A stretch of DNA of 64,000 bases from Planotetraspora phitsanulokensis (GTDB lineage: Bacteria; Actinomycetota; Actinomycetes; Streptosporangiales; Streptosporangiaceae). This document shows positions 1-64,000 of this stretch, in pieces. Position numbers and translations under genes: made by a program. Position 1 is the first letter of the stretch, and each line of letters opens with the position of its first letter. Where the stretch lies: contig NZ_BOOP01000013.1 of assembly GCF_016863295.1 (NCBI RefSeq), forward strand, positions 62,001 to 126,000. Direction: 5' to 3'. Below the pieces are notes generated by a model. It ran no database searches. It saw only the letters and a program-made list of their open reading frames with translations, and was not told the origin of the DNA.

Positions 1-716
1 CCGTAGACCTGGTCGAACGGGTACCGCTCCAGCAGCGACAGGGCCCGGCGCACTGTGCGTGGCCGCTCCGGGATGAGGTTCGGGTAGCTGTACATGAAGC
101 CCACCCATCGGCGGTCCTTGACGACCTGCAGGATGTCGCCGGAGAACAACGCGCCGGCGCTGCCCGGGGCGTCGCGCCAGTGCAGCACCTGCCCGCCGGC
201 GAAGTGGACGCCGGCGTTGACGAGGGTGAGGCCGTCGCCGATCACGTGGGTGTCGCCCTCCCAGAAGACGACCGAGTCGTCGGGACGCGCCACCCATTCG
301 CGGTCGAGCGCGTGGATGTAGACGGGTGCGCCGAACGCGTGGGCCCAGTCGACCATCGTGCCGTAGTAGTGCGGGTGGCTGATCGCGATGGCGCTGACCC
401 CGCCGAGGTCGCGCACCTGCCCGATGACGTCGTCGTCGAGGTAGGTCACCATGTCCCACAACACGTTCCCCGCGGGTGTACGGACCAGCAGCGCCCGCTG
501 GCCGATCCCCGTGGCCGGGTCCGTACCGACGCCGACGACGCCCGGGCCCTCCTCCTCGATCCGCGCCCGATGCCCCGCGCGGCGCAACTCGTCGAGGGAG
601 GTCCATCGCTGGCCGTCCCAGCCGACGTACTGCCGCTCGTCCTCGCAGATCGGGCAGTCCTCACGCGGGCCGGCGTACTGGACGCCGCAGGTCAGGCAGA
701 TGGGCAGGTCGTTCAT
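1..716 (-). CDS. MBL-fold metal-dependent hydrolase with N-terminal zinc ribbon (3' end outside window)
   Basis: The gene reads leftward from an ATG at 716 and is still open at base 1, so about 238 codons are visible. The N-terminus has two CxxC pairs (Cys7/Cys10 and Cys21/Cys24), a rubredoxin-like zinc knuckle. A metallo-beta-lactamase-type fold follows: the motif SHPHYYG near residue 114 gives the HxH pair, but the Asp and His of the usual HxHxDH are replaced by Tyr and Gly. A later FSGDIL near residue 190 supplies a metal-ligand Asp. No signal peptide is seen, so the protein is probably cytosolic. The substrate cannot be told from the sequence. The fold call is firm; the chemistry is open because of the altered metal motif. 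Confidence 0.8.
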   Translation of the reverse strand, partial: MNDLPICLTCGVQYAGPREDCPICEDERQYVGWDGQRWTSLDELRRAGHRARIEEEGPGVVGVGTDPATGIGQRALLVRTPAGNVLWDMVTYLDDDVIGQVRDLGGVSAIAISHPHYYGTMVDWAHAFGAPVYIHALDREWVARPDDSVVFWEGDTHVIGDGLTLVNAGVHFAGGQVLHWRDAPGSAGALFSGDILQVVKDRRWVGFMYSYPNLIPERPRTVRRALSLLERYPFDQVY

Positions 717-805
717 CGGCGCTTCCTCCACATGGTGACGCTGGGTGACCGGCGAGGCCTTCCGGGATCTTCGTGTTGATCTCATCGAGCAGCGACAAAG
801 CGGAT

Positions 806-902
806 CAATTCAGGCTTAGTCATATCATTACGCTCTTCGCATTGCGTGTCTGAATTGTCACGTTATGTAATCGCATGGGCGATGAGCCAGACCTACCTGG
901 CT
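806..902. promoter_or_regulatory. Leader of the Gln-rich gene with two inverted repeats
   Basis: The relatively AT-rich stretch between the MBL gene (starting leftward at 716) and the ATG at 916 holds two dyads. CAATTCAG at 806-813 pairs perfectly with CTGAATTG at 850-857 across 36 nt. AGCCAG at 885-890 pairs with CTGGCT at 897-902 and forms a small hairpin directly before the ribosome site AAGGAG. These look like an operator pair and a translational hairpin, but no factor can be named. Confidence 0.4.
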
Positions 903-915
903 CGAAGGAGACACT

Positions 916-1671
916 ATGACGTTCACGACGATGAACCCGACGTCCATGGCCATGCCGCTGGGATTCGGATCCCAGCAGTTCTCTCCTCAGCACCTCGGTC
1001 AGATGTCCCCGGCATCCTCGATCAACGCGCCGCACCTGCAGGCGCTTCAACAGCTCCAGGTGCTGCAGCAGGCTCAGGCCCTGCAGCAGGCACACGCTCA
1101 GGCCCAGGCCCTTCAGCAGGCGCAGGCTCAGGCCCAGGCCCTGCAGCAGGCACATGTTCAGGCTCAGGCTCTGCAGCAGGCTCAGGCCCTGCAGCAGATG
1201 TCGCCGTTCGGGGCCGTGGCGCCGCAGGACGAGCAGGTCCTGCCCCAGGAACACGTCCTGAGCCCGGCCACCTTCTGGAACAAGGTCGCTCACATCGGCG
1301 CCCGGCACGGCGCCGCAGTCGTCAGGCAGATCCTCGACGGCATCCAGTTCCAGCAGGTGGCCGCTCAGCAGGCGGCCTTCCAGCAGCTCGGCCAGGTGAC
1401 GCCGTTCCAGCAGGCCGCCCAACAGCAGGCGGCACAGCAGATGGCACAGCAGATGGCCCAGCACCTGCCGCAGCCGCTGCAGCAGGTGGCCTTGGCGTTC
1501 GGCCAGGCCCAGCCCTTCCAGCAGCCGGCTCAGGCCGTCCTGCACCACCTGCAGCAGCAGGTGCCGGTCGCGTTCGGCCAGGCGCCGCACCAGCAGGTGC
1601 CGGTCCCGTTCGGCCAGGCCGGCCAGGTGTCCCACCAGCAGGTACCGGTGGCCGCCGGCTCCGGGTTCTGA
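916..1671 (+). CDS. Glutamine-rich low-complexity repeat protein
   Basis: This 251-aa protein starts at ATG 916 behind a clear AAGGAG. Residues about 43-95 are near-perfect repeats of the QALQQAQ/QAHAQ type, encoded by a visible DNA tandem repeat at about 1051-1200. A short ordinary segment follows (around VLSPATFWNKVAHIG), then a second Gln-rich half full of FQQ, AQQ and QQVPV. There is no signal peptide, no transmembrane segment and no Cys. The composition suggests a coiled-coil or prion-like scaffold. It is followed after 14 nt by a 112-aa gene and then by a cytosolic subtilase, so the three may work together, perhaps with this protein as a substrate; that is inference. I recognise no named family. 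Confidence 0.75.
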   Translation: MTFTTMNPTSMAMPLGFGSQQFSPQHLGQMSPASSINAPHLQALQQLQVLQQAQALQQAHAQAQALQQAQAQAQALQQAHVQAQALQQAQALQQMSPFGAVAPQDEQVLPQEHVLSPATFWNKVAHIGARHGAAVVRQILDGIQFQQVAAQQAAFQQLGQVTPFQQAAQQQAAQQMAQQMAQHLPQPLQQVALAFGQAQPFQQPAQAVLHHLQQQVPVAFGQAPHQQVPVPFGQAGQVSHQQVPVAAGSGF

Positions 1672-1685
1672 GCGGAGGACATGAG

Positions 1686-2024
1686 GTGGACTCGATCGGT
1701 GAGGGGCCGCTCAGGCCCGGCGCCGGCTCGGGTGGAACGGATGCGGCCCCGGGTCCGGCGACGACGCCGGACCCGGGGTCGCCCGGACCGTCCGGCCTCC
1801 TGCAGGTGCATTGCGCCATGAGCCTGCAGCAGCTCTACGCCTGGTTGCAGGCGACCGTTCCACAGGCGCCGCAGGTCGCCGGGGTCGTGCCTCTGGTCGT
1901 GCGGGCGGTGCAGCTCTACCGCGCCGGGCAGCACGAGGCGTGCGTGGCCCAGATCCAGTCGGTGCTCGACAGCATCAACGCCGGTCACTGGTCCGCCGCT
2001 CCGGTGACCCGGCCCTTCGCCTGA
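1686..2024 (+). CDS. Small helical protein between the Gln-rich gene and the subtilase
   Basis: This is a 112-aa frame if it starts at GTG 1686, which has GGAGG about 7 nt upstream. An internal ATG at 1818 would give only 68 residues. The first about 44 residues are Pro/Gly/Ala-rich and probably disordered. The C-terminal half (from about MSLQQLYAWLQ to the end) reads as amphipathic helices with regular Leu/Val spacing, somewhat like a short TPR-type hairpin. No catalytic motif is visible. It begins 14 nt after the Gln-rich gene and ends 63 nt before the S8 peptidase on the same strand, so one transcript is likely. The family is not recognised. Confidence 0.6.
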   Translation: MDSIGEGPLRPGAGSGGTDAAPGPATTPDPGSPGPSGLLQVHCAMSLQQLYAWLQATVPQAPQVAGVVPLVVRAVQLYRAGQHEACVAQIQSVLDSINAGHWSAAPVTRPFA

Positions 2025-2087
2025 CCTCGGCCGAGCCGTGGGGGTGCGGCCAGTAGACCAGCCTGAGCTGGGGAAAGTCGGGACGCA

Positions 2088-4415
2088 GTGACCACTGACG
2101 ACAAGCCCAAGAACGGAAGCGGGCAGTCGCGCCCGACGGGTGCGAACCGGTCGCGGCAGACGTCGCGGCAGGGCCCGCAGCCGGTGCTGCCGCGCCCGCT
2201 GCGGTACATGGTCGCGCTGCCTCCGCCCCAGGCCCGTCCGCAGGCGGGAGCGACCGGCGCGGTCCTCGACGCCGACGGGCTGCTGCGGCTGCTCGAGGGC
2301 GATCCCGAGGTCGGCGTGCGCCGGCGGCTCCCGGCGAGGTCCGGCGAGCCGGGCGCGGGAGGCCGTCCCTTCCCCTCCGTCGTGGTCGTGGACATGACCG
2401 CCGAGCACGCGGCGGAGCTGCGGCGGCGGCTGCCGCAGCTGCACATCGAGCGCGACCGGCTGCTGACCTACAGCGAGGTGCCGGTGCCGCCCCGAAGGAG
2501 GAAACCGGCGCCGGCCGCGCCGCCCCTGGGGATCGAGAGCACCTTCGCCTTCCTGGTGCGGGACTCCGCGGGCGCGCCGGTGCCGGGCGCCGTCGTCGTG
2601 CTGACCGGTTCCGGGCTGCCCGCGCAGGCGGTGACCGGGCCGGACGGCCGTGCCACGGTCACGATGGCGGGCGAGACGGCGGAGTCGATCGTCAGCGTCC
2701 TCGTCACCCCGCGATCCGGCCACTGGAGCGTGTACGTGGAGCGCCCGGCCCTTTCGTCGAGCCGGGAGAACCTGATCGAGCCGGAGACGTTGTCCGAAGG
2801 GCTCGAAGGACTCCCCGGACGGCAGGTCTTCGGCTGGGGGCAGACGGCGATGGATCTCGACCGCCTCCCACGTGCTCTCAGAGGCGCGGGAGCCAAGATC
2901 GCGATAATCGACTCGGGGGCGGCGACCGAGCATCCCGACCTCATCGGACAGGTGACGTGCGGGATCGACCTGGCGGGTGGGAAGCCCGACGGCTGGGCCG
3001 ACGACACCGCCCATCACGGCTCTCACTGCGCCGGGATCATCGCGGGCGGGGACGACGGCCGGGGGATCGTGGGATTCGCCGCGGAGGCCGAGGTCCACGC
3101 CTGCAAGATCTTCCCGGGCGGCCGTTTCAGCGACCTCATCGAGGCGCTCGACTACTGCATCGACCAGCGGATCGACGTGATCAATCTCAGCCTCGGCAGC
3201 CGCCATCCGTCGCGGCTCGTCGCCGCGAAGATCGACGAGGCGCGCCGGGCGGGGGTGGCCTGCGTCGTCGCCGCCGGAAGCGACGGAGGCTCCGTGTGCT
3301 TCCCCGGCACTCTGCCGACCGTGCTGACCGTGGCCGCGATCGGGAAACTGGGGACGTTCCCCGACGGCACCGGGCACGCCGCCGAGGTCCGGGGACCGGT
3401 GACGGGGGAGGGCTACTTCTCTCCTCTGTTCACCTGCCGGGGGCCCGAGGTTGACGTGTGCGCCCCCGGAGTCGCGGTGCCGTCGTGCGTCCCTCCGGGG
3501 ACCTACGCGGCCTGGGACGGCACGTCCATGGCCGCGCCGCACGTCACCGGGCTGGCCGCGCTCGTGCTGGCCCATCATGAGGACTTCCGTCACGCGTACG
3601 TCCGGCGCGACGCCCGCCGCGTCGACCGGCTCTTCCACGTCATCAGGTCCAGCTGCCAGGCGCTCGACCTGGGTGATCCGTACCGGACGGGGGCGGGGCT
3701 GCCGAACGTGCTGCGTGCTCTGGGCCCGGCGCTCACCCAGGTGACGCCGCAGCCCGAGGAGGTGCGGAGGTGGTCCGTCGAGCTCACCGCCGAGATGGTC
3801 CTCGCGGGGCTGACGGCGCTCGGCCCGGCTCAGGCCGACCCGAACCAGATGGGCCCCAATCAGATGGGCCCCAATCAGGTGGGTGCGGATCAGACCGGCG
3901 GGGCAGGGCACGCCCAGGCGGCCGGAGCGGGTCCCGCGGCGGGCACCGCGCCGATGAACGGCTACGCCCCGCAGGACGGTTTCGCGCCGTCGCCGGCCGG
4001 CATGGCCGTCATGAACGGCCCCGCGCAGGTGGACGGGATGATGCCGGCCAACGGGCTCCCCGCCGGTCCCGGGCGCACGCCCGGCGCTGCCGCGGGGCCG
4101 AGCGTCCTGGCGGCCTCGAACGGCTCTGACGCCGCGGGAGCCGTACCGGCCGGTGATCCGGAGAGGGCGGCGGGCGACGGCGCCGGGGCGGCGAACGCGA
4201 CTCCTGCGGCCTCCGGGGCCGACGGCGCTCCTGCACCGGGGGTGACGGCGGAGACCGGAGCGATTTTCGACGGGGTTCCAGGCGGAGCCGCGACGGTGGG
4301 GGGTGGCGCACACGACGGGCTACGGGACGGGACGGCCGCGCTCGCGTGGCTGGCCCGGGAGATGGGCGCAGCAGGACTCATCGCCGGCCGGCGTGGCGCC
4401 GGCCCGCTCCTGTGA
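2088..4415 (+). CDS. Cytosolic subtilisin-like serine peptidase (S8) with disordered tail
   Basis: The protein has 775 aa from GTG 2088. There is no signal peptide, which is unusual for a subtilase. Residues about 40-125 resemble a peptidase propeptide, about 145-225 an Ig-like or carboxypeptidase-regulatory beta domain, and about 265-520 the catalytic domain. The triad is visible: Asp in IIDSGAATEHPD (about 273), His in HHGSHCAG (about 311) and Ser in GTSMAAPH (about 478). The oxyanion-hole Asn is replaced by Ser in AAGSDGG (about 397). The last about 200 residues are Ala/Gly/Pro/Met-rich, with short PNQMG repeats. Position suggests that the two preceding proteins are partners or substrates. 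The peptidase call is firm; its target is unknown. Confidence 0.88.
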   Translation: MTTDDKPKNGSGQSRPTGANRSRQTSRQGPQPVLPRPLRYMVALPPPQARPQAGATGAVLDADGLLRLLEGDPEVGVRRRLPARSGEPGAGGRPFPSVVVVDMTAEHAAELRRRLPQLHIERDRLLTYSEVPVPPRRRKPAPAAPPLGIESTFAFLVRDSAGAPVPGAVVVLTGSGLPAQAVTGPDGRATVTMAGETAESIVSVLVTPRSGHWSVYVERPALSSSRENLIEPETLSEGLEGLPGRQVFGWGQTAMDLDRLPRALRGAGAKIAIIDSGAATEHPDLIGQVTCGIDLAGGKPDGWADDTAHHGSHCAGIIAGGDDGRGIVGFAAEAEVHACKIFPGGRFSDLIEALDYCIDQRIDVINLSLGSRHPSRLVAAKIDEARRAGVACVVAAGSDGGSVCFPGTLPTVLTVAAIGKLGTFPDGTGHAAEVRGPVTGEGYFSPLFTCRGPEVDVCAPGVAVPSCVPPGTYAAWDGTSMAAPHVTGLAALVLAHHEDFRHAYVRRDARRVDRLFHVIRSSCQALDLGDPYRTGAGLPNVLRALGPALTQVTPQPEEVRRWSVELTAEMVLAGLTALGPAQADPNQMGPNQMGPNQVGADQTGGAGHAQAAGAGPAAGTAPMNGYAPQDGFAPSPAGMAVMNGPAQVDGMMPANGLPAGPGRTPGAAAGPSVLAASNGSDAAGAVPAGDPERAAGDGAGAANATPAASGADGAPAPGVTAETGAIFDGVPGGAATVGGGAHDGLRDGTAALAWLAREMGAAGLIAGRRGAGPLL

Positions 4416-4441
4416 GCATGCCGCCCACGACCGGGACGCCG

Positions 4442-4714
4442 TCAGCGGCGCTCGCGCGACACCGCTCCGGCCATCTGGGCCACGTCCTCGGCGCCGTCGC
4501 CGATCAGCTTCGCCGCCAGATCCGACAACGCCCGGCCGACGGCGAGCTCGTCGCCGATCTCCGGCACCGGGCGGTCGGAGGGATTGCGCCGGGCATGGGC
4601 GACGCTCTCGTGCCTGCGTCCCGCGTCGGTGTACAGCACCGCGGTCGCGGTGGTGACGTCGTCGTTCTCGTCCTCGGTGAGGAAGACCTCGACCGTCCAT
4701 CGCTTGGTTTCCAT
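4442..4714 (-). CDS. DUF1876 domain protein
   Basis: This protein is 90 aa from ATG 4714; a GTG three codons earlier (4723) is also possible. It shows the DUF1876 pattern: a beta-rich start (KRWTVEVFLTEDEND), an Arg/His/Asn-rich middle (HARRNPSDRPVPEIGDELAVGRAL) and a helical end. Actinobacteria commonly keep these small proteins beside universal stress proteins, as here, where the neighbour is divergent. The molecular role is unknown. A GGGAC...CCC box in the shared promoter region suggests joint control with the stress protein. Confidence 0.85.
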   Translation of the reverse strand: METKRWTVEVFLTEDENDDVTTATAVLYTDAGRRHESVAHARRNPSDRPVPEIGDELAVGRALSDLAAKLIGDGAEDVAQMAGAVSRERR

Positions 4715-4762
4715 GGCGAACACCCCCGACTCAGCATCTCTCCGGGGCGGGCGCGGCCGGAA

Positions 4763-4776
4763 GGGACTTTCGGCCC
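4763..4776. promoter_or_regulatory. DosR/OsdR-like box
   Basis: GGGACTTTCGGCCC lies in the 111-bp divergent promoter between the DUF1876 gene and the universal stress protein gene. It fits the GGGAC-N4-G-N-CCC core known for DosR/DevR in mycobacteria and for OsdR-type regulators in Streptomyces. A second copy precedes the CBS-BON gene. The assignment is by resemblance only. Confidence 0.5.
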
Positions 4777-4825
4777 GGTACGGCCGGACCCGCGCGGGAA
4801 CGCCAGGTGAAAGGAAGGAAAGCCC

Positions 4826-5671
4826 ATGCCTGATCCGATCATCGTCGGCGCCGACGGCTCACCCGCCGCCTTGGCCGCCGTGGAATGGGCGGCCGACGAC
4901 GCCGCCCGTCAGAGGCGCCCGCTGCGCCTGGTGTCCGTCGTCGACCGCTGGGCGTACGGCATCGTGAAGTTCCCCACCACCGCGGGCGACCCCCTGACGA
5001 TGCACGCCGAGCGGGCGCTGGCCGAGGCCGAGACGGTGGCCAACAAGCGCCAGCCTGACGTGCCGGTCAGCATCGAGATCATCGAGGGGCTGCCCGCCAA
5101 GATCCTGCGCGACAAGGCCAAGGAGGCGGCCGAGATCGTGCTCGGAACCCGCGGACTGGGCGGGTTCACCGGCATCCTGATCGGCTCCGTCAGCACCCAT
5201 GTCGCCGGTCAGGCGCACGGCCCGGTCGTGGTCGTGCGTCCCGGATGGAAGGACACGCACGGCGAGGTGGTCGTCGGCATCGACGACTCGGCCGAATGCG
5301 AGGCGGCGATCGCCTACGCGGTCGCGCAGGCCGAGGCCCGCGGCAGCACGCTCCGGGCGGTCTACGCGTGGCAGCTGCCGGTGCACGCGCTCGCCCCCGA
5401 GATCGGCTACGACATCGACGGGGTGCGCGAGGCCCAGCACAAGGTGGCGGCGGAGAAACTCGCGCCCTGGCGGCGGCAGTCCGACGTGACGATCATGGAG
5501 GACGTCGTGTGCGCGCACCCGGTCGACGCGCTGACCGACGCCTCCGAGGCCGCGGACCTGCTCGTGGTGGGCTCACACGGCCGGGGCGCGCTCGGGTCGG
5601 TGATGCTGGGATCGGTCAGCAGGGGAGTCCTGCACCACGCCCACTGCCCGGTGGCCGTGGTCCGGCCCTGA
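4826..5671 (+). CDS. Tandem universal stress protein
   Basis: A 281-aa protein starts at ATG 4826 behind AAGGAAGG. It has two Usp domains: residues 1-140, opening with IIVGADGS and ending near GTRGLGGFTGILIGS, and residues 145-281, opening with VVVGIDDS and ending near GSHGRGALGSVMLGS. Both halves keep the G-x2-G-x9-G-(S/T) ATP-binding signature. Tandem Usp proteins of this kind are classic members of hypoxia or dormancy regulons. The neighbours DUF1876 and CBS-BON, and the upstream GGGAC...CCC box, support that role here. The exact stress is not shown by the sequence. Confidence 0.93.
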   Translation: MPDPIIVGADGSPAALAAVEWAADDAARQRRPLRLVSVVDRWAYGIVKFPTTAGDPLTMHAERALAEAETVANKRQPDVPVSIEIIEGLPAKILRDKAKEAAEIVLGTRGLGGFTGILIGSVSTHVAGQAHGPVVVVRPGWKDTHGEVVVGIDDSAECEAAIAYAVAQAEARGSTLRAVYAWQLPVHALAPEIGYDIDGVREAQHKVAAEKLAPWRRQSDVTIMEDVVCAHPVDALTDASEAADLLVVGSHGRGALGSVMLGSVSRGVLHHAHCPVAVVRP

Positions 5672-5699
5672 CACGCCTGACCGGCCGTCGTCGTTCGCG

Positions 5700-6395
5700 T
5701 CACTCGTTCTCGAGCGTGTCGTCACGCTCCCAGGTCAGCCGGTCGACCACGTCGACGACGCCGTTGACGCGTTCGGTCATCCGTACGAGCGTCATGACGT
5801 CGCCACGACGGGGCACCGTGCCGCTGAGCGTGACCACCGCGTCGGAGACCGCCACGTGGACGTGCGACGTGTCCGCCCACAGGGCACCCTCGACGATGTC
5901 GTCGCGGATCTCGCGGGCGACCTCCTCGTCGCTCCTGACGATCGTCTTGAGCAGGTCGGTACGGCTGACCACGCCCTCGAGCCGCCCGTCGTCGTCGACC
6001 ACGGGGAGCCGCTTGACGCCGTGCTCGCTCATGAGCCTGGCGGCGCTCACGGCGTTGGTGTGCGGCCTGACCGTTACGGCGGGCGCCGTCATCAACTGGG
6101 CGGCGGTCTCGGCCCGGGCCTTGGCCGCGACGTTTCTGGAGGGCGAGCGGACGCGCTCACGGAGCCGCACGCGCACGGGAGGGCGGTAGCCCTCACCGTA
6201 GAACTGCTCCCTGAACTCCTCCCTGTGGAGCAGGTCGGCCTCCGACACGACGCCGAGCACGTGGCCCTCGCCGTCCACCACCGGCACGGCGCTCACGCCG
6301 TAGGTGAGCAGCACCTCGGCGACGTCCCTGAACGACGTGCAGCCGTTGACGGACACGACCTGCCTGGACATGACGTCCCGCACCTTCATGTGCAT
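5700..6395 (-). CDS. CBS-pair and BON domain protein
   Basis: A 231-aa protein begins MHMKVRDVM at ATG 6395, preceded by a GAGGGGGG ribosome site; further upstream in-frame starts look spurious. The first CBS motif covers about residues 5-55 (VSAVPVVDGEGHVLGVVSEADLL), the second about 85-140 (VKRLPVVDDDGRLEGVVSRTDLL), and a BON domain about 155-220 (VAVSDAVVTLSGTV). CBS pairs bind adenosyl ligands, and BON domains bind membranes or other proteins. The protein resembles DosR-regulon CBS proteins such as Hrp1 with an added BON domain. It is convergent with the stress protein gene, 28 nt apart. Confidence 0.92.
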   Translation of the reverse strand: MHMKVRDVMSRQVVSVNGCTSFRDVAEVLLTYGVSAVPVVDGEGHVLGVVSEADLLHREEFREQFYGEGYRPPVRVRLRERVRSPSRNVAAKARAETAAQLMTAPAVTVRPHTNAVSAARLMSEHGVKRLPVVDDDGRLEGVVSRTDLLKTIVRSDEEVAREIRDDIVEGALWADTSHVHVAVSDAVVTLSGTVPRRGDVMTLVRMTERVNGVVDVVDRLTWERDDTLENE

Positions 6396-6464
6396 GATCA
6401 GCCCCCCTCGCGGCGGTGACGCGGCCCCCACCGCCATTTCACCGGAGGACGGCTCGGCGCACAG

Positions 6465-6478
6465 GGGGCGGAGGTCCC
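6465..6478. promoter_or_regulatory. Second DosR/OsdR-like box
   Basis: On the minus strand the sequence reads GGGACCTCCGCCCC, about 70 nt upstream of the CBS-BON start codon. It shares the GGGAC-N4-G-N-CCC layout of the box at 4763. Two such boxes in front of typical dormancy genes strengthen both calls, but no binding data are available. Confidence 0.45.
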
Positions 6479-6537
6479 GGGTGCCAGGGCCGTTCGGCCA
6501 CTGCGGGCGTCCGTTCGATCGGGTGTTCCCCTGCAGG

Positions 6538-6981
6538 TCAGGGGTTGGAGTACACGCGCCGAGGAGTCAGCAGGACGGCGGTGCGCCGCTCCTCGGCCAT
6601 GACCCGGTCGTACTCGTCCCAGTCGTCGTGGGTACCGCCCGCCGCCTTGAAGATCTTCCTGAGCAGAAGCCGGAGTCCCTCCGCGTCGATCCCGGCGAGC
6701 GGGTCGTCGGGCCCGGCCAGGTCGGTCCCGCCCTCCGCCGCCGTCCACTGCCAGCCGCTGTGCACCACGATGGTGGCGTTCGGCCTGGCCCGCAGGTCCG
6801 CCAGTTTCCGGGCGGTTCCCCGCGCGACGAACCCGACCACCGACTGGCCGGTGGCCGGATGATCGAGTACCCCCGCGTTGACCACGGAGGAGCGGATGCC
6901 ACCGTCGGGGCGCAGGGTCGAGACCACACAGAGGCCGTGGTCACCGGAGACGAGGCCGGCGAATTCCGCGAGATCGGTCAC
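6538..6981 (-). CDS. F420-dependent PPOX-class oxidoreductase
   Basis: A 147-aa protein starts at GTG 6981. It has the split-barrel FMN/F420-binding pattern of the pyridoxamine-5'-phosphate oxidase superfamily: HGLCVVSTLRPDGGIRSSVV near the N-terminus, then VVGFVARGTARKLADLRARPNATIVV. The length and the late EYDRVMAEERRTAVLLTP segment match the actinobacterial TIGR03618-type F420 group. The likely role is reduction of an unknown substrate with F420H2 in the cytosol. It reads in the same direction as the CBS-BON gene but 142 nt upstream of it, so co-transcription is uncertain. Confidence 0.85.
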   Translation of the reverse strand: MTDLAEFAGLVSGDHGLCVVSTLRPDGGIRSSVVNAGVLDHPATGQSVVGFVARGTARKLADLRARPNATIVVHSGWQWTAAEGGTDLAGPDDPLAGIDAEGLRLLLRKIFKAAGGTHDDWDEYDRVMAEERRTAVLLTPRRVYSNP

Positions 6982-7033
6982 CTGAGTGAGCCTAACTCCG
7001 CCGTCCGCCCCTCCACGGCGCCACGCTCGCCGG

Positions 7034-7636
7034 TCAGCCGGTGTCGATGATCAGGTCGGCGCGTGACCGCACGTCATCGGCCGCGTAGTACTCGTCCTCC
7101 TGGCGTGCCCAGCGCCGCCAGTGCGGTGCGTAGACGTCGCCGTCGCGCGCCAGCGCCCGGGCCCTGCGCACGCCGGAGGCCGCCTCCAGCCACACCAGGC
7201 CGCTGAGGTAGGGCGCGGCCCGGACGGCGCCGGATCCGACGCCCTCGACGACGAGGGCGGCCGAAGGCGGGGCCTCATGCCATTCCGCGTACCCGCCCCG
7301 ATCCCAGTCGTAGCGCCGCCAGCGCGCGGGCCCGCCGGAGGCGAGGGGGCGCAGCACCCATTCGAGCAGCGCGTCCATCCCGGAGGCCAGGCCGTCCCAG
7401 CCGTCGTAGAGGTCGTCCATCCGGATCGTCGCGGCGCCGAGCGCGGCGGCGACGGCGGCCGCGAAGGTGGACTTGCCCGCCCCCGACCTCCCCTCGACGG
7501 CGAGGACACGCGTCGTGTGCGCCCGCGCGGGACGGCCACGCAGCCACGCCGCGACCTCGCCCGCCGTTGGGCCGCCGGTTAGACGCCCGCGCGGGAGGGC
7601 GTGCGGATCCCCCGCTCCATGTTCGGGTCCTCCCAT
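7034..7636 (-). CDS. P-loop kinase of the uridine-kinase-like type
   Basis: A protein of up to 200 aa with Walker A GRSGAGKST (about 49-57), IRMDDLYDGWDG after it as the substrate-side Asp motif, and VVEGVGSG as the Walker B-like strand. The layout matches nucleoside or other small-molecule kinases of the uridine kinase group often labelled only as ATP-binding proteins. The start is uncertain: ATG 7636 overlaps the upstream membrane-protein gene by 58 nt and has a badly spaced ribosome site. The real protein may begin later through coupling near the upstream stop at 7579. The phosphate acceptor is unknown. Confidence 0.75.
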   Translation of the reverse strand: MGGPEHGAGDPHALPRGRLTGGPTAGEVAAWLRGRPARAHTTRVLAVEGRSGAGKSTFAAAVAAALGAATIRMDDLYDGWDGLASGMDALLEWVLRPLASGGPARWRRYDWDRGGYAEWHEAPPSAALVVEGVGSGAVRAAPYLSGLVWLEAASGVRRARALARDGDVYAPHWRRWARQEDEYYAADDVRSRADLIIDTG

Positions 7637-7890
7637 TCCTCCGCCCCGCGCTCCTTCGGCCGGCGTTCCCCGCCCTCACGCAGTTCCTCCATGCGAAGGG
7701 CCACGCCCATCGCGAAGAACGTCGGCGCCCACTCGCCCACGAACAGGCCCCAGTGGTCCGCCCGGTTCACGCCCGCCCGTTCGTACCGCTTCGACAGCAA
7801 CCACGAGGCGGCCGTCAGGCCGATGGACGCGATGCCGGCCGTGTACATCATGTGGGAGCGGACGCCCATTCGGTGGAGAGTATGGATCAT
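7579..7890 (-). CDS. Small membrane protein of unknown function
   Basis: This 103-aa protein starts at ATG 7890 behind AGGGGGA. Residues about 14-31 (MMYTAGIASIGLTAASWLL) form one hydrophobic helix, and about 46-62 (GLFVGEWAPTFFAMGVAL) form a second. The C-terminal 40 residues are highly charged (EELREGGERRPKERGAEEW) and should face the cytosol. No enzyme motif is seen. The P-loop kinase gene overlaps or directly follows it on the same strand, so the two are probably one operon. Confidence 0.75.
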   Translation of the reverse strand: MIHTLHRMGVRSHMMYTAGIASIGLTAASWLLSKRYERAGVNRADHWGLFVGEWAPTFFAMGVALRMEELREGGERRPKERGAEEWEDPNMERGIRTPSRAGV

Positions 7891-8033
7891 TTTGTCCCCC
7901 TCGTGGTGATTCCTCCTTACCTCGCTACCCAGTGCCCCCAGGAGTGACACGCTGAGTGGTCGCCCCAGCCGTGCGGCATGCTTACGACGTCGCTCTGCGG
8001 GTAGCGTTGATCGGCGAAACTCGGGAGGTAGCG

Positions 8034-8765
8034 ATGGAAGCGCTGGGCATCGATATCGGCGGCTCTGGAATCAAGGGCGCCACCGTGGACACGTCGGCCG
8101 GCGAGCTCACGCGGGAGCGGCTGCGCATCCCGACGCCGGAGCCGTCGACGCCGGCGGCGGTCGCGGCGGTCGTACGGCAGATCATCGAGCACTTCTCATG
8201 GACGGGGCCCGTGGGGTTGACCTTCCCCGGGGTGGTGCTGGACGGCGTCATCAGGACCGCCGCCAACGTCGACCGATCGTGGATCGGGGTCAAGGGCGAG
8301 GAGCTGTTCGGCTCCGGCGTCGCCCTGCTCAACGACGCGGACGCGGCGGGCGTCGCCGAGGTCGCCTTCGGCGCGGGCCGCGGCCGCTCGGGCGCCGTGC
8401 TCGTGCTGACCTTCGGCACCGGCATCGGCAGTGCGCTGTTCGCCGACGGCCGGTTGGTGCCCAACACGGAGTTCGGGCACGTCGAGATCCGCGGCAAGGA
8501 GGCGGAGCACCGGGCCTCCGATCATGTGCGCGAGAAGCACGAACTGAGCTGGGAGAAGTGGGCCGAGCATGTCCAGGAGTACCTCCTGCACATGCGGGAC
8601 CTGCTGTGGCCCTCCCTGATCGTCATCGGCGGCGGCGTCAGCAAGAAGGCCGACAAGTTCCTGCCGCTGATCGATCTGGGCGACACCCCGGTCGTGCCGG
8701 CCGTACTGCTCAACGAGGCGGGCATCATCGGAGCGGCCATGGCCGCGGTGACTCGGGAGCACTAA
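8034..8765 (+). CDS. ppgK: Polyphosphate glucokinase
   Basis: A 243-aa ROK-fold sugar kinase starts at ATG 8034 behind GGGAGG. GIDIGGSGIKGATVD is the first phosphate motif, LLNDADAAGVAE carries the catalytic Asp, LTFGTGIGSALF is the second phosphate loop, and NTEFGHVEIRGKEAEHRAS is diagnostic of the polyphosphate-dependent group. The enzyme phosphorylates glucose with polyphosphate (usually also ATP), feeding glycolysis in actinobacteria. The size is right for PpgK. It stands alone, 143 nt after the divergent membrane-protein gene. Confidence 0.95.
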   Translation: MEALGIDIGGSGIKGATVDTSAGELTRERLRIPTPEPSTPAAVAAVVRQIIEHFSWTGPVGLTFPGVVLDGVIRTAANVDRSWIGVKGEELFGSGVALLNDADAAGVAEVAFGAGRGRSGAVLVLTFGTGIGSALFADGRLVPNTEFGHVEIRGKEAEHRASDHVREKHELSWEKWAEHVQEYLLHMRDLLWPSLIVIGGGVSKKADKFLPLIDLGDTPVVPAVLLNEAGIIGAAMAAVTREH

Positions 8766-8769
8766 GCCC

Positions 8770-8798
8770 TTAATTCCTACTTGAATAACGGGGAATTA
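8770..8798. promoter_or_regulatory. AT-rich dyad after ppgK
   Basis: TAATTCC at 8771-8777 and GGAATTA at 8792-8798 form a perfect 7-bp inverted repeat between ppgK and the winged-helix gene. It has no U-run, so it could be a weak terminator for ppgK or an operator for the next gene. Confidence 0.3.
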
Positions 8799-8938
8799 TC
8801 CGTCACGATGCCTTCATGGCTTCATGGCGAGGGCTGACCGAGCGTCGTCACATCGATCCGCTCCGCGTCCGCGGCGCCGCCTGTCGATCGCCGGGATCAC
8901 CCCGTCCGGACATGCTTCAGGCAAGGAGAGACCACGAG

Positions 8939-9622
8939 ATGTCACACGTGATGGATTTCGTCGCGCATCAGCGCGAGCCCGGTCACGACCCGGCACCCGC
9001 GGACGAGGGGACCGTGCTCGGCGTGCTCCCCATGCCGGGGGCGGACGCCGCGCTCGTGATCGTCGGCTACATGGTCCCGCTGGACGGCGGATCGCCGTCC
9101 GTAGAGGGACTCAGGCCGCCGCGAGGGGCCGGCCTGCCGGACGGGAGGGCGGCACGGGCTCCTCAGGACACCGCGCGGGCCGCTCTGGACGCGGTGCGGG
9201 CCGCTCAGGACACGGCGCGGGCTCCTCAGGACACGGCGCCGTCTGACGAGATCGCCCCGGTCCCCGCTCCCGCTCACCCCGGCCGCGGCGACCACGTCTC
9301 CCGCCAGGGCCGGGCACCCGCGCCGGTGGAGGATCTCGTCGTGGACCGGGCCTCCCGCGCCGTCCGCGTGGACGGGGTGGAGATCGAGCTCACCTACCGC
9401 GAGTTCGAACTGCTCGACTACCTGTGCTCGGCGCCGGGCCGCGTCTTCAACCGCCGGCAGTTGATGTCCGCCATCTGGGACAGGTACGGCGACGAGGGCG
9501 CCAGGACCGTCGACGTCCACGTCCTGCGGCTCCGGCGCAAGCTGGGCCCGCACGCCGGGCGGATCGTGACGGTTCGCAACGTCGGCTACAAGTACCAGCC
9601 GGCCCGCCTGCGGAGGTCCTGA
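8939..9622 (+). CDS. Winged-helix regulator without receiver domain
   Basis: A 227-aa protein starts at ATG 8939 behind AAGGAGAG; an in-frame ATG at 8816 lacks a ribosome site. The C-terminal about 95 residues are an OmpR/PhoB-type winged helix: LTYREFELLDYLCSAPGRVF, then VDVHVLRLRRKLG and VRNVGYKYQP. No phosphoacceptor receiver is present. Residues 1-60 form a short unrecognised domain (VLGVLPMPGADAALVIVGYMVPLDG). The linker holds repeats of APQDTAR and RAAQDTAR, encoded by visible DNA repeats at about 9155-9240. It should bind DNA as a dimer; the signal is unknown. Confidence 0.85.
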   Translation: MSHVMDFVAHQREPGHDPAPADEGTVLGVLPMPGADAALVIVGYMVPLDGGSPSVEGLRPPRGAGLPDGRAARAPQDTARAALDAVRAAQDTARAPQDTAPSDEIAPVPAPAHPGRGDHVSRQGRAPAPVEDLVVDRASRAVRVDGVEIELTYREFELLDYLCSAPGRVFNRRQLMSAIWDRYGDEGARTVDVHVLRLRRKLGPHAGRIVTVRNVGYKYQPARLRRS

Positions 9623-9640
9623 ACCGGTGCGCGGGGCCGG

Positions 9641-10051
9641 TCACGGGTGCAGCGGCAGGCCCTTGAGCGTCTTGTCGACCGCGTTCTTCGGCCCGTGGAC
9701 GGCCAGCCCGACGAGGGACATCTGCTCGGCGGCGACCGCGCGGACCGCGGCCCGGTTGTCCACGTCGTGGCCCGTCTTGAACATCTCCTCGATGTAGACG
9801 GCGGTGTCCAGGCCGCGCGTCACGGCCCCTTCACGCACGCGCGCGAGCCCGTCGGCGTCCGCGGCGTACACGAGCACGGGCTGGCGGAACATCGGCAGGT
9901 AGGCGGTGCCCGAGCCGTCCTCGTACGGTTCGCCGATCACCTCGGGAACCCCGCCGGCGACCGCGCTCGCCAGGAACGCCGTCACGTTCAGCTTCTGCCA
10001 CACCTCGAGGTCGCCGCGGACCGCGATGCCGATCTTCGTGTCGAAACGCAT
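9641..10051 (-). CDS. DUF2000 family protein
   Basis: This 136-aa protein begins MRFDTKIGIAVRGDL at ATG 10051. The sequence matches DUF2000: an N-terminal strand-helix unit with LNVTAFLASAVAGG, the mid-segment YLPMFRQPVLVYAADADGL and the ending LVGLAVHGPKNAVDKTLKGLP. The biochemical role of the family is not established. It is divergent from an AraC-type regulator across 99 bp, which suggests that the regulator controls it. It is convergent with the winged-helix gene, 18 nt away. Confidence 0.85.
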   Translation of the reverse strand: MRFDTKIGIAVRGDLEVWQKLNVTAFLASAVAGGVPEVIGEPYEDGSGTAYLPMFRQPVLVYAADADGLARVREGAVTRGLDTAVYIEEMFKTGHDVDNRAAVRAVAAEQMSLVGLAVHGPKNAVDKTLKGLPLHP

Positions 10052-10150
10052 GGCCCCATGCTGGCCCGCCCCGCCGTACCGGGTCTTGAACGCTCGTGCG
10101 CCCCCGGGCGGGGGTTGGCCGCGCCGGCGGCGTGTCCGCACAATGGACGG

Positions 10151-10975
10151 GTGGTTCAGGACTGGTCCACCTACTGGCGCTCCGCCGACCAGCCGGTTGA
10201 GGCGATGCACGCCCACTTCGCCCGGCACGTCTACCACCGGCACAGCCACGACACCTACTCCTTCGGCGTGACCGAGGAGGGCGCCCAGTCGTTCACCTGC
10301 CGGGGGTCGGCGCACACCAGCGCGTCAGGCATGATCATGGCGTTCAACCCCGACGACCCGCACGACGGGCACGCCGCGGACGAACTCGGCTTCACCTACC
10401 GGATGATCCACATCGGCCCCTCGCTGATGGCCGGCATGCTCGCCGACGCCGCCGACCGTCCCGTCGGCCTGCCGCTGTTCCAGCATCCGGTCGTCGACGA
10501 CCCCGTACTCGCCCGGCGCCTGCGGGCGCTCGGCGTCGCGCTGCTCGGCGGCGCCGACCGGCTGCGCCGCGACGAACTGCTCGCCGGCGCGGTCTTCGCG
10601 ATCGTCCGGCGCGCGACCGGACGGCCGTGGCGGCCCGCCCGATCCACCTCGCAGGACGTGAGGCGGATCGCGGAACGGGCCCGTGAGCACCTCCGCGACA
10701 CCGTGCCGGCGGACGTGACCGCCGACGACCTGGCCGCGGTCACCGGTCACAGCCGGTTCGCCGTCTATCGCGCCTTCACCTCGGTGTACGGCATGCCGCC
10801 CAGCGACTACCAGCGGCAGTTGCGCCTGCGCACGGCCCGCCGGCTGATCGCGCGGGGCCTGCCCCTCGGCGAGGTGGCGACGCTGTCCGGGTTCGCCGAC
10901 CAGAGCCACCTCACCCGGTGGTTCACCCGCTGCTACGGCTTGAGCCCGGGACGGTTCCGCAGGGCCGCACAGTGA
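10151..10975 (+). CDS. AraC-family transcription regulator
   Basis: A 274-aa protein starts at GTG 10151 (VVQDWSTYWRS). The N-terminal cupin is of the AraC-binding type: HAHFARHVYHRHSHDTYSFGVTEEG, with PDDPHDGHAADELGF typical of the group that senses small ligands. The C-terminal about 100 residues hold two helix-turn-helix units (TADDLAAVTGHSRFAVYRAF and LPLGEVATLSGFADQSHLTRWF), ending in the usual YGLSPGRFRR. The divergent DUF2000 gene is the obvious target. The ligand is unknown. Confidence 0.92.
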   Translation: MVQDWSTYWRSADQPVEAMHAHFARHVYHRHSHDTYSFGVTEEGAQSFTCRGSAHTSASGMIMAFNPDDPHDGHAADELGFTYRMIHIGPSLMAGMLADAADRPVGLPLFQHPVVDDPVLARRLRALGVALLGGADRLRRDELLAGAVFAIVRRATGRPWRPARSTSQDVRRIAERAREHLRDTVPADVTADDLAAVTGHSRFAVYRAFTSVYGMPPSDYQRQLRLRTARRLIARGLPLGEVATLSGFADQSHLTRWFTRCYGLSPGRFRRAAQ

Positions 10976-11060
10976 TCCGGTCGCTCCCGCGCGACCCCGT
11001 CGGGCCCGCCCGCGAAGTCGCCGGCGGAAATTAGCTGGCGAAGCGGTGGGGGCGGTTGCC

Positions 11061-11076
11061 TATCCTTGAGCATGGA

Positions 11077-11080
<4 letters not shown>
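11061..11080 (+). promoter_or_regulatory. TATCCT element and two-codon leader frame before hrpA
   Basis: TATCCT at 11061-11066 sits where a -10 box would place transcription start at about 11072. There an ATG opens the frame ATG-GAA-TGA, which ends inside the hrpA start codon (ATG 11077) with ATGA overlap. No good -35 box is seen, so this is tentative. Confidence 0.3.
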
Positions 11081-14982
<3,902 letters not shown>

Positions 14983-14987
14983 GCGGC

Positions 14988-16526
14988 CTAACGGCCGAGG
15001 GCGGCGCCGATCAGGGCACGCGGATCCGCGGCTCCGGCGAGGACGCCCGAGGGCAGGACGTCGATCAGGTGGGCGTGGCCGAAGTTGGAGCCGTACTCCA
15101 CCGCGGTGACCGGGTGGCCGTGCTCACGCAGGCCCTCGGACCACGGCCCGCCGTCCTCGACCTCGACGACGGCCTCCTGCCGCCAGGTGTCGAAGCCGGT
15201 GTCGGCGCCGTCGACGCCGAGCGCCCACCGGGGGGCGCCGATGACCTGCCCCGGGGTCTGGCCGTGGCGCAGCAGCCGGGTGACCAGTTGCAGCAGGATC
15301 TGCGGCTGGGCGTCGCCGCCCATGGTCCCGATGACCGACCGCAGCGAGCCGTCCTGGTGGGTGATCAGCGCGGGGGAGAGCGTGTGGGGCGGCCGCCTGC
15401 GCGGGCCGTACTCGGCGGGGTGGCCGGGCGTGAGCGAGAAGCCGATGCCGCGGTTGTGCAGGTTGATCCCGGTGGCGGGTTCGAAGATCAGGCTGCCGAA
15501 GCCCGCCGCGTTCGACTGGATGAGGGAGACGCCCATGCCGTCGCCGTCCACCACGCACAGGTACGTGGTGTCGCCCGGAGCGGTGTGGTCGATGAACGGC
15601 GTGCGCCGCTCGGGGTCGATCATCGCGCGCCTGGCGTCCGCCGAGTCCAGGGGTGCGGTGGCCCCTTCGTGGAGGACGTCGAGCCGGTCGTGGCCGGCCG
15701 CGCGGGCCGACTCGACGAGGAGATGCGCCCACCGGGGGTCAGCGGGATCGTCGGGCAGGTCGAGCTTGTCGAGGATCGCCAGGGACAGCGGCAGCAGGTA
15801 GCCCTGCGAGTTCGGCGGGATCGTCCAGATCCGGTGGCCGAAGGCCTCGGCCTGGATGGGCTCCACCCAGTCGGCGTTCGGCCGGGTCAGGTCCTCGGGA
15901 AGGTACTCGCCTGCTCCGAGCGCGAGCAGGCCCTCGCCGAACTCGCCCTCGTAGAAGGCGGCCCGGCCCCCTGAGGCGATCGCCTCCAGCGTCCTCGCGA
16001 CGCCGGGACGGCGGATCACATCACCTGTGCGCCTCGCCGCGGCGAAGTCGCCCGCGCCCGTGAGCGAGCCGATGAACTCGCCGCCCGGCGCCAGGAGCGG
16101 CGAGGCGGGGAAGCCCGTCGTGGCGTGGCGGATCGCGGGGGCGAGGATCTCCGGCAGCGGCAGCCGTCCGAACCGCTCGTGCAGGGCCGACCAGCCGTCG
16201 ACGCACCCCGGCACGGGGACCGACCGGATGTCGTAGAGGTGCGGCATGCGGTCGTGGCCCTCGGCCCGGAGCCGGTCCGGGTCGGCGCCCGAGCCCGATC
16301 GGCCCGACGCGTTGAGCGCGTGGGCGGACGACCCGTCGTGGACGAGGGCGAAAAGGTCGCCGCCGAGTCCGCACAGGTGCGGAGACGTCACGGCGAGCAC
16401 GGCGTTGGCCGCGATCGCGGCGTCCACCGCGTTGCCGCCCCGATCGAGGACGGCTGCCCCAGCGGCGGATGCGAGATGGTCGACCGTGCAGACCATGCCA
16501 TTCAGGGCGTACCGCGTTCTGCTCAC
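14988..16526 (-). CDS. Gamma-glutamyltransferase family protein
   Basis: This 512-aa protein starts at GTG 16526. The N-terminal part has the GGT hallmark GGNAVDAAIAANAVLAVTSPHLCGLGGDLF. The autocleavage Thr should be the one in GDTTYLCVVDGDG (near residue 315), where classic GGTs have TTHFS; here His is Tyr and Ser is Cys. MGGDAQPQILLQLV is also typical. There is no signal peptide, so it is probably cytosolic and belongs to the broader GGT-like amidohydrolase group (acylases or glutathione and gamma-glutamyl hydrolases). The precise substrate is undetermined. Confidence 0.88.
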   Translation of the reverse strand: MSRTRYALNGMVCTVDHLASAAGAAVLDRGGNAVDAAIAANAVLAVTSPHLCGLGGDLFALVHDGSSAHALNASGRSGSGADPDRLRAEGHDRMPHLYDIRSVPVPGCVDGWSALHERFGRLPLPEILAPAIRHATTGFPASPLLAPGGEFIGSLTGAGDFAAARRTGDVIRRPGVARTLEAIASGGRAAFYEGEFGEGLLALGAGEYLPEDLTRPNADWVEPIQAEAFGHRIWTIPPNSQGYLLPLSLAILDKLDLPDDPADPRWAHLLVESARAAGHDRLDVLHEGATAPLDSADARRAMIDPERRTPFIDHTAPGDTTYLCVVDGDGMGVSLIQSNAAGFGSLIFEPATGINLHNRGIGFSLTPGHPAEYGPRRRPPHTLSPALITHQDGSLRSVIGTMGGDAQPQILLQLVTRLLRHGQTPGQVIGAPRWALGVDGADTGFDTWRQEAVVEVEDGGPWSEGLREHGHPVTAVEYGSNFGHAHLIDVLPSGVLAGAADPRALIGAALGR

Positions 16527-16624
16527 GATTGGGGACTCTACGACGGGTGGACCACGGTGAGGAGACCACCCCCTAGAGTGGCCGCGATAGTGACGAAATG
16601 GTGACGAATGAAAAGGAAACGGCT

Positions 16625-17269
16625 GTGATCCGGGCGCTGGTTTTCGACGTGGGCGAGACGCTGATCGACGAGACGCGCATCTGGACGCGCTGGGCCGACA
16701 GGCTGGGGGTCCCCCGGGGGACCTTCGTGGGGCTCATCGGCGGAATGGCCGCTCTCGACCGCCCGCTCCGCGACGCGTTCGAACTGGTCCGGCCGGGCTT
16801 CGAGCTCGGTGCGGAGATCGCGGCCTGGCACGCCGACGATCCGGACGGCCTGCGGGAGAACTTCGACGAGGACGACCTCTACCCCGACGTGCGGCCCGCT
16901 CTCGTCGCGCTCCGCGACGCCGGATACCAGCTGATCGTCGCGGGGAACCAGCCGCCGCAGGCCTATGACGCGCTCACCGCGATGAACCTGCCCGTGGACG
17001 GCGTGCACACCTCGGCGGGCTGGCGGGTCGAGAAGCCGGAGCCCGAATTCTTCGCCAAGGTCGCCGAGGTGGCCGGGCGCGCGCCCGAGGAGATCCTCTA
17101 CGTGGGCGACCGACTCGACAACGACGTGCTTCCCGCGATGAGGGCGGGCATGCGGGCCGCACTCCTGCGCCGTGGCCCGTGGGGGTTCCTCCACGCCGCC
17201 CGTCCTGAGGCGGAGCGAGCCGATCTGGTCGTCGACCGTCTCACCGACCTCGTCACCCGGCTCGGCTGA
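16625..17269 (+). CDS. HAD-superfamily hydrolase
   Basis: The protein is 214 aa from GTG 16625, which has AAAAGGAAA just upstream; ATG 16598 would add nine residues. Motif I reads FDVGETLID, so the nucleophile Asp is present but the usual second Asp (acid/base) is Gly. Motif III Lys is in VEKPEPEFF and motif IV is YVGDRLDNDV. The cap region is helical (about residues 15-80). It may be a phosphatase or a dehalogenase-like member; the missing second Asp argues for reduced or altered phosphatase activity. It is divergent from the GGT gene. Confidence 0.85.
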   Translation: MIRALVFDVGETLIDETRIWTRWADRLGVPRGTFVGLIGGMAALDRPLRDAFELVRPGFELGAEIAAWHADDPDGLRENFDEDDLYPDVRPALVALRDAGYQLIVAGNQPPQAYDALTAMNLPVDGVHTSAGWRVEKPEPEFFAKVAEVAGRAPEEILYVGDRLDNDVLPAMRAGMRAALLRRGPWGFLHAARPEAERADLVVDRLTDLVTRLG

Positions 17270-17413
17270 CCGCCGGGGCACACCTGAGGCGGTCATCGGG
17301 GCGAGGTTCCCTGAGGAGGCCGCCGGGGGTGGTCAGCCGAAACGGCCACGGGGACGCGGGACGCCTGAACCGGCCCCGGTGCTCGGACACCTCGATGCCC
17401 GGGGCGCGGGCGC

Positions 17414-19033
17414 CTAACCCGCCTTGGTCAGGTCGCCGTTGTACTCCAGCGCGCCTAGCGCGTCGTTCCACCGGTACGAGAGGCCGCCGCCCTTGCGCTC
17501 GAGGTGGACGGTGCCGGGTATGCACTGCCCGGCGTCCACCAGGTCGAAGGTCAGCGCGGAAGGGGTCGCCTCGGTGAGCGCGAGGGTGCCCTCGCAGGAG
17601 TTGGCCGGCTCCTTCCACGTTCCCTTGTCCTCGCCGGCCTTCAGGTCGATCTCGACGTCGTACTCGCCCGTCAGGCCGGCCGGAGTCGGGGTGATGTGCC
17701 CGCGCCAGGTTCCCGCGAAGGCGGCGGGGACGGTCGCGCCCGTGCCGCCGTCGTCCGGGTCGTCACCCGGGTCCGGGGTGTAACCGTAGTCCGTGGGGTC
17801 GTCCGTGCCGGCGGGGTCGTCCGTGCCGGGCGTCGCGGGATCCTGCGTCGTAGTGGCCGCGCTGTGGGCGCCCGCGGGGGTCGTGGAGCCGGACGTCGCG
17901 CCGGTGCCGGACGGCGTGACCAGCCCGGGCAGAAGGAACGCCGCCGCGACCGCCACGGCCGCCACGAGCGCGGCCAGCCCGGCGATCAACGGGGTGCGCG
18001 AGCCGCGACGCGTGCCGCCGGGTTCGGTGCTCAGCGGCTCCGGTCCACCGGGCACGTCACGCGGCGCGGCCACGTCCTGCCGTCCCGCCGGCATGACCTC
18101 CGGGGGGCTCGCGGGGTGTGCCATGGGCTGCCCGTCCGCCCGCCGCGGCTGGGTCCGGTCCCCGTCCGGCTCGCTTCGCACGCCCCCGTGGGCTCCGCCG
18201 TCCGCGGCCGCCACCCCTGCCACGAGCGGGTCGGGAGCGGATCCGACCAGGCTGAGCAGCAGGTCACGGGCCGTGGGCCGTGCCGCCGGGTCCTTGGCCA
18301 GGCAACGCCCGACCGTCGCACGGAGGGGAGCGGGGACTCCCGTGACGTCGGGGTCGGTCGTCATGATCTTGTGCAGCACGGCGGCGACGTGGTCCCCGCC
18401 GAACGCCCGGTGGCCGGTCGCGGCGAAGACGACGGTGGCGCCCCACGCGAAGACGTCGGACGCGGGGCTCGCCGGGCTTCCGGCGATCTGCTCGGGGGCC
18501 AGGTAGGCCGGCGTGCCGATCGGCCCCGCCGTGATCGTTTCGCTCTCGCCCTGCCGGGCGATGCCGAAGTCGACCACGCGCGGGCCGTCCGGGCCGAGCA
18601 GGACGTTGCCCGGTTTGAAGTCGCGGTGCACGATCCCGGCCGCGTGGATCGCCGTCAGCGCGGTCGCGGTGCCGACCGCGAGCCGCTCCAGCTCGCCGCC
18701 CCGCAGCGGACCGCCTTCGGCGACGCGCTGCTGCAGGGAGGGCCCGTCGACGTACTCGCTCACGATGTACGGCTCGCTCCGGTCGACCTCGGCGGTCAGC
18801 ACGCGAGCGGTGCAGAAGGGGGCCACGCTCCGCATAGCGTCCAGCTCGCGGGCGAGGCGGGTGCGGACGGCCGGATCGAGGCCGGTCTTGATGACCTTGA
18901 CGGCCACGGGCTCGCCGGCGGCGTCGTGAGCGAGGTAGACGACCCCCTGACCGCCCTCCCCGAGGCGTCCGGACAGGCGGAACGCGCCGAGAGTGGTCGG
19001 GTCGTCGGGGGCCAGAGGGGCGACCATGGTCAT
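17414..19033 (-). CDS. Transmembrane Ser/Thr protein kinase
   Basis: The protein has 539 aa. The kinase domain spans about residues 16-275: glycine loop LGEGGQGVVY, Lys in VAVKVIK, catalytic loop HRDFKPGN, DFGIARQ and APEQIAG. All key residues are intact. A Pro/Gly-rich juxtamembrane stretch is followed by one transmembrane helix (about 348-370). A Ser/Thr/Asp/Pro-rich linker then leads to an extracellular beta-rich domain of about 100 residues (FAGTWRGHITPTPAG to the end) that could sense a ligand. This is the usual one-pass layout of actinobacterial Hanks-type kinases. The SGNH hydrolase gene upstream on the same strand ends 31 nt before this start. Confidence 0.93.
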   Translation of the reverse strand: MTMVAPLAPDDPTTLGAFRLSGRLGEGGQGVVYLAHDAAGEPVAVKVIKTGLDPAVRTRLARELDAMRSVAPFCTARVLTAEVDRSEPYIVSEYVDGPSLQQRVAEGGPLRGGELERLAVGTATALTAIHAAGIVHRDFKPGNVLLGPDGPRVVDFGIARQGESETITAGPIGTPAYLAPEQIAGSPASPASDVFAWGATVVFAATGHRAFGGDHVAAVLHKIMTTDPDVTGVPAPLRATVGRCLAKDPAARPTARDLLLSLVGSAPDPLVAGVAAADGGAHGGVRSEPDGDRTQPRRADGQPMAHPASPPEVMPAGRQDVAAPRDVPGGPEPLSTEPGGTRRGSRTPLIAGLAALVAAVAVAAAFLLPGLVTPSGTGATSGSTTPAGAHSAATTTQDPATPGTDDPAGTDDPTDYGYTPDPGDDPDDGGTGATVPAAFAGTWRGHITPTPAGLTGEYDVEIDLKAGEDKGTWKEPANSCEGTLALTEATPSALTFDLVDAGQCIPGTVHLERKGGGLSYRWNDALGALEYNGDLTKAG

Positions 19034-19064
19034 ACCGTAGCGATCGCGCCAGGCTCTTCGGGAC

Positions 19065-20411
19065 TCAGAGCACCCGCAGCGGCACCGCGTCGGCCAGCCG
19101 GCGGCGACCGGCGTCGCTCATGTGCAGATGGTCGCCGTCGTCGTACGCGCGGGCGAGCCGTTGCGGAGACCCGGGGTCGCGGACGGCCTTGTCGAAGTCG
19201 ACGACGGAGTCGAAGGCGCCGCTGGTCCTGATCCACCGGTTGACCTGCTGCCGGATCCGCTCCTTCTGCCTGGTCCAGCTGCCGAAGCCGTGGAACGGGG
19301 TCAGCGTCGCGCCGACCACCCGCAGGTCCTCGGCGTGCGCGGCCTTGATCAGCTTCTTGTAGCCGTCGATCAGCGGCTTCGCCGAGTCGTACGACCCCCG
19401 GGAGATGTCGTTGATCCCTTCGAAGACCACGACCGTGTGGACACCGGGCTGCGAAAGGACGTCGCGCTCGAACCGGGCGATGCCGCTGGGGCCGACGGCG
19501 GGGCGCAGGATCCGGTTGCCCGCCATCCCCGCGTTGAGGATGCCGAGTCTCGTCGGCCGGGGACCGGCGGCCAGCCGCCGGTGCAGATAGTCGGTCCAGC
19601 GGCGGTTGGCGTCGTTCGCCTGCCCCGTCCCGTCGGTGAGCGAGTCGCCCAGCACCGCGACGGATCCGATCGCGGGCACGGTGCCGACCGCGACGCGGTC
19701 GACGAAGAACCACTGGTTGCTGGTGTAGGTGTACCCCTTCGCGGACTCCTCCGCCGCGTGGTCGCCCGGACCGGACATGTACGTGGTCGCGAAGGCGCGG
19801 TCGTGGCCGGTCACGCCGTGGACGTAGTCGGGGAGGTGGACGCTGACGACGAGGTCCTGGCCGCCGGTGACCTTCCCGGGCATCGGGTCGCTCCAGACGC
19901 TCTGCCCGGCGGGGACCGTCACCGACGTGTCGCCGTCGAACGTCACCGGGCGGTTGGTGCCCGCGCGGACCTTGGCACCTGAGCCGTGAACGCCGAGATG
20001 GACGTCCGCGAACGTCACCGGAGCGAAGCCGAAGACGTTGGACAGGTGGACGCGCGCCCCTGATCCGCCGAGGCTCGCCCGGACGACCATCCGGACCGTC
20101 TGGCCGCCGACCGCCGTGGTCACCCGGGTGGTCGCCGCCGACCAGGTGCCGACCAGGTGCTCGTCACCGGGGGGCGGGGTCGGGGTCGCCGTGGACGGCA
20201 GGGGGGTCGGCGTGGGCGCCGGCGGTGTGGGCGTCGACGGTATGGGCGTCGACGGTGTGGGCGTCGGAGTCGGCGACGGGTCGGGTGTCGGCGCGTCGTC
20301 CCGGCGGTGGGCCTCGGCCGGAGCGAAGGCGCCCGCGGCCACCACACTCGCGATCATGGACGCCGCGAGTGCCAGGGACACCGCGGACAACCGGTGAACC
20401 GGCCGTGCCAT
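19065..20411 (-). CDS. Secreted SGNH/GDSL hydrolase
   Basis: A 448-aa protein starts at ATG 20411 behind GGAGGA. Residues 1-35 are a signal peptide ending APAEAH. Residues about 40-83 are a TP/SP repeat linker that likely spans the wall. Then comes a beta domain and the SGNH hydrolase domain: block I VLGDSLTDG (about 253), NAGMAGNRI for the Gly block, EGINDI for the Asn block, and DGDHLHMSDAG (about 424) with the Asp-His pair. It should be an extracellular esterase or carbohydrate deacetylase; the substrate is unknown. The linker is encoded by low-complexity DNA near 20190-20290. The Ser/Thr kinase gene follows after 31 nt. Confidence 0.92.
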   Translation of the reverse strand: MARPVHRLSAVSLALAASMIASVVAAGAFAPAEAHRRDDAPTPDPSPTPTPTPSTPIPSTPTPPAPTPTPLPSTATPTPPPGDEHLVGTWSAATTRVTTAVGGQTVRMVVRASLGGSGARVHLSNVFGFAPVTFADVHLGVHGSGAKVRAGTNRPVTFDGDTSVTVPAGQSVWSDPMPGKVTGGQDLVVSVHLPDYVHGVTGHDRAFATTYMSGPGDHAAEESAKGYTYTSNQWFFVDRVAVGTVPAIGSVAVLGDSLTDGTGQANDANRRWTDYLHRRLAAGPRPTRLGILNAGMAGNRILRPAVGPSGIARFERDVLSQPGVHTVVVFEGINDISRGSYDSAKPLIDGYKKLIKAAHAEDLRVVGATLTPFHGFGSWTRQKERIRQQVNRWIRTSGAFDSVVDFDKAVRDPGSPQRLARAYDDGDHLHMSDAGRRRLADAVPLRVL

Positions 20412-20536
20412 CCAGTTCCTCCACTACATGTGACCGCGGAAGACTCCCGCGGCGGGAAGAGCGTCTGCGGTGCCATACCTTACCGATGTTTTGACAACGC
20501 GAGACTGGATGGCCACGCGGGTGCGCACAGGTAGAT

Positions 20537-20553
20537 CGATTCTGCTTGAATCG
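20537..20553. promoter_or_regulatory. Inverted repeat in the divergent promoter region
   Basis: CGATTC and GAATCG form perfect 6-bp arms around a 5-nt centre, about 60 nt upstream of the STAND gene at 20613 and in the region shared with the divergent SGNH gene. It is a possible operator for either gene. Confidence 0.3.
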
Positions 20554-20612
20554 CGGGTGAGATGCGATCGTCGACGACGCCCTGACACCCCAGCCCCTGA
20601 AGGACGCGACGG

Positions 20613-23156
20613 ATGCGCCGGTCCAGGCACGATGACAAACTTCCCGTTCGGCGACGGCAGTCGATCGCGGGCCCGGCAGCCGCGGGCTTCATCGCCGCCG
20701 TCGCCAGCGCGCTCGGCACCTCCCTCAACATCTGGACGCTCCCCATCAGCGCCCGGGTCGCGATCACCGTGGTCTCCGCCGTGCTGGTCGGAGCGCTGGC
20801 CTGGGTGACCGCAGAGCCGCGGCAGGCGGAGCCGGCCGTACGGCGCGGTCCCGAGGCGGTTCCGCCTCCCGCCCAGCTTCCGCCCGCCATCGCCCACTTC
20901 ACCGGGCGCGGGGAGGCCCTCGCCGAGCTGCGTGAGCAGTTCGCCGACCGTAGGGACGACTCGCCGCTGGTGGTGTCGATCTACGGCCAGGGCGGGGTGG
21001 GGAAGTCGGCGCTCGCGACGAAGTTCGCCCACGAGATCATCGGCGCCTTTCCCGACGGCCAGCTCTACTTCGACCTGCGCGGCCCGGACGGCACCGCCGG
21101 GCCGGAGGACGTGCTGCTGGGGTTCCTGCGCGCCCTGGGCGTCCGGCTCACCACGGACCCCGGTGGCCTCGCCGAGCTGCAGAAGCTCTGGTGGACCTGG
21201 ACCAAGGACCGCCAGATCCTGATTTTTCTGGACAACGCCCAGAACGGGGACGACGTCAAGGCGCTGATCCCGCCTGAGCCCCGGTGCGCGGTCATCGTGA
21301 CCTCCCGCCAGCCGCTGTTCCTGCGTAACCGTCACGACCGGCAGCTCGGAGCGTTCACCGAGGCGCAGGGCGTCGAGCTGCTCGCCCGGCTCGCGGGCGA
21401 CGACAGGGTGGCGGGGGATCTCGACTCCGCCCTCGCGATCGTGCGGCTGTGCGACCGGCTGCCGCTCGCCATCAGCATCTGCGGCGGCCGCCTGTCGACG
21501 AGGGAGAACTGGTCGCTGAAGGAGCTGGCCGACCGGCTGGGTGACGAGCGCCGCCGCCTCGACCACCTGGAGGTCGGGCGGCGGATCGACAAGAGCGTCC
21601 GCGCCTCCCTGCAGCTCAGCTACGAGGACTGCACCGACGTCCAGCGCCGCCTGCTCCGGCTCATGGGCCTGCTGACCGCGCCCGACGTGCAGGGCTGGGT
21701 GGCCGGCGACCTGCTCGACACCTCGGTGCTGGACGGCGCCGACCAACTGGAGGCGCTGGTCGACACCCAGCTGGCCGAGTGCTCCGGGCGCGACGGCACG
21801 GGGGAGATGCGCTACCGCCTGCACGACCTGGTGCGCCTGTTCGCCCGCGAGCTCGCCATGGAGGAGGAGCCGGAGAGCCACCGCCGCGCGGCCATCGAGC
21901 GGGTCCTGTACGGCTATCGCCGCCGCGCGGAGGCCGCCGCGACCGACCGGTGGCCGCAGGACTGGCGCCGCAGGGGCACGCGCAGGGGGCCGGTGACGAA
22001 CCGGCCCGAGTCGGAGGCCGAGGTGTCGTCGGCCGAGTGGTTCGCCTCCGAGCGCGTGGCGCTGCTGTCCGCGATCCACATGGCGAGGGCGGCCGAGCTC
22101 TGGGACCTGGCGTGGGGGACCGGCAGGGCGTTCTGCTCGCTCTGCCATTCGCTGCGCGCGTACTGGTCGGACTGGCAGGTGGTGGCCGACGTCGTCTGCG
22201 AGGCCGCGACGCGGGCCGACGACCCCCGCGCGCTCGGGATCGCGCTCATGGAGCGGTCGGCCGTCCTGGGGGGCATGGGCCGGCCGGCGGAGGGCCGGCG
22301 CGACGCCGAGGGGGCGCTGGAGATCTTCACCGGCCTCGGCGAGTCCTGGTGGGCGGCACGGGCCACGCGGTCGGTGGGCATGTCGCTGTTCAGCGACGGG
22401 AACCTCGACCGCGGCCAGGGCCACCTGATCGACGCCATCGCGGCCTTCAAGGCCGAGGACGACAAGTGGTGGCAGGCGAGGACCCAGCGCAACCTGGCCG
22501 AGCTCCGACTGGCCCAGCGGCGGCACGGTGAGGCGAGGAAGCTGCTGGAGGACTCGCTCGGCGTCTTCCAGGCGGACGGCAACCGCTACTCGGAGGCCCA
22601 GACCCAGCGCGTTCTCGGCGAGGTGCTGGCCGCGGAGGCCCGCGCCCACCTGGCGGCCGGAGAGGCCATGGAGGCGGAGCGGAAGTTCATCCTGGCGGGC
22701 AACGCCCTCCGCTTCGCCATCCGGGCCTTCCGCGACCGGCACGAGGAGTGGGAGGAGGCGCGGTGCCTGCGGGCGGCGGGGGAGATCGGCGACCCCCAGA
22801 ACGGCCTGCAGGAGTACGTCTCCATGCGCCGGGCCAAGGAGCAGCTCGCCAAGCTCGGCGACTCCTGGGGCGTGGCGCGGACGGGCCTGTCGGAGGGCCA
22901 GGTGCTCGCCCGGCTGGGCCGTACGCCGGAGGCCGTCGTGGCCCTGCGCGGCGCGGTGAAGGACTTCGAGGATCTCGGCGACCGCTGGTGGCTGGCTCGC
23001 AGTCTGCGCACCCTCGGCGAGGCCCTCGTGGACGCAGGACGGCGGCAGGAGGCTCGGGAGCCGGTCGAGCAGGCGCTGGCGATCTACCGGAGCCTCGAGA
23101 ACGAGGGCGGGGTGTCGCGCGCCCAGGACGTGCTCGAACGGGCCATGCGTCCGTGA
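20613..23156 (+). CDS. Membrane-anchored STAND (NB-ARC-type) ATPase with TPR repeats
   Basis: An 847-aa protein starts at ATG 20613 behind AAGGA. Two hydrophobic stretches lie at about residues 19-38 and 46-65, suggesting a membrane hairpin. The NB-ARC-like module covers about 95-330: FTGRGEALAELREQF, Walker A YGQGGVGKSALA (about 124-133), Walker B LIFLDNAQNG, VTSRQ as sensor 1, and LCDRLPLAI. A winged-helix segment and then about ten TPR-like units fill 480-840. Unlike AfsR-type proteins there is no DNA-binding or SARP domain and no recognisable effector. It is probably an ATP-driven signalling scaffold. A short frame and an exporter gene follow. Confidence 0.88.
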   Translation: MRRSRHDDKLPVRRRQSIAGPAAAGFIAAVASALGTSLNIWTLPISARVAITVVSAVLVGALAWVTAEPRQAEPAVRRGPEAVPPPAQLPPAIAHFTGRGEALAELREQFADRRDDSPLVVSIYGQGGVGKSALATKFAHEIIGAFPDGQLYFDLRGPDGTAGPEDVLLGFLRALGVRLTTDPGGLAELQKLWWTWTKDRQILIFLDNAQNGDDVKALIPPEPRCAVIVTSRQPLFLRNRHDRQLGAFTEAQGVELLARLAGDDRVAGDLDSALAIVRLCDRLPLAISICGGRLSTRENWSLKELADRLGDERRRLDHLEVGRRIDKSVRASLQLSYEDCTDVQRRLLRLMGLLTAPDVQGWVAGDLLDTSVLDGADQLEALVDTQLAECSGRDGTGEMRYRLHDLVRLFARELAMEEEPESHRRAAIERVLYGYRRRAEAAATDRWPQDWRRRGTRRGPVTNRPESEAEVSSAEWFASERVALLSAIHMARAAELWDLAWGTGRAFCSLCHSLRAYWSDWQVVADVVCEAATRADDPRALGIALMERSAVLGGMGRPAEGRRDAEGALEIFTGLGESWWAARATRSVGMSLFSDGNLDRGQGHLIDAIAAFKAEDDKWWQARTQRNLAELRLAQRRHGEARKLLEDSLGVFQADGNRYSEAQTQRVLGEVLAAEARAHLAAGEAMEAERKFILAGNALRFAIRAFRDRHEEWEEARCLRAAGEIGDPQNGLQEYVSMRRAKEQLAKLGDSWGVARTGLSEGQVLARLGRTPEAVVALRGAVKDFEDLGDRWWLARSLRTLGEALVDAGRRQEAREPVEQALAIYRSLENEGGVSRAQDVLERAMRP

Positions 23157-23213
23157 CGCCGACTCATTGGGAAAATCGCCATTTTATGTATCATTGGTCC
23201 AATTTGGACCTAA

Positions 23214-23381
23214 ATGCGTAAGTTCGGTGATGGGTTGGACGAGCCCATGGCGGAGGGGCGGGCGGTATCGGTGAACGTGGGCGTGCTCGGCCTGCTGACC
23301 GGCCTCGCCGCCACCCGGGACGGTGCGGACAGCGGGTTCGTGGCGCTCCGGCGGCTCCTGGACGAGACCGCGAGCCGATGA
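23214..23381 (+). CDS. Short protein overlapping the exporter gene
   Basis: A 55-codon frame runs from ATG 23214 (44 codons from ATG 23247) to a TGA at 23379-23381 that overlaps the ATG of the exporter gene as ATGA. Its G/C-rich third positions after 23247 and the overlap suggest it is translated. The sequence contains VNVGVLGLLTGLAATRDGAD, a mildly hydrophobic stretch. No family is recognised. It may serve mainly to couple translation to the exporter. Confidence 0.45.
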   Translation: MRKFGDGLDEPMAEGRAVSVNVGVLGLLTGLAATRDGADSGFVALRRLLDETASR

Positions 23382-24775
23382 CCGTTGTGGACGGGCCCTC
23401 AGGGCCCCCCGGGGAGCCTCCTGCTCCGGCGGGCGAGGACGCCAGCGAGATCATGCTGTTCGTCCTGCGCATGGGCGAGTTGTTGCTGAGAAGCGGAGCG
23501 CCCTCGGCTGACGTTGTGGCCACGATGACGGAGGTCGCCGAGGCCCTCGGGCTGCGCAACTGCGCGGCGGACGTCACCTCGGGCTCGATCGTGTTGTCCT
23601 ACCGAAGCGGGCCGCGGGCCGTGCCGCTGACCGAGATCAGGGTGGTTCGCGCCGCCGTCCTGGGTTACGCGCGCATCGAGGCCCTGCACCGCCTCGCCGA
23701 GAAGATCAGAGGCGGGCGGATGGACATGGCCGAGGCCTCGGCCCGCCTGGGTGAGATCGAGGCCGCGCGGCCGGCCCATCCCGCGTGGCAGGTCACCCTG
23801 TCGTGGGCGTGCCTCGGCGGATTTTTCACCGTGATGCTGGGCGGCGGGCCGGAGGTCTTTCTGGCCGCCGCCGGGGTGACCGCGTTCATCGACCGCGCCG
23901 GTCGCCGGTTGTCGCGCCGTGGTGTCCCCGCCTTCCACCAGGCGGTCCTCGGCGGAGCGGTCGCCACCGCCGTCGCGACCGGGCTCTTCGTCTCCGGCGG
24001 GACGACCCAGGCGCCGCTCGTCGTCGCGGGCGGAATCGCGATGTTGCTGCCCGGGCTGTCGTTCGTCGGCGCGGTGCAGGACGCGATCGCGGGCTATCTG
24101 GTCACGGCCGCGGCACGGGCGATGGAGACCGCCGTGGTCGTCGCCGCGATCGTGGCCGGGGTGGGAACCGTCCTGTACGCCGCGGTGCGCGCCGGGCTAC
24201 GCGTCCCCCAGGTCCAGCCGGACGGATTGGCGCCGCACGGATGGGCTGGACTTCCGGTGGAGGTCCCGGCCGCGATGATGGTCTGCGTCTGCTTCGCCTT
24301 CTGCGTCCAGGCGACGCGTTGGAACATGCTCACCGCCGGATTGGCGGGGGCCGTGGGCTGGACGGTCTACCTGGTGCTCACGCAGGAGTGCGGCTTCCCG
24401 CCGCCTCTGGCCACCGCCGTCGCCGCGGTCGTCGTCGGGCTCGGCGGTTACGCCTTCGCGCGGCGTACCAACGGCACGGCGCTGCTGCACACCGTCGCGG
24501 GCATCGTGCCGCTGGCTCCCGGCTACACGATCTACCAGGGCCTGCTGCAACTCAGCCACGGCCAGGCCGGGCCGGGATTCCTCGCCATCGGCCAGGCCGC
24601 CGCCATCGGTCTGGCGATCGGAGGCGGCCTGACGCTCGGCCAGGCGATCCTCGACCGGCCCGCCCGCGCGGTCCCGGAAGCCGGGATGGTGATCAGCGGT
24701 CCGGTACGGCGACGCCTCCTCGGCGGTCGCCGGGGTGAGCTCAGGCCCGACGGCGTACGGCCGGCGGCAGAGTGA
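23378..24775 (+). CDS. ThrE-type threonine/serine exporter
   Basis: The protein has 465 aa. A soluble N-terminal part (residues 20-135) carries the DUF1212/ThrE signature: MLFVLRMGELLLRSGAPSADV and VTSGSIVLSY. About ten transmembrane helices follow in two blocks, the ThrE core (140-280) and the ThrE_2-type half (295-430) with PLAPGYTIYQGLLQL. It should export small neutral amino acids or related compounds using the proton gradient. ATG 23378 overlaps the short frame before it. The C-terminal tail is Arg-rich and cytosolic. Confidence 0.92.
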   Translation: MTVVDGPSGPPGEPPAPAGEDASEIMLFVLRMGELLLRSGAPSADVVATMTEVAEALGLRNCAADVTSGSIVLSYRSGPRAVPLTEIRVVRAAVLGYARIEALHRLAEKIRGGRMDMAEASARLGEIEAARPAHPAWQVTLSWACLGGFFTVMLGGGPEVFLAAAGVTAFIDRAGRRLSRRGVPAFHQAVLGGAVATAVATGLFVSGGTTQAPLVVAGGIAMLLPGLSFVGAVQDAIAGYLVTAAARAMETAVVVAAIVAGVGTVLYAAVRAGLRVPQVQPDGLAPHGWAGLPVEVPAAMMVCVCFAFCVQATRWNMLTAGLAGAVGWTVYLVLTQECGFPPPLATAVAAVVVGLGGYAFARRTNGTALLHTVAGIVPLAPGYTIYQGLLQLSHGQAGPGFLAIGQAAAIGLAIGGGLTLGQAILDRPARAVPEAGMVISGPVRRRLLGGRRGELRPDGVRPAAE

Positions 24776-24896
24776 ACGTGCCTCCCCGGCCTCGCCCAGG
24801 GCCACCTCGACGGCGGGGACACGGCCCGGGCGGGCGGGCAGACGTTCATGGGGCGATCACGCAGGCGACAGATTCCGGCAGATAGGCTCATAGGCG

Positions 24897-25694
24897 ATGA
24901 ACACCTATGAGCGTTGGATAGTTCTGGAAGGTGCGGTCAACGTACGAGACCTCGGCGGCCTCCCCACCGTCGACGGAGAAACCACCCGGTTCGGACGGAT
25001 CCTGCGGGGCGACAACCTTCAGGGGTTGACCGGCGGAGATGTCACCCGGCTGGTCGGGGAGCTCAAGCTGAGGCACGTCGTCGACCTCCGGTCCGACACC
25101 GAGGTCCGCCTCGAGGGCCCCGGCCCGCTCAGCCAGGTGGCCGATCTCGGCATCCACCACCTCAGCCTCTTCGCCGAGGGCGGCCGTCTCACCGACGTCG
25201 ACGCGGACACCCTCGACAGCCGGGCGCTGCCGTGGCAGGACGAGAGGGACGAGGCGGCCCTCGCCGAGCTGCGGGTCACCGGCTACTACTACGGCTACCT
25301 CCGGGACCGTCCCGACTCCGTCGTGGCGGCGCTGCGCGTGCTCGCGGAGGACGACGGCATGGCGCTGGTCCACTGCGCCGCGGGCAAGGACCGCACCGGC
25401 GTGGTGAGCGCGCTGGCGCTGGCCGTGGCCGGGGTCACCACGGAGGCGATCATCGCCGACTACGCGGCCACGGGCGAGCGCATCGAGGCGATCCTCGCGC
25501 GGCTGCGGGCGAGCGAGACCTACCGGTCCGACCTCGACGGCAAGCCCGCCGACAGCCACGTTCCCCGGCCCGAGTACATGGCGCAGTTCTTCGCCACCCT
25601 CGAGGACAGGTTCGGCGGCCCGCTCGACTGGCTCGGAGGCCACGGCTGGACGGACGCGGACACCGAGGCGATGCGCACCCGCCTCCTGGCCTGA
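24897..25694 (+). CDS. Tyrosine-protein phosphatase (Y_phosphatase3 type)
   Basis: A 265-aa protein with the signature HCAAGKDRTGVVSALAL (Cys near residue 160, the CX5R loop). AVNVRDLGG near the N-terminus and HVVDLRSDTEVRLEGPGP are also typical of the PtpB/LipA-like group of bacterial dual-specificity and lipid phosphatases. There is no signal peptide. It acts on phosphotyrosine, phosphoserine or phosphoinositides in relatives; the target here is unknown. The CAAGKDR loop with Ala-Ala-Gly-Lys is close to that of mycobacterial PtpB. It is a single gene after a 121-bp gap with no visible element. Confidence 0.92.
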   Translation: MNTYERWIVLEGAVNVRDLGGLPTVDGETTRFGRILRGDNLQGLTGGDVTRLVGELKLRHVVDLRSDTEVRLEGPGPLSQVADLGIHHLSLFAEGGRLTDVDADTLDSRALPWQDERDEAALAELRVTGYYYGYLRDRPDSVVAALRVLAEDDGMALVHCAAGKDRTGVVSALALAVAGVTTEAIIADYAATGERIEAILARLRASETYRSDLDGKPADSHVPRPEYMAQFFATLEDRFGGPLDWLGGHGWTDADTEAMRTRLLA

Positions 25695-25754
25695 ACCAGG
25701 CTCCCGGCCGCGACCGGATCCGGGCGTGAACCGGATCCGGGGGCCGAGCCCGCC

Positions 25755-26819
25755 TCAGGCCGGGTCGGCCTGCTTCATGACCACGGTGGACCCGGTGGCC
25801 GCCGAACGGGCAGCCGCCTCCAGCACGGCCACGGTCTCGGCGGCGCTCTCGGGGGCCACGGGCGGCGGCGCGCCCTCCAGCAGACAGGCCGCCACGCCGG
25901 CGTAGAACTCCGGGTAGGCTCCCGGCTCCGTCGGCACGGTGCGGGTGTCGCCGTCGGCGCCCAGCGAGCCCCAGCGCTCGGACGGATCCGCGCCCCAGAC
26001 GACACCGGGCGTCCCGGGCCGCTCGCCGGCGCGCAGCCGCTCCTCCTGCGGGTCGAGACCCCACTTCACGTACGCGCCCCGGGACCCGAGCACCCGGAAC
26101 CGGGGGCCGAGTTGCGCGGTGACCGCGCTCATCCACAGATGCGAGCGCGTCCCGCCGGTGTGGGTCAGCGCGATGAACGCGTCGTCGTCGGCCCGCACCC
26201 CCGCCCGCCTGACGTCGCTCTCGGCGTAGACGTGCGAGACCGGCCCGAACAACTGCAGTGCCTGGTCGACCAGATGGCTGCCGAGGTCGTAGAGCACGCC
26301 CGCGATCTCGTCGGGGCCGCCCATCTCGCGCCAGCCCCCCTTGGGGACCGGCCGCCAGCGCTCGAACCGCGACTCGAAGCGGTGGACGTCGCCCAGTTCG
26401 GGAAGCAGCCGGCGGATCGTCAGGAAGTCTCCGTCCCACCGCCGGTTCTGGAAGACCGTCAACATCGACCCGCGGTCCCCGGCCTGCCGTACGAGGTCGC
26501 GGGCCTCCGCCGCGGTCCCGGTGAGCGGCTTGTCCACGACGACCGGGAGGCCGCGCTTGATCGCCTCCTGGGCCAGCGGCACGTGCGTGCGGTTGGGCGA
26601 GGCGATCACGACCAGGTCCGAACGGCTCCACAGATCGTCGGCCGACTCCACGACCTCCGCATCGGGATGGTCCTGCCGTACCTGCTCGGCTCTGGCGGAG
26701 TCGCGGGTCACCACGGCGGAAAGCCGCAACCCGGGGGTCGCGGCGATCAGGGGCGCGTGGAAGAACGATCCCGCCGGGCCGTAGCCGATCAGCCCGACGC
26801 GGATCTCAGAGGTCGGCAT
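25755..26819 (-). CDS. Gfo/Idh/MocA family oxidoreductase
   Basis: A 354-aa protein opens with the Rossmann motif VGLIGYGPAGSFFHAPLI. The catalytic-region motif VVDKPLTGTAAEARDLV (EKP type, here DKP) is present. The C-terminal alpha/beta domain includes GGPDEIAGVLYDLGSHLVDQAL, with the His typical of sugar-type substrates. It probably oxidises or reduces a sugar or inositol-like substrate with NAD(P). The PAC2 gene upstream ends 23 nt before this start on the same strand, so they may be co-transcribed, though no functional link is known. Confidence 0.93.
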   Translation of the reverse strand: MPTSEIRVGLIGYGPAGSFFHAPLIAATPGLRLSAVVTRDSARAEQVRQDHPDAEVVESADDLWSRSDLVVIASPNRTHVPLAQEAIKRGLPVVVDKPLTGTAAEARDLVRQAGDRGSMLTVFQNRRWDGDFLTIRRLLPELGDVHRFESRFERWRPVPKGGWREMGGPDEIAGVLYDLGSHLVDQALQLFGPVSHVYAESDVRRAGVRADDDAFIALTHTGGTRSHLWMSAVTAQLGPRFRVLGSRGAYVKWGLDPQEERLRAGERPGTPGVVWGADPSERWGSLGADGDTRTVPTEPGAYPEFYAGVAACLLEGAPPPVAPESAAETVAVLEAAARSAATGSTVVMKQADPA

Positions 26820-26842
26820 GAACTCACCTTATGTGGAATGGA

Positions 26843-27781
26843 TCAGTTGTCGTGGTCGTCGCGTTCCGCGAGGAATGCCTCGAACTGGGCGGCCAGCTCG
26901 TCACCCGTCGGCATCGGGGTGCTCTCGGCGAGGAGGTTCTCCCGCTCGGTTCCCGACTGGAACGCGTCGTACTGCTGCTCCAGGCCCTGGATCGCGCCTG
27001 ACAACTCGGTGGACGCGCTGATCTGCTGCTCGATTTCGGCCGTTGTCTCCTCGGCGGCGCCGCGGAGGCCGTCCATGGGGAAGACGAGCCCGGTGGCGCG
27101 TGTCACCGCCTCCAGGGCCGCGACGGCCGACTGGGGATACTCGGCCTGGGCGAGATAGTGGGGGACGTGGACGGCGTAGCCGACGGCGTCGTGGCCCTTG
27201 GCTCCGAGGCGTAACTCGATCAGAGCCGCCGCGCTGCCCGGGACCTGCACCCGGCCGAAGGGGCTCGGCTGGCCGACGATGAGCTCGGGCCGGCTGCCGT
27301 GCGAGGTGAGACCGAGCGGGCGGGTGTGGGGGACGCCCATCGGGACGCCGTGCAACGTGACGAGCCTGCCGACGCCGAGCCGCGTGGCCAGCATGCCGAC
27401 GGCCTCGGTGAACAGCTCCCACTCCCGGTCGGGCTCGGGGCCGGTCATGATCAGGAACGGCGTTCCCGTCACGTCCCGGGTGAGATAGACCACCAGTTCG
27501 GGGCTGTCGTAGTCGACCCAGTGGTCGGAGTCGAAGGTCATCACGGGACGGCGGGAGCGGTAGTCGAGCAGGCGGTCCACGTCGAAGGTCGCCACGACTC
27601 GGTGCTCCAGCTCGGCGAGCAGGTGCCCGAGAGCCAGCCTGCCGGCTCCTCCCGCGTCCACGAACCCCTCGAAGTGGTACAGCAGCACCGGATCGGTCAG
27701 CTCAGGGACGTCCCCGTCGAGCCGGTAAAGATCCGTGGGGTCGAACACCGTGTTCCAGCCTTTCTCAAGGGGACTTGCCAT
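26843..27781 (-). CDS. PAC2 family protein
   Basis: This 312-aa protein shows the actinobacterial PAC2 pattern: DPVLLYHFEGFVDAGGAGRLALGHLL near the start, GTPFLIMTGPEPDREWELF, VTLHGVPMGVPHTRP, and a C-terminal helical tail with AIQGLEQQYDAF. PAC2 folds are related to proteasome assembly chaperones, and actinobacterial members are considered possible proteasome-assembly or chaperone factors. ATG 27781 is taken as the start; a GTG at 27748 (VFDPTDLYRL) with AAAGG before it is equally plausible. It sits divergent to the ankyrin gene. Confidence 0.9.
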   Translation of the reverse strand: MASPLEKGWNTVFDPTDLYRLDGDVPELTDPVLLYHFEGFVDAGGAGRLALGHLLAELEHRVVATFDVDRLLDYRSRRPVMTFDSDHWVDYDSPELVVYLTRDVTGTPFLIMTGPEPDREWELFTEAVGMLATRLGVGRLVTLHGVPMGVPHTRPLGLTSHGSRPELIVGQPSPFGRVQVPGSAAALIELRLGAKGHDAVGYAVHVPHYLAQAEYPQSAVAALEAVTRATGLVFPMDGLRGAAEETTAEIEQQISASTELSGAIQGLEQQYDAFQSGTERENLLAESTPMPTGDELAAQFEAFLAERDDHDN

Positions 27782-27846
27782 TACCTACTGAACCGCTGGG
27801 GACCCGCCTGGATTCCGCGTGATGGAGGTGACCTTACCGGGGGACA

Positions 27847-28242
27847 ATGGTCGGTATGGAGCCGGATCCGGAGCTTGAGGCGTTCGCCACCAAGCTGTTC
27901 GGTCTCGCACGGGCAGGGGAGACCGACGCCCTGTGCGCCTACGTGGACGCGGGAGTGCCGGTCAACCTGCGCAACGACAAGGGCGACACGCTGCTCATGC
28001 TGGCCGCCTACCACGGGCACGCGGCCACCGTCCGCGCGCTCACCGCACGCGGCGCCGACCCGGACCTCGCGAACGACCGCGGGCAGACGCCGCTCGCCGG
28101 AGCCGTCTTCAAGAAGGAGACGGAGGTGATTCGGGCGCTGATGGACGCCGGCGCCGATCCGGCCGCCGGCACGCCGTCCGCGCTGGACACTGCCCGGTTC
28201 TTCGGGAGTTCCGACATCGTGGGGATGTTAGGGCCACGTTGA
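27847..28242 (+). CDS. Ankyrin-repeat protein
   Basis: The protein has 131 aa from ATG 27847 behind GGGGGA; ATG 27856 is an alternative. Three to four ankyrin units are visible, with GDTLLMLAAYHGHAATVRALTARGADPDLAN and GQTPLAGAVFKKETEVIRALMDAGADPA being clear. It is a small cytosolic binding protein with no added domain. Its partner is unknown. The terpene synthase gene follows on the same strand after 71 nt, but the first codons there have their own weak leader. Confidence 0.9.
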   Translation: MVGMEPDPELEAFATKLFGLARAGETDALCAYVDAGVPVNLRNDKGDTLLMLAAYHGHAATVRALTARGADPDLANDRGQTPLAGAVFKKETEVIRALMDAGADPAAGTPSALDTARFFGSSDIVGMLGPR

Positions 28243-28313
28243 GGTCGGGGGCCGAAATTTCCGAAAATGCTGCCGCTCTAGCGCTCTATTGCCCAAATGG
28301 TCATGCTTGGCGG

Positions 28314-29288
28314 ATGGCGACTCCCTCTGTGAAGCAGATCGGCAGGGAACCGATCCGCATCCCCTCTCTCACCTGCCCCTTCCCGAGTGCAGTGAATCCG
28401 CATGTGGACGAGGTCGACAGAGACACGCTGGCGTGGCTTGCGACCTCGGGAATGGTCGACGATCCGGAGCAGTTGGAGGTGTACCGGCGGGCCGCGTACG
28501 GATGGCTGGGCGCGCGGACGTACCCGTACGCGTCCCAGGAACTGTGCCAGCTCGTCACCGACTGGTGCGTCTGGCTGTTCGCGTTCGACGACGCGTTCTG
28601 CGAATCCGACAGGCGCGCGGCCGAAATCGCACGAGCCCTGCCGCAGCTGTACGTCGTGGTGGACGACCTCCCCGGAGACCGCGGCACGGATCAGATCGAG
28701 AACCCCTTCGCCCGGGCACTGCTGGACATCAAGGCGCGCATCGCCGACCACGGTGGCCCCGACCAACTCGACCGGTGGCGAAGCGTCACCAAGGACTACC
28801 TGTTCGCCCAGGTGTGGGAGGCGGCCAACCGGGAGGACGACGTCGTCCCGACGGTCGGCGACTACATCTTCATGCGGCGCAGGACCGGCGCGATGCTCAC
28901 CGTGTTCGCGCTGATCGACGTGGCGGCCGGAAAGCGGCTGACTCCCGCGGAGTGGCGCCACCCCGCCGTCCACGCGATGACCGAGCACGCCAACGACGTC
29001 GTCGTGTGGGACAACGACCTCATCTCCTACGCCAAGGAACAGAGCGGCGTCAACGTCCGCAACAACCTGGTCAGCGTCCTGTCCGGGCACACCGGGCGGA
29101 CCGTCCAGGAGGCGATGGACCGGATCGGCCAGATGCGCGACCAGGCCGTCGCCGAGATGGTGACGCTCGGGCCGGTCCTGGAGTCACTCGGCTCGCCCGC
29201 GGTGACGGCCTACGCACGCGGCCTCGAGTACTGGATCAGCGGCAGTGTGGACTACTCGCTGACCAGCTCGAGGTACTTCGACGTCTGA
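28314..29288 (+). CDS. Class I terpene synthase (sesquiterpene-cyclase type)
   Basis: A 324-aa protein starts at ATG 28314. The Asp-rich metal motif is FAFDDAFCE (about 86-95, DDxxxE form). The NSE triad reads NDLISYAKE (about 233-241). The C-terminus has SSRYF in place of the RY pair that binds diphosphate. Length and fold match bacterial sesquiterpene (or small diterpene) cyclases, which convert farnesyl or related diphosphates to cyclic hydrocarbons. No prenyltransferase or P450 gene is adjacent, so this is a minimal terpene locus. The convergent STAND gene ends 6 nt away. The product cannot be predicted from the sequence alone. Confidence 0.93.
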   Translation: MATPSVKQIGREPIRIPSLTCPFPSAVNPHVDEVDRDTLAWLATSGMVDDPEQLEVYRRAAYGWLGARTYPYASQELCQLVTDWCVWLFAFDDAFCESDRRAAEIARALPQLYVVVDDLPGDRGTDQIENPFARALLDIKARIADHGGPDQLDRWRSVTKDYLFAQVWEAANREDDVVPTVGDYIFMRRRTGAMLTVFALIDVAAGKRLTPAEWRHPAVHAMTEHANDVVVWDNDLISYAKEQSGVNVRNNLVSVLSGHTGRTVQEAMDRIGQMRDQAVAEMVTLGPVLESLGSPAVTAYARGLEYWISGSVDYSLTSSRYFDV

Positions 29289-29294
29289 CCGCTG

Positions 29295-31409
29295 TCAGTC
29301 GCTGGGAGCGCGGAAATCGTCGAAGTCGTCCAGTGCGTACTCGATGAGGTCGCTCAGGCTCAACCGCGCTCCCTCGGCGTAGGCGTCGTCATAGGCGGCG
29401 TCGCCGATCGCCTTCTTGCACTCCTTCACGCACTGCTCGTGCTCGGTCGTGAAGAACGGCGATCCGAACAGGGGCAGGCCGAAGGTCTTCCAGTTGGCTT
29501 GGGCCGCGCCCAGCAGGAACGCCGTGCGCTCGGGCCAGCCGAGGTCGAGGCTCAGCCCGGCCAGCTGGTCGACGCAGAGCACCACGCCCAGCACGTCGTG
29601 GAAGTGGCGCTTGATGCGCAGCGCCTCCTTGCACGCCGACAGCGCGTCGTCGCGGCGGTCGGTCGCGCGCCGGACGAGCGAGGTGACGTACCAGGCGTAG
29701 GACCGCAGCCACAGCTCGCCGCGCTCCTGGCAGACCTTGAGGCAGTCGGCCAGGAGGGTCTCCGCCTCCAGGAAGTCGCCCTGGGAGAGCAGGACCATCG
29801 ACAGCTCGACGATCGCCGGGAGCAGGCCGGGGTTGAGCTCGCGTCCGCCGCGGTGGAACTCGATGGCGACGCCGAGCAGCGCGGTCGCCTTCTTGGCGTC
29901 GCCCTGCAGCATGGCGGCGGTGCCCTGCATCTTCGTGGCGAGCAGGACCGCGACGGAGTCGCCCACCTGGACGGCGTCGGTGCTGCACTCCTCGGCAGCG
30001 GACAGCGCGCCCGCCATGTCGCCCTGTGCGCTGCGCAGATAGGCGAGCACCCACAGCGCCTTGCAGCGCTCCTGGCTCGGGGTCGGGCAGTTCTTCAGCG
30101 CCCGCTCCAGATACAGGGCGCCCTCTCTGGCGAACCCGCACGCGACCCACAGGAACCAGAGCGACGACAGCAGCTCCAGGCCGATCCGCGCCTCACCCGG
30201 TGTGGTCAGGCAGTAGTCGACGGCGATGCGGATGTTGTCGTGCTCCTGGCGCATCCGGGTGTACCAGTGCACCTGCCGCGGGCCCGACCACGACTTCTCG
30301 CTGCGCTCGGCCAGCTGGAGGTAGTAGTCGCGGTGGCGGCGGCGCAGCTGGGCCGTCTCGCCGAGCTTGTCGAGCCACTCCCCGCCGTACTGCCGGAGCG
30401 TGTCGATCAGCCGGTACCGCTGGCCGGCCGCGGTGGGGAAGCTGAGCAGCACCGACTTGTCGACCAGGCCGGACAGAACGTCGGCGATGGTCGCCGGCGC
30501 GAGGTTGTCGCCCGCGCACACCGATCGGGCGGCCTCCAGTTCGAAGTCTCCCGAGAAGACCGACAGCCGGGCCCACAGCAGGCGCTCGGCGGGCTCGCAC
30601 AGCTCGTGGCTCCAGCCGATGGCCGCGCGGAGCGTCTGGTGCCTCGGCAACGCCGTACGGCTGGCCCCGGCGAGCAGGCTGAACCGGTCGGCCAGCAGCG
30701 CGAGGATCTGCTCGACCGACAACGTCCGCAGACGGACGGCGGCGAGCTCGATGGCCAGCGGGATGCCGTCGAGGCGGCGGCACAACTCGGCCACGGCGAC
30801 GACGTTGTCCTCGTCGAGCACGAAGTCGGGCACGACGACGGAGGCGCGTTCGCTGAAGAGCTCGACGGCCTCGTTGTTGTACGGGTTGTCCGCCGGGTCG
30901 TCGCTGGGGACGGTCAGCGGCGGGACCGCCAGGGTGTACTCGTGGCGCGCGTTGAGCGATCGGCGGCTGGTCGCGATGATGCGCAGGTTGGGCGCACGGT
31001 CGAGCAGTTGGTCGGCCAGACGGGCGCAGGCCTCGACGAGGTGCTCGCAGGTGTCCAGGATCAGCAGGAGCTCGCGGTCGGCCAGCCACTCGGCCAGCGT
31101 GTCAGCCTCGTCCCTGGACGACTGGTCGGCGATGCCGAGAGCCGAGGTGATCGCGTGGTGCACCATGCCCGGGTCCTGCAGCCGGGCGAGATCGGCGTAC
31201 CAGACGCCGTCCTTGTACTTTCCGCGAATCTGGTGGGCGATGCGCAGGGCGGTCCGCGACTTTCCGACTCCGCCGATCCCGGTCACGGTGACCAGCCGGG
31301 ATTCCTGAAGTCGCTGCCTGAGCGAAGCCAGTAGGCGCGTGCGGCCCACGAAGCTGGTCAGCTCGGTGGGCAGGTTGCCCTCTCGTCGCCATCCTGATGG
31401 CGTTGCCAT
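29295..31409 (-). CDS. STAND-type ATPase regulator lacking a LuxR domain
   Basis: A 704-aa protein. FVGRTRLLASLRQRL is followed by Walker A GIGGVGKSR (about 44-52), Walker B LLLILDTCEH (about 114-123), sensor IIATSRRSLN, and LCRRLDGIPLAIELAAVRLR. A helical winged-helix region comes next, then TPR-like repeats from about 400 to 640. This is the architecture of large LAL/NB-ARC regulators in actinomycetes, but the C-terminal LuxR helix-turn-helix is missing: the protein ends in SLSDLIEYALDDFDDFRAPSD. It may act through protein contacts. It converges with the terpene synthase gene (6 nt apart), so any link to it is positional only. Confidence 0.88.
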   Translation of the reverse strand: MATPSGWRREGNLPTELTSFVGRTRLLASLRQRLQESRLVTVTGIGGVGKSRTALRIAHQIRGKYKDGVWYADLARLQDPGMVHHAITSALGIADQSSRDEADTLAEWLADRELLLILDTCEHLVEACARLADQLLDRAPNLRIIATSRRSLNARHEYTLAVPPLTVPSDDPADNPYNNEAVELFSERASVVVPDFVLDEDNVVAVAELCRRLDGIPLAIELAAVRLRTLSVEQILALLADRFSLLAGASRTALPRHQTLRAAIGWSHELCEPAERLLWARLSVFSGDFELEAARSVCAGDNLAPATIADVLSGLVDKSVLLSFPTAAGQRYRLIDTLRQYGGEWLDKLGETAQLRRRHRDYYLQLAERSEKSWSGPRQVHWYTRMRQEHDNIRIAVDYCLTTPGEARIGLELLSSLWFLWVACGFAREGALYLERALKNCPTPSQERCKALWVLAYLRSAQGDMAGALSAAEECSTDAVQVGDSVAVLLATKMQGTAAMLQGDAKKATALLGVAIEFHRGGRELNPGLLPAIVELSMVLLSQGDFLEAETLLADCLKVCQERGELWLRSYAWYVTSLVRRATDRRDDALSACKEALRIKRHFHDVLGVVLCVDQLAGLSLDLGWPERTAFLLGAAQANWKTFGLPLFGSPFFTTEHEQCVKECKKAIGDAAYDDAYAEGARLSLSDLIEYALDDFDDFRAPSD

Positions 31410-31728
31410 GCCGCCTCACGGGGGGATCGTCCGGCGTGCTGTCTGTTCCCGCATCGTACCTTTGGCGACCGATAGATGTCCGGATGTGCGGTCGCGAGGT
31501 TTCCGCCCCGGGGGAAAAACACCCCACGCGCGGTCCGGATCCCCGCCCCCGCACGGGACGACCGACTCGGCACCGTCCGGCGCCGCTCCCGCCCGGAGAG
31601 GGGCCCGCTCAGGCCGCCGCGGTCACCGGGTGCGGGGGAGCGTCCGGTCTCAAGCTGGGAGCGGTCCGGCCTGAAGAGGAGGACCGGTCCGGCCGCGCCC
31701 CGGCGACACGGCCGGATAGCATTGGACC
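31410..31728. other. Intergenic region between divergent genes
   Basis: This 319-bp stretch separates the leftward STAND gene from the rightward 55-aa gene. It holds no convincing frame. The only element I can point to is TAGCAT at 31717-31722, a -10-like hexamer placed so that the transcript of the next gene would start at its GTG. The STAND gene's ribosome site is a weak GAGG just before 31409. Confidence 0.5.
31717..31722 (+). promoter_or_regulatory. -10 element for a probable leaderless mRNA
   Basis: TAGCAT ends 6 nt before the GTG at 31729, so transcription would begin at or next to the start codon. No Shine-Dalgarno sequence is present, which fits leaderless translation, common in actinobacteria. 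A -35 box is not obvious. Confidence 0.45.
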
Positions 31729-31896
31729 GTGACTGAGCAGCATCCGGATGACCTGCGTCCGGTGGACCTCTTCGACGAGGGACTGCCGGTGCTTCCCGAC
31801 CAGACCAGTGACGACACCGATCTCGGCTGGGGCGAATGGAGCCCCGGTTCCGACGACTCCCGTTTCCTGGAGGATCGCCCGCCCCACTGGGAGTAG
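31729..31896 (+). CDS. Small acidic conserved-type protein (55 aa)
   Basis: GTG 31729 opens a 55-codon frame with the sequence features DEGLPVLPDQTSDDTDLGWGE and, at the end, DDSRFLEDRPPHWE. The protein is acidic, has no hydrophobic segment, and ends in an aromatic HWE tail. The third positions are G/C-rich across the frame and a leaderless promoter fits its start. I recall similar short actinobacterial hypothetical proteins ending in RPPHW, but no function. A strong hairpin (31928-31951) follows the stop codon. Confidence 0.75.
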   Translation: MTEQHPDDLRPVDLFDEGLPVLPDQTSDDTDLGWGEWSPGSDDSRFLEDRPPHWE

Positions 31897-31927
31897 GCCC
31901 CTCCCCGAAGCGGCTCCCCGCGCAACG

Positions 31928-31951
31928 GCCGGCGCACGCTCGTGCGCCGGC
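31928..31951. terminator. Bidirectional hairpin terminator
   Basis: GCCGGCGCAC and GTGCGCCGGC form a perfect 10-bp stem around GCTC. It lies 31 nt after the stop of the 55-aa gene and 18 nt after the stop of the leftward ABC permease gene, so it can serve both. There is no U-tract, as is usual in actinobacteria. Confidence 0.65.
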
Positions 31952-31969
31952 GGCCGCGGCACATCGCGT

Positions 31970-32847
31970 CTAGGACACCACGTCCTTGCGGCGGAAGCGC
32001 CGGAAGGCGAACGCGATCAGGATCACCGAGTAGGTCACCGACACCGACACGCCCTTGATCATCCCGCTGTAGTCCGGCTGGGGTGACAGCGCGTCGAGCC
32101 ACGCGGTGTTCCAGAACGTGGGCAGGAACTCGCGGAACGAGCCGAGGGCCTCGACCGCCTGCAGGATGCTGCTCACGATCACCAGTCCCACGGCGCCCCC
32201 GACCGCGCCCAAAGGGGAGTCGGTGCTGACCGAGAGCAGGAACGCGAGCGACGCGACCACGAGCTGGCTGACCAGCGCGTACCCGATGACGAGGGCGAAC
32301 TTGGGCAGCACGTCCGTGGCCGCGATGATCTCGCCGGTGCCCGGCACCCGGATGTCGTGCCAGCCGAACGCGAGCGTGCCGGCCAGCAGCGCCATCAACG
32401 GCAGCACGGTCACCGCGGCCGCCGAGTATCCGAGCGCGACGATCAGCTTCTGGCGCAGCAGCCGGTCACGGGGGATCGGCGCGGCCAGCAGATAGCGCAG
32501 CGATGACCAGCTCGCCTCGCTCGCCACCGTGTCGCCGCAGAACAGGGCGACGGCGACGACGAGCAGGAAGCTGGCCGACACCGACAGCGCGAACGCCGCG
32601 AAGTTCAGCCCGCCCGCGGTGGCCAGGTCGGACAACCTGAGCGAGTTGCCGCCGTTCGATCCCGGCCCGAACTGGAAGGCCACCACGAGCACCCACGGCA
32701 GGGCCAGCAGCAGGGCGAACATCGCCAGCGTCCGGCGCCGCCTGAACTGGCGCACGATCTCAACACGCAGCGGCAGGGTCCGCCCGGGCGCGTACCCCCG
32801 GGCGTAGCCCAGCGCGTCCTCGCCGGCGGCGGGGCTCACGGGGACGC

Positions 32848-32851
<4 letters not shown>
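31970..32851 (-). CDS. ABC transporter permease
   Basis: The protein has 293 aa from ATG 32851, overlapping the stop of the upstream ATPase gene (32848) as ATGA. Six transmembrane helices are visible (for example LAMFALLLALPWVLVVAF at about 43-60 and FAAFALSVSASFLLVVAVALF at about 85-105). The charged cytosolic loop SLRYLLAAPIPRDRLLRQK is typical of ABC-2 type permeases of the NosY/YhaP kind. It should pair with the fused ATPase as a homodimeric exporter. Substrate unknown. Confidence 0.92.
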
Positions 32852-35514
<2,663 letters not shown>

Positions 35515-35520
35515 ATCGCG

Positions 35521-35526
35521 ATGCTA
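35521..35526 (-). promoter_or_regulatory. -10 element for a probable leaderless mRNA of the fusion gene
   Basis: On the minus strand TAGCAT lies 6 nt before the ATG at 35514 and no ribosome site is present. The spacing matches the arrangement before the 55-aa gene at 31729. Confidence 0.4.
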
Positions 35527-35714
35527 CTGAGCGATCAGAGGAGATCGATCCGCGCGAGCCGGGATTTTCGGCCGCCCGGGTATCGATCGAGCCACGGCGT
35601 CCCATTGGCCCGCTGCTCGCGGGGATGCGAGGCGCCCGCGCGAGGCCTCCGGGGCGACTTCTCCGGGACATCCCCGATTGCGCCCACAACCGGCGGACCG
35701 GCATCATTTCGCGC

Positions 35715-37022
35715 GTGACGACAGGAACGACGCTCAAGCAGGTCCCCGCTCGCGTCATCGCGTGGGCGCTCCCCTACTGGACGAGGGGGGAGGCGGGGAG
35801 GCAGACCCCGGCCGATCTGTTCAGGGTGCTCTATCTCGGCTGGCTCGCGGCGTTCGTCCTGAAGGTGCTCGGGTCGACCTGGGACGTCTCGTGGCACTTC
35901 AAGTGGCTGCGCGACGACCTCGCCCCCCCGCACATGCTCAACACCGTCGGCACGGTCATCGCCGTGGGCCTCGCGATCGTGCACTGGTACACGGGGTACG
36001 GCGTCGATCGCCTCGCCTCCCGGCTGATCCAGTGGGGCACGGGGATCTTCCTCATCGCGATCCCGCTGGACCTGATCAACCACCGGGTCAACGGCCTCGA
36101 CATCACGGCCTGGAGCCCCTCACACGCCCTGCTGTTCATCGGGACCGCCCTGATGATCGCCGGTGTGATCCGGGGCTGGTACCTGGGGGCCGCGTCGTAC
36201 GGCGTGATCACCGATCGGCGGCGGACCGTCGTGCTCGGGGTGCTCTTCACGTTCTTCTTCGAGAACGTGCACTTCCCTGAGCAGCACCAGGAGTACGGCG
36301 TGCTGGAACTGGCCTCCTGGGACCGGGGCCAGCCGTACGCCGAGCCGAGCCTGCTCCAGTTCGCGGCGAACCAGATGGGCCGCGCGGTGGACCGCCCCAT
36401 GATCTTCAAGTTCTCGCTGCCGGTGCCCGACTACGTCTACCCGGTCTACGCGGGCGTGGCCGGGATGATCATCCTGGTGGTCGCGCGGCTGATCGTCGGC
36501 AAGCGCTGGACGGCGACGTCGCTCGCGGCGCTCTACATCGCCTACCGCTGCCTGGTGTGGCCGCTTCTCGTCGGGGCCACCTTCCCGCCGTCGGCGATCC
36601 CGTTCTTCTTCCTGCTCGCCGGGCTCGCCGTCGACCTGGCCTTCTTCGTGCGGATCCCGTACTTCAGGCCGGTCCTGGGCGCGGTGCTCGTGACGGCCGG
36701 GGTGTACGGAGGGCTCGCCGTCCAGGACCGGCTGCTGGAGGCTCCGCCGTACGCGGCGGCGTCCTGGCCGGTGACCGCGGCCCTCCTGGCGGCGGCGTGG
36801 CTGGTCGCCGAGTGGCTCGTGGGCAGGCGCCAGGCGTCGGCCGCGTCCCAGGAGGCGACGCCCGCGGAAACGGGGACCGGCACAGGGGCCGGCGCTGGGC
36901 CCGACACAGGGGCGGACACGGGGGAGGGTTCGCCGCGCGCGATGGAGGCCGAGCCCGTGCCGACCACCGCGCCCGCGGGTGACGCGGGTACGGCATCCGC
37001 GTCCGACGGAACCGACCAGTAG
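35715..37022 (+). CDS. Polytopic membrane protein of unknown function
   Basis: A 435-aa protein starts at GTG 35715. About ten transmembrane helices fill residues 35-375. His residues recur near membrane borders: VSWHFKWLRDDLAPPHMLN, IVHWYTGYG, LINHRVNG, SPSHALLF and ENVHFPEQHQ. They could bind a metal or heme. The last about 60 residues are a Thr/Gly/Ala/Glu-rich disordered tail. It is followed, across a strong terminator, by the convergent copper genes copD-copC, but a functional link is only a guess. I recognise no named family. Confidence 0.75.
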   Translation: MTTGTTLKQVPARVIAWALPYWTRGEAGRQTPADLFRVLYLGWLAAFVLKVLGSTWDVSWHFKWLRDDLAPPHMLNTVGTVIAVGLAIVHWYTGYGVDRLASRLIQWGTGIFLIAIPLDLINHRVNGLDITAWSPSHALLFIGTALMIAGVIRGWYLGAASYGVITDRRRTVVLGVLFTFFFENVHFPEQHQEYGVLELASWDRGQPYAEPSLLQFAANQMGRAVDRPMIFKFSLPVPDYVYPVYAGVAGMIILVVARLIVGKRWTATSLAALYIAYRCLVWPLLVGATFPPSAIPFFFLLAGLAVDLAFFVRIPYFRPVLGAVLVTAGVYGGLAVQDRLLEAPPYAAASWPVTAALLAAAWLVAEWLVGRRQASAASQEATPAETGTGTGAGAGPDTGADTGEGSPRAMEAEPVPTTAPAGDAGTASASDGTDQ

Positions 37023-37047
37023 CGCGCTGGCGCAGACCACCGGCGCA

Positions 37048-37082
37048 GGCAGCCCGGCAGGCCACACGCCTGCCGGGCTGCC
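37048..37082 (+). terminator. Strong hairpin terminator
   Basis: Two perfect 15-nt arms (37048-37062 and 37068-37082, starting GGCAGCCCGG) flank a CACAC loop, 26 nt after the stop of the membrane-protein gene. No U-run follows. Confidence 0.75.
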
Positions 37083-37141
37083 GCCGTTTCCGCCTCGGGT
37101 GGGGCGCGCCGCCGGCCCTGTGACGAGCGTCGGGCGATCAC

Positions 37142-37222
37142 CGCCAGACGGTGGCGTCAGGCGGTGAGCGCCAGACGGCGCGGTCAGGCGGTGAACGCCT
37201 GACGGCGCGTGTCAGGCGATGG
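37142..37222. repeat. Three tandem copies of a 27-bp unit
   Basis: Copies begin at 37142, 37169 and 37196, each starting CGCC(A/T)GACGG and containing GTCAGGCG(G/A)TG. The third copy runs into the last codons and the stop of copD. Each copy can fold into a small hairpin (CGCC pairing with GGCG). The array may terminate or attenuate copD transcription. Confidence 0.6.
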
Positions 37223-38249
37223 GCGCCCTCGTGAGCGCCACCGCGACGCCGAAGGCGAGGCCCATCACGGCCAGTTCGAACGCCGCCCACGCCGCGAACG
37301 CGGTGGGCGCCTGCCGGGTGACGGCGGGCATCAGCCGCCAGCGGATGTTGGCGCCGAGCAGCGCGATCACGACGACGAACACGGTCTTGGCCACCACGAG
37401 CCAGCCGTACCGCGTGGTCACCAGCGACTCGGGGAAGCTGTGGCCGGGCGCGAGCAGCAACTCGACCACGGCGTTGAACACGCCGGACAGACCCACGACG
37501 AGCAGGGCCACCGTGGCGAGCCGGGAGAAGCGCGGAAGAGTGCGGGCGAGGAGCCCGCGGTCGCGCACCAGCAGCACGGCGAGCGCCCCCAGGCCGCCGG
37601 TCCAGACGGCGGCCCCGATGACGTGCAGCTCCATCGACACCATGGTCAGGTCGTGCCAGTACCAGTTCGAGGCGTGGCCGGTGACGGGGAGGGGCAGCAG
37701 GCCGAACGCCGCGACGAGCACGCGCAGCTCCGCGGGGACCTTCTCGCCGAACCGCACGGCCAGCATGCCCACGGTCGCGCTGACCAGGGCGCAGGACGCG
37801 CTGATGATGAGGCCCTGACCGGAGCCGATGCGGTCGACATAGGTGGCGACGTCGGGGAACTCGCCCGGCTGGACCTCGGCGGCGCTCAGGATCGTGGCGA
37901 CGAGCGCGGCGGCGCACCAGATCAGCGCGCACATCACGGCCCAGTGCCTGGCCCTGCGGGCGATCGGCTCGGTCCGTTCCGGGTCGTCGAAGCCGAGGAG
38001 CTTGGGCAGCAGGCTCAGGCCGACGGCGCCCGTCGCGGCCAGGTCGAGGACGAGCCGGGCGACCGGCAGGCCGTACTCGACGAGCCCGCTCGGCATGGGG
38101 ATCCCCTCCGCCGGACCCGGCCGTGTGGCCCACGTCGCGATCAGGACGGCGAGCAGCCCGGCCGCGGAGGCTCCCGCGACGGGAAACCGGGACCGGGACG
38201 TCTCCGGGACGCCGCCTCGCTCCCGCCGCTGGGTGGCCGTCGTCGTCAT
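37212..38249 (-). CDS. copD: Copper resistance membrane protein CopD
   Basis: A 345-aa protein starts at ATG 38249, overlapping the copC stop as ATGA. Eight or nine transmembrane helices are visible. The CopD-family features are the pattern GHASNWYWHDLTMVSMELHVIGAAVWTGGL, with several His and Met residues in membrane helices, and TRYGWLVVAKTVFVVVIALLGANIRWRLMP. In known systems CopC binds copper outside and CopD moves it into the cell. The C-terminal codons merge with a 27-bp tandem repeat. Confidence 0.92.
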   Translation of the reverse strand: MTTTATQRRERGGVPETSRSRFPVAGASAAGLLAVLIATWATRPGPAEGIPMPSGLVEYGLPVARLVLDLAATGAVGLSLLPKLLGFDDPERTEPIARRARHWAVMCALIWCAAALVATILSAAEVQPGEFPDVATYVDRIGSGQGLIISASCALVSATVGMLAVRFGEKVPAELRVLVAAFGLLPLPVTGHASNWYWHDLTMVSMELHVIGAAVWTGGLGALAVLLVRDRGLLARTLPRFSRLATVALLVVGLSGVFNAVVELLLAPGHSFPESLVTTRYGWLVVAKTVFVVVIALLGANIRWRLMPAVTRQAPTAFAAWAAFELAVMGLAFGVAVALTRAPIA

Positions 38250-38866
38250 GCGCCGCTCCCCACACGACGGTCGTGACGTATGAGCCCGAAGGCGGCCAGG
38301 GCCAGCAGCGCCGCGGTGGCGGCGAGCAGGCCCCAGACCCAGGCGCCGCTGGAGGCGCTCACGGGCGGTGCGACCCCGGAGGCCACGATGCCGCCCGTCG
38401 CGGGTCCCATGGTCGTCCCGGGGCCGGGGAGACCGCCGCTCGCACCGGTCTGGCCGGTCGTGGCGTTCCCGACGGCGAAGGAGACGGTGCCCGTGACGGG
38501 ATGCCCGTCGTTGGAGACGATCCGGTAGCCGATGGAGTACGTCCCCGACGGACCCTGGCCGCGGAGGGCGACGAAGATGCCGTTGCCGCTGACTCCCACG
38601 TCGCCCTGCTCGTAGCGGGCTCCGTCGGGGCCCGTCACGGCGATCCGCGCGAAGTCGCGCCGGACGGCCTGGTCGAAGGTCAGGGTCACTTTCCCGGGCA
38701 TCGTCGCGAGCACCGCACCCTGCCGGGGATCGCTGCCGATCAGCACGTTGTGCGCCCGCGCGGGCGTCGCGATCAGCAGGGTGGCGGCACATGCGACCAA
38801 CGCGACGGCGGCCACGCGCATGATCGGGCTGCGGCCGGACGTCCCGGCACGCGCGACCTGGAACAC
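38246..38866 (-). CDS. copC: Copper-binding protein CopC with membrane anchor
   Basis: The protein has 206 aa from GTG 38866, which has GGAGG 9 nt upstream; the ATG at 38821 lacks a ribosome site. A signal peptide ends in TPARA, so the mature chain begins with HN: the N-terminal His of CopC copper sites. DQAVRRDFARIAVTGPDG and SNDGHPVTGTVSFAVG (second His) complete the CopC domain. A Gly/Pro linker and a C-terminal helix (VWGLLAATAALLALAAFGLI) anchor it. The gene is first in the copC-copD operon. Four phased repeats lie upstream. Confidence 0.93.
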   Translation of the reverse strand: MFQVARAGTSGRSPIMRVAAVALVACAATLLIATPARAHNVLIGSDPRQGAVLATMPGKVTLTFDQAVRRDFARIAVTGPDGARYEQGDVGVSGNGIFVALRGQGPSGTYSIGYRIVSNDGHPVTGTVSFAVGNATTGQTGASGGLPGPGTTMGPATGGIVASGVAPPVSASSGAWVWGLLAATAALLALAAFGLIRHDRRVGSGA

Positions 38867-38905
38867 CTGAGTCGACCTCCGCTTCGCGGGCCTCGGCGAG
38901 ACCCG

Positions 38906-38942
38906 GTGAGTCTTCGTGAATTCGGGTGAATGTGGGTGAGTC
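38906..38942. repeat. Four GTGA(A/G)T direct repeats at exact 10-bp spacing, upstream of copC
   Basis: GTGAG or GTGAA begins at 38906, 38916, 38926 and 38936. On the coding strand of copC these read (A/C)TTCAC or ACTCAC, 40-75 nt before the GTG. One-helical-turn phasing puts all copies on one DNA face, which is a typical activator array. Confidence 0.5.
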
Positions 38943-39017
38943 GTGGGTTCCAGCCATGGTCCCACTGATCGTGCGCGGTCGGGCCAGGGGCCCGGCGCCG
39001 TCGCCGGGAACGCCGAT

Positions 39018-39047
39018 GCCCGGCGATCCGCCGTGGGATCGCCGGGC
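39018..39047. terminator. Hairpin between copC and the chitinase gene
   Basis: GCCCGGCGATCC and GGATCGCCGGGC form a perfect 12-bp stem with a 6-nt loop. It lies 110 nt downstream of the leftward chitinase stop and upstream of copC, and probably ends the chitinase transcript. Confidence 0.6.
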
Positions 39048-39156
39048 ACCGGCCGGGGGGCTCCGGGCCGCGTGAGCGTCACCGGTCTCACACGGCCCGG
39101 AGGGCGTGCGCCCGCCGTCAGGGTGGGTCACCCGTCGTGGCGGGCATGCCGTGGGG

Positions 39157-41736
39157 TCAGAGCCACTTCCAGAGGGCGGGGACGTTCGGGGGCTCCCAGC
39201 CGGTGATGGCCGTGTGAGTTTGCAGGCACTGGTAGGTCGAACCGCCGTAGGTCACCTTGGCTCCGGCGGCGTAGGCCGTCCCCGCCGCCCAGGCGGGACT
39301 CGTGCCGGGAACGGTGGGCGTCGGCGTCGGCGTCGGCGTGGGTGTCGGCGTGGGTGTCGGCGTGGGAGTGGGAGTGGGGGTCGGCGTGGGGCTGGGTGTG
39401 GGAGTCGGCGTGGGGGTGGGGGTCCCGCCCGAGCAGACGCCCTGGTCCTCCCAGACCTGAGCCGTGCCTGGGGTCTCGCCCTGTGTCCACCACTTGGCCC
39501 GCCACGTGTGGCCGTTGTGGGAGACGAGGCCGCCCCCGGTGTAGACCTGCGTGGCGGACCAGGCGGCGGCCGTACAGGACCCTGTGGGCGACGGGGAGGC
39601 CGTCGGGGACGGCGAGGGGGTCACCACCGTGCCGCCGCGCGCGTAGTCCTGAAGGAGGCCGTAGGTGGCGCCGCCGAACGTCACCGTCCAGTTCGACGGG
39701 GTCGAGGTCGGCAGGTAGTAGACGAAGGCGACGTCGACGGAGGCGCCCGGCGCGAGGGTCTGCCAGCTCGGCAGCTTGAGGGAGACCCGGTTGTAGTCGC
39801 CCTTCAGCCCGCCGACGTTGTTCGCCGCCGTGTGGTCCTTCCTGATCACCGACGAGCCGAAGCCGGACTGGTCGGCGGCGTTGCCCGGAGCGGAGTTCGC
39901 GTAGTCGAACTGGAACTCCGTGCCGCCCAGAAGGGTCACGGACGAGTTGTTCGTGATGTGGATCTTCGGGTTGATCGGGTAGTTGTTGTCGCCGAGGGCG
40001 AAGTCGCGGAACTCGACCGACACGTCCAGCTTCTGGCTCGGGATCGGCGTGGTCGCCCGGGTGTTCCCGTACGGCGCGGCCGTCCTGAACCTGTCGTACA
40101 GGACCGTCGTGAGGGTCGAGCCGGGGTCGTACTGGCCCTTGGCCGCGTTCCAGCCGTAGTCGCCGGCGAGTTCCCAGATCATCGTGCCGCCCAGGCCCTT
40201 GGACACCACGTAGTCGGCCTTGGCCGCCACCGACTGGTCGTCCTCGGTGGACAGGAAGACCTTCTTGGTGGAGTTCCACAACCAGGGTGCGACGAGCGCC
40301 GCGCTGTAGTTGCGGGTGTAGGAGCCGGTCAGCGCGGTGTCAGGGATCCCGTACGACGGCAGGTAGTCGCCGAGGATCCCCTGCTGGAGGTTCTTGGCAT
40401 GCCACATCGGGTTGGAGCCCGCGGGGGACTCCTTGCCCGCCGTGTCCAGGTCGTGCCACAGGTTGTCGATGCCGACCGCTCCGTCGCCGCAGGTCGTCAG
40501 GCCCGCGCCGGCCGGGCACGTGGAGCTGGAGGCCGTCCCCCAGAGTCCGTTGGTGCCGCCGGTGACGTTCTTGAAGCCGCGGGTGTAGTACGGCAGGCCG
40601 ATGTTGATCCTGCCCGCCGGCATCGACCCGCGGAAGTAGTGGTAGGCCCAGTCGGTGTTGAGGTAGCCGATCCCGCCGTACTGGGACGTCGTGTAGACCC
40701 CGGCCGCGGCGAGTTCCGCGTCCTTGCCGTCGTCGTAGAGGGACGCGTTGGGGCCGACGAACCGGTTCCAGGCGCCGTGCAGGTCGTACGACATGATGTT
40801 GAGGTAGTCGAGGTACTGGGTGACCTGGTAGGTCTCCATCCCGCGCAGCAGGTAGCCGGAGGACGGCGCGGCGACCGAGAGCAGGTAGTACCTGCCGTCG
40901 GCGGCCGAGGCGGCGTCCAGTTTCTGGCGCAAGGTCTTCATCAGCGCCGCGTAGCCCTTCATCAGGCTCGCGCGCTTGGCGTTCGCGATCGTCCAGTCCA
41001 GGGGGTTGCCCGCGTCCTTCATCGATGTCGGGTACTCGTAGTCGACGTCGACCCCGTTGAATCCGTACGTCCGGAGGAACGCCACGGCGGAGTCGGCGAA
41101 GGTGTTGATCCCTGCCTGGTTGACCGAGCCGTCGGGGCTGACGGTCATCGAGTAGAAGCCGCCGTTCGACTGGCGGTCGCCCGCGTCGTCGAAGTAGCCG
41201 CCGGTCTCGGCCCAGCCGCCCACGCTGATGAGCGTCTTGGTGTCCGGGTACTGCTTCTTGAACTTGCTGAGCAGGTTGAAGTGGCCCTTGTAGGCGTAGG
41301 CGGGGTCCATCTCCGCGCCGGGGACGCTAGGCCAGGTCTCGCCGATCGCCGGGTTGGCCGTGGTGTTCGAGCCGACCGACAACTTGTTGTCCGGGCCCAC
41401 GTGGGCGAACGCGTAGTTGATGTGGGTGACCTTGCCCCAGGGGATGTCGTTCACCAGGTAGCGCGTCTGGCCGTTGGCGCCGTCACGCCAGCCGGTGAAG
41501 TAGCCGATGATGCGCCGCTGGTGGTCGGTGCCGTTCTTCTCCCTGCCGTTCTCGTCGTAGCCGAGGCAGTAGGGGACGTCGACCCCCGGAGTCCGGTAGA
41601 GCCCGTCCGGGCGGCAGGTCTCGTTGTCCACGGCGGCGCTGGCGACGCCTGCCGCGCCGCCGATGCCGCCGGTCAGGATCCCGGCGATGAGAGCGAGCGA
41701 CGCCGCTCCCGCTGCTGCTGCTGAGCGCAGGCGCAC
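39157..41736 (-). CDS. Secreted GH18 chitinase with two chitin-binding modules
   Basis: An 859-aa protein starts at GTG 41736 (GGAGGT 6 nt upstream), better than the ATG at 41769. A signal peptide covers 1-35. The GH18 barrel fills roughly 70-540; the active-site strand is FNGVDVDYEYP (about 225-236), keeping the catalytic Asp and Glu, but the first Asp of DxxDxDxE is Asn. SVGGW and MSYDLHGAW are also family motifs. A beta-sandwich of the ChiC type follows (about 560-690), then two CBM5/12-like modules (WSATQVYTGGGLVSHNGHTW and the C-terminal WAAGTAYAAGAKV...ALWKWL) joined by a (TP)n linker. It should degrade chitin outside the cell. Confidence 0.94.
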   Translation of the reverse strand: MRLRSAAAAGAASLALIAGILTGGIGGAAGVASAAVDNETCRPDGLYRTPGVDVPYCLGYDENGREKNGTDHQRRIIGYFTGWRDGANGQTRYLVNDIPWGKVTHINYAFAHVGPDNKLSVGSNTTANPAIGETWPSVPGAEMDPAYAYKGHFNLLSKFKKQYPDTKTLISVGGWAETGGYFDDAGDRQSNGGFYSMTVSPDGSVNQAGINTFADSAVAFLRTYGFNGVDVDYEYPTSMKDAGNPLDWTIANAKRASLMKGYAALMKTLRQKLDAASAADGRYYLLSVAAPSSGYLLRGMETYQVTQYLDYLNIMSYDLHGAWNRFVGPNASLYDDGKDAELAAAGVYTTSQYGGIGYLNTDWAYHYFRGSMPAGRINIGLPYYTRGFKNVTGGTNGLWGTASSSTCPAGAGLTTCGDGAVGIDNLWHDLDTAGKESPAGSNPMWHAKNLQQGILGDYLPSYGIPDTALTGSYTRNYSAALVAPWLWNSTKKVFLSTEDDQSVAAKADYVVSKGLGGTMIWELAGDYGWNAAKGQYDPGSTLTTVLYDRFRTAAPYGNTRATTPIPSQKLDVSVEFRDFALGDNNYPINPKIHITNNSSVTLLGGTEFQFDYANSAPGNAADQSGFGSSVIRKDHTAANNVGGLKGDYNRVSLKLPSWQTLAPGASVDVAFVYYLPTSTPSNWTVTFGGATYGLLQDYARGGTVVTPSPSPTASPSPTGSCTAAAWSATQVYTGGGLVSHNGHTWRAKWWTQGETPGTAQVWEDQGVCSGGTPTPTPTPTPSPTPTPTPTPTPTPTPTPTPTPTPTPTVPGTSPAWAAGTAYAAGAKVTYGGSTYQCLQTHTAITGWEPPNVPALWKWL

Positions 41737-41799
41737 AGGGCCACCTCCGATAGGCGAAGTGCCAGTCATGACAACACCCCGCCCCCAGGGGTTGATCGG

Positions 41800-41829
41800 A
41801 AAGTAAGCCGGTATGACCAGGCGAGTCAA
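41800..41829 (-). promoter_or_regulatory. Chitinase promoter with dre-like spacer
   Basis: On the minus strand TTGACT (41829-41824) and TACTTT (41805-41800) are separated by 18 bp and fit a housekeeping sigma promoter. The spacer reads CCTGGTCATACCGGCT, which shares the TGGTC half and 9 of 16 positions with the DasR site ACTGGTCTAGACCACT. The promoter call is good; the DasR call is weak. Confidence 0.6.
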
Positions 41830-41840
41830 TGCTCTCTATA

Positions 41841-41853
41841 AAGAAACTTTCCT
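41841..41853. promoter_or_regulatory. GAAAGTTTC-type operator candidate
   Basis: AGGAAAGTTTCTT on the minus strand is an imperfect 13-bp dyad placed 11 bp upstream of the -35 box of the chitinase promoter. The position suits an activator or a repressor of the chitinase gene. Confidence 0.45.
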
Positions 41854-41907
41854 GATAGTTATGCTCTTGATCCTCCCTTAAGCCCCCCTTAACCCCACCT
41901 CTCGGGC

Positions 41908-41989
41908 GTGATCATGAACCCCCAGAGGTGATCATGTACAGGTTCGGCGGCATGCCGTACGACCAGGGTGAACTCCGAGCGTGATCATG
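41908..41989. repeat. Three GTGATCATG copies
   Basis: GTGATCATG occurs at 41908, 41928 and 41981, each with the TGATCA palindrome. The first two are 20 bp apart (two helical turns). The function is unknown. Confidence 0.4.
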
Positions 41990-42051
41990 CACGAACTCGA
42001 GCCGGCGCCCTACGCGTGTATGGACTCCGGAGCGATCGTCGTCCTGAGGCG

Positions 42052-44370
42052 CTACGCCAACACCCAGCCGTACATCCAGGTGATGAAAGCCAGTCCGGCC
42101 AGGCACGGGAGGATCGCGAACGCCCGGGCCCGCAGCCGGAACGCGGACACGGTGGACACCAGCCAGGCGACGACGGCGATCAGTCCGTACCAGGGGACTT
42201 CCTCCGGCAGGCCGATCGACAACGTCGTCACGGCGAAGCCGCGCACGCTGTGGACGACGAGCACGACGAACGCCAGCCCCAGCAGGCCGCCGAGGACGGC
42301 GAGCCAGTCGCCGCGGCGGCGGACCAGCGCCACCAGCCCGAGCAGCAACTGAAGAACCGACACGAGGGCGAACCCAGCCAGCGGAACCAGCAGGATGGGG
42401 TGCTTCGCGATCTCGTACGCGGACGAGGTGAGGAGGATCGTGCCGGGCCGGACCATCGGCCGGGGGGCCTCCGCCGGGTCGCAGGGCGCGCCGGCGGCGG
42501 GGTCGTCGAGGAACGTCGCGATCGTACGCTGGCCGCAATGGCTGCTGAACAACACTCCGTGGCCCACCCCGGCGAACTCGACGAAGCGCGCGGACGGCGT
42601 GCGCAGCGCGATCTCGCGGGCGGCCTCGGGAGGGGTCGTGGCGTCGAACTGGCCGCCCACGACGAGGACCGGCGCGCTGAGGCCCGGCTTGCGCGTGGGT
42701 GTCCGTGGCAGGCGAGGAGTCTTGGTCCTGCCCGCTCGTCCGGTTCGCGTGGTGCCGGATCCGGTCGTTCCGGTCGTTCCGGGTGTCGTGCGGGTCCTCG
42801 GAGTCCGATCCTGAGGAGTCTTGCCCTGGGGCGTCTGACCCTGGGGAGACTTGCTCTGAGTCGTCTGGCCCTGGGTGCCGCCCTGGGGAGTGCCCGTCCC
42901 GGTCGCGGAGCCGCCGTTGCCGGTCGTGCCCTTTCCTGTGGACGTGTTCGCGCGGTCGGTGGTCTTACCGCCTGAGCCGGACCTGGTGCCGGACTTCGTG
43001 CCGGCCGTACCGGTCGGGGGTGAGGCGGCCGTCGTCTTCTCGGGCACGGGCCACGCGGAGCACACCGCGGCGTCCGCGGCGTCGGTGAACAGCGGCCGGA
43101 TACCCGGTTTCGTTGCCGTAGGCGGCTGGTCCTGGCACTTGACCGCGTAGTAGAGGCCCCACTCGTGCGACGACAGCTCGTCTCCCACGCCGTCCACGAG
43201 GGGCTGAAGCAGCCCGGTACGGCCGTCGGCGACGCCGTCGACGAGCGCGGGGATGATCGGGATGACTCCGGGCTCCTGGAGGGATTCCGCCAGGATCGTG
43301 GCCACATCAGCTCCGTCGAGGACAACTGTGACCTCACCGCCCGTGAGCGGGTCACGGGTGCGGAGCGAGACCGGCTGCGCGTTCAGCCGCGCGACCATCG
43401 CGTCGAATCGGGTGGTGATGTCCAGCTTCGCGATGGTCGCGGCGAGCCGGGGCCAGCCGTCGCCGTCCGGTCCGACCCGGCCCGGGACCAGCGAGTCGAG
43501 CACCACGCTCCGGGTGCCCTGCGGGTCCTTGGCGGCGGCCTGGAGCATCACACGGGTGGAGTAACTGACGCCCAGCAGGTTCCACTTCGGATAGCCGAGC
43601 GCCTTGCGCAGATCGACAACGTCGGCGGCGATCTCGGAGGTCCGGTACCCGGCGAGTGAGGACTGTTGCGCCAGGCGGGCCTGGCAGGCCAGGCCGTCCT
43701 TGGCCAGCAGCGCGCTCTCCTGCGCGGCCTGGCCGGTGGTCTGGAGCACCTGGACGAGGCTCTCGGCGATCTCCGGGCACTGCAGGCGCGGCTCGGAGTA
43801 GCGATCGCCGCGCTGCTCGATCGCGACGACGTCACGGTCGGGCAGCATCCCCGCGAGGAACGGGATCACCTGCTCCGACGACGCACCCGGTCCGCCGCCC
43901 ATGTAGACGACCGGGTCGGCCTTGCGGGCGGGTCCCTCCGCGTAGTGGACGGCATAGCCGACCTTGATGGTCCGTCCGGACGGCATGTCGCGCCGTTCGG
44001 GGACGACGAGGACGCCGCAGATGGTTCCCGCCGGAAGCCGCAGGGGGCAGGGCCGCTGCTCTACACGGGCCTGCGTCGCGGTGCCGGTGCCGGTCGCCTT
44101 GGGCATCGTCTGAGCGGTCCGCGTATTCGGGCGTGCGGTCCGGTCCGCGCTGCTGGTGGCCTGAGGCGTGGCCGTGCTTGAGGCTGGGCCGGTTGTCCGG
44201 GGTGTGACCTGCGGCGTCGGGGTGACGTGCGGCGTGGGGGTGACCTGCGGCGTTGGAGCGACTACGATCCGCGCGGCATGCGCGTCCGCCTGTGCGCCCG
44301 GAATGCCGAGAAGAGTCAGAACAAGTGCTGCGACAAACGCCGTGACGGCCGCTCCTCGTACGCCCTGCAA
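42052..44370 (-). CDS. Membrane-anchored alpha/beta hydrolase (S33-like) with split core
   Basis: A 772-aa protein starts at TTG 44370, the first possible start after an in-frame stop, with GAGG upstream. A signal peptide or anchor covers 1-30 and a VTPTP repeat stretch follows. The hydrolase core begins near 110: VVYMGGGPGASS gives the oxyanion motif, and GVSYST (about 270) the nucleophile. The usual cap comes next, then a 100-residue low-complexity insert (about 475-580, full of QGQTPQGK and Thr/Arg). Only after it come the catalytic Asp (GGQFDATTP) and His (GVGHGVLF). Four transmembrane helices end the protein. It is probably a cell-surface proline-iminopeptidase-like enzyme. Confidence 0.88.
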   Translation of the reverse strand: MQGVRGAAVTAFVAALVLTLLGIPGAQADAHAARIVVAPTPQVTPTPHVTPTPQVTPRTTGPASSTATPQATSSADRTARPNTRTAQTMPKATGTGTATQARVEQRPCPLRLPAGTICGVLVVPERRDMPSGRTIKVGYAVHYAEGPARKADPVVYMGGGPGASSEQVIPFLAGMLPDRDVVAIEQRGDRYSEPRLQCPEIAESLVQVLQTTGQAAQESALLAKDGLACQARLAQQSSLAGYRTSEIAADVVDLRKALGYPKWNLLGVSYSTRVMLQAAAKDPQGTRSVVLDSLVPGRVGPDGDGWPRLAATIAKLDITTRFDAMVARLNAQPVSLRTRDPLTGGEVTVVLDGADVATILAESLQEPGVIPIIPALVDGVADGRTGLLQPLVDGVGDELSSHEWGLYYAVKCQDQPPTATKPGIRPLFTDAADAAVCSAWPVPEKTTAASPPTGTAGTKSGTRSGSGGKTTDRANTSTGKGTTGNGGSATGTGTPQGGTQGQTTQSKSPQGQTPQGKTPQDRTPRTRTTPGTTGTTGSGTTRTGRAGRTKTPRLPRTPTRKPGLSAPVLVVGGQFDATTPPEAAREIALRTPSARFVEFAGVGHGVLFSSHCGQRTIATFLDDPAAGAPCDPAEAPRPMVRPGTILLTSSAYEIAKHPILLVPLAGFALVSVLQLLLGLVALVRRRGDWLAVLGGLLGLAFVVLVVHSVRGFAVTTLSIGLPEEVPWYGLIAVVAWLVSTVSAFRLRARAFAILPCLAGLAFITWMYGWVLA

Positions 44371-44395
44371 CCGTCAGCCTCGTTTCACGAAAACC

Positions 44396-44409
44396 CTGCA
44401 ATTTTGCAG
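44396..44409. promoter_or_regulatory. CTGCAA-TT-TTGCAG dyad
   Basis: Two perfect 6-nt arms lie 26 nt upstream of the hydrolase start codon at 44370, where a repressor would block its promoter. Confidence 0.35.
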
Positions 44410-44556
44410 AAACGATAGCGCGAACAGCACACGGTCTGAGCAAAGGGATCGAACGCGAATGAAGCTGGACGAGCCGGAACACGTCGGCCGGAAGCCCTGG
44501 ATTTTCCCGCTCCGATCGGCCACCGCTTCCGGCGGTCCCTCCCTCGTGCCCCGCTT

Positions 44557-44574
44557 GTACGGCCATGGCCGTAC
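44557..44574. promoter_or_regulatory. Perfect 18-bp palindrome
   Basis: GTACGGCCATGGCCGTAC is self-complementary and extends outward to 26 bp with one mismatched pair. It lies about 93 bp downstream of the lacI-type gene stop and 187 bp upstream of the hydrolase start. It is either a terminator for the regulator gene or an operator. Confidence 0.45.
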
Positions 44575-44666
44575 GAGCGAGGCGTCTAAGCGGCGGGAAT
44601 CGCCTATCGGCGGGTTTCCCGAGCTGAGGGGATTTCCGAGGGTTTTCTGTGGTCCTCAGGGAATCG

Positions 44667-45677
44667 TCAGCGAGGCGGCTCGGTGCTTTCGCGGATGACG
44701 AGGTCGGTCGCCAACTCGACGCGGGGGGCTTCGGACCCTTCTCCGCGCCCCATCGCGAGCACCATGCGGGCCGCGAGGGCGGCCATCTCCTGGAGCGGCT
44801 GCCGGACCGTGGTCAGCGGCGGCCATGCCGACCGGGCGAGGGGCAGGTCGTCGAAGCCGACGACGCTCAGGTCCTCGGGTACGCGCAGGCCCCGCTGGCG
44901 GGCGGCCTCGAACACGCCGAACGCCTGCAGGTCGCTTCCCGCGAAGATGGCGGTGGGCGGCTCGGGCAGCGACAGCAGGTTGTGGGCTTGGACATGGCCG
45001 GAGTTGACGAGGAAGTCGCCGTTCCTGATGAGTTCGGGATCGATGCCGAGGCCCGCGGTCTCCAGTGCCGCGCGATAGCCGTCGATCCTGGCCCGGCTGC
45101 ACAACATGTCGGCCGGCCCGCCGATCATGCCGATCCTCGTGTGGCCGAGGCTGAGAAGGTGACGGGTGGCGGCCAGACCGCCGTGCCAGTTGGTGGCGCC
45201 GACGGACGCCACGCCGGAGGCCGGTTCGCCCTCCGGGTCGACGACGACGAACGGGATCGAACGGGCGCTGAGCTGCCCCTGCTGCCGGACGGAGAGCCGG
45301 GAACCGACGATGATCACTCCGTCGGTCCGCCGGGCGGCGATGCGCTCCAGCCAGTCGCGTCCGGGGCCGGCGTGGGTGTGCAGGACCGAGATGACGACGC
45401 TTGCGCCGGCTTCGTGGGCGGCGGCCTCGGCGCCCCGGACCAGTTCCATCGCCCACGGGCTCTCGATCTCGGCGAAGACCAGGTCGAGCAGGCCCACCGG
45501 CCCGTCGCCCTGTCCGGTCCTGCGCTGGTAGCCGTGCTTGTGCAGCAGACGCTCGACGCGCTGCCGGGTGTCCGGGGCGACCTCGGGACGCCCGTTGATC
45601 ACTTTGGAGACGGTCGGTACGGAGACCCCGGCCTCTTGTGCGATGAGGGCGATCGTCACCCGCCTTTTTGCTGGCAT
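44667..45677 (-). CDS. LacI-family transcription regulator
   Basis: A 336-aa protein with the N-terminal LacI helix-turn-helix VTIALIAQEAGVSVPTVSKVINGRPEVAPDTRQRV and a periplasmic-binding-protein-like sensor domain (GLLDLVFAEIESPWAMELVRGAE; GMIGGPADMLCSRARIDGYRAAL). It should repress sugar-use genes and be released by a sugar. A perfect CCGAAA/TTTCGG dyad lies just upstream of its start, pointing to autoregulation. No sugar transporter or glycosidase of its own is adjacent; the chitinase lies 3 kb away. Confidence 0.94.
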   Translation of the reverse strand: MPAKRRVTIALIAQEAGVSVPTVSKVINGRPEVAPDTRQRVERLLHKHGYQRRTGQGDGPVGLLDLVFAEIESPWAMELVRGAEAAAHEAGASVVISVLHTHAGPGRDWLERIAARRTDGVIIVGSRLSVRQQGQLSARSIPFVVVDPEGEPASGVASVGATNWHGGLAATRHLLSLGHTRIGMIGGPADMLCSRARIDGYRAALETAGLGIDPELIRNGDFLVNSGHVQAHNLLSLPEPPTAIFAGSDLQAFGVFEAARQRGLRVPEDLSVVGFDDLPLARSAWPPLTTVRQPLQEMAALAARMVLAMGRGEGSEAPRVELATDLVIRESTEPPR

Positions 45678-45691
45678 GAGTCAGAGCGTAT

Positions 45692-45705
45692 CCGAAAACT
45701 TTCGG
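45692..45705. promoter_or_regulatory. LacI-type operator at the regulator's own start
   Basis: CCGAAA-AC-TTTCGG is a perfect 6+6 dyad, 15 nt upstream of the ATG of the LacI gene. The shape fits LacI-family binding and implies autoregulation. Confidence 0.6.
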
Positions 45706-45808
45706 TGGCCTTCCCGCAGGGTAGGGCCGGTGCGACGGGATAGCGCGGTGGGATCGCTCCCACGGCGCCCCTTGACGGTGTAGTTCGGCTTATTTATTCT
45801 CCGGGTCA

Positions 45809-45839
45809 CGAAACATTCGGGAAAGATCCGAAAATTTCG
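45809..45839. promoter_or_regulatory. Pair of CGAA-N3-TTCG dyads, 20 bp apart
   Basis: CGAAACATTCG at 45809-45819 and CGAAAATTTCG at 45829-45839 share the half-sites of the site at 45692 and are spaced by two helical turns. They lie about 130-150 bp upstream of the LacI gene in an AT-rich stretch with no rightward gene behind it. Confidence 0.5.
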
Positions 45840-45952
45840 AAGCCGTGTGGAGGGCTGGGCAGGTCGGCGTCCGGCCCTCCCCGGTGATTTCCCCGGGACG
45901 ACGCCCTGCCCCCGCCGAAGCTATGAATGATCACGAACACTGCGGATCGCGG

Positions 45953-46744
45953 TCAGGGGAGGGCTCGGCGGGCGGCTTGGCGGGTCACACGGACGGCCAG
46001 GTCAGGCGAGAGCCGTACGAGACTCCACGCCCGCCTGGCGAACGACGGCATCACGATGAGCGCCCGGCCGCGTTCCATGCCGCGGATGACATCGCGTGCC
46101 ACAGCGTCGGGAGGGTAGAGCCGCTTCTGCACCCTGGCGCCGATCGTTTTGGCCAGGCGGCCGATCTCGGTCTGCGGCAGGCCCGGGTTGGCGTGGTCGA
46201 GGAGCGGGGTGTCGACGAAGCCGGGGCAGATCGCGCTCACCTTGACCCCGTGCGCCGCCGCCTCCACCCGGAGCGCCAGGGTCAGTCCGACGACGGCGTG
46301 CTTCGTGGTCGTGTACGGCAACATCAGCGGTGCGGGGATCAGCCCGGCCAGGGAGGCGGTGTTGACGATGTACCCGTAGCCCTGCTCGACCATGATCGGG
46401 TATGCCGCGTGGACGCCGTGCACCACCCCGCGCAGGTTGACGTCGATCATGCGGTTCCAGTGGTCGAGGGTCAGCTCGTCGGTCCGGCCCGCGACCACGA
46501 TGCCGGCGTTGTTGAACAGGAAGTCCAGCCGTCCCCGGTCCGCCTTGACGCCTCTGACCAGGTCCTCAACGGCGGCCGCGTCGGTGACGTCCAGGCGGGC
46601 GCCGGCGCAGCCGAGCTCACGGGCGGTGGAGTCGGCGTCCGCGATGTCGGCGATGGTGACGTCGACTCCGAGGCGGAGCAGTTCGACGGCGAGCGCTCGT
46701 CCGATTCCGGACGACCCTCCGGTGACAATCGCTGTCTTCGCCAT
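45953..46744 (-). CDS. Short-chain dehydrogenase/reductase
   Basis: A 263-aa protein starts at ATG 46744 behind GGGAGG. It has the classical SDR features: TGGSSGIG (cofactor loop), NNAG, NTASLAG with the catalytic Ser, and YTTTK with the Tyr and Lys. The Asp in TIADIADAD after the second strand suggests NAD rather than NADP. The C-terminal part (PPDAVARDVIRGMERGRALIVMP) matches SDRs commonly annotated as acting on lipids or steroids. The substrate is unknown. It is divergent from the flavoprotein gene across 261 bp. Confidence 0.93.
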   Translation of the reverse strand: MAKTAIVTGGSSGIGRALAVELLRLGVDVTIADIADADSTARELGCAGARLDVTDAAAVEDLVRGVKADRGRLDFLFNNAGIVVAGRTDELTLDHWNRMIDVNLRGVVHGVHAAYPIMVEQGYGYIVNTASLAGLIPAPLMLPYTTTKHAVVGLTLALRVEAAAHGVKVSAICPGFVDTPLLDHANPGLPQTEIGRLAKTIGARVQKRLYPPDAVARDVIRGMERGRALIVMPSFARRAWSLVRLSPDLAVRVTRQAARRALP

Positions 46745-47005
46745 GTCGGCTCCCTCCCATCGGAGCAGGTCCGTCACGAGGCGCGGGCCGGGGGCGGCGC
46801 GTCAGGCGTCCCATTTTACGAACGCGCCCGCGGCCGCGGCGAAGGTGTCTCGGCGCAGCGGGAACTCGCTCCGTTTTCCGCGCTTTCAAGATTCCCGCGC
46901 GGTACAGTGACCCACCAAGGCCACGAGTCTGTGACCTTCTAGAACGGCGCTGCCTCGCCTACCGTCGAAGCGAGGGGATCGCGCGGAAGCACTGAGGAGC
47001 CCGGG

Positions 47006-48208
47006 TTGCCTGAAACCTGCGATGTCGCGATCATCGGCGGTGGTGTGATCGGATGCGCGATCGCTCACCGCCTCGGTTCTGAAGGGCGCAGCGTCGTCCT
47101 CGTCGACGCCGGGGATCGCCTCGGCCTCGGCGCCTCCGACGCGGCCATGGGCGGCATCCTGACGCAGACCGAACCCGCCTGCCTCGGCCCGCTGAGCACG
47201 GTCATCAAGCGCAGCCGCGACATGTACCAGGAATGGCTCGACGAGCTCACCTCGATCTCCGGCGCCGCGGTCCATGTGCTGGACGGCGGCGACATCCAGG
47301 TCGCGCTCGACGACGACGCGATGACGCGGCTGGAGACCGACGTCCTGCCGCAGTGGAAGAACTCGCCCTTCGCCGTCGTCCGCCTCACCGCCGCCGACGC
47401 CAAGGAGCTCGAGCCGCTGCTGAGCGACGCGGTCGTCGGCGGATTCCTGCTCCCCGAAGAGCTGGCGCTCGACCCGCGCGAGCTCATGGTCGCCCTCGGC
47501 GGTGCGCTGACGGCAGGAGGCGCTCCCGTCAGGGTACGGCTGGGCTCGCGCGCCACCGGCCTCGTGTCGACGCCGAACGGTGTGGACGTCGAGCTCGCCG
47601 ACGGCTCGCGGATCTCGGCGGGCACCGTGGTGGTGGCCGCCGGGCATCACAGCGCGCACTTCCTGCCCGAGCTCAGGGAGCACCTGTTCCCGATCAAGGG
47701 CGAGGCCTTCGACATGCGGCCGCCCGGAGCCACCGAATACCCGCTGCGGCACCACGTCTTCACCGAGATCATCGAGGACGGCTACGAGGGGTACCCCTAC
47801 CTCGTCCCGCGGCACGACGGCAGAGTCGCCGTCGGCGTCACCTACGAGCCGCGGGTCAGCGAGGCGGAGGTGACCGACCGCGCGCGCGACGAGATCATGC
47901 GGGGTGTGGCGGCGCTGATGCCGGCCGCCGCGAGCTGGCCCATCGAGAAGCGCTGGGCCGGGCTGCGCCCGGGGAGCACGGATCACATGCCGATCATCGG
48001 TTTCGTCGACGCCCATGAGCGGGTCCTGGCGGCCACCGGCCACAGCGGCCTCGGCGTGACCCTCGCGCCCGTCACGGCGGAGATGGTCTCGGCCCTCATC
48101 CGCCATGACGTCGACGCGGAGACGCGCAAGCTCCTCGGCATCTGCCGGCCCGACCGGAAGTTCGTCCCGGCTACGCCAGCGGAGACGACAGCTCCCACAG
48201 CTCACTGA
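47006..48208 (+). CDS. FAD-dependent oxidoreductase of the glycine-oxidase (ThiO/DAO) type
   Basis: The protein has 400 aa from TTG 47006, preceded by GAGGAG. IIGGGVIGCAIAHRL is the FAD dinucleotide motif; VVVAAGHHSAHFL and the C-terminal GLRPGSTDHMPIIGFV...AATGHSGLGVTLAP are typical of D-amino-acid, glycine and sarcosine oxidases. No thiamine genes are near, so the substrate is probably an amine or amino acid. The last 38 nt overlap tail-to-tail with the leftward operon (stop 48171), which could give antisense effects. Confidence 0.9.
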   Translation: MPETCDVAIIGGGVIGCAIAHRLGSEGRSVVLVDAGDRLGLGASDAAMGGILTQTEPACLGPLSTVIKRSRDMYQEWLDELTSISGAAVHVLDGGDIQVALDDDAMTRLETDVLPQWKNSPFAVVRLTAADAKELEPLLSDAVVGGFLLPEELALDPRELMVALGGALTAGGAPVRVRLGSRATGLVSTPNGVDVELADGSRISAGTVVVAAGHHSAHFLPELREHLFPIKGEAFDMRPPGATEYPLRHHVFTEIIEDGYEGYPYLVPRHDGRVAVGVTYEPRVSEAEVTDRARDEIMRGVAALMPAAASWPIEKRWAGLRPGSTDHMPIIGFVDAHERVLAATGHSGLGVTLAPVTAEMVSALIRHDVDAETRKLLGICRPDRKFVPATPAETTAPTAH

Positions 48209-49115
48209 ACCGGTCGGTCCGCCGCTTCACCTGCGGCGGCTCGAGTACCAGGAGGGTGTGCACGAAGGTGTGCGTGGTGATCTCACCCACCTGCGGAGAC
48301 GGAGTCACTTCGTAGCTGACGACGTCGTCGAAGACGATGAAGTCGAACAGTCCCAGCGGCGTGACAAGCGTGTCCGGCGTGAGCACGCGCACCTGTACGC
48401 CGATCTCGGAGTGCATCTTGCAGATGCGGCGGAACTTCTCCGACTCCACTTCGGAACGATCCACGAAGAAGATGCGGCGGATGCGCACGCCTTCGCGGAT
48501 GCGGTCCCGCTGCGCCTCCAGGTAGCGCTGGCCGGCGTCGGTGGTCCAGAACCCGCCGTCGAACTCGGTGATCCCCTGGTCGACCATGTTCAGGCTCAGG
48601 GCGTCCAGGCTGCGCCGCGTGTTCGCGGTGAGGCCGAGGAGCCAGTCGCGGTCCTCGCCTTCGTAGATGACGTTCCCCTCGCCGAGTTCGCGCAGAAGCG
48701 TGGAGATTCTGGCGATCTCCGTCTGGGCGAACGCCTGGACGAGCGCCGGCATCCCCTTGTCCACCCTCGTGGCGTTGCGCACGAGCTGGGTGACCACGTC
48801 GGTCTGTACGGCCGACGCTTCCACCAGCCCGAACAGCTCGGTCGCCTCGTTGATTCTCGACAGGCCGTCCACGACCTCGCGGCGGGTCGCCTCCAGTTGC
48901 TTGTCGACGTCGATGAGGTACTGGACGACGGTGACCACGGCGCTGATGAGGACGGTGAGGATGAGACCCCACGCCTGGGGCTCCGCGCCGGCGCTGAGGA
49001 ACGGGCCGTTGTCGTCGGTCACGAAATAGGTCGGGACCCCGACCGCCGCCGTGATGAGGATCTTCCTGAGGGTAGGCGGCATGATCTCGCGCGTCAGCTT
49101 GCTCTTCACCGTCAC
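48171..49115 (-). CDS. Membrane protein, last gene of the SCO2521-2524-like operon
   Basis: The protein has 314 aa from GTG 49115, which overlaps the SCO2521-type stop as GTGA. Two hydrophobic stretches (about 15-32 and 46-66) suggest a membrane hairpin. A long helical, partly coiled-coil section follows (about 67-180). The C-terminal alpha/beta segment (REGVRIRRIFFVDRSE, then IGVQVRVLTPDTL and LFDFIVFDDVVSYEV) looks like a PLD-like or DUF6879-like effector fold but lacks HKD motifs. Coupling to the operon argues for a joint role, perhaps as membrane output. Its 3' end overlaps the convergent flavoprotein gene. The family is not identified with certainty. Confidence 0.7.
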   Translation of the reverse strand: MTVKSKLTREIMPPTLRKILITAAVGVPTYFVTDDNGPFLSAGAEPQAWGLILTVLISAVVTVVQYLIDVDKQLEATRREVVDGLSRINEATELFGLVEASAVQTDVVTQLVRNATRVDKGMPALVQAFAQTEIARISTLLRELGEGNVIYEGEDRDWLLGLTANTRRSLDALSLNMVDQGITEFDGGFWTTDAGQRYLEAQRDRIREGVRIRRIFFVDRSEVESEKFRRICKMHSEIGVQVRVLTPDTLVTPLGLFDFIVFDDVVSYEVTPSPQVGEITTHTFVHTLLVLEPPQVKRRTDRFSELWELSSPLA

Positions 49116-50038
49116 CGGGCCCCGCCCCCGCTTTTCTCTCGTAAGAAGGCCAACGTGTGGACAGCGAGCTGGTCGCGGACGCGGTCGACCAGTGACTGCC
49201 ACTGACGAGTGAATCCCGGGCGCCGGTCGAGGCTCTCCCAGTAGGGGCTCAGCAGATCGTCGACTCGGGCCGACGGCATCCACAGATGCAGGAGGTGGTC
49301 CACCGCGGGAGCGAGCTTGGCCGCCGCCTCGGGCCCCGGCGTGCCGCCGATGCGCGCGCGTTCGATGATGACCAGCAGGGCGGTCAGCAGCCAGTCGTGC
49401 AGCGCGAGGTCCTCGCAGAGGTCGACGACGGCGGGAGTGAACTCGCCGGTGTGGACGAGCCGCACCGTGCGCATCTGATCGGAGTGCAGGGTGAAGTGGA
49501 TGGCCGGCTCGCCGGGCTCCGCCACCCAGCGGAGCCGCGTACGCGCGATCTTGAACGGCGCCCGCCTGTCGAGGAGCGGGGACGACTGGACCACGTCCAT
49601 GAAACGTGCGCTGATGGCGCCGAGGTCGAGACCGTCCGCGGACGGTTCCTCGGCGAACCCGTCGGCGAGGTCCCGGGGTTTGGCCTTGCCGAGCGCCTCG
49701 ACCACGCCCGGCCGGGCGAGGTAGTGCGACCACGGCTGCCTGCGGTCGGATCCGCTGCGTTCGATCCGGGTGTGTGAGGAACCCTGCACGACCCGCCCGC
49801 CGGTGATGGAGGAACGGGACAGAACCGTTCCGGCCCCCCTGATCCGCGACTGTGACGCCGACGGCAGGCGGCAGTCGACTCCGGTCAGCAGATCCGGCGA
49901 CACGGCGTAGACGATGGGCCGCCGGGAGACGCGCACCCTCTCGCCGGAGAGGAGCTGGAGCACGTCCCGGCAGGTCGATTCGGGTATCTCCCCGGAGTTC
50001 TGCAGCAGCCCGGTGTGTACTTCCCCCATTACAAGCAT
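49112..50038 (-). CDS. SCO2521 family protein
   Basis: This 308-aa protein starts at ATG 50038 with AGGAG upstream. It is recognised from order and sequence style as the SCO2521-type member of the SCO2521-SCO2525 set: an N-terminal part with VHTGLLQNSG, a middle rich in Arg/Ser (SRIRGAGTVLSRSS), and a helical C-terminus (PAVVDLCEDLALHDWLLTALLVIIERARIGG; LAPAVDHLLHLWMPSARVDDLLSPYW). No enzyme motif is seen. It lies 14 nt after the SCO2522-type gene and overlaps the next gene by 4 nt. Confidence 0.75.
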   Translation of the reverse strand: MLVMGEVHTGLLQNSGEIPESTCRDVLQLLSGERVRVSRRPIVYAVSPDLLTGVDCRLPSASQSRIRGAGTVLSRSSITGGRVVQGSSHTRIERSGSDRRQPWSHYLARPGVVEALGKAKPRDLADGFAEEPSADGLDLGAISARFMDVVQSSPLLDRRAPFKIARTRLRWVAEPGEPAIHFTLHSDQMRTVRLVHTGEFTPAVVDLCEDLALHDWLLTALLVIIERARIGGTPGPEAAAKLAPAVDHLLHLWMPSARVDDLLSPYWESLDRRPGFTRQWQSLVDRVRDQLAVHTLAFLREKSGGGAR

Positions 50039-50052
50039 CAGCTCGAAGGCTC

Positions 50053-51009
50053 CTAAGTGAAGACGTAGGAGATGCGATCCACGAGCTCTTCTTCGAGCCG
50101 GATGCCCTCGCCGCCGCTTCGCGCGACCACCTGCTTCAGGACGTCGCCGTCCACCGCCACCTGGCTCAGGATCGTGCGCACGGCCAGTTCGACGGGCAGG
50201 AAACGAGGAGAGAGAACGGACAACGTGGTGTACGCGCTGAACGGCGCCGCTGCCGGGTTCAACTGCATGACGGCGGGGAGGGACTCCCAGTCGTCGGGGA
50301 AGGCGTCCTCACGCATGACCGGCCGGAGCGGGAGCCGTCCGTCCGTGCGCAGCAGCCCGAGGCGCAGGAGTTGCCAGACCGCGGCCAGGAACGGGCACGA
50401 CCATGTGCGCTTCCCGCCGTTCTCGTCCCACAACTCCACGTCCACGAAGATGGAGTGGCCGCGCTTGGCGTTCTGCAGCGGCGGCGCCCACCGGTTGGCC
50501 TTTCCCATGGCCTGTACGGTTCCCACCTGCGGTGACCGTGCCCCGTTACATAGCCAGCCGCTCTCCTTCACCGGCGGGCGGGACCCGTTGGTGTCCGGCG
50601 GAGGGTCGTTGACCAGCCGGTCCTCCACCAGCCTGGCGAGCTCGATGCCGTCCGATTCGGCGCAGGCCGACTCCCTGGCGATGTAGTCGATGGTCAGGTC
50701 GCAGTCGGCCGCCGCGTCGAGCACCATCGGCACCAGTTCGGCCGGGGTGCTGAACTTGCTGAAGTAGTCGTCGATGAGGAAGCACGTGCTGACCCTGGCG
50801 CGTCCCCCGGGGATGCGGTCCTGCCAGCTCGACCGCACGGTGCCGGCCCACGGAGCGACCCGGCGGAACTGCTCGCGCAGCCGTTCCGGCCCGGCCTCGA
50901 AGTCCTCCATGTAGAGATGCCCGAGCTCGATGGACACGTGGGAGAGGGGAGCGGACGCGATCCGGCGCTCAGCCGCGACCTCGCCGAACGTCGCGTTCAC
51001 CGAGGTCAC
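50053..51009 (-). CDS. SCO2522 family protein
   Basis: The protein has 318 aa from GTG 51009 (GGGAGG before it), overlapping the stop of the P-loop gene as GTGA. Visible features are HVSIELGHLYMEDF near the N-terminus, CFLIDDYFSKF, TIDYIARESACAESDG, and CPFLAAVWQLLRLGLLR in the C-terminal half. It has no known catalytic motif. The gene order makes the SCO2522 assignment good; the biochemical role is unknown. Confidence 0.78.
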   Translation of the reverse strand: MTSVNATFGEVAAERRIASAPLSHVSIELGHLYMEDFEAGPERLREQFRRVAPWAGTVRSSWQDRIPGGRARVSTCFLIDDYFSKFSTPAELVPMVLDAAADCDLTIDYIARESACAESDGIELARLVEDRLVNDPPPDTNGSRPPVKESGWLCNGARSPQVGTVQAMGKANRWAPPLQNAKRGHSIFVDVELWDENGGKRTWSCPFLAAVWQLLRLGLLRTDGRLPLRPVMREDAFPDDWESLPAVMQLNPAAAPFSAYTTLSVLSPRFLPVELAVRTILSQVAVDGDVLKQVVARSGGEGIRLEEELVDRISYVFT

Positions 51010-51923
51010 AGACCCTCCCACGCCGCGTCGTCCACGATCTTCTTGGCCAGGTCGTCGAACGCCGCGGCCGTCTCGGCATTCGCGATCTTGCTCGCCAGGA
51101 CGTCCTCGTCCGAGATGAGCTGCTCGCGCCACTGGAGGATCGGGTCCAGCGGGATCTTGCCGAGCATCGCCGTACGGCCGACCTTGTGCCGGCTCGCCAG
51201 CTCGCGAAGCTCGGTGTCGCAGGCGAACAACCAGGCTCGCTGCTCGTCACGCAGGCCGACCAGTTCGGCGGCGTCGGGTTCGAGGACGGCGGTCCTGACG
51301 AAACGGATGCGGTCCCGGAGCTTGTCGCGGTCGTGGCCGAACCTCGTGCCGACGTCGAGCAGGCCGTCGGCCCCGTTGACCAGGCCGTCGGCGGCGAGGA
51401 TGTGCTGACGCGTCCAGCGATGGAAGACCAGCCAGCGGAAGGGCACCGACGGAAGCCGCACCGTGGCCTGCAGGACCATCTCCGCGGTGAAGGAGCGGCC
51501 GGCGCTCACGTCGACCATGACCAGGTCGAACTCCTCATCGAGGCGGCTGAACAGCTGCACGCACCGCCGGAGCGCCTCCTCGTCGACGGCGGGAAGCTCA
51601 CCGCCGCCCTCGTTGCCGGGGAACAACACCAGCCGTCCCGCACCGGGCGGCTTGGTCCGCAGCCCCTCCCGGTCGGACTCGGTCCAGACGTCCACGCGGT
51701 GCGGCTCGGGGGCGACCTCGCTGAGGAGGTAGTCGTGCAGGCCCTTGCGCGTGGTCCCCCTGGCCACGGAGCCGACGCTGAAGATCGCGCCGGCGGTGGG
51801 AGAACCGAAGTCGAAGTCGAGATAGCAGACGTCGTTGCCCTGCAGGGCATGCCGGTACACGATGTTCGTGCTGGTGACCGACCGGCCGGTCCCGCCCTTG
51901 TCCGAGATGGCGAAGATCAGCAT
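51006..51923 (-). CDS. SCO2523 family variant P-loop ATPase-like protein
   Basis: A 305-aa protein. Its ATG at 51923 shares one base with the previous stop (TGATG). The ParA/MinD-like fold starts MLIFAISDKGGTGRSVTSTN: the deviant Walker A keeps the first Lys but has Arg where the phosphate-binding Lys should be (GRS instead of GKS). CYLDFDFGSPTAG and LVMVDVSAGRSF correspond to Walker A' and B regions. Nucleotide binding may persist but hydrolysis is doubtful. This is the signature member of the SCO2523 variant P-loop family. Confidence 0.85.
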   Translation of the reverse strand: MLIFAISDKGGTGRSVTSTNIVYRHALQGNDVCYLDFDFGSPTAGAIFSVGSVARGTTRKGLHDYLLSEVAPEPHRVDVWTESDREGLRTKPPGAGRLVLFPGNEGGGELPAVDEEALRRCVQLFSRLDEEFDLVMVDVSAGRSFTAEMVLQATVRLPSVPFRWLVFHRWTRQHILAADGLVNGADGLLDVGTRFGHDRDKLRDRIRFVRTAVLEPDAAELVGLRDEQRAWLFACDTELRELASRHKVGRTAMLGKIPLDPILQWREQLISDEDVLASKIANAETAAAFDDLAKKIVDDAAWEGL

Positions 51924-53758
51924 CAGATCGCCTCCGAGGCGCTGTCGCGCGCGGCGGTGAGGCGTTCCAGGTCGAGGAGCGCGTCGATCACAAGGGCGTT
52001 GGCGGTGGCTGGTCTGCTAGTGATGATCGATCGGGCCCGGCCGAGCGCGGCCTGGATGCTCCGCAGCTTGGGCTGGATGGTCTGCCCGCCGATCAGCGGC
52101 CTGGTGACGAGCTCCTGGTCCAGCAGATGCTCGGCCTCGCTGAGCATCTGGTAGGCGAAGTCGACCAGCTGTGGGCTCCGCAGCGGGGATTCGCCGCCGG
52201 CCTGGGCGGCCGCGACGAGGAACTCGACCACGCGCTCGCTGAAGTACCAGGACGGCTCCTCGTGGTGCGCCTCGAGGTCGCTGAAGACGTTGGAGGGCTG
52301 GTCCCAGAGCCCGCGTCCGACGCCCTCGGTGCCCCGCCGCTGCATGATGTGCGCCCAGATCCGGTCGGCCAGACTCAGCAGCTTCTCTCTGGTCCTGGTG
52401 TTCTGCGCGATCGAGGCGGCCCAGATCGTCCTCTTGAGCAACGTGATCGCGAAGTCGGAGACGACCCAGATCATGTGGGGCCCGAGGGCGTCGCTGCCCT
52501 GCAGATTGACCTGGACGCCGGGGGAGTGCATGAGCACGGGCGGGTCGCCGGGCACGGCCCTGCGGATGATCCTCGCCCGGATGGCGAGCTCCTCCAGGAC
52601 GTCCGCGACCCGGCCGAGGTCGACGTCGCCGGTGCGGTTGTTGACGAGGCTCTGCACGACCATGGCGGTGACGCCGAGGCTGTAGTACTCCGACTCCTTC
52701 TCGTCGGAGGTCTTCCAGGGGATGTCCTCCAGCGGCCAGGTGCCCTTGCCGTACATGGCGATGGTGCGCCAGTAGCGCTGGGTGATGTCCCAGCGGCGCT
52801 GGAGAGCCTGGGACAGGGTGAGCTGGTCGTCGTCGAGCAGGCCGAGGACTCTGGTCCGCTCCGACCACAGGTCCTGGATGCCGACGAGGGCGTTGACCGT
52901 GAAGTACAGGAAGGGGTTGTCCGCGGCGACGCCCTTGGGCTGCGGCCCGACGTGCAACGGCGTGACGACGTCGGGGGCGTCCTTCACGATGCCCCACGTC
53001 CAGCCGCACTCGAACAGCAGGTTCTCGTTGTCGAGGTCGACCTCGCTACCGGATCCGATCGTCAGGTCGCGCAGACCGGCGCGCACGGGGCGCAACTCGC
53101 GTCGCAGGTCGTCGAGGACCCGCCGTTCGGCGGCGCCGGTCTGGTTGACCGTGCGCAGCAGGGCGCGGCCCGCGGGGGAGCCGGGGTCGAAGGCGTTGAC
53201 CGTGAAACTGCGCAGCAGCCCGACCATGGCCGCGGAAAGGCGGGTGTTGGACATCTCCTCCAGCGCGCGGATCTCCTTGCGGATGTCCTCGCGCCGGACG
53301 CTCTGCCGGAAGACCTTGAGGAAGCCCAGTGTGCCCAGCATGAGCGTGACCGACATGGAGAAGGAGTCGACCACGTCCAGCTGCAGCTGCTCCGGGGTGA
53401 CCTTCACGTCGGGGTCCGCGGTGCTGAAGTAGGTGCCTCCGGCGAACAGGGGGCGCCCGTCGTCGCCGGTGTAGGTGCGCAGGTACTCGCCGATGACCTT
53501 CAGGAGGAGCTTGGGGATCTCGACGCTGTCGCCGAGCCGGGCGAGCGAGGTCAGCACGTCGTCGGCCGTCTCGTCGGGGGTGTCCAGCCGGAAGCCGGGG
53601 AGCTCGGAGGCCGGATGCATGAAGCACAGGAGCTGCTCGGCGTCGGAGATGGAGTTCGACCCGTCTCTCCCGCCCCATGTCCACGCCCCGTCGCGGAGCG
53701 ACGTTCGGGCGGCCGCCTCCCAGACCTCCAAGAGCTGCTGGCGGGGCTGGAGTTTCAT
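51923..53758 (-). CDS. SCO2524 family protein
   Basis: A 611-aa protein starts at ATG 53758 behind AAAGGG, as first gene of the operon. The N-terminus is typical: LQPRQQLLEVWEAAARTS, then WTWGGRDGSNSISDAEQLLCFM. The rest is mainly helical (for example EEMSNTRLSAAMVGLLRSF and RVADVLEELAIRARII), with no transmembrane helix and no known active site. The next gene starts within its stop codon, so strict stoichiometry with the P-loop protein is likely. The SAM methyltransferase found with the family in Streptomyces (SCO2525 type) is not seen nearby. Confidence 0.82.
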   Translation of the reverse strand: MKLQPRQQLLEVWEAAARTSLRDGAWTWGGRDGSNSISDAEQLLCFMHPASELPGFRLDTPDETADDVLTSLARLGDSVEIPKLLLKVIGEYLRTYTGDDGRPLFAGGTYFSTADPDVKVTPEQLQLDVVDSFSMSVTLMLGTLGFLKVFRQSVRREDIRKEIRALEEMSNTRLSAAMVGLLRSFTVNAFDPGSPAGRALLRTVNQTGAAERRVLDDLRRELRPVRAGLRDLTIGSGSEVDLDNENLLFECGWTWGIVKDAPDVVTPLHVGPQPKGVAADNPFLYFTVNALVGIQDLWSERTRVLGLLDDDQLTLSQALQRRWDITQRYWRTIAMYGKGTWPLEDIPWKTSDEKESEYYSLGVTAMVVQSLVNNRTGDVDLGRVADVLEELAIRARIIRRAVPGDPPVLMHSPGVQVNLQGSDALGPHMIWVVSDFAITLLKRTIWAASIAQNTRTREKLLSLADRIWAHIMQRRGTEGVGRGLWDQPSNVFSDLEAHHEEPSWYFSERVVEFLVAAAQAGGESPLRSPQLVDFAYQMLSEAEHLLDQELVTRPLIGGQTIQPKLRSIQAALGRARSIITSRPATANALVIDALLDLERLTAARDSASEAI

Positions 53759-53776
53759 AGACGAACCCTTTCTGCA

Positions 53777-53848
53777 CTACGGGGTGACGACGTAGTCCGG
53801 CAGGCCGATGAAGGGGTTCTCGGCTTCCTTTAGGGCTTGCTTTTGCTG
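53777..53848 (-). other. Startless 23-codon reading frame in the operon leader
   Basis: Between TAG 53851-53849 and TAG 53779-53777 on the minus strand the frame encodes KEAENPFIGLPDYVVTP at its end, with 16 of the last 17 codons ending in G or C, like a real gene. There is no ATG, GTG or TTG. It ends 18 nt before the SCO2524-type start. It could be the remnant of an upstream gene's end or a peptide with an unusual start. Confidence 0.35.
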
Positions 53849-54001
53849 CTAGGTGGAGACGAGACCACCAAGACCCTTATACCATTGAATTCCTGCTCCG
53901 TCGCCTGACCTAGCGGGCAAATCGCCTCACAGGCGGGTTTGCTGTGATGGGAGCTGCTCGCGAGAAAAACGGACATCCGTGTCCTTAGTCTGAGAGATAA
54001 A

Positions 54002-55063
54002 ATGCCCCATACCGATGTGATCACGGATATATCGGGCCATAATGACGTGGCCGATCGCCCCGCGCGCGGGGGGGCGGTGAAGGGGACGATCCTGGTCACG
54101 GGGACGGGCTTCGACGCGGGCCGGCTGAAGCTTCTCCAAGCGCGGGGGTACGACGTCAGGCAGCCGTCTCCTCTGCTGACCGAGGAGCAGTTGACGCGCG
54201 AGCTCAAGGACGTGGTCGCCTATCTGCACGGGGGGGAGGAGTACGCCACCCGTGCGGCGCTGGAGAGCGCGAAGGCCACGCTGAAGGTGGTCGCCTTCCT
54301 CGGCGTCGGATACGAGACGTTCGTCGACGTGGCCGCGGCCGACGACCTGAAGATCGTCGTGACGTCCACGCCCGGAGCGGCGAGAGACTCGGTCGCGACG
54401 TTCACCGTCGCCCAGATCCTCAACGCCAACCTCCGGATCTTCCAGCAGTTCGGCAACCGCTACCCCGACTGGGATTCGGCGGACGAGTTGCCGTACGAGC
54501 TCAGCGCCCGCAACGTCGGCATCGTCGGGATGGGCGTCATCGGATCGCGGATCGCGGAGATGTTGCGGGGCGCCTTCGACGCGAACGTGGCGTACTACAG
54601 CCGGTCGCGGAAGAAGCGCCTCGAGCGGACACTCGGCATGGGCTTCATGGACCTCCCGGATCTCGCGGAGTGGAGCGACATCCTCGTCGTCATGGTCCCC
54701 GGGAACGCCTCGACGACCTCCATGATCTCCGATGGGGTTCTCGGCAGAGCACGCCCCGGGACGATCCTCATCAACACGGCCCGCCCGTCGGTCGTGGACC
54801 CGGCCGCCCTGTACGCGAGCATGAAGGCCGACCGTGTCCGTCTCGCCGTGTTCGACGGGTTCTACGGGAAGGATTCCGAGGCGGCCGCGAGGCTGCTGCG
54901 GGACTTCGGCGGCCGGATGCTCGTGACCGGCCACGTCGCCTCCCACACCCGTCAGGCGATGGACAGGATGCTCGACCAGGCCGTCGCGTCGATCGAGAAC
55001 CTGCTGAGCGGCAACGCCGACCGCTACGCCGTGGGTGCGGCCGACCGCATTCCCGAACCCTAG
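54002..55063 (+). CDS. D-isomer-specific 2-hydroxyacid dehydrogenase
   Basis: The protein is 353 aa from ATG 54002; a GTG at 54077 with a strong G-run upstream is an equally good start. NAD-binding motif VGIVGMGVIGSRIAEML, the catalytic Arg in INTARPSVVDPAAL, and a His in VTGHVASHTRQAM are present. The usual Glu motif (DVFEEEP) reads FDGFYGKDSE, so the acid is displaced or lost. It likely reduces a 2-oxoacid in the cytosol. The ThDP-enzyme gene follows on the same strand after 155 nt, so the two may handle one 2-oxoacid. Confidence 0.9.
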   Translation: MPHTDVITDISGHNDVADRPARGGAVKGTILVTGTGFDAGRLKLLQARGYDVRQPSPLLTEEQLTRELKDVVAYLHGGEEYATRAALESAKATLKVVAFLGVGYETFVDVAAADDLKIVVTSTPGAARDSVATFTVAQILNANLRIFQQFGNRYPDWDSADELPYELSARNVGIVGMGVIGSRIAEMLRGAFDANVAYYSRSRKKRLERTLGMGFMDLPDLAEWSDILVVMVPGNASTTSMISDGVLGRARPGTILINTARPSVVDPAALYASMKADRVRLAVFDGFYGKDSEAAARLLRDFGGRMLVTGHVASHTRQAMDRMLDQAVASIENLLSGNADRYAVGAADRIPEP

Positions 55064-55218
55064 GTCTGACGAAACAGGCCCGGCACGTTCGCGACGGGCG
55101 GCATTCGTCTGACGGCCCCTGAGGAAAACGTTTCGCTGAGGCGGAGGAAATGGTTTGGCGTCGCGGAAGCGCGGAAACAGATTAGAAATGCTTCTGCGAC
55201 TCCTCCCGCCCGGAAGCG

Positions 55219-56841
55219 ATGCCTGATTTGAACTCCCCAGCCGGCCGGACGACGTCGTTGACTGGGGCACGTGCGCTTGTCGCGGCCCTCCGCTCACACG
55301 GAGTGGACACCGTCTTCGGCATTCCCGGAACGCATAATCTGGCCATTTACCAGGAACTCGACCTCGCCGGCATCAGATGTGTCACCCCCCGGCACGAGCA
55401 GGGCGCCGGCTACGCCGCCGACGGCTACGCGCGGGTCACCGGCCGTCCCGGCGTGATCGTGACCACCACCGGTCCCGCGGCGGTCAACGCGGCCGCCGCA
55501 CTCGGCCAGGCGTACTCCGACTCCTCACCGCTCCTGCTCATCTCGCCGGGTGTGCCCACGGACCATCCGCGCCAGGGCAGGGGATACCTCCACGAGAGCA
55601 AGGACCAGTCAGGCGCGATCGACTCTCTCTGCGCGTGGAGCCACCGCGTGACCTCCGTCCGGGAGATCCCCGCGGGCGTCGCGCGCGCGTTCGGCCAGTT
55701 CGCCGAAGGACGGCCCCGTCCGGTGCACATCGAGATCCCCGCCGACCTGCTCGACCGGGAGGACGAGGCCAAGCTCGCCCCGCCGTACCGGCTGATGCCG
55801 CGCACTCCCGACCCCGACGCGCTCGACGAGGCGGCGCGGCTCCTCCGTACGGCGAGGCGTCCCGGGCTGGTGCTCGGCGGCGGCGCGCAGCGGCCGGGAG
55901 CGCGGGACCAGCCGGTCGGCCGGCTGGCCATGCGGATCGCGGAGCGCGTCGGCGCCCGGGTGGTGACCACGGTCAACGGCAAGGGCGTGGTCCCGGAGAG
56001 CCATCCCCTGGCCCTGGGCGCCACGTTGCACCTGGCCGGCGTCCGGCGATGGCTGGCCTCCTGCGACGTCGTGCTGGCTGTCGGCACCGAGCTCGGGCCG
56101 GCCGACCTCTGGCAGGACGACTTCGTGTTACCCGGGACTCTGATCAGGGTCGACGTGGATCCCGGGCAGATGTACGGCGACCACGTCGCCGACGTGGCGG
56201 TCGTGTCCGACGCCGGCCTCGCGATGGAGGGGCTGCACGCCAGGATCGAGCAGGCCGGAGCCGTGCCGAGGCCGCGGCAGGAGCCCTGGCGGGAGCACCT
56301 CGCCGAGATGGACGAGCTCACCGCCAGGTGGGCGGGTCACATCACCGCACTGCGCCGAGCACTGCCGCAGGACACGATCCTGGTCGGCGACAACTCGATG
56401 ATGGTCTACCACGGGGCGCTCGTCGCCCTGCCGATGGATCCGCCCGGCCGGTTCCTGTTCCCCACGGGGTACGGCACGCTGGGCTTCGCGCTGCCGGCCG
56501 GGATCGGGGCCAAGATCGGCATGCCTGACCGGCCCGTCGTCGTGCTGGCGGGGGACGGCGCCGTCCAGTTCAGCGTGCAGGAGCTGGCCACAGCGGTGGA
56601 GTTGCGGCTGAGCCTGCCCATCGTGGTCTCGGCCAACGGCGGGTTCGGCGAGATCCGCGACGAGATGAAGAACCGCGGCATGACGCCGGTCGCGGTCGAC
56701 CTGCACGCGCCCGACTTCGTCGCGCTGGCCGTCGCGTACGGCGCGCGCGGGCGGGCGGTGGGTTCTCCGGACGATCTGCGGGAGGCGCTCACCGAGGCGC
56801 TGGGCGCTCCCGTGCCGACGGTCATCGTGATCAGCGAGTGA
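55219..56841 (+). CDS. ThDP-dependent decarboxylase, AruI/acetolactate-synthase type
   Basis: A 540-aa protein with the three-domain ThDP layout. The N-terminal domain has GVDTVFGIPGTHNLAIY and the catalytic Glu in RHEQGAGYAADGYA. The middle Rossmann-like domain covers about 195-320. The C-terminal ThDP motif is AGDGAVQFSVQELAT...VVSANGGFGEIRDEM. GFGEIRDEM and the overall pattern resemble 5-guanidino-2-oxopentanoate decarboxylase (AruI) of the arginine transaminase route more than true acetolactate synthase. The substrate is probably a 2-oxoacid. Its stop is 3 nt from the convergent kinase gene. Confidence 0.88.
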   Translation: MPDLNSPAGRTTSLTGARALVAALRSHGVDTVFGIPGTHNLAIYQELDLAGIRCVTPRHEQGAGYAADGYARVTGRPGVIVTTTGPAAVNAAAALGQAYSDSSPLLLISPGVPTDHPRQGRGYLHESKDQSGAIDSLCAWSHRVTSVREIPAGVARAFGQFAEGRPRPVHIEIPADLLDREDEAKLAPPYRLMPRTPDPDALDEAARLLRTARRPGLVLGGGAQRPGARDQPVGRLAMRIAERVGARVVTTVNGKGVVPESHPLALGATLHLAGVRRWLASCDVVLAVGTELGPADLWQDDFVLPGTLIRVDVDPGQMYGDHVADVAVVSDAGLAMEGLHARIEQAGAVPRPRQEPWREHLAEMDELTARWAGHITALRRALPQDTILVGDNSMMVYHGALVALPMDPPGRFLFPTGYGTLGFALPAGIGAKIGMPDRPVVVLAGDGAVQFSVQELATAVELRLSLPIVVSANGGFGEIRDEMKNRGMTPVAVDLHAPDFVALAVAYGARGRAVGSPDDLREALTEALGAPVPTVIVISE

Positions 56842-56844
56842 GGG

Positions 56845-58194
56845 TCAGGCGCTCGCGGCCATGGGCAGCCGCAACACGAACCGGGCGCCGACCGAGCTGT
56901 CCTCGATCGTCAGCGTCCCCCGGTGGCTCTCCGCGATCTGGCGGGCTATCGAGAGCCCGAGCCCGGTGCCGCCGGCGTCCTTGCTGCGAGCCGCGTCGAG
57001 CCGGGTGAAACGCTCGAAGACCACCTCCCGCTGGTCGGCCGGGATGCCCGTGCCGTCGTCGACGACCTCCAGGGCCCCCCACTCCCGGTCGAGCCGCACC
57101 CGCACCGTGATCAGCGACGTCGCGTGGCGCTCGGCGTTGTCCAGCAGGTTGTTGAGCAGGCGCGCGAGGCGGAGCCGGTCGCCGATGATGACCACGCCCG
57201 GCTCCAGCTCCCTGTCCACGTCGACCTTGCGCTGGCGGCGGTTGAGTTCGCGCGCGGCCAGGTCGGCGAGATCGACGTGCTCCAGTTTGGGGGCCGCTCC
57301 GGCGTCCAGCCTGGCGATCTGGAGCAGGTCGGTGACGAGGGCCTGCAGCCGGTCCAGGCTGTCGAGCAGGGCTTCACCGGTGACAAGCCAGTCGGTGGCC
57401 TCCGGGTGGAGCAGTGCCTCCTCGATCTCGGTGCGCATCGCGGTCAGCGGGCTGCGCAGGTCGTGGGACGCGTCCGAGGCGAACCGCCGCTGCTGTTCGA
57501 CGGCGAGTTCCGCCCGGTCGAGTGTCTGGTTGGCGGTTTCCGCGAGCCGTCTGATCTCGTCGCGGTACTTCGGTACGGGCACGCGTTGGCCCAGGTCGGT
57601 GGTGGTGATCACGGCGAGCTTGTCCGCGATCGCCTCGACGGGGGACAGCGCCTTGCCCACGGTCTGGTACGTTCCAAAGGCCGTCAGCCCGATCAGCAGC
57701 AGGGAACTGCCGATGAGGGCCATCAGGAGCTCGCGGCTGACGTACCAGGGCACCTCGGGACCGGCGGCGTAGGCCAGCCACTGCCCGTCGGACTGCGGAA
57801 CGCGCAGGGCGACGACGATCACGCACTGGTCCGGGTACGCGGGCGAACGGCAGATGATCTTGCTCTCCTGCGCGCTGGACTCGCTGGGGCGAAAGGCCGC
57901 CATCCGGGGCCTGCCGGAGAGGTCGTAACTCGTGGACACGATCTGGCCCGTGGGATTCACGACCTGGACGGCGGAGACGTCCTCGTCGAGGATCACCGGG
58001 GGCAGCCGCTCGCGCTTGATGAGGTAGCTGACCCGGACGGCGGTCGAGACGACCTCTTCGGTCTTGTACTTCTCAGCGGTGCCACGGACCGAGATCAGGA
58101 CGAATGCCCCGGCGGCAGCGCAGACCAGCAGCATGACGGCGCTCGCGATCACCGCCAGGCGCGTCCTAACCGACCATCCGTGCCACAAGTCCAC
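56845..58194 (-). CDS. Membrane sensor histidine kinase (orphan)
   Basis: The protein is 449 aa from GTG 58194, with a GGGGGG ribosome site; longer in-frame starts lack one. Transmembrane helices lie at about 11-34 and 160-182, enclosing an extracellular sensor with two Cys (ICRSPAYPDQC). HAMP is followed by the H box SDASHDLRSPLTAM (His about 240), N box LLNNLLDNAERHA, G1 VVDDGTGIP, F box FERFTRL and G2 GGTGLGLSI. All catalytic boxes are intact. No response regulator gene is adjacent, so its partner is elsewhere. It follows the NSAR operon on the same strand after 99 nt. Confidence 0.94.
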   Translation of the reverse strand: MDLWHGWSVRTRLAVIASAVMLLVCAAAGAFVLISVRGTAEKYKTEEVVSTAVRVSYLIKRERLPPVILDEDVSAVQVVNPTGQIVSTSYDLSGRPRMAAFRPSESSAQESKIICRSPAYPDQCVIVVALRVPQSDGQWLAYAAGPEVPWYVSRELLMALIGSSLLLIGLTAFGTYQTVGKALSPVEAIADKLAVITTTDLGQRVPVPKYRDEIRRLAETANQTLDRAELAVEQQRRFASDASHDLRSPLTAMRTEIEEALLHPEATDWLVTGEALLDSLDRLQALVTDLLQIARLDAGAAPKLEHVDLADLAARELNRRQRKVDVDRELEPGVVIIGDRLRLARLLNNLLDNAERHATSLITVRVRLDREWGALEVVDDGTGIPADQREVVFERFTRLDAARSKDAGGTGLGLSIARQIAESHRGTLTIEDSSVGARFVLRLPMAASA

Positions 58195-58293
58195 CAGATC
58201 CCCCCCGGTGATCAGATGACCACACTTGGTCGACCTGTCGCCAATTAAGGGAGATTCGACACTAAAAGCGGGCAAACCACCACAAGAATATCG

Positions 58294-59397
58294 CTAGCCA
58301 GCGAGCCACTCCACGGAGGTCGTCACCTCGTCGAGGACGGCCGGATCGGGGTCCACCCCGATCCCCGGACCAGTAGGCACGTCGAGGTGCCCGTCGCGCA
58401 GCTCGAACGGCGGGGTGACGTCTCTCGCGAAATATCTGCGCGACGCCGAGGTGTCACCCGGCAGCGTGAACCCCGGAAGCGCGGCGAGGGCGACGTTGGC
58501 GGCCCGGCCGATGCCGGTCTCCAGCATGCCGCCGCACCAGACGGCGACGCCGTTGGCCCGGCACAGGTCGTGGATCCGCCGGGCCTCCAGGTAACCGCCG
58601 ACCCGTCCCGGCTTGATGTTGATCACCGAGCAGGCCTTGAGCGAGATCGCCGCGGCGGCGTGGGCCGCCGACTCGATCGACTCGTCGAGGCACACCGGCG
58701 TCCGCAGCCGCCTGGCCAGCTCGGCGTGCTGCACCAGGTCGTCGTCGGCCAGCGGCTGCTCGATCAGCAGCAGGCCGAACGCGTCGAGCTTGGCGAGATG
58801 AGCAGCATCGGTCAGCGTGTAGGCGGCGTTGGCGTCCACCTGGAGCAGCACGTCCCCGAACCGCTCCCTGACGGCCCGGACCGGCTCCACGTCCCAGCCC
58901 GGCTCGATCTTGAGCTTGATCCGGACGTACCCCTCGGCGATGTAGCCGCCGACCGTGTCGAGCAGTTGCGGGATCGAATTCATGATCCCCACGGAGACGC
59001 CGCAGGGCACGGCGTCCTTCGACGCGCCGAGGAAACGCGCGAACGACTCCCCGGAGGCCCGCAGTTGGGCGTCGAGCACGGCCGTCTCCAGGGCCGCCTT
59101 CGCCATCCGGTGCCCCTTCAGGGGCTCGAGCGCCTGGCCCACGCCGTACGCGTCGACGTGGTGCAGCGCCGTGAGGGCCGGGACCATGAAGCGGCGCATC
59201 ACGTCGGCCGCCCCGTCCACGTACTCCGGCGAGTACAGCGGCTCGCCCATGGCGACGCACTCGGCCCAGCCCTCCGCCTCCGGTGTCACCACCCGGACCA
59301 GCAGCACGTCACGGGAGTGCTCGGTCCCGAACGACGTGCGGAACGGCGCGACCAGCGGCATCGAGATCCGCCGCAGCTCGACTCCTGTGATCTTCAT
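58294..59397 (-). CDS. Enolase-superfamily racemase (N-succinylamino acid racemase / MenC type)
   Basis: The protein has 367 aa from ATG 59397, overlapping the GNAT stop as ATGA. RIKLKIEPGWD supplies the KxK catalytic Lys, metal ligands are in VDANAAY, LIEQPL and LDESI, and the second Lys is in NIKPGRVGG. These match the o-succinylbenzoate synthase / N-acylamino acid racemase (MenC type 2) family. The surrounding GNAT and M20 genes point to the racemase role, converting N-succinyl-D- to N-succinyl-L-amino acids, rather than menaquinone synthesis. No other men genes are present. Confidence 0.92.
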   Translation of the reverse strand: MKITGVELRRISMPLVAPFRTSFGTEHSRDVLLVRVVTPEAEGWAECVAMGEPLYSPEYVDGAADVMRRFMVPALTALHHVDAYGVGQALEPLKGHRMAKAALETAVLDAQLRASGESFARFLGASKDAVPCGVSVGIMNSIPQLLDTVGGYIAEGYVRIKLKIEPGWDVEPVRAVRERFGDVLLQVDANAAYTLTDAAHLAKLDAFGLLLIEQPLADDDLVQHAELARRLRTPVCLDESIESAAHAAAAISLKACSVINIKPGRVGGYLEARRIHDLCRANGVAVWCGGMLETGIGRAANVALAALPGFTLPGDTSASRRYFARDVTPPFELRDGHLDVPTGPGIGVDPDPAVLDEVTTSVEWLAG

Positions 59398-60203
59398 GTG
59401 CGCTCCACCACGTAGCAGCCGTCGGCCAGTCCCGTCACCCGGGCGCCCTGCGCCATCATCCCGCCCAGCACCTCTCGTACGGCATGCCGCCACGCCTTGG
59501 CGAGCCCGGGATCGCGCTGGCGGAGAGTCTCGATGTCCTCGGGGAGGGCGACGAGCACGACCCGCGCGTCCGTCGGCCCGACCATCGGACGCCCCTCGTG
59601 CGACGCGACGCCGGCGACCGCGTCCGCCGGGACCTCCGGCCGGTACGGCCTGCCGTCGCAGGCCTCCACGACGTGCGGATCGGTGAGCCGCCAGACGGCG
59701 AGCAGCCGGTCGGACTCGTCGCCCGCGTTGACCGCGTCGGTCATGGATCCGTAGAACTCCGGCAGGTACTCGCCGGGACGGGCCCCGAGCTTCGCCAGGT
59801 TGAAATAGGCGTTGCGCCGTACCAGCGGGTCGTAGGTCCAGGTGATGAGGTCGATTCCCCGGTCGAGCGCCCAGGCTCGCTGGTGAAGCTTGAGGGCGAA
59901 CCCGGCGCCCCGCCTGACCGCGCCGGTGACATGGGAGTGCAGCACCTTGCCGACGGGGGCGGCGAAGAATCCGGCGGACGCCCCCACGAGCGCCGTTCCG
60001 TCGTAGGCGCCCGCGACGTAGTTCCCCGCGTGGGACAGCGCCCGCATCATCTCGACCGTGATGGGCGGATCGTTGGGATCGGGGTGCCAGATGTCGTCGA
60101 ACAGCCTGGCGACCTGTTCGAACGCGGGGATGTCATGCAGCTCGCAGAGCCGTACGCCGCTCCTGATCGCGGCGTCGGCTGCCTGCCGCGCGGGGGCGCT
60201 CAC
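59394..60203 (-). CDS. GNAT-family N-acyltransferase (proposed amino acid N-succinyltransferase)
   Basis: A 269-aa protein. A GNAT-like core covers about 15-170: RLCELHDIPAFEQVARLFDDIW, then VGASAGFFAAPVGKVLHSHVTGAVRRGAGFALKLHQRAWAL, which is the acyl-CoA-binding segment, and YDPLVRRNAYFNLAKLGA. This long form next to MenC-type racemases is known from the N-succinylation route of D-amino acids. Both ends overlap neighbours by 4 nt, so the three enzymes are made together. Donor and acceptor are inferred from context. Confidence 0.87.
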   Translation of the reverse strand: MSAPARQAADAAIRSGVRLCELHDIPAFEQVARLFDDIWHPDPNDPPITVEMMRALSHAGNYVAGAYDGTALVGASAGFFAAPVGKVLHSHVTGAVRRGAGFALKLHQRAWALDRGIDLITWTYDPLVRRNAYFNLAKLGARPGEYLPEFYGSMTDAVNAGDESDRLLAVWRLTDPHVVEACDGRPYRPEVPADAVAGVASHEGRPMVGPTDARVVLVALPEDIETLRQRDPGLAKAWRHAVREVLGGMMAQGARVTGLADGCYVVERT

Positions 60204-61318
60204 CGGGCACGCTCGCCCGAGAGCACATGGGAGGTCAGCGCCGCGACCAGGCGGGCCCGGACGGGCATCTCCGCGACGACGACGTGCTCTCCGGGCGCGT
60301 GGGCGCCCCCGCCCACGGCGCCGAGCCCGTCGAGCGTGGGACAGCCGACCCCCGCGGTGAAGTTGCCGTCGGAGCCGCCGCCCACCGAGACGCCGTCGAG
60401 GGATCCCATGCCGAGATCGTCGGCGATCCGCCCGGCGACCTCGAAGAGCCCCGCCGACGCGGACGCGTCGAGCGGCGGGCGGTTCGGGCCGCCGATCAGC
60501 TCGAGCCGGGTGCCCGGAGTCCGGGGCGTCAGGGCGCGCATCAGCTCGTCCACCCGGGCCTGAGCCCGGGCGTCGGGAACGCGGACGTCGATGGCGACCC
60601 TGCCGACCGCGGGAACCGTGTTCGAGCTGGTCCCCGCGGACATGAGCGTCGGCGTCACCGAGACCAGACCGGCGCGTGAGGACGACTCGACGACGTCGGC
60701 GATGCCGGCGATCGCGAGGACTTGGTGGGCCAGCTCGACTCCGGCGTTGGCGCCCAACTCGGGCTCCAGGCCCGCGTGGGCCGCCCGGCCGTGGACGACG
60801 AGCTCGTACCGGGAGACGCCCTTGCGCGCCGTCTTCAGCGCTCCGCCGTCGGCGCTGGCCTCCAGGACGAACGCCGCCTCGCAGGCCGCCGCGCTCTCCT
60901 CGATCAGCGGGCGGGACGTGGGGGAGCCGAGCTCCTCGTCGCCCACGATGAGGACGGCGACCCCGTCCGGCGAGGGGAGCGAGGCCAGAGCGTGGAAGAG
61001 CTGCACCAGGCCGGCCTTCATGTCGAAGACCCCCGGACCCCTGGCGATGCCGCCGGAGACCGACCAGGGGTGGTCGCGCAGCGAGCCGATCGGCCAGACC
61101 GTGTCGTGATGGCCGAGCAGCAGCACCCGAGGCGTGCCGAACGTCCAGCGCAGGTGGGTGACCCCGCCGATCACCGCCGTCTCGGGCTTCGCGTCGAGCA
61201 TCCGGGTCCCCATCGCGGCGACCACCCGGGCGCTCCGCGCGACCGCGTCGTGGTCGCTCGAGTACGACTCGCAGACGACGAGCTCTTCGAGGTCGGCCAG
61301 CATGCCGTCGAGGTTCAC
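60200..61318 (-). CDS. M20-family metallohydrolase (proposed desuccinylase)
   Basis: The protein has 372 aa from GTG 61318, overlapping the dipeptidase stop as GTGA. Zn ligands and catalytic residues are clear: GHHDTVWPIG (His, Asp), GPGVFDMKAG (bridging Asp), IVGDEELGS (catalytic Glu and ligand Glu), and GGGAHAPGEHV (His). The dimerisation domain is at about 175-290. It hydrolyses an amide bond of an N-acylamino acid or dipeptide. In the operon its likely job is to remove succinate from N-succinyl-L-amino acids. Confidence 0.92.
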   Translation of the reverse strand: MNLDGMLADLEELVVCESYSSDHDAVARSARVVAAMGTRMLDAKPETAVIGGVTHLRWTFGTPRVLLLGHHDTVWPIGSLRDHPWSVSGGIARGPGVFDMKAGLVQLFHALASLPSPDGVAVLIVGDEELGSPTSRPLIEESAAACEAAFVLEASADGGALKTARKGVSRYELVVHGRAAHAGLEPELGANAGVELAHQVLAIAGIADVVESSSRAGLVSVTPTLMSAGTSSNTVPAVGRVAIDVRVPDARAQARVDELMRALTPRTPGTRLELIGGPNRPPLDASASAGLFEVAGRIADDLGMGSLDGVSVGGGSDGNFTAGVGCPTLDGLGAVGGGAHAPGEHVVVAEMPVRARLVAALTSHVLSGERAR

Positions 61319-62364
61319 CGGCGGCCCTGCCCCAGCTCGGCGCGGAACAGGCGGACCACGTTGCCGCCGACGATCTTGAAGATCTCGTCGTCGGAGAAGC
61401 CGTGCTTCAGCAGGGCCTCGGTCACCAGCGGCAGGCCCCGGGGGCCTTCGAGGCCGGGGATGGCCGCCGTCGCGTCGATCTCGCTGTAGCTGAAGCCCTC
61501 GCAGCACGGCGGGGTGAGGTCGAGATGGACCTCTCGCATGAAGTCGGGTCCGAGGCCGACGTGGTCGATTCCCGTGACACCCGCGATGTGCTCGATGTGG
61601 TCGACCAGGTGGTCGACGGTCGCGGCGCGGGCGTCCATGGTCAGGAAGGCCGCAAGGAAGTTCACGCAGATCACGCCGCCGCCGGCCGCGATCGCCCGGA
61701 GCTGGTCGTCGGTCAGGTTGCGGTGATGGTCGCGCAGCGCGCGCGCCGAGGAGTGCGTGGCGATCACCGGCCGGGTCGCGAGCTCCAGGACGTGCGCGAC
61801 CCCGGAGGCGCCCAGGTGGGACACGTCGAAGATCATGCCGAGCCGTTCCATCTCCTGGAGGGCCTCGACGCCGTGGCTGGTCAGCTTCGACCCGGTGCCG
61901 TCCTGCCCGCTGCCGTCCGCGAGAGCCGTACGGCCCCAGTGGGCGATGGAGGCGACGCGGACGCCGAGCCGATGCATCGTCGAGACGAGCTCCACGCTCG
62001 CGTCGATGCCGGGCATGCTCTCCATGGCGAGCACCAGGGCGATCTTGCCGAGGGCGAGCGCCTGGTCGATCTCGGTGCCGTCGTGGCAGAGCCGTACCGC
62101 GTCGGGGTTCTCCTCGGCCAGCACGTGGGCGCATTCGATCATGCGGAGCGTCTGGCGCAGCGCTCCCTCCGGGCGGTACGCGTCGTCGATGAACACCGGG
62201 AGGACCTGGACGTCGACGCCGCCCTCGACCAACTGGGGCAACCACTGGTCGCGGAAGAAGGAGCCCCATTTCTTCGGCGGGCGTGCGGACACCGCCATCA
62301 GGAGATCGTTGTGCGTGTCTGCGACGACCGCGTCCCTGTGGATGTCCTGCTGGTCAACGGGCAC
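61315..62364 (-). CDS. Renal-dipeptidase-type (M19) metallopeptidase
   Basis: The protein has 349 aa from GTG 62364, with GGGAGG 8 nt upstream. VVADTHNDLL gives the HxD pair, LAMESMPGID the bridging Glu, FDVSHLGASG and VIATHSSARAL the His ligands, and HVGLGPDFM the Asp. M19 enzymes cut dipeptides and tolerate a D-residue at the C-terminal side. As first gene of the operon it could supply D-amino acids from peptidoglycan-type dipeptides to the GNAT-racemase-M20 enzymes. Confidence 0.93.
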   Translation of the reverse strand: MPVDQQDIHRDAVVADTHNDLLMAVSARPPKKWGSFFRDQWLPQLVEGGVDVQVLPVFIDDAYRPEGALRQTLRMIECAHVLAEENPDAVRLCHDGTEIDQALALGKIALVLAMESMPGIDASVELVSTMHRLGVRVASIAHWGRTALADGSGQDGTGSKLTSHGVEALQEMERLGMIFDVSHLGASGVAHVLELATRPVIATHSSARALRDHHRNLTDDQLRAIAAGGGVICVNFLAAFLTMDARAATVDHLVDHIEHIAGVTGIDHVGLGPDFMREVHLDLTPPCCEGFSYSEIDATAAIPGLEGPRGLPLVTEALLKHGFSDDEIFKIVGGNVVRLFRAELGQGRR

Positions 62365-62436
62365 GTCGGGTCCTCCCTTGCAGCCTGGTATCACATGGAC
62401 GTTACCTCGGTTTGCGGTTCTCGATAGTCTGCGCGG

Positions 62437-63273
62437 ATGTCAACCTGCTCTCTCGCCGAGGTCGTCGCCGAGCTCGAGGCGCGATACGACCCGGCCTGGG
62501 CCGAGTCCTGGGACGCGGTGGGGCTCGTCTGCGGCGATCCGGCGCTGCCCGTACGGAAGGTCCTCTTCGCGGTGGACCCGGTGGCGGTGGTGGTCGACGA
62601 GGCGCTGGAATGGGGCGCCGACCTGATCGTCACGCACCACCCCCTCTATCTCCGGGGCACCACGAGCGTCGCGGCGACCACGTTCAAGGGCCGCGTGGTC
62701 CACCGGCTGATCAGGAACGACGTCGCGCTCTACACCGCCCACACCAACGCCGACGTCGCCGACCCCGGCGTCTCGGACGCGCTCGCCCGGGCCGTCGGGC
62801 TGACCTCCGAGCTGCGGCCTCTGCAGCCGTCGGCGGACGACCCGCGCCGCGGGCTCGGCCGGATCGGCCGACTGCCTTCGCCCATGCCGCTCGGCCGGTT
62901 CGCCGAACTCGCCGCGGCCGGCCTTCCCCGTACGGCACTGCGTGTGGCGGGCGATCCGGAGCGTATGGTCGAGACCGTCGCCGTGAGCGGGGGAGCGGGG
63001 GACTCGCTGCTCGGGGCGGCCCGAGCCGCCGGAGTGGACGTGTTCCTGACCGCGGACCTGCGCCACCATCCGGCCAGCGAGCACATGGAGGCGGGCGACC
63101 GGCCCGCGCTCATCGACGCCTCCCACTGGGCCACGGAATGGCCGTGGCTCGCCGACGCCGCCGGACATCTGACGTCGGCGCTGGCGGCCAGGGGCATTAA
63201 TGTTGAGGCGCGTATCTCCCGCGTCGTCACGGATGTATGGACGACCACAGACCTGGATCGAGGATGGGGATGA
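62437..63273 (+). CDS. Nif3-like dinuclear metal centre protein
   Basis: A 278-aa protein of the NIF3/YbgI family: WDAVGLVCGDP, the metal ligands in VTHHPLYLRG and YTAHTNADVA, and late DLRHHPASEHMEAGDRPALIDASHWATEWP. The family forms hexameric toroids; related proteins have been linked to GTP cyclohydrolase-like fold enzymes, but the true reaction is unclear. Its TGA overlaps the next ATG (ATGA), the standard actinobacterial pairing with a zinc-ribbon coiled-coil protein. Confidence 0.95.
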   Translation: MSTCSLAEVVAELEARYDPAWAESWDAVGLVCGDPALPVRKVLFAVDPVAVVVDEALEWGADLIVTHHPLYLRGTTSVAATTFKGRVVHRLIRNDVALYTAHTNADVADPGVSDALARAVGLTSELRPLQPSADDPRRGLGRIGRLPSPMPLGRFAELAAAGLPRTALRVAGDPERMVETVAVSGGAGDSLLGAARAAGVDVFLTADLRHHPASEHMEAGDRPALIDASHWATEWPWLADAAGHLTSALAARGINVEARISRVVTDVWTTTDLDRGWG

Positions 63274-64000
63274 AGGCCGCACCCGAAGCACAGAGGCGTC
63301 TGCTCGATCTTTCTGAGCTGGATGCGGGGCTCGACAGGCTGAGGCATCGCCGTCGCACCCTGCCTGAGCTCGCCGAGATCGAGGAGACGTCGAAGAGGCT
63401 CGCTCAGCTCGCCACCCAGGTGATCGCCGCCGAGACCGAGGCCGGTGACCTGTCGCGCGACCAGGCCAAGGCCGAATCCGACGTGGACGCCGTGCGCGTC
63501 CGGGGCGAGCGTGACCAGAAGCGGCTCGACTCCGGCCAGGTGTCCTCGCCCAAGGACCTGGCCAGCCTCCAGTCCGAGATCGCCTCGCTCCACCGGCGCC
63601 AGGGCGACCTGGAGGAGGTCGTGCTGGAGATCATGGAGCGCCGCGAGGCCGTCGACACCCAGGTCTCTTCGCTCAAGTCCGAGCGGGACGAGGTGACGGC
63701 CGCGCTCGCCTCGTCGGGGGACCGCCGCGACGCCGCGTTCGCCGAGCTCGACAAGGAGACCGCCGAACTCCAGGGCAAGCGCTCCGGGATCACCGACGAC
63801 ATCCCGGCGGACGTGCTCGGCCTCTACGAGAAGCTGCGCGATCAGTCCGGCACCGGAGCGGCGATGTTGCAGGGCGGCCGGTGCCTCGGGTGCCGCACCA
63901 GCCTGTCGATCGCCGACCTCAACCGGATCCGGGCCGCCGCTCCTGACGAGGTGGTCCGCTGTGAGGAGTGCCGCCGGATCCTGGTCCGAACCCTCGAGTC
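63270..64000 (+). CDS. Zinc-ribbon coiled-coil protein (DUF164/C4 type), cut by the window edge
   Basis: From ATG 63270 (overlapping the Nif3-like stop) 243 codons are visible and the frame is open at 64000. Residues about 5-185 form a long coiled coil (LLDLSELDAGLDRLRHRR; SLHRRQGDLEEVVLEIMERR). The C-terminal part has two CxxC pairs: CLGCRTSLS and CEECRRIL, the C4 zinc ribbon of the family. The family has been linked to RNA or nucleic acid work but the role is not established. Only the last residues should be missing. Confidence 0.92.
   Translation, partial: MKAAPEAQRRLLDLSELDAGLDRLRHRRRTLPELAEIEETSKRLAQLATQVIAAETEAGDLSRDQAKAESDVDAVRVRGERDQKRLDSGQVSSPKDLASLQSEIASLHRRQGDLEEVVLEIMERREAVDTQVSSLKSERDEVTAALASSGDRRDAAFAELDKETAELQGKRSGITDDIPADVLGLYEKLRDQSGTGAAMLQGGRCLGCRTSLSIADLNRIRAAAPDEVVRCEECRRILVRTLE

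Follow-up and report, generated by a model that had tools for sequence, protein, structure and literature searches.

Subtilases occur in several kinds of described system. The Asn of the oxyanion hole has a catalytic role in these enzymes. The IetAS anti-phage system consists of an ATPase and a subtilase, and the germination pseudoproteases CspBA and CspC have subtilase folds that lost catalytic residues. In fungi the S8 protease HET-Q2 cuts and activates its adjacent partner HET-Q1, a pore former (PMC10989679).

We have analyzed a three-gene subtilase unit within a 64,000-nucleotide stretch of Planotetraspora phitsanulokensis DNA (the window). A first-pass annotation, made from the sequence alone, had placed three genes in a row on one strand, 14 and 63 nt apart, and this arrangement is borne out. 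The features of the unit are as follows:

916-1671, + strand: gene 1, encoding a Gln-rich repeat protein of 251 aa, candidate scaffold or substrate (ORF list)
1063-1197, + strand: tandem Gln-rich linker array of gene 1, with 18-, 30- and 60-base periods (repeat analysis)
1240-1356, + strand: conserved FW unit within the gene 1 protein, amphipathic, at residues 109-147, LPQEHVLSPATFWNKVAHIGARHGAAVVRQILDGIQFQQ (unit model)
1686-2024, + strand: gene 2, encoding a small helical protein of 112 aa, GTG start
2088-4415, + strand: gene 3, encoding an S8 (subtilase) peptidase of 775 aa, GTG start, signal not evident
2193-2462, + strand: prodomain-like beta-alpha-beta-beta-alpha-beta domain of the peptidase, about residues 36-125 (AlphaFold2, pLDDT 87)
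2541-2699, + strand: Ig-like/CarboxypepD_reg-like region, about residues 152-204 (two Pfam matches, both below cut-off)
2883-3605, + strand: S8 catalytic domain, residues 266-506 (Pfam)
3783-3812, + strand: AGL motif LTAEMVLAGL, first of two in the peptidase tail
3846-3883, + strand: PNQMG low-complexity repeat of the peptidase tail (repeat analysis)
4353-4382, + strand: second AGL motif, C-terminal, AREMGAAGLI

All three are genuine coding genes, and the set is conserved. The gap of 14 nt lies between genes 1 and 2 and that of 63 nt between gene 2 and the peptidase gene, all on one strand, and all three genes are under purifying selection (whole-gene dN/dS of 0.23 to 0.56 against congeners). 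The highest Kyte-Doolittle 19-residue mean across the three window proteins, 1.44, falls inside the S8 domain, and thus, judged by these hydropathy means, no signal peptide or membrane segment is evident in them. The peptidase had been described at first as lacking a signal peptide, and this agrees. We infer a cytosolic location for the complex.

Three phyla, Actinomycetota, Pseudomonadota and Acidobacteriota, have homologous units. Directly upstream of the peptidase gene, 78 of 80 loci carry a gene for a repeat or Gln-rich protein (76 by rule, plus L044 and L091 by manual reading), and the two loci without an upstream partner are both at contig ends. Under a strict rule, a Gln-rich frame with internal repeats precedes 71 of the 80 peptidases, as against 7 of the 212 remaining long open reading frames at these loci. 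A loose rule (8% Gln only) gives 76/80 against 51/212 control frames; this control is too weak alone, and the stricter rule is therefore given beside it. Gene 2 and the peptidase occur in the identical 12 of 61 genomes of an order-level sample and are adjacent in all 12. The distribution is patchy, with the unit in 3 of 98 genomes of a class-level sample. These genes form a linked, conserved unit, as the first-pass annotation had proposed, and homologues of the peptidase do not generally lack partners. The gene 1-type partner recurs at nearly all loci; gene 2 accompanies the peptidase throughout the order-level sample, is also known from Microbispora, and is present at 31 of the 80 loci, exclusively in Actinomycetota. 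Gene 2 is thus an Actinomycetota partner and not a universal one.

In a phage collection 14 records matched, all of them through the S8 domain and over 30-39% of the query length; the viral contigs searched contained no relative, and a plasmid search gave two Streptomyces records. Within flanks of up to 6 kb, with genes from an ad hoc caller and cluster names assigned by eye, the clusters common to several phyla belong to families of wide occurrence (ABC ATPase-like at 10 loci, zinc alcohol dehydrogenase-like, SDR-like and Hsp20-like), and no transporter or second enzyme is a recurrent neighbour of the unit in these phyla. At the 10 loci the ABC-ATPase-type genes sit kilobases from the unit, where measured. 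In Planotetraspora, stress genes are neighbours of the unit.

Gene 1 of the window encodes a protein with 27.5% Gln and a Kyte-Doolittle maximum of 0.66. Its initial description as a Gln-repeat protein is apt for Planotetraspora but not family-wide, where a helical or glycine-zipper unit recurs. Scoring above all shuffles among 79 gene 1 proteins are 134 GZ (glycine-zipper) units in 45 proteins, 86 FW units in 36 and 17 DF units in 6, and 73 of 80 loci have at least one unit. All 53 unique FW units and 9 of 10 DF units are amphipathic; only 80 of 129 GZ units score better than their own shuffles. Proteins with units carry one to eight similar ones with regular linkers, and many units terminate at hydrophobic-Phe positions. 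The FW unit of the window, which is one seed of the FW unit model, is amphipathic (shuffle p 0.017), and among congeners the unit has a dN/dS of 0.15-0.38 versus 0.33-0.60 for the remainder of gene 1. What recurs in the gene 1 family is its amphipathic FW and glycine-zipper units; "Gln-rich" describes linkers that vary by lineage. The epithet "prion-like" is not supported in its original form, since it rests on these linkers and not on the recurring parts.

Pfam scans of six gene 1 proteins included no gasdermin family among the matches, and one gene 1 protein has sub-threshold glycine-zipper matches. A SoxZ match in the gene 1 relative at L041 (42 bits, cut-off 25), made up of three stretches over about 36 of 98 profile positions, was taken by judgement for a low-complexity artefact, as was a Na_H_antiport_1 match in that at L056 (30.7 bits, cut-off 23.5), no single stretch of which is above cut-off by itself. 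Matches to virion-protein PHROGs were likewise judged to be artefacts of low complexity, and all of these matches were left out of account.

The peptidase matches PF00082 with 132.8 bits (cut-off 21.8, E 2e-38), and the Asp/His/Ser triad is present in order (D275, H310, S480). The oxyanion position 398 is Ser, not Asn, and the same is true of three other Planotetraspora; the homologue of P. thailandica (L025) has Asn there. Among 86 peptidases the oxyanion residue is Asn in 78 (77 with an intact triad) and Asp in 4. The triad is kept in 81 of the 86 and broken in five, with at least two separate losses forced by the starred branches. A Gln-rich protein still adjoins all five triad-broken peptidases, and the gene 1 proteins at these loci have no GZ, FW or DF units, which suggests that the ordinary units occur together with a working protease. 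The S8 domain is the most constrained part of the protein (dN/dS 0.08-0.25 among congeners). The window peptidase remains an S8 homologue despite Ser398, although its full activity is in doubt. Because five peptidases have lost catalytic residues while the partner persists, and the oxyanion Asn of the window enzyme is Ser, cleavage is not essential everywhere; catalysis is dispensable in the family, and the cleavage system suggested in the first-pass annotation cannot apply generally.

The prodomain-like domain of the peptidase is homologous to a free protein of about 90 aa in other lineages. A separate prodomain-like ORF is present at 55 of 80 loci and a tandem fusion in front of the peptidase at two more; outside the gene 2 lineages, the separate copy occupies the place of gene 2. 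A model of the free copies also picks up the peptidase's own domain at 78 of 80 loci. Of the 55 free copies, 48 have a hydrophobic residue six positions past the conserved acidic residue of an IExD motif, and in 7 this position is the last of the protein; we take this register to be that of the subtilisin prodomain C-terminus. VIA-align superposed 69 residues on the subtilisin prodomain 3cnq_P at an rmsd of 2.9 and a Z of 6.6, level with unrelated ferredoxin-like folds (ribosomal S6, ACT and others). A Foldseek search with the domain returned nothing at E <= 0.001, the free-copy profile found no subtilisin prodomain among sequences of solved structures (one unrelated match, E 0.13), and the Pfam inhibitor I9 was not among the matches listed for the window peptidase or the relatives scanned. 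The prodomain-like copies may act as inhibitors of the peptidase.

The predicted structure of the gene 2 protein consists of a low-confidence N-terminus and three helices (residues 35-98, pLDDT 70). A fold search with this model, which is of moderate confidence, found no solved fold at E <= 0.001, and a profile search against sequences of solved structures gave weak matches only, the best to SRP72 (E 0.005, 26 residues). An AGL motif, a pattern written post hoc with the tails already inspected, is present in the tail of 36/36 peptidases with gene 2 and 0/50 without it, a contrast that is mostly between one phylum and others (36/36 versus 0/3 within Actinomycetota). Bradyrhizobium-group tails, which have no gene 2 beside them, end in a similar VGL in 11 of 11 cases. 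The C-terminal 30 residues are under no strong constraint among congeners (dN/dS 0.46-0.75), and both triad-broken peptidases having gene 2 retain the AGL tail. The PNQMG repeats first noted in the window tail are located at 3846-3883. Docking of gene 2 onto the AGL tail is suggested.

The reading that we favour, tentatively and with somewhat less than even confidence, is a cytosolic subtilase complex gated by an inhibitor, to which a repeat protein would belong as dedicated partner and, given an active enzyme, as substrate. A dedicated complex is likely; cleavage of gene 1 in active lineages, Duganella or Bradyrhizobium for example, has about an even chance, and action of the freed modules on membranes is unlikely. 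The three products would assemble into a single cytosolic complex. The peptidase would be produced latent, with its N-terminal prodomain-like domain covering the active site as in subtilisins, and a second copy, present at 57 of 80 loci (55 free, 2 fused), would cover it likewise. The peptidase tail would dock through its AGL helices on the three-helix protein of gene 2, and gene 1, as a string of modules (amphipathic, glycine-zipper or both) with Gln-rich linkers between them, would keep the complex together. An active enzyme would cut gene 1, and release of the inhibitor would in this way free the modules; in the window clade, with its oxyanion Ser, cutting would probably be slow and partner-holding may dominate. 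Gene 1 is accordingly a putative substrate or ligand, and any effect of its freed modules is conjectural. Since some lineages have lost the ability to cut and retained the gene set, holding the partner may be as important as cutting it; the absence of units beside triad-broken peptidases is what a coupling of units to cutting would predict. The frame of the first-pass annotation, in which a protease works with an adaptor and with a scaffold or substrate protein, is still the best one.

In a reading without proteolysis, a Gln-rich scaffold or condensate would use the subtilase fold mainly to bind peptides, with catalysis a leftover in several lineages including the window clade. The broken triads with their retained Gln-rich neighbours, the AGL tail of two dead peptidases, the low-complexity tails of the peptidase itself and the Ser of four Planotetraspora all point this way. 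We nevertheless consider it unlikely: most relatives keep both triad and oxyanion Asn, the S8 domain is the most constrained part, prodomain-like copies point to control of a genuine protease, and gene 1 of the dead loci has none of the ordinary units, which thus accompany active enzyme. An intermediate form is rather doubtful in our judgement, namely a bacterial assembly switch of a new type, in which the amphipathic and glycine-zipper modules of a Gln-rich scaffold are gripped by a subtilase fold that cis and trans prodomain copies gate, with proteolysis optional; active lineages would cut the scaffold to switch, others would be pure holders, and Planotetraspora would stand part-way.

Cutting could alternatively release gene 1 helices, harmless while in the chain, that permeabilise the cell's own membrane, leading to cell death or defence by the logic of gasdermins and HET-Q. 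The amphipathic units and glycine-zipper repeats, the sub-threshold Pfam matches and the patchy occurrence are consistent with this, and the fungal pair of S8 protease and pore former is a precedent (PMC10989679). The window unit is, however, too weakly hydrophobic for a membrane span, soluble bundles also use amphipathic helices, and many GZ units do no better than their shuffles; moreover the scanned gene 1 proteins have no gasdermin match, PADLOC gives the window proteins just generic subtilase and IetS similarity, the partner is retained beside dead enzymes and the viral contigs hold no relative. These points make a membrane effector improbable. It is more improbable still that gene 1 encodes a polyprotein from which the subtilase matures antimicrobial or signalling peptides for secretion, comparable to cyanobactin-like or multi-copy precursors. 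The similar units with regular linkers recall such precursors, and hydrophobic-Phe unit ends might suit subtilase cutting, but no export or modifying gene adjoins the unit across phyla in the flanks of up to 6 kb, no signal peptide is evident in the window proteins and the PatA/PatG model scores 37 of 421 bits.

Gene 1 and gene 2 of the window are below every curated cut-off in Pfam, NCBIfam, PADLOC and PHROGs. Library matches of the window proteins cover the S8 part only, the strongest being phrog_3677, a phage "protease" (E 5e-56, residues 234-566). Among the titles listed in literature searches, none described a subtilase/repeat-protein unit, in keeping with the first-pass remark that no system of this make-up was known. 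Since the unit is conserved across three phyla, an apparently undescribed module is now testable. It offers a natural series of three states (triad active, oxyanion Asn replaced, triad broken) with the partner kept throughout, and so a route to study the change from protease to binding protein.

Compared with subtilisin and its I9-type prodomain, the window peptidase is alike in the S8 D/H/S residues, and its N-terminal domain has the predicted element order expected of such a prodomain, beta-alpha-beta-beta-alpha-beta. It differs in the Ig-like region between this domain and the protease, in having no evident signal and in Ser398 replacing Asn; other lineages also have the free prodomain-like copy. 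The best NCBIfam match of the S8 domain is mycosin of type VII secretion (TIGR03921), but identity was rejected at 103.6 bits against a cut-off of 278.75, and no hydrophobic anchor or signal is evident. QhpE (NF049966, 64.4 against 165 bits) and the cyanobactin PatA/PatG protease (TIGR03895, 37 against 421.05 bits) were rejected as well. IetAS has a subtilase in common and there is weak PADLOC similarity to IetS (E 4e-06); the NF042956 score is 11.1 against a 900-bit cut-off and the unit has no ATPase gene. CspBA and CspC share the loss of catalytic residues, with different partners and with models far below cut-offs (20.8/1250 and 13.9/675 bits). In the HET-Q1/HET-Q2 pair of Podospora, as in the gasdermin operons of bacteria, a dedicated protease also lies next to a single partner, which it activates by cutting (PMC10989679). 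In the present unit such cutting is putative, and the six gene 1 proteins scanned have no gasdermin match. To our knowledge these systems have no counterpart of gene 2 or of the trans prodomain-like copy. If freed gene 1 modules do act on membranes or assemblies, a subtilase-gated switch would be added alongside the gasdermin systems.

The unit consists of three consecutive ORFs separated by gaps of 14 nt and then 63 nt, in agreement with the first-pass annotation:

916-1671: gene 1, Gln-rich repeat protein, 251 aa; tandem arrays at 1063-1197
1686-2024: gene 2, small helical protein, 112 aa, GTG start
2088-4415: S8 peptidase, 775 aa, GTG start

Glutamine makes up 27.5% of gene 1. Pfam assigns peptidase residues 266-506 to the S8 domain (2e-38) and detects a sub-threshold Ig-like region, and the low-complexity tail described in the annotation does contain PNQMG repeats. 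No strongly hydrophobic 19-residue window was found in gene 1, gene 2 or the peptidase, and their products are presumably cytosolic. The window belongs to a Planotetraspora-like genome, with P. kaengkrachanensis as the closest named relative (93% identity over 615 columns). Comparisons with congeners indicate purifying selection on all three genes (whole-gene dN/dS 0.23-0.56; for gene 2 this holds against just three of the four congeners). The S8 domain is the most constrained part (0.08-0.25). Within gene 1, residues 104-150 give 0.15-0.38 versus 0.33-0.60 for the rest of the gene, and the final 30 positions of the peptidase (90 sites) are weakly constrained (0.46-0.75).

A single search across 84,980 species of bacteria and archaea gave 466 pattern matches, including 368 peptidase relatives, and the best 80 of these 368 loci (designated L plus a number) were compared. 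They belong to Actinomycetota, Acidobacteriota and Pseudomonadota, the last with Oxalobacteraceae and Bradyrhizobium among others. A gene-1-type frame, defined simply as 85 or more codons with a Gln content of 8% or more and a stop no more than 1500 bases upstream, is present in 76 of the 80, and two more were recognised by reading, at L044 and at L091, where the peptidase is split. Only L043 and L068 lack one, and both begin at a contig end; L052 and L092 are truncated by contig ends, so gene 1 is partly visible there. A stricter rule that adds repeated six-residue words is passed by a frame in 71 of 80 loci; of 212 further long open frames from these loci, 7 pass it. The genes form a unit, as the annotation has it, in which gene 2 is not universal: gene 1 lies just upstream of the peptidase in 78 of 80 loci, and gene 2 is present in 31, every one from Actinomycetota. 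The peptidase occurs patchily, in 6 of 60 relatives, 12 of 61 genomes of the order and 3 of 98 of the class (all 3 from the window's family), in searches that scored only so many candidates from each genome.

Three models of the recurring units in gene-1 proteins, glycine-zipper (GZ), amphipathic (FW) and DF, were built from seeds drawn from these proteins themselves. As control, the residues of 79 gene-1 proteins, one from the window and the others from 78 loci, were shuffled ten times per protein, and all matches scored above the best shuffle: 134 GZ matches in 45 proteins, 86 FW in 36 and 17 DF in 6. Seed proteins match their own models by construction; GZ and FW matches are mostly outside seed proteins, while 16 of the 17 DF matches are inside them. 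At least one unit occurs in 73 of 80 loci, and gene-1 frames without one are those of L048, L050, L052, L092 and L094. GZ and FW units occur together in several proteins from Acrocarpospora, Nonomuraea and Bradyrhizobium; gene 1 of the window has one FW unit, at residues 109-147. Amphipathicity exceeded that of a unit's own shuffles (p < 0.05) in 53 of 53 unique FW, 9 of 10 DF and 80 of 129 GZ units, counts in which related units are not independent. The Gln-rich stretches are thus linkers between modules. Some C-termini are conserved: many proteobacterial gene-1 proteins terminate in T-[LMVI]-H and those of the window's actinobacterial clade mostly in VPV-x-AG-x-[FL]; the Burkholderiales peptidases shown have a C-terminal Trp.

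A separate prodomain-like ORF of ~90 aa precedes the peptidase in 55 of 80 loci and is fused in front of it in two more; in the window the sole copy is the cis one, inside the peptidase. The model trained on the separate proteins, possibly including one split-off cis copy (L091), also recognises the peptidase's own N-terminal domain, in 78 of 80 loci, and the free protein is thus a copy of that domain. AlphaFold2 predicts a beta-alpha-beta-beta-alpha-beta fold for the window's domain (pLDDT 87). This fold agrees with a prodomain, short of proof, because the VIA-align match to the subtilisin prodomain 3cnq_P (Z 6.6, 69 residues) is tied with unrelated ferredoxin-like folds and the sequence profile of the free copies found no prodomain among solved chains. 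Six positions past the conserved acidic residue of IExD, 48 of 55 free copies have a hydrophobic residue, and 7 of 55 terminate at exactly this point, the one at which the subtilisin prodomain ends in the active site. In Streptomyces sulfonofaciens (L046), about 5.6 kb separates two divergent family peptidases, both accompanied by gene 2 and by a prodomain-like ORF of their own.

Gene 2 and the peptidase occur together. Among the 61 genomes of the order its profile matched exactly the 12 that hold the peptidase, adjoining it in all 12, and 0 of 49 others; in the 60 relatives its strong matches fell in the six genomes with the peptidase, and three other genomes gave weak ones (E 0.003-0.007). 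Its predicted structure has a low-confidence start followed by three helices (pLDDT 70), and a fold search found no solved relative at E <= 0.001. The best sequence match among solved structures is the TPR-containing SRP72 (E 0.005, 26 residues). An AGL motif, present twice in some tails, occurs in 36 of 36 peptidases with gene 2 versus 0 of 50 without, by a pattern drawn up after inspecting the tails and with 19 loci omitted (duplicates, one split gene, one in-frame stop). Differences between phyla account for most of this contrast; Actinomycetota alone give 36 of 36 versus 0 of 3 (L050, L097, L098). In the Bradyrhizobium group, where gene 2 is absent, 11 of 11 tails have a similar VGL at their end, which was not counted. 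We infer that gene 2 may bind the AGL motif, with caution because the end of the peptidase is so weakly constrained.

Asp, His and Ser are kept in 81 of 86 distinct peptidases, 77 of which also have the oxyanion Asn; this position (398) is Ser in the window and three other Planotetraspora. The triad is broken in the remaining five:

L050, L098: Ser to Ala
L097: Ser to Thr
L108: His to Arg
L121: His and Ser to Gly

A quick tree with 91 rows (14 loci omitted) requires at least two losses to account for these; its several very long branches make placement unsure. A Gln-rich protein adjoins all five (that of L108 was read at L123, the same place). Catalysis is optional in the family. None of these five gene-1 proteins reaches the threshold of any unit model; where gene 1 can be read in the remaining loci, 73 of 77 have units. 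The pattern suggests that units go with cutting and the Gln-rich scaffold with holding, a lead only, since active loci supplied the models and there are few losses. L097 and L098 lie on two Streptomyces plasmids, and by eye the gene-1 proteins of L050 and L097 apparently share one helical stretch, flanked by FGQQ-type linkers. The peptidase frame of L104 (G070) has one in-frame TGA, so this member may be decaying.

The unit is followed, at 4442-6981, by genes for Rv2632c-like, universal stress, CBS-BON and PNPOx-like (below cut-off) proteins, which looks like a dormancy or stress cluster. Planotetraspora, Microbispora and Sphaerimonospora all have Rv2632c-like and universal stress genes close to the unit, so the unit of this clade may belong to such a cluster; none was seen beside it in other phyla. 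A gggactttcggccc-like stretch at about 4762-4780, upstream of the universal stress protein, resembles DosR/OsdR boxes, and 12 loci, mostly Microbispora, have a nearby Hsp20-like gene (named by eye). Flanking families recurring across phyla are widespread ones only, including ABC-ATPase-like genes in 10 loci (1.5-5.1 kb away for the six distances listed). In Actinocorallia (L006 and L045) the unit is followed by a protein that combines three hemopexin repeats with a phage-tail lysozyme domain, as identified at L006. A BTAD-type regulator gene precedes Bradyrhizobium units, by Pfam at L056:3384-4208 and by a closely similar start at L059 and L079. Downstream of the peptidase, the two Acidobacteriota loci have in common a convergent ~110-aa gene, whose L048 copy gave no Pfam match:

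L048:7697-8029, minus strand: convergent ~110-aa gene
L067:7744-8082, minus strand: convergent ~110-aa gene

We commit to reading the unit as an inhibitor-gated cytosolic subtilase complex. Prodomain-like copies would keep the subtilase latent, gene 2 would dock on its tail, and gene 1 would be its dedicated ligand and, in active lineages, also its substrate, with cleavage and any consequence of it as putative steps. What the comparisons show directly is the linkage of the genes, the homology of the prodomain-like copies, the modular make-up of gene 1 and the loss of catalytic residues. No paper on the unit was found in a search that covered few subscription papers. The nearest working parallel is the S8 protease HET-Q2, which activates the pore former HET-Q1 by cutting it (PMC10989679). 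The gene-1 proteins scanned, however, have no gasdermin match, and membrane contact of their modules is putative. We rate the unit as a variation on a known kind, a protease with a dedicated partner and an inhibitor, since the way its parts would function is recognisable even with gene 1 and gene 2 outside the curated families searched.
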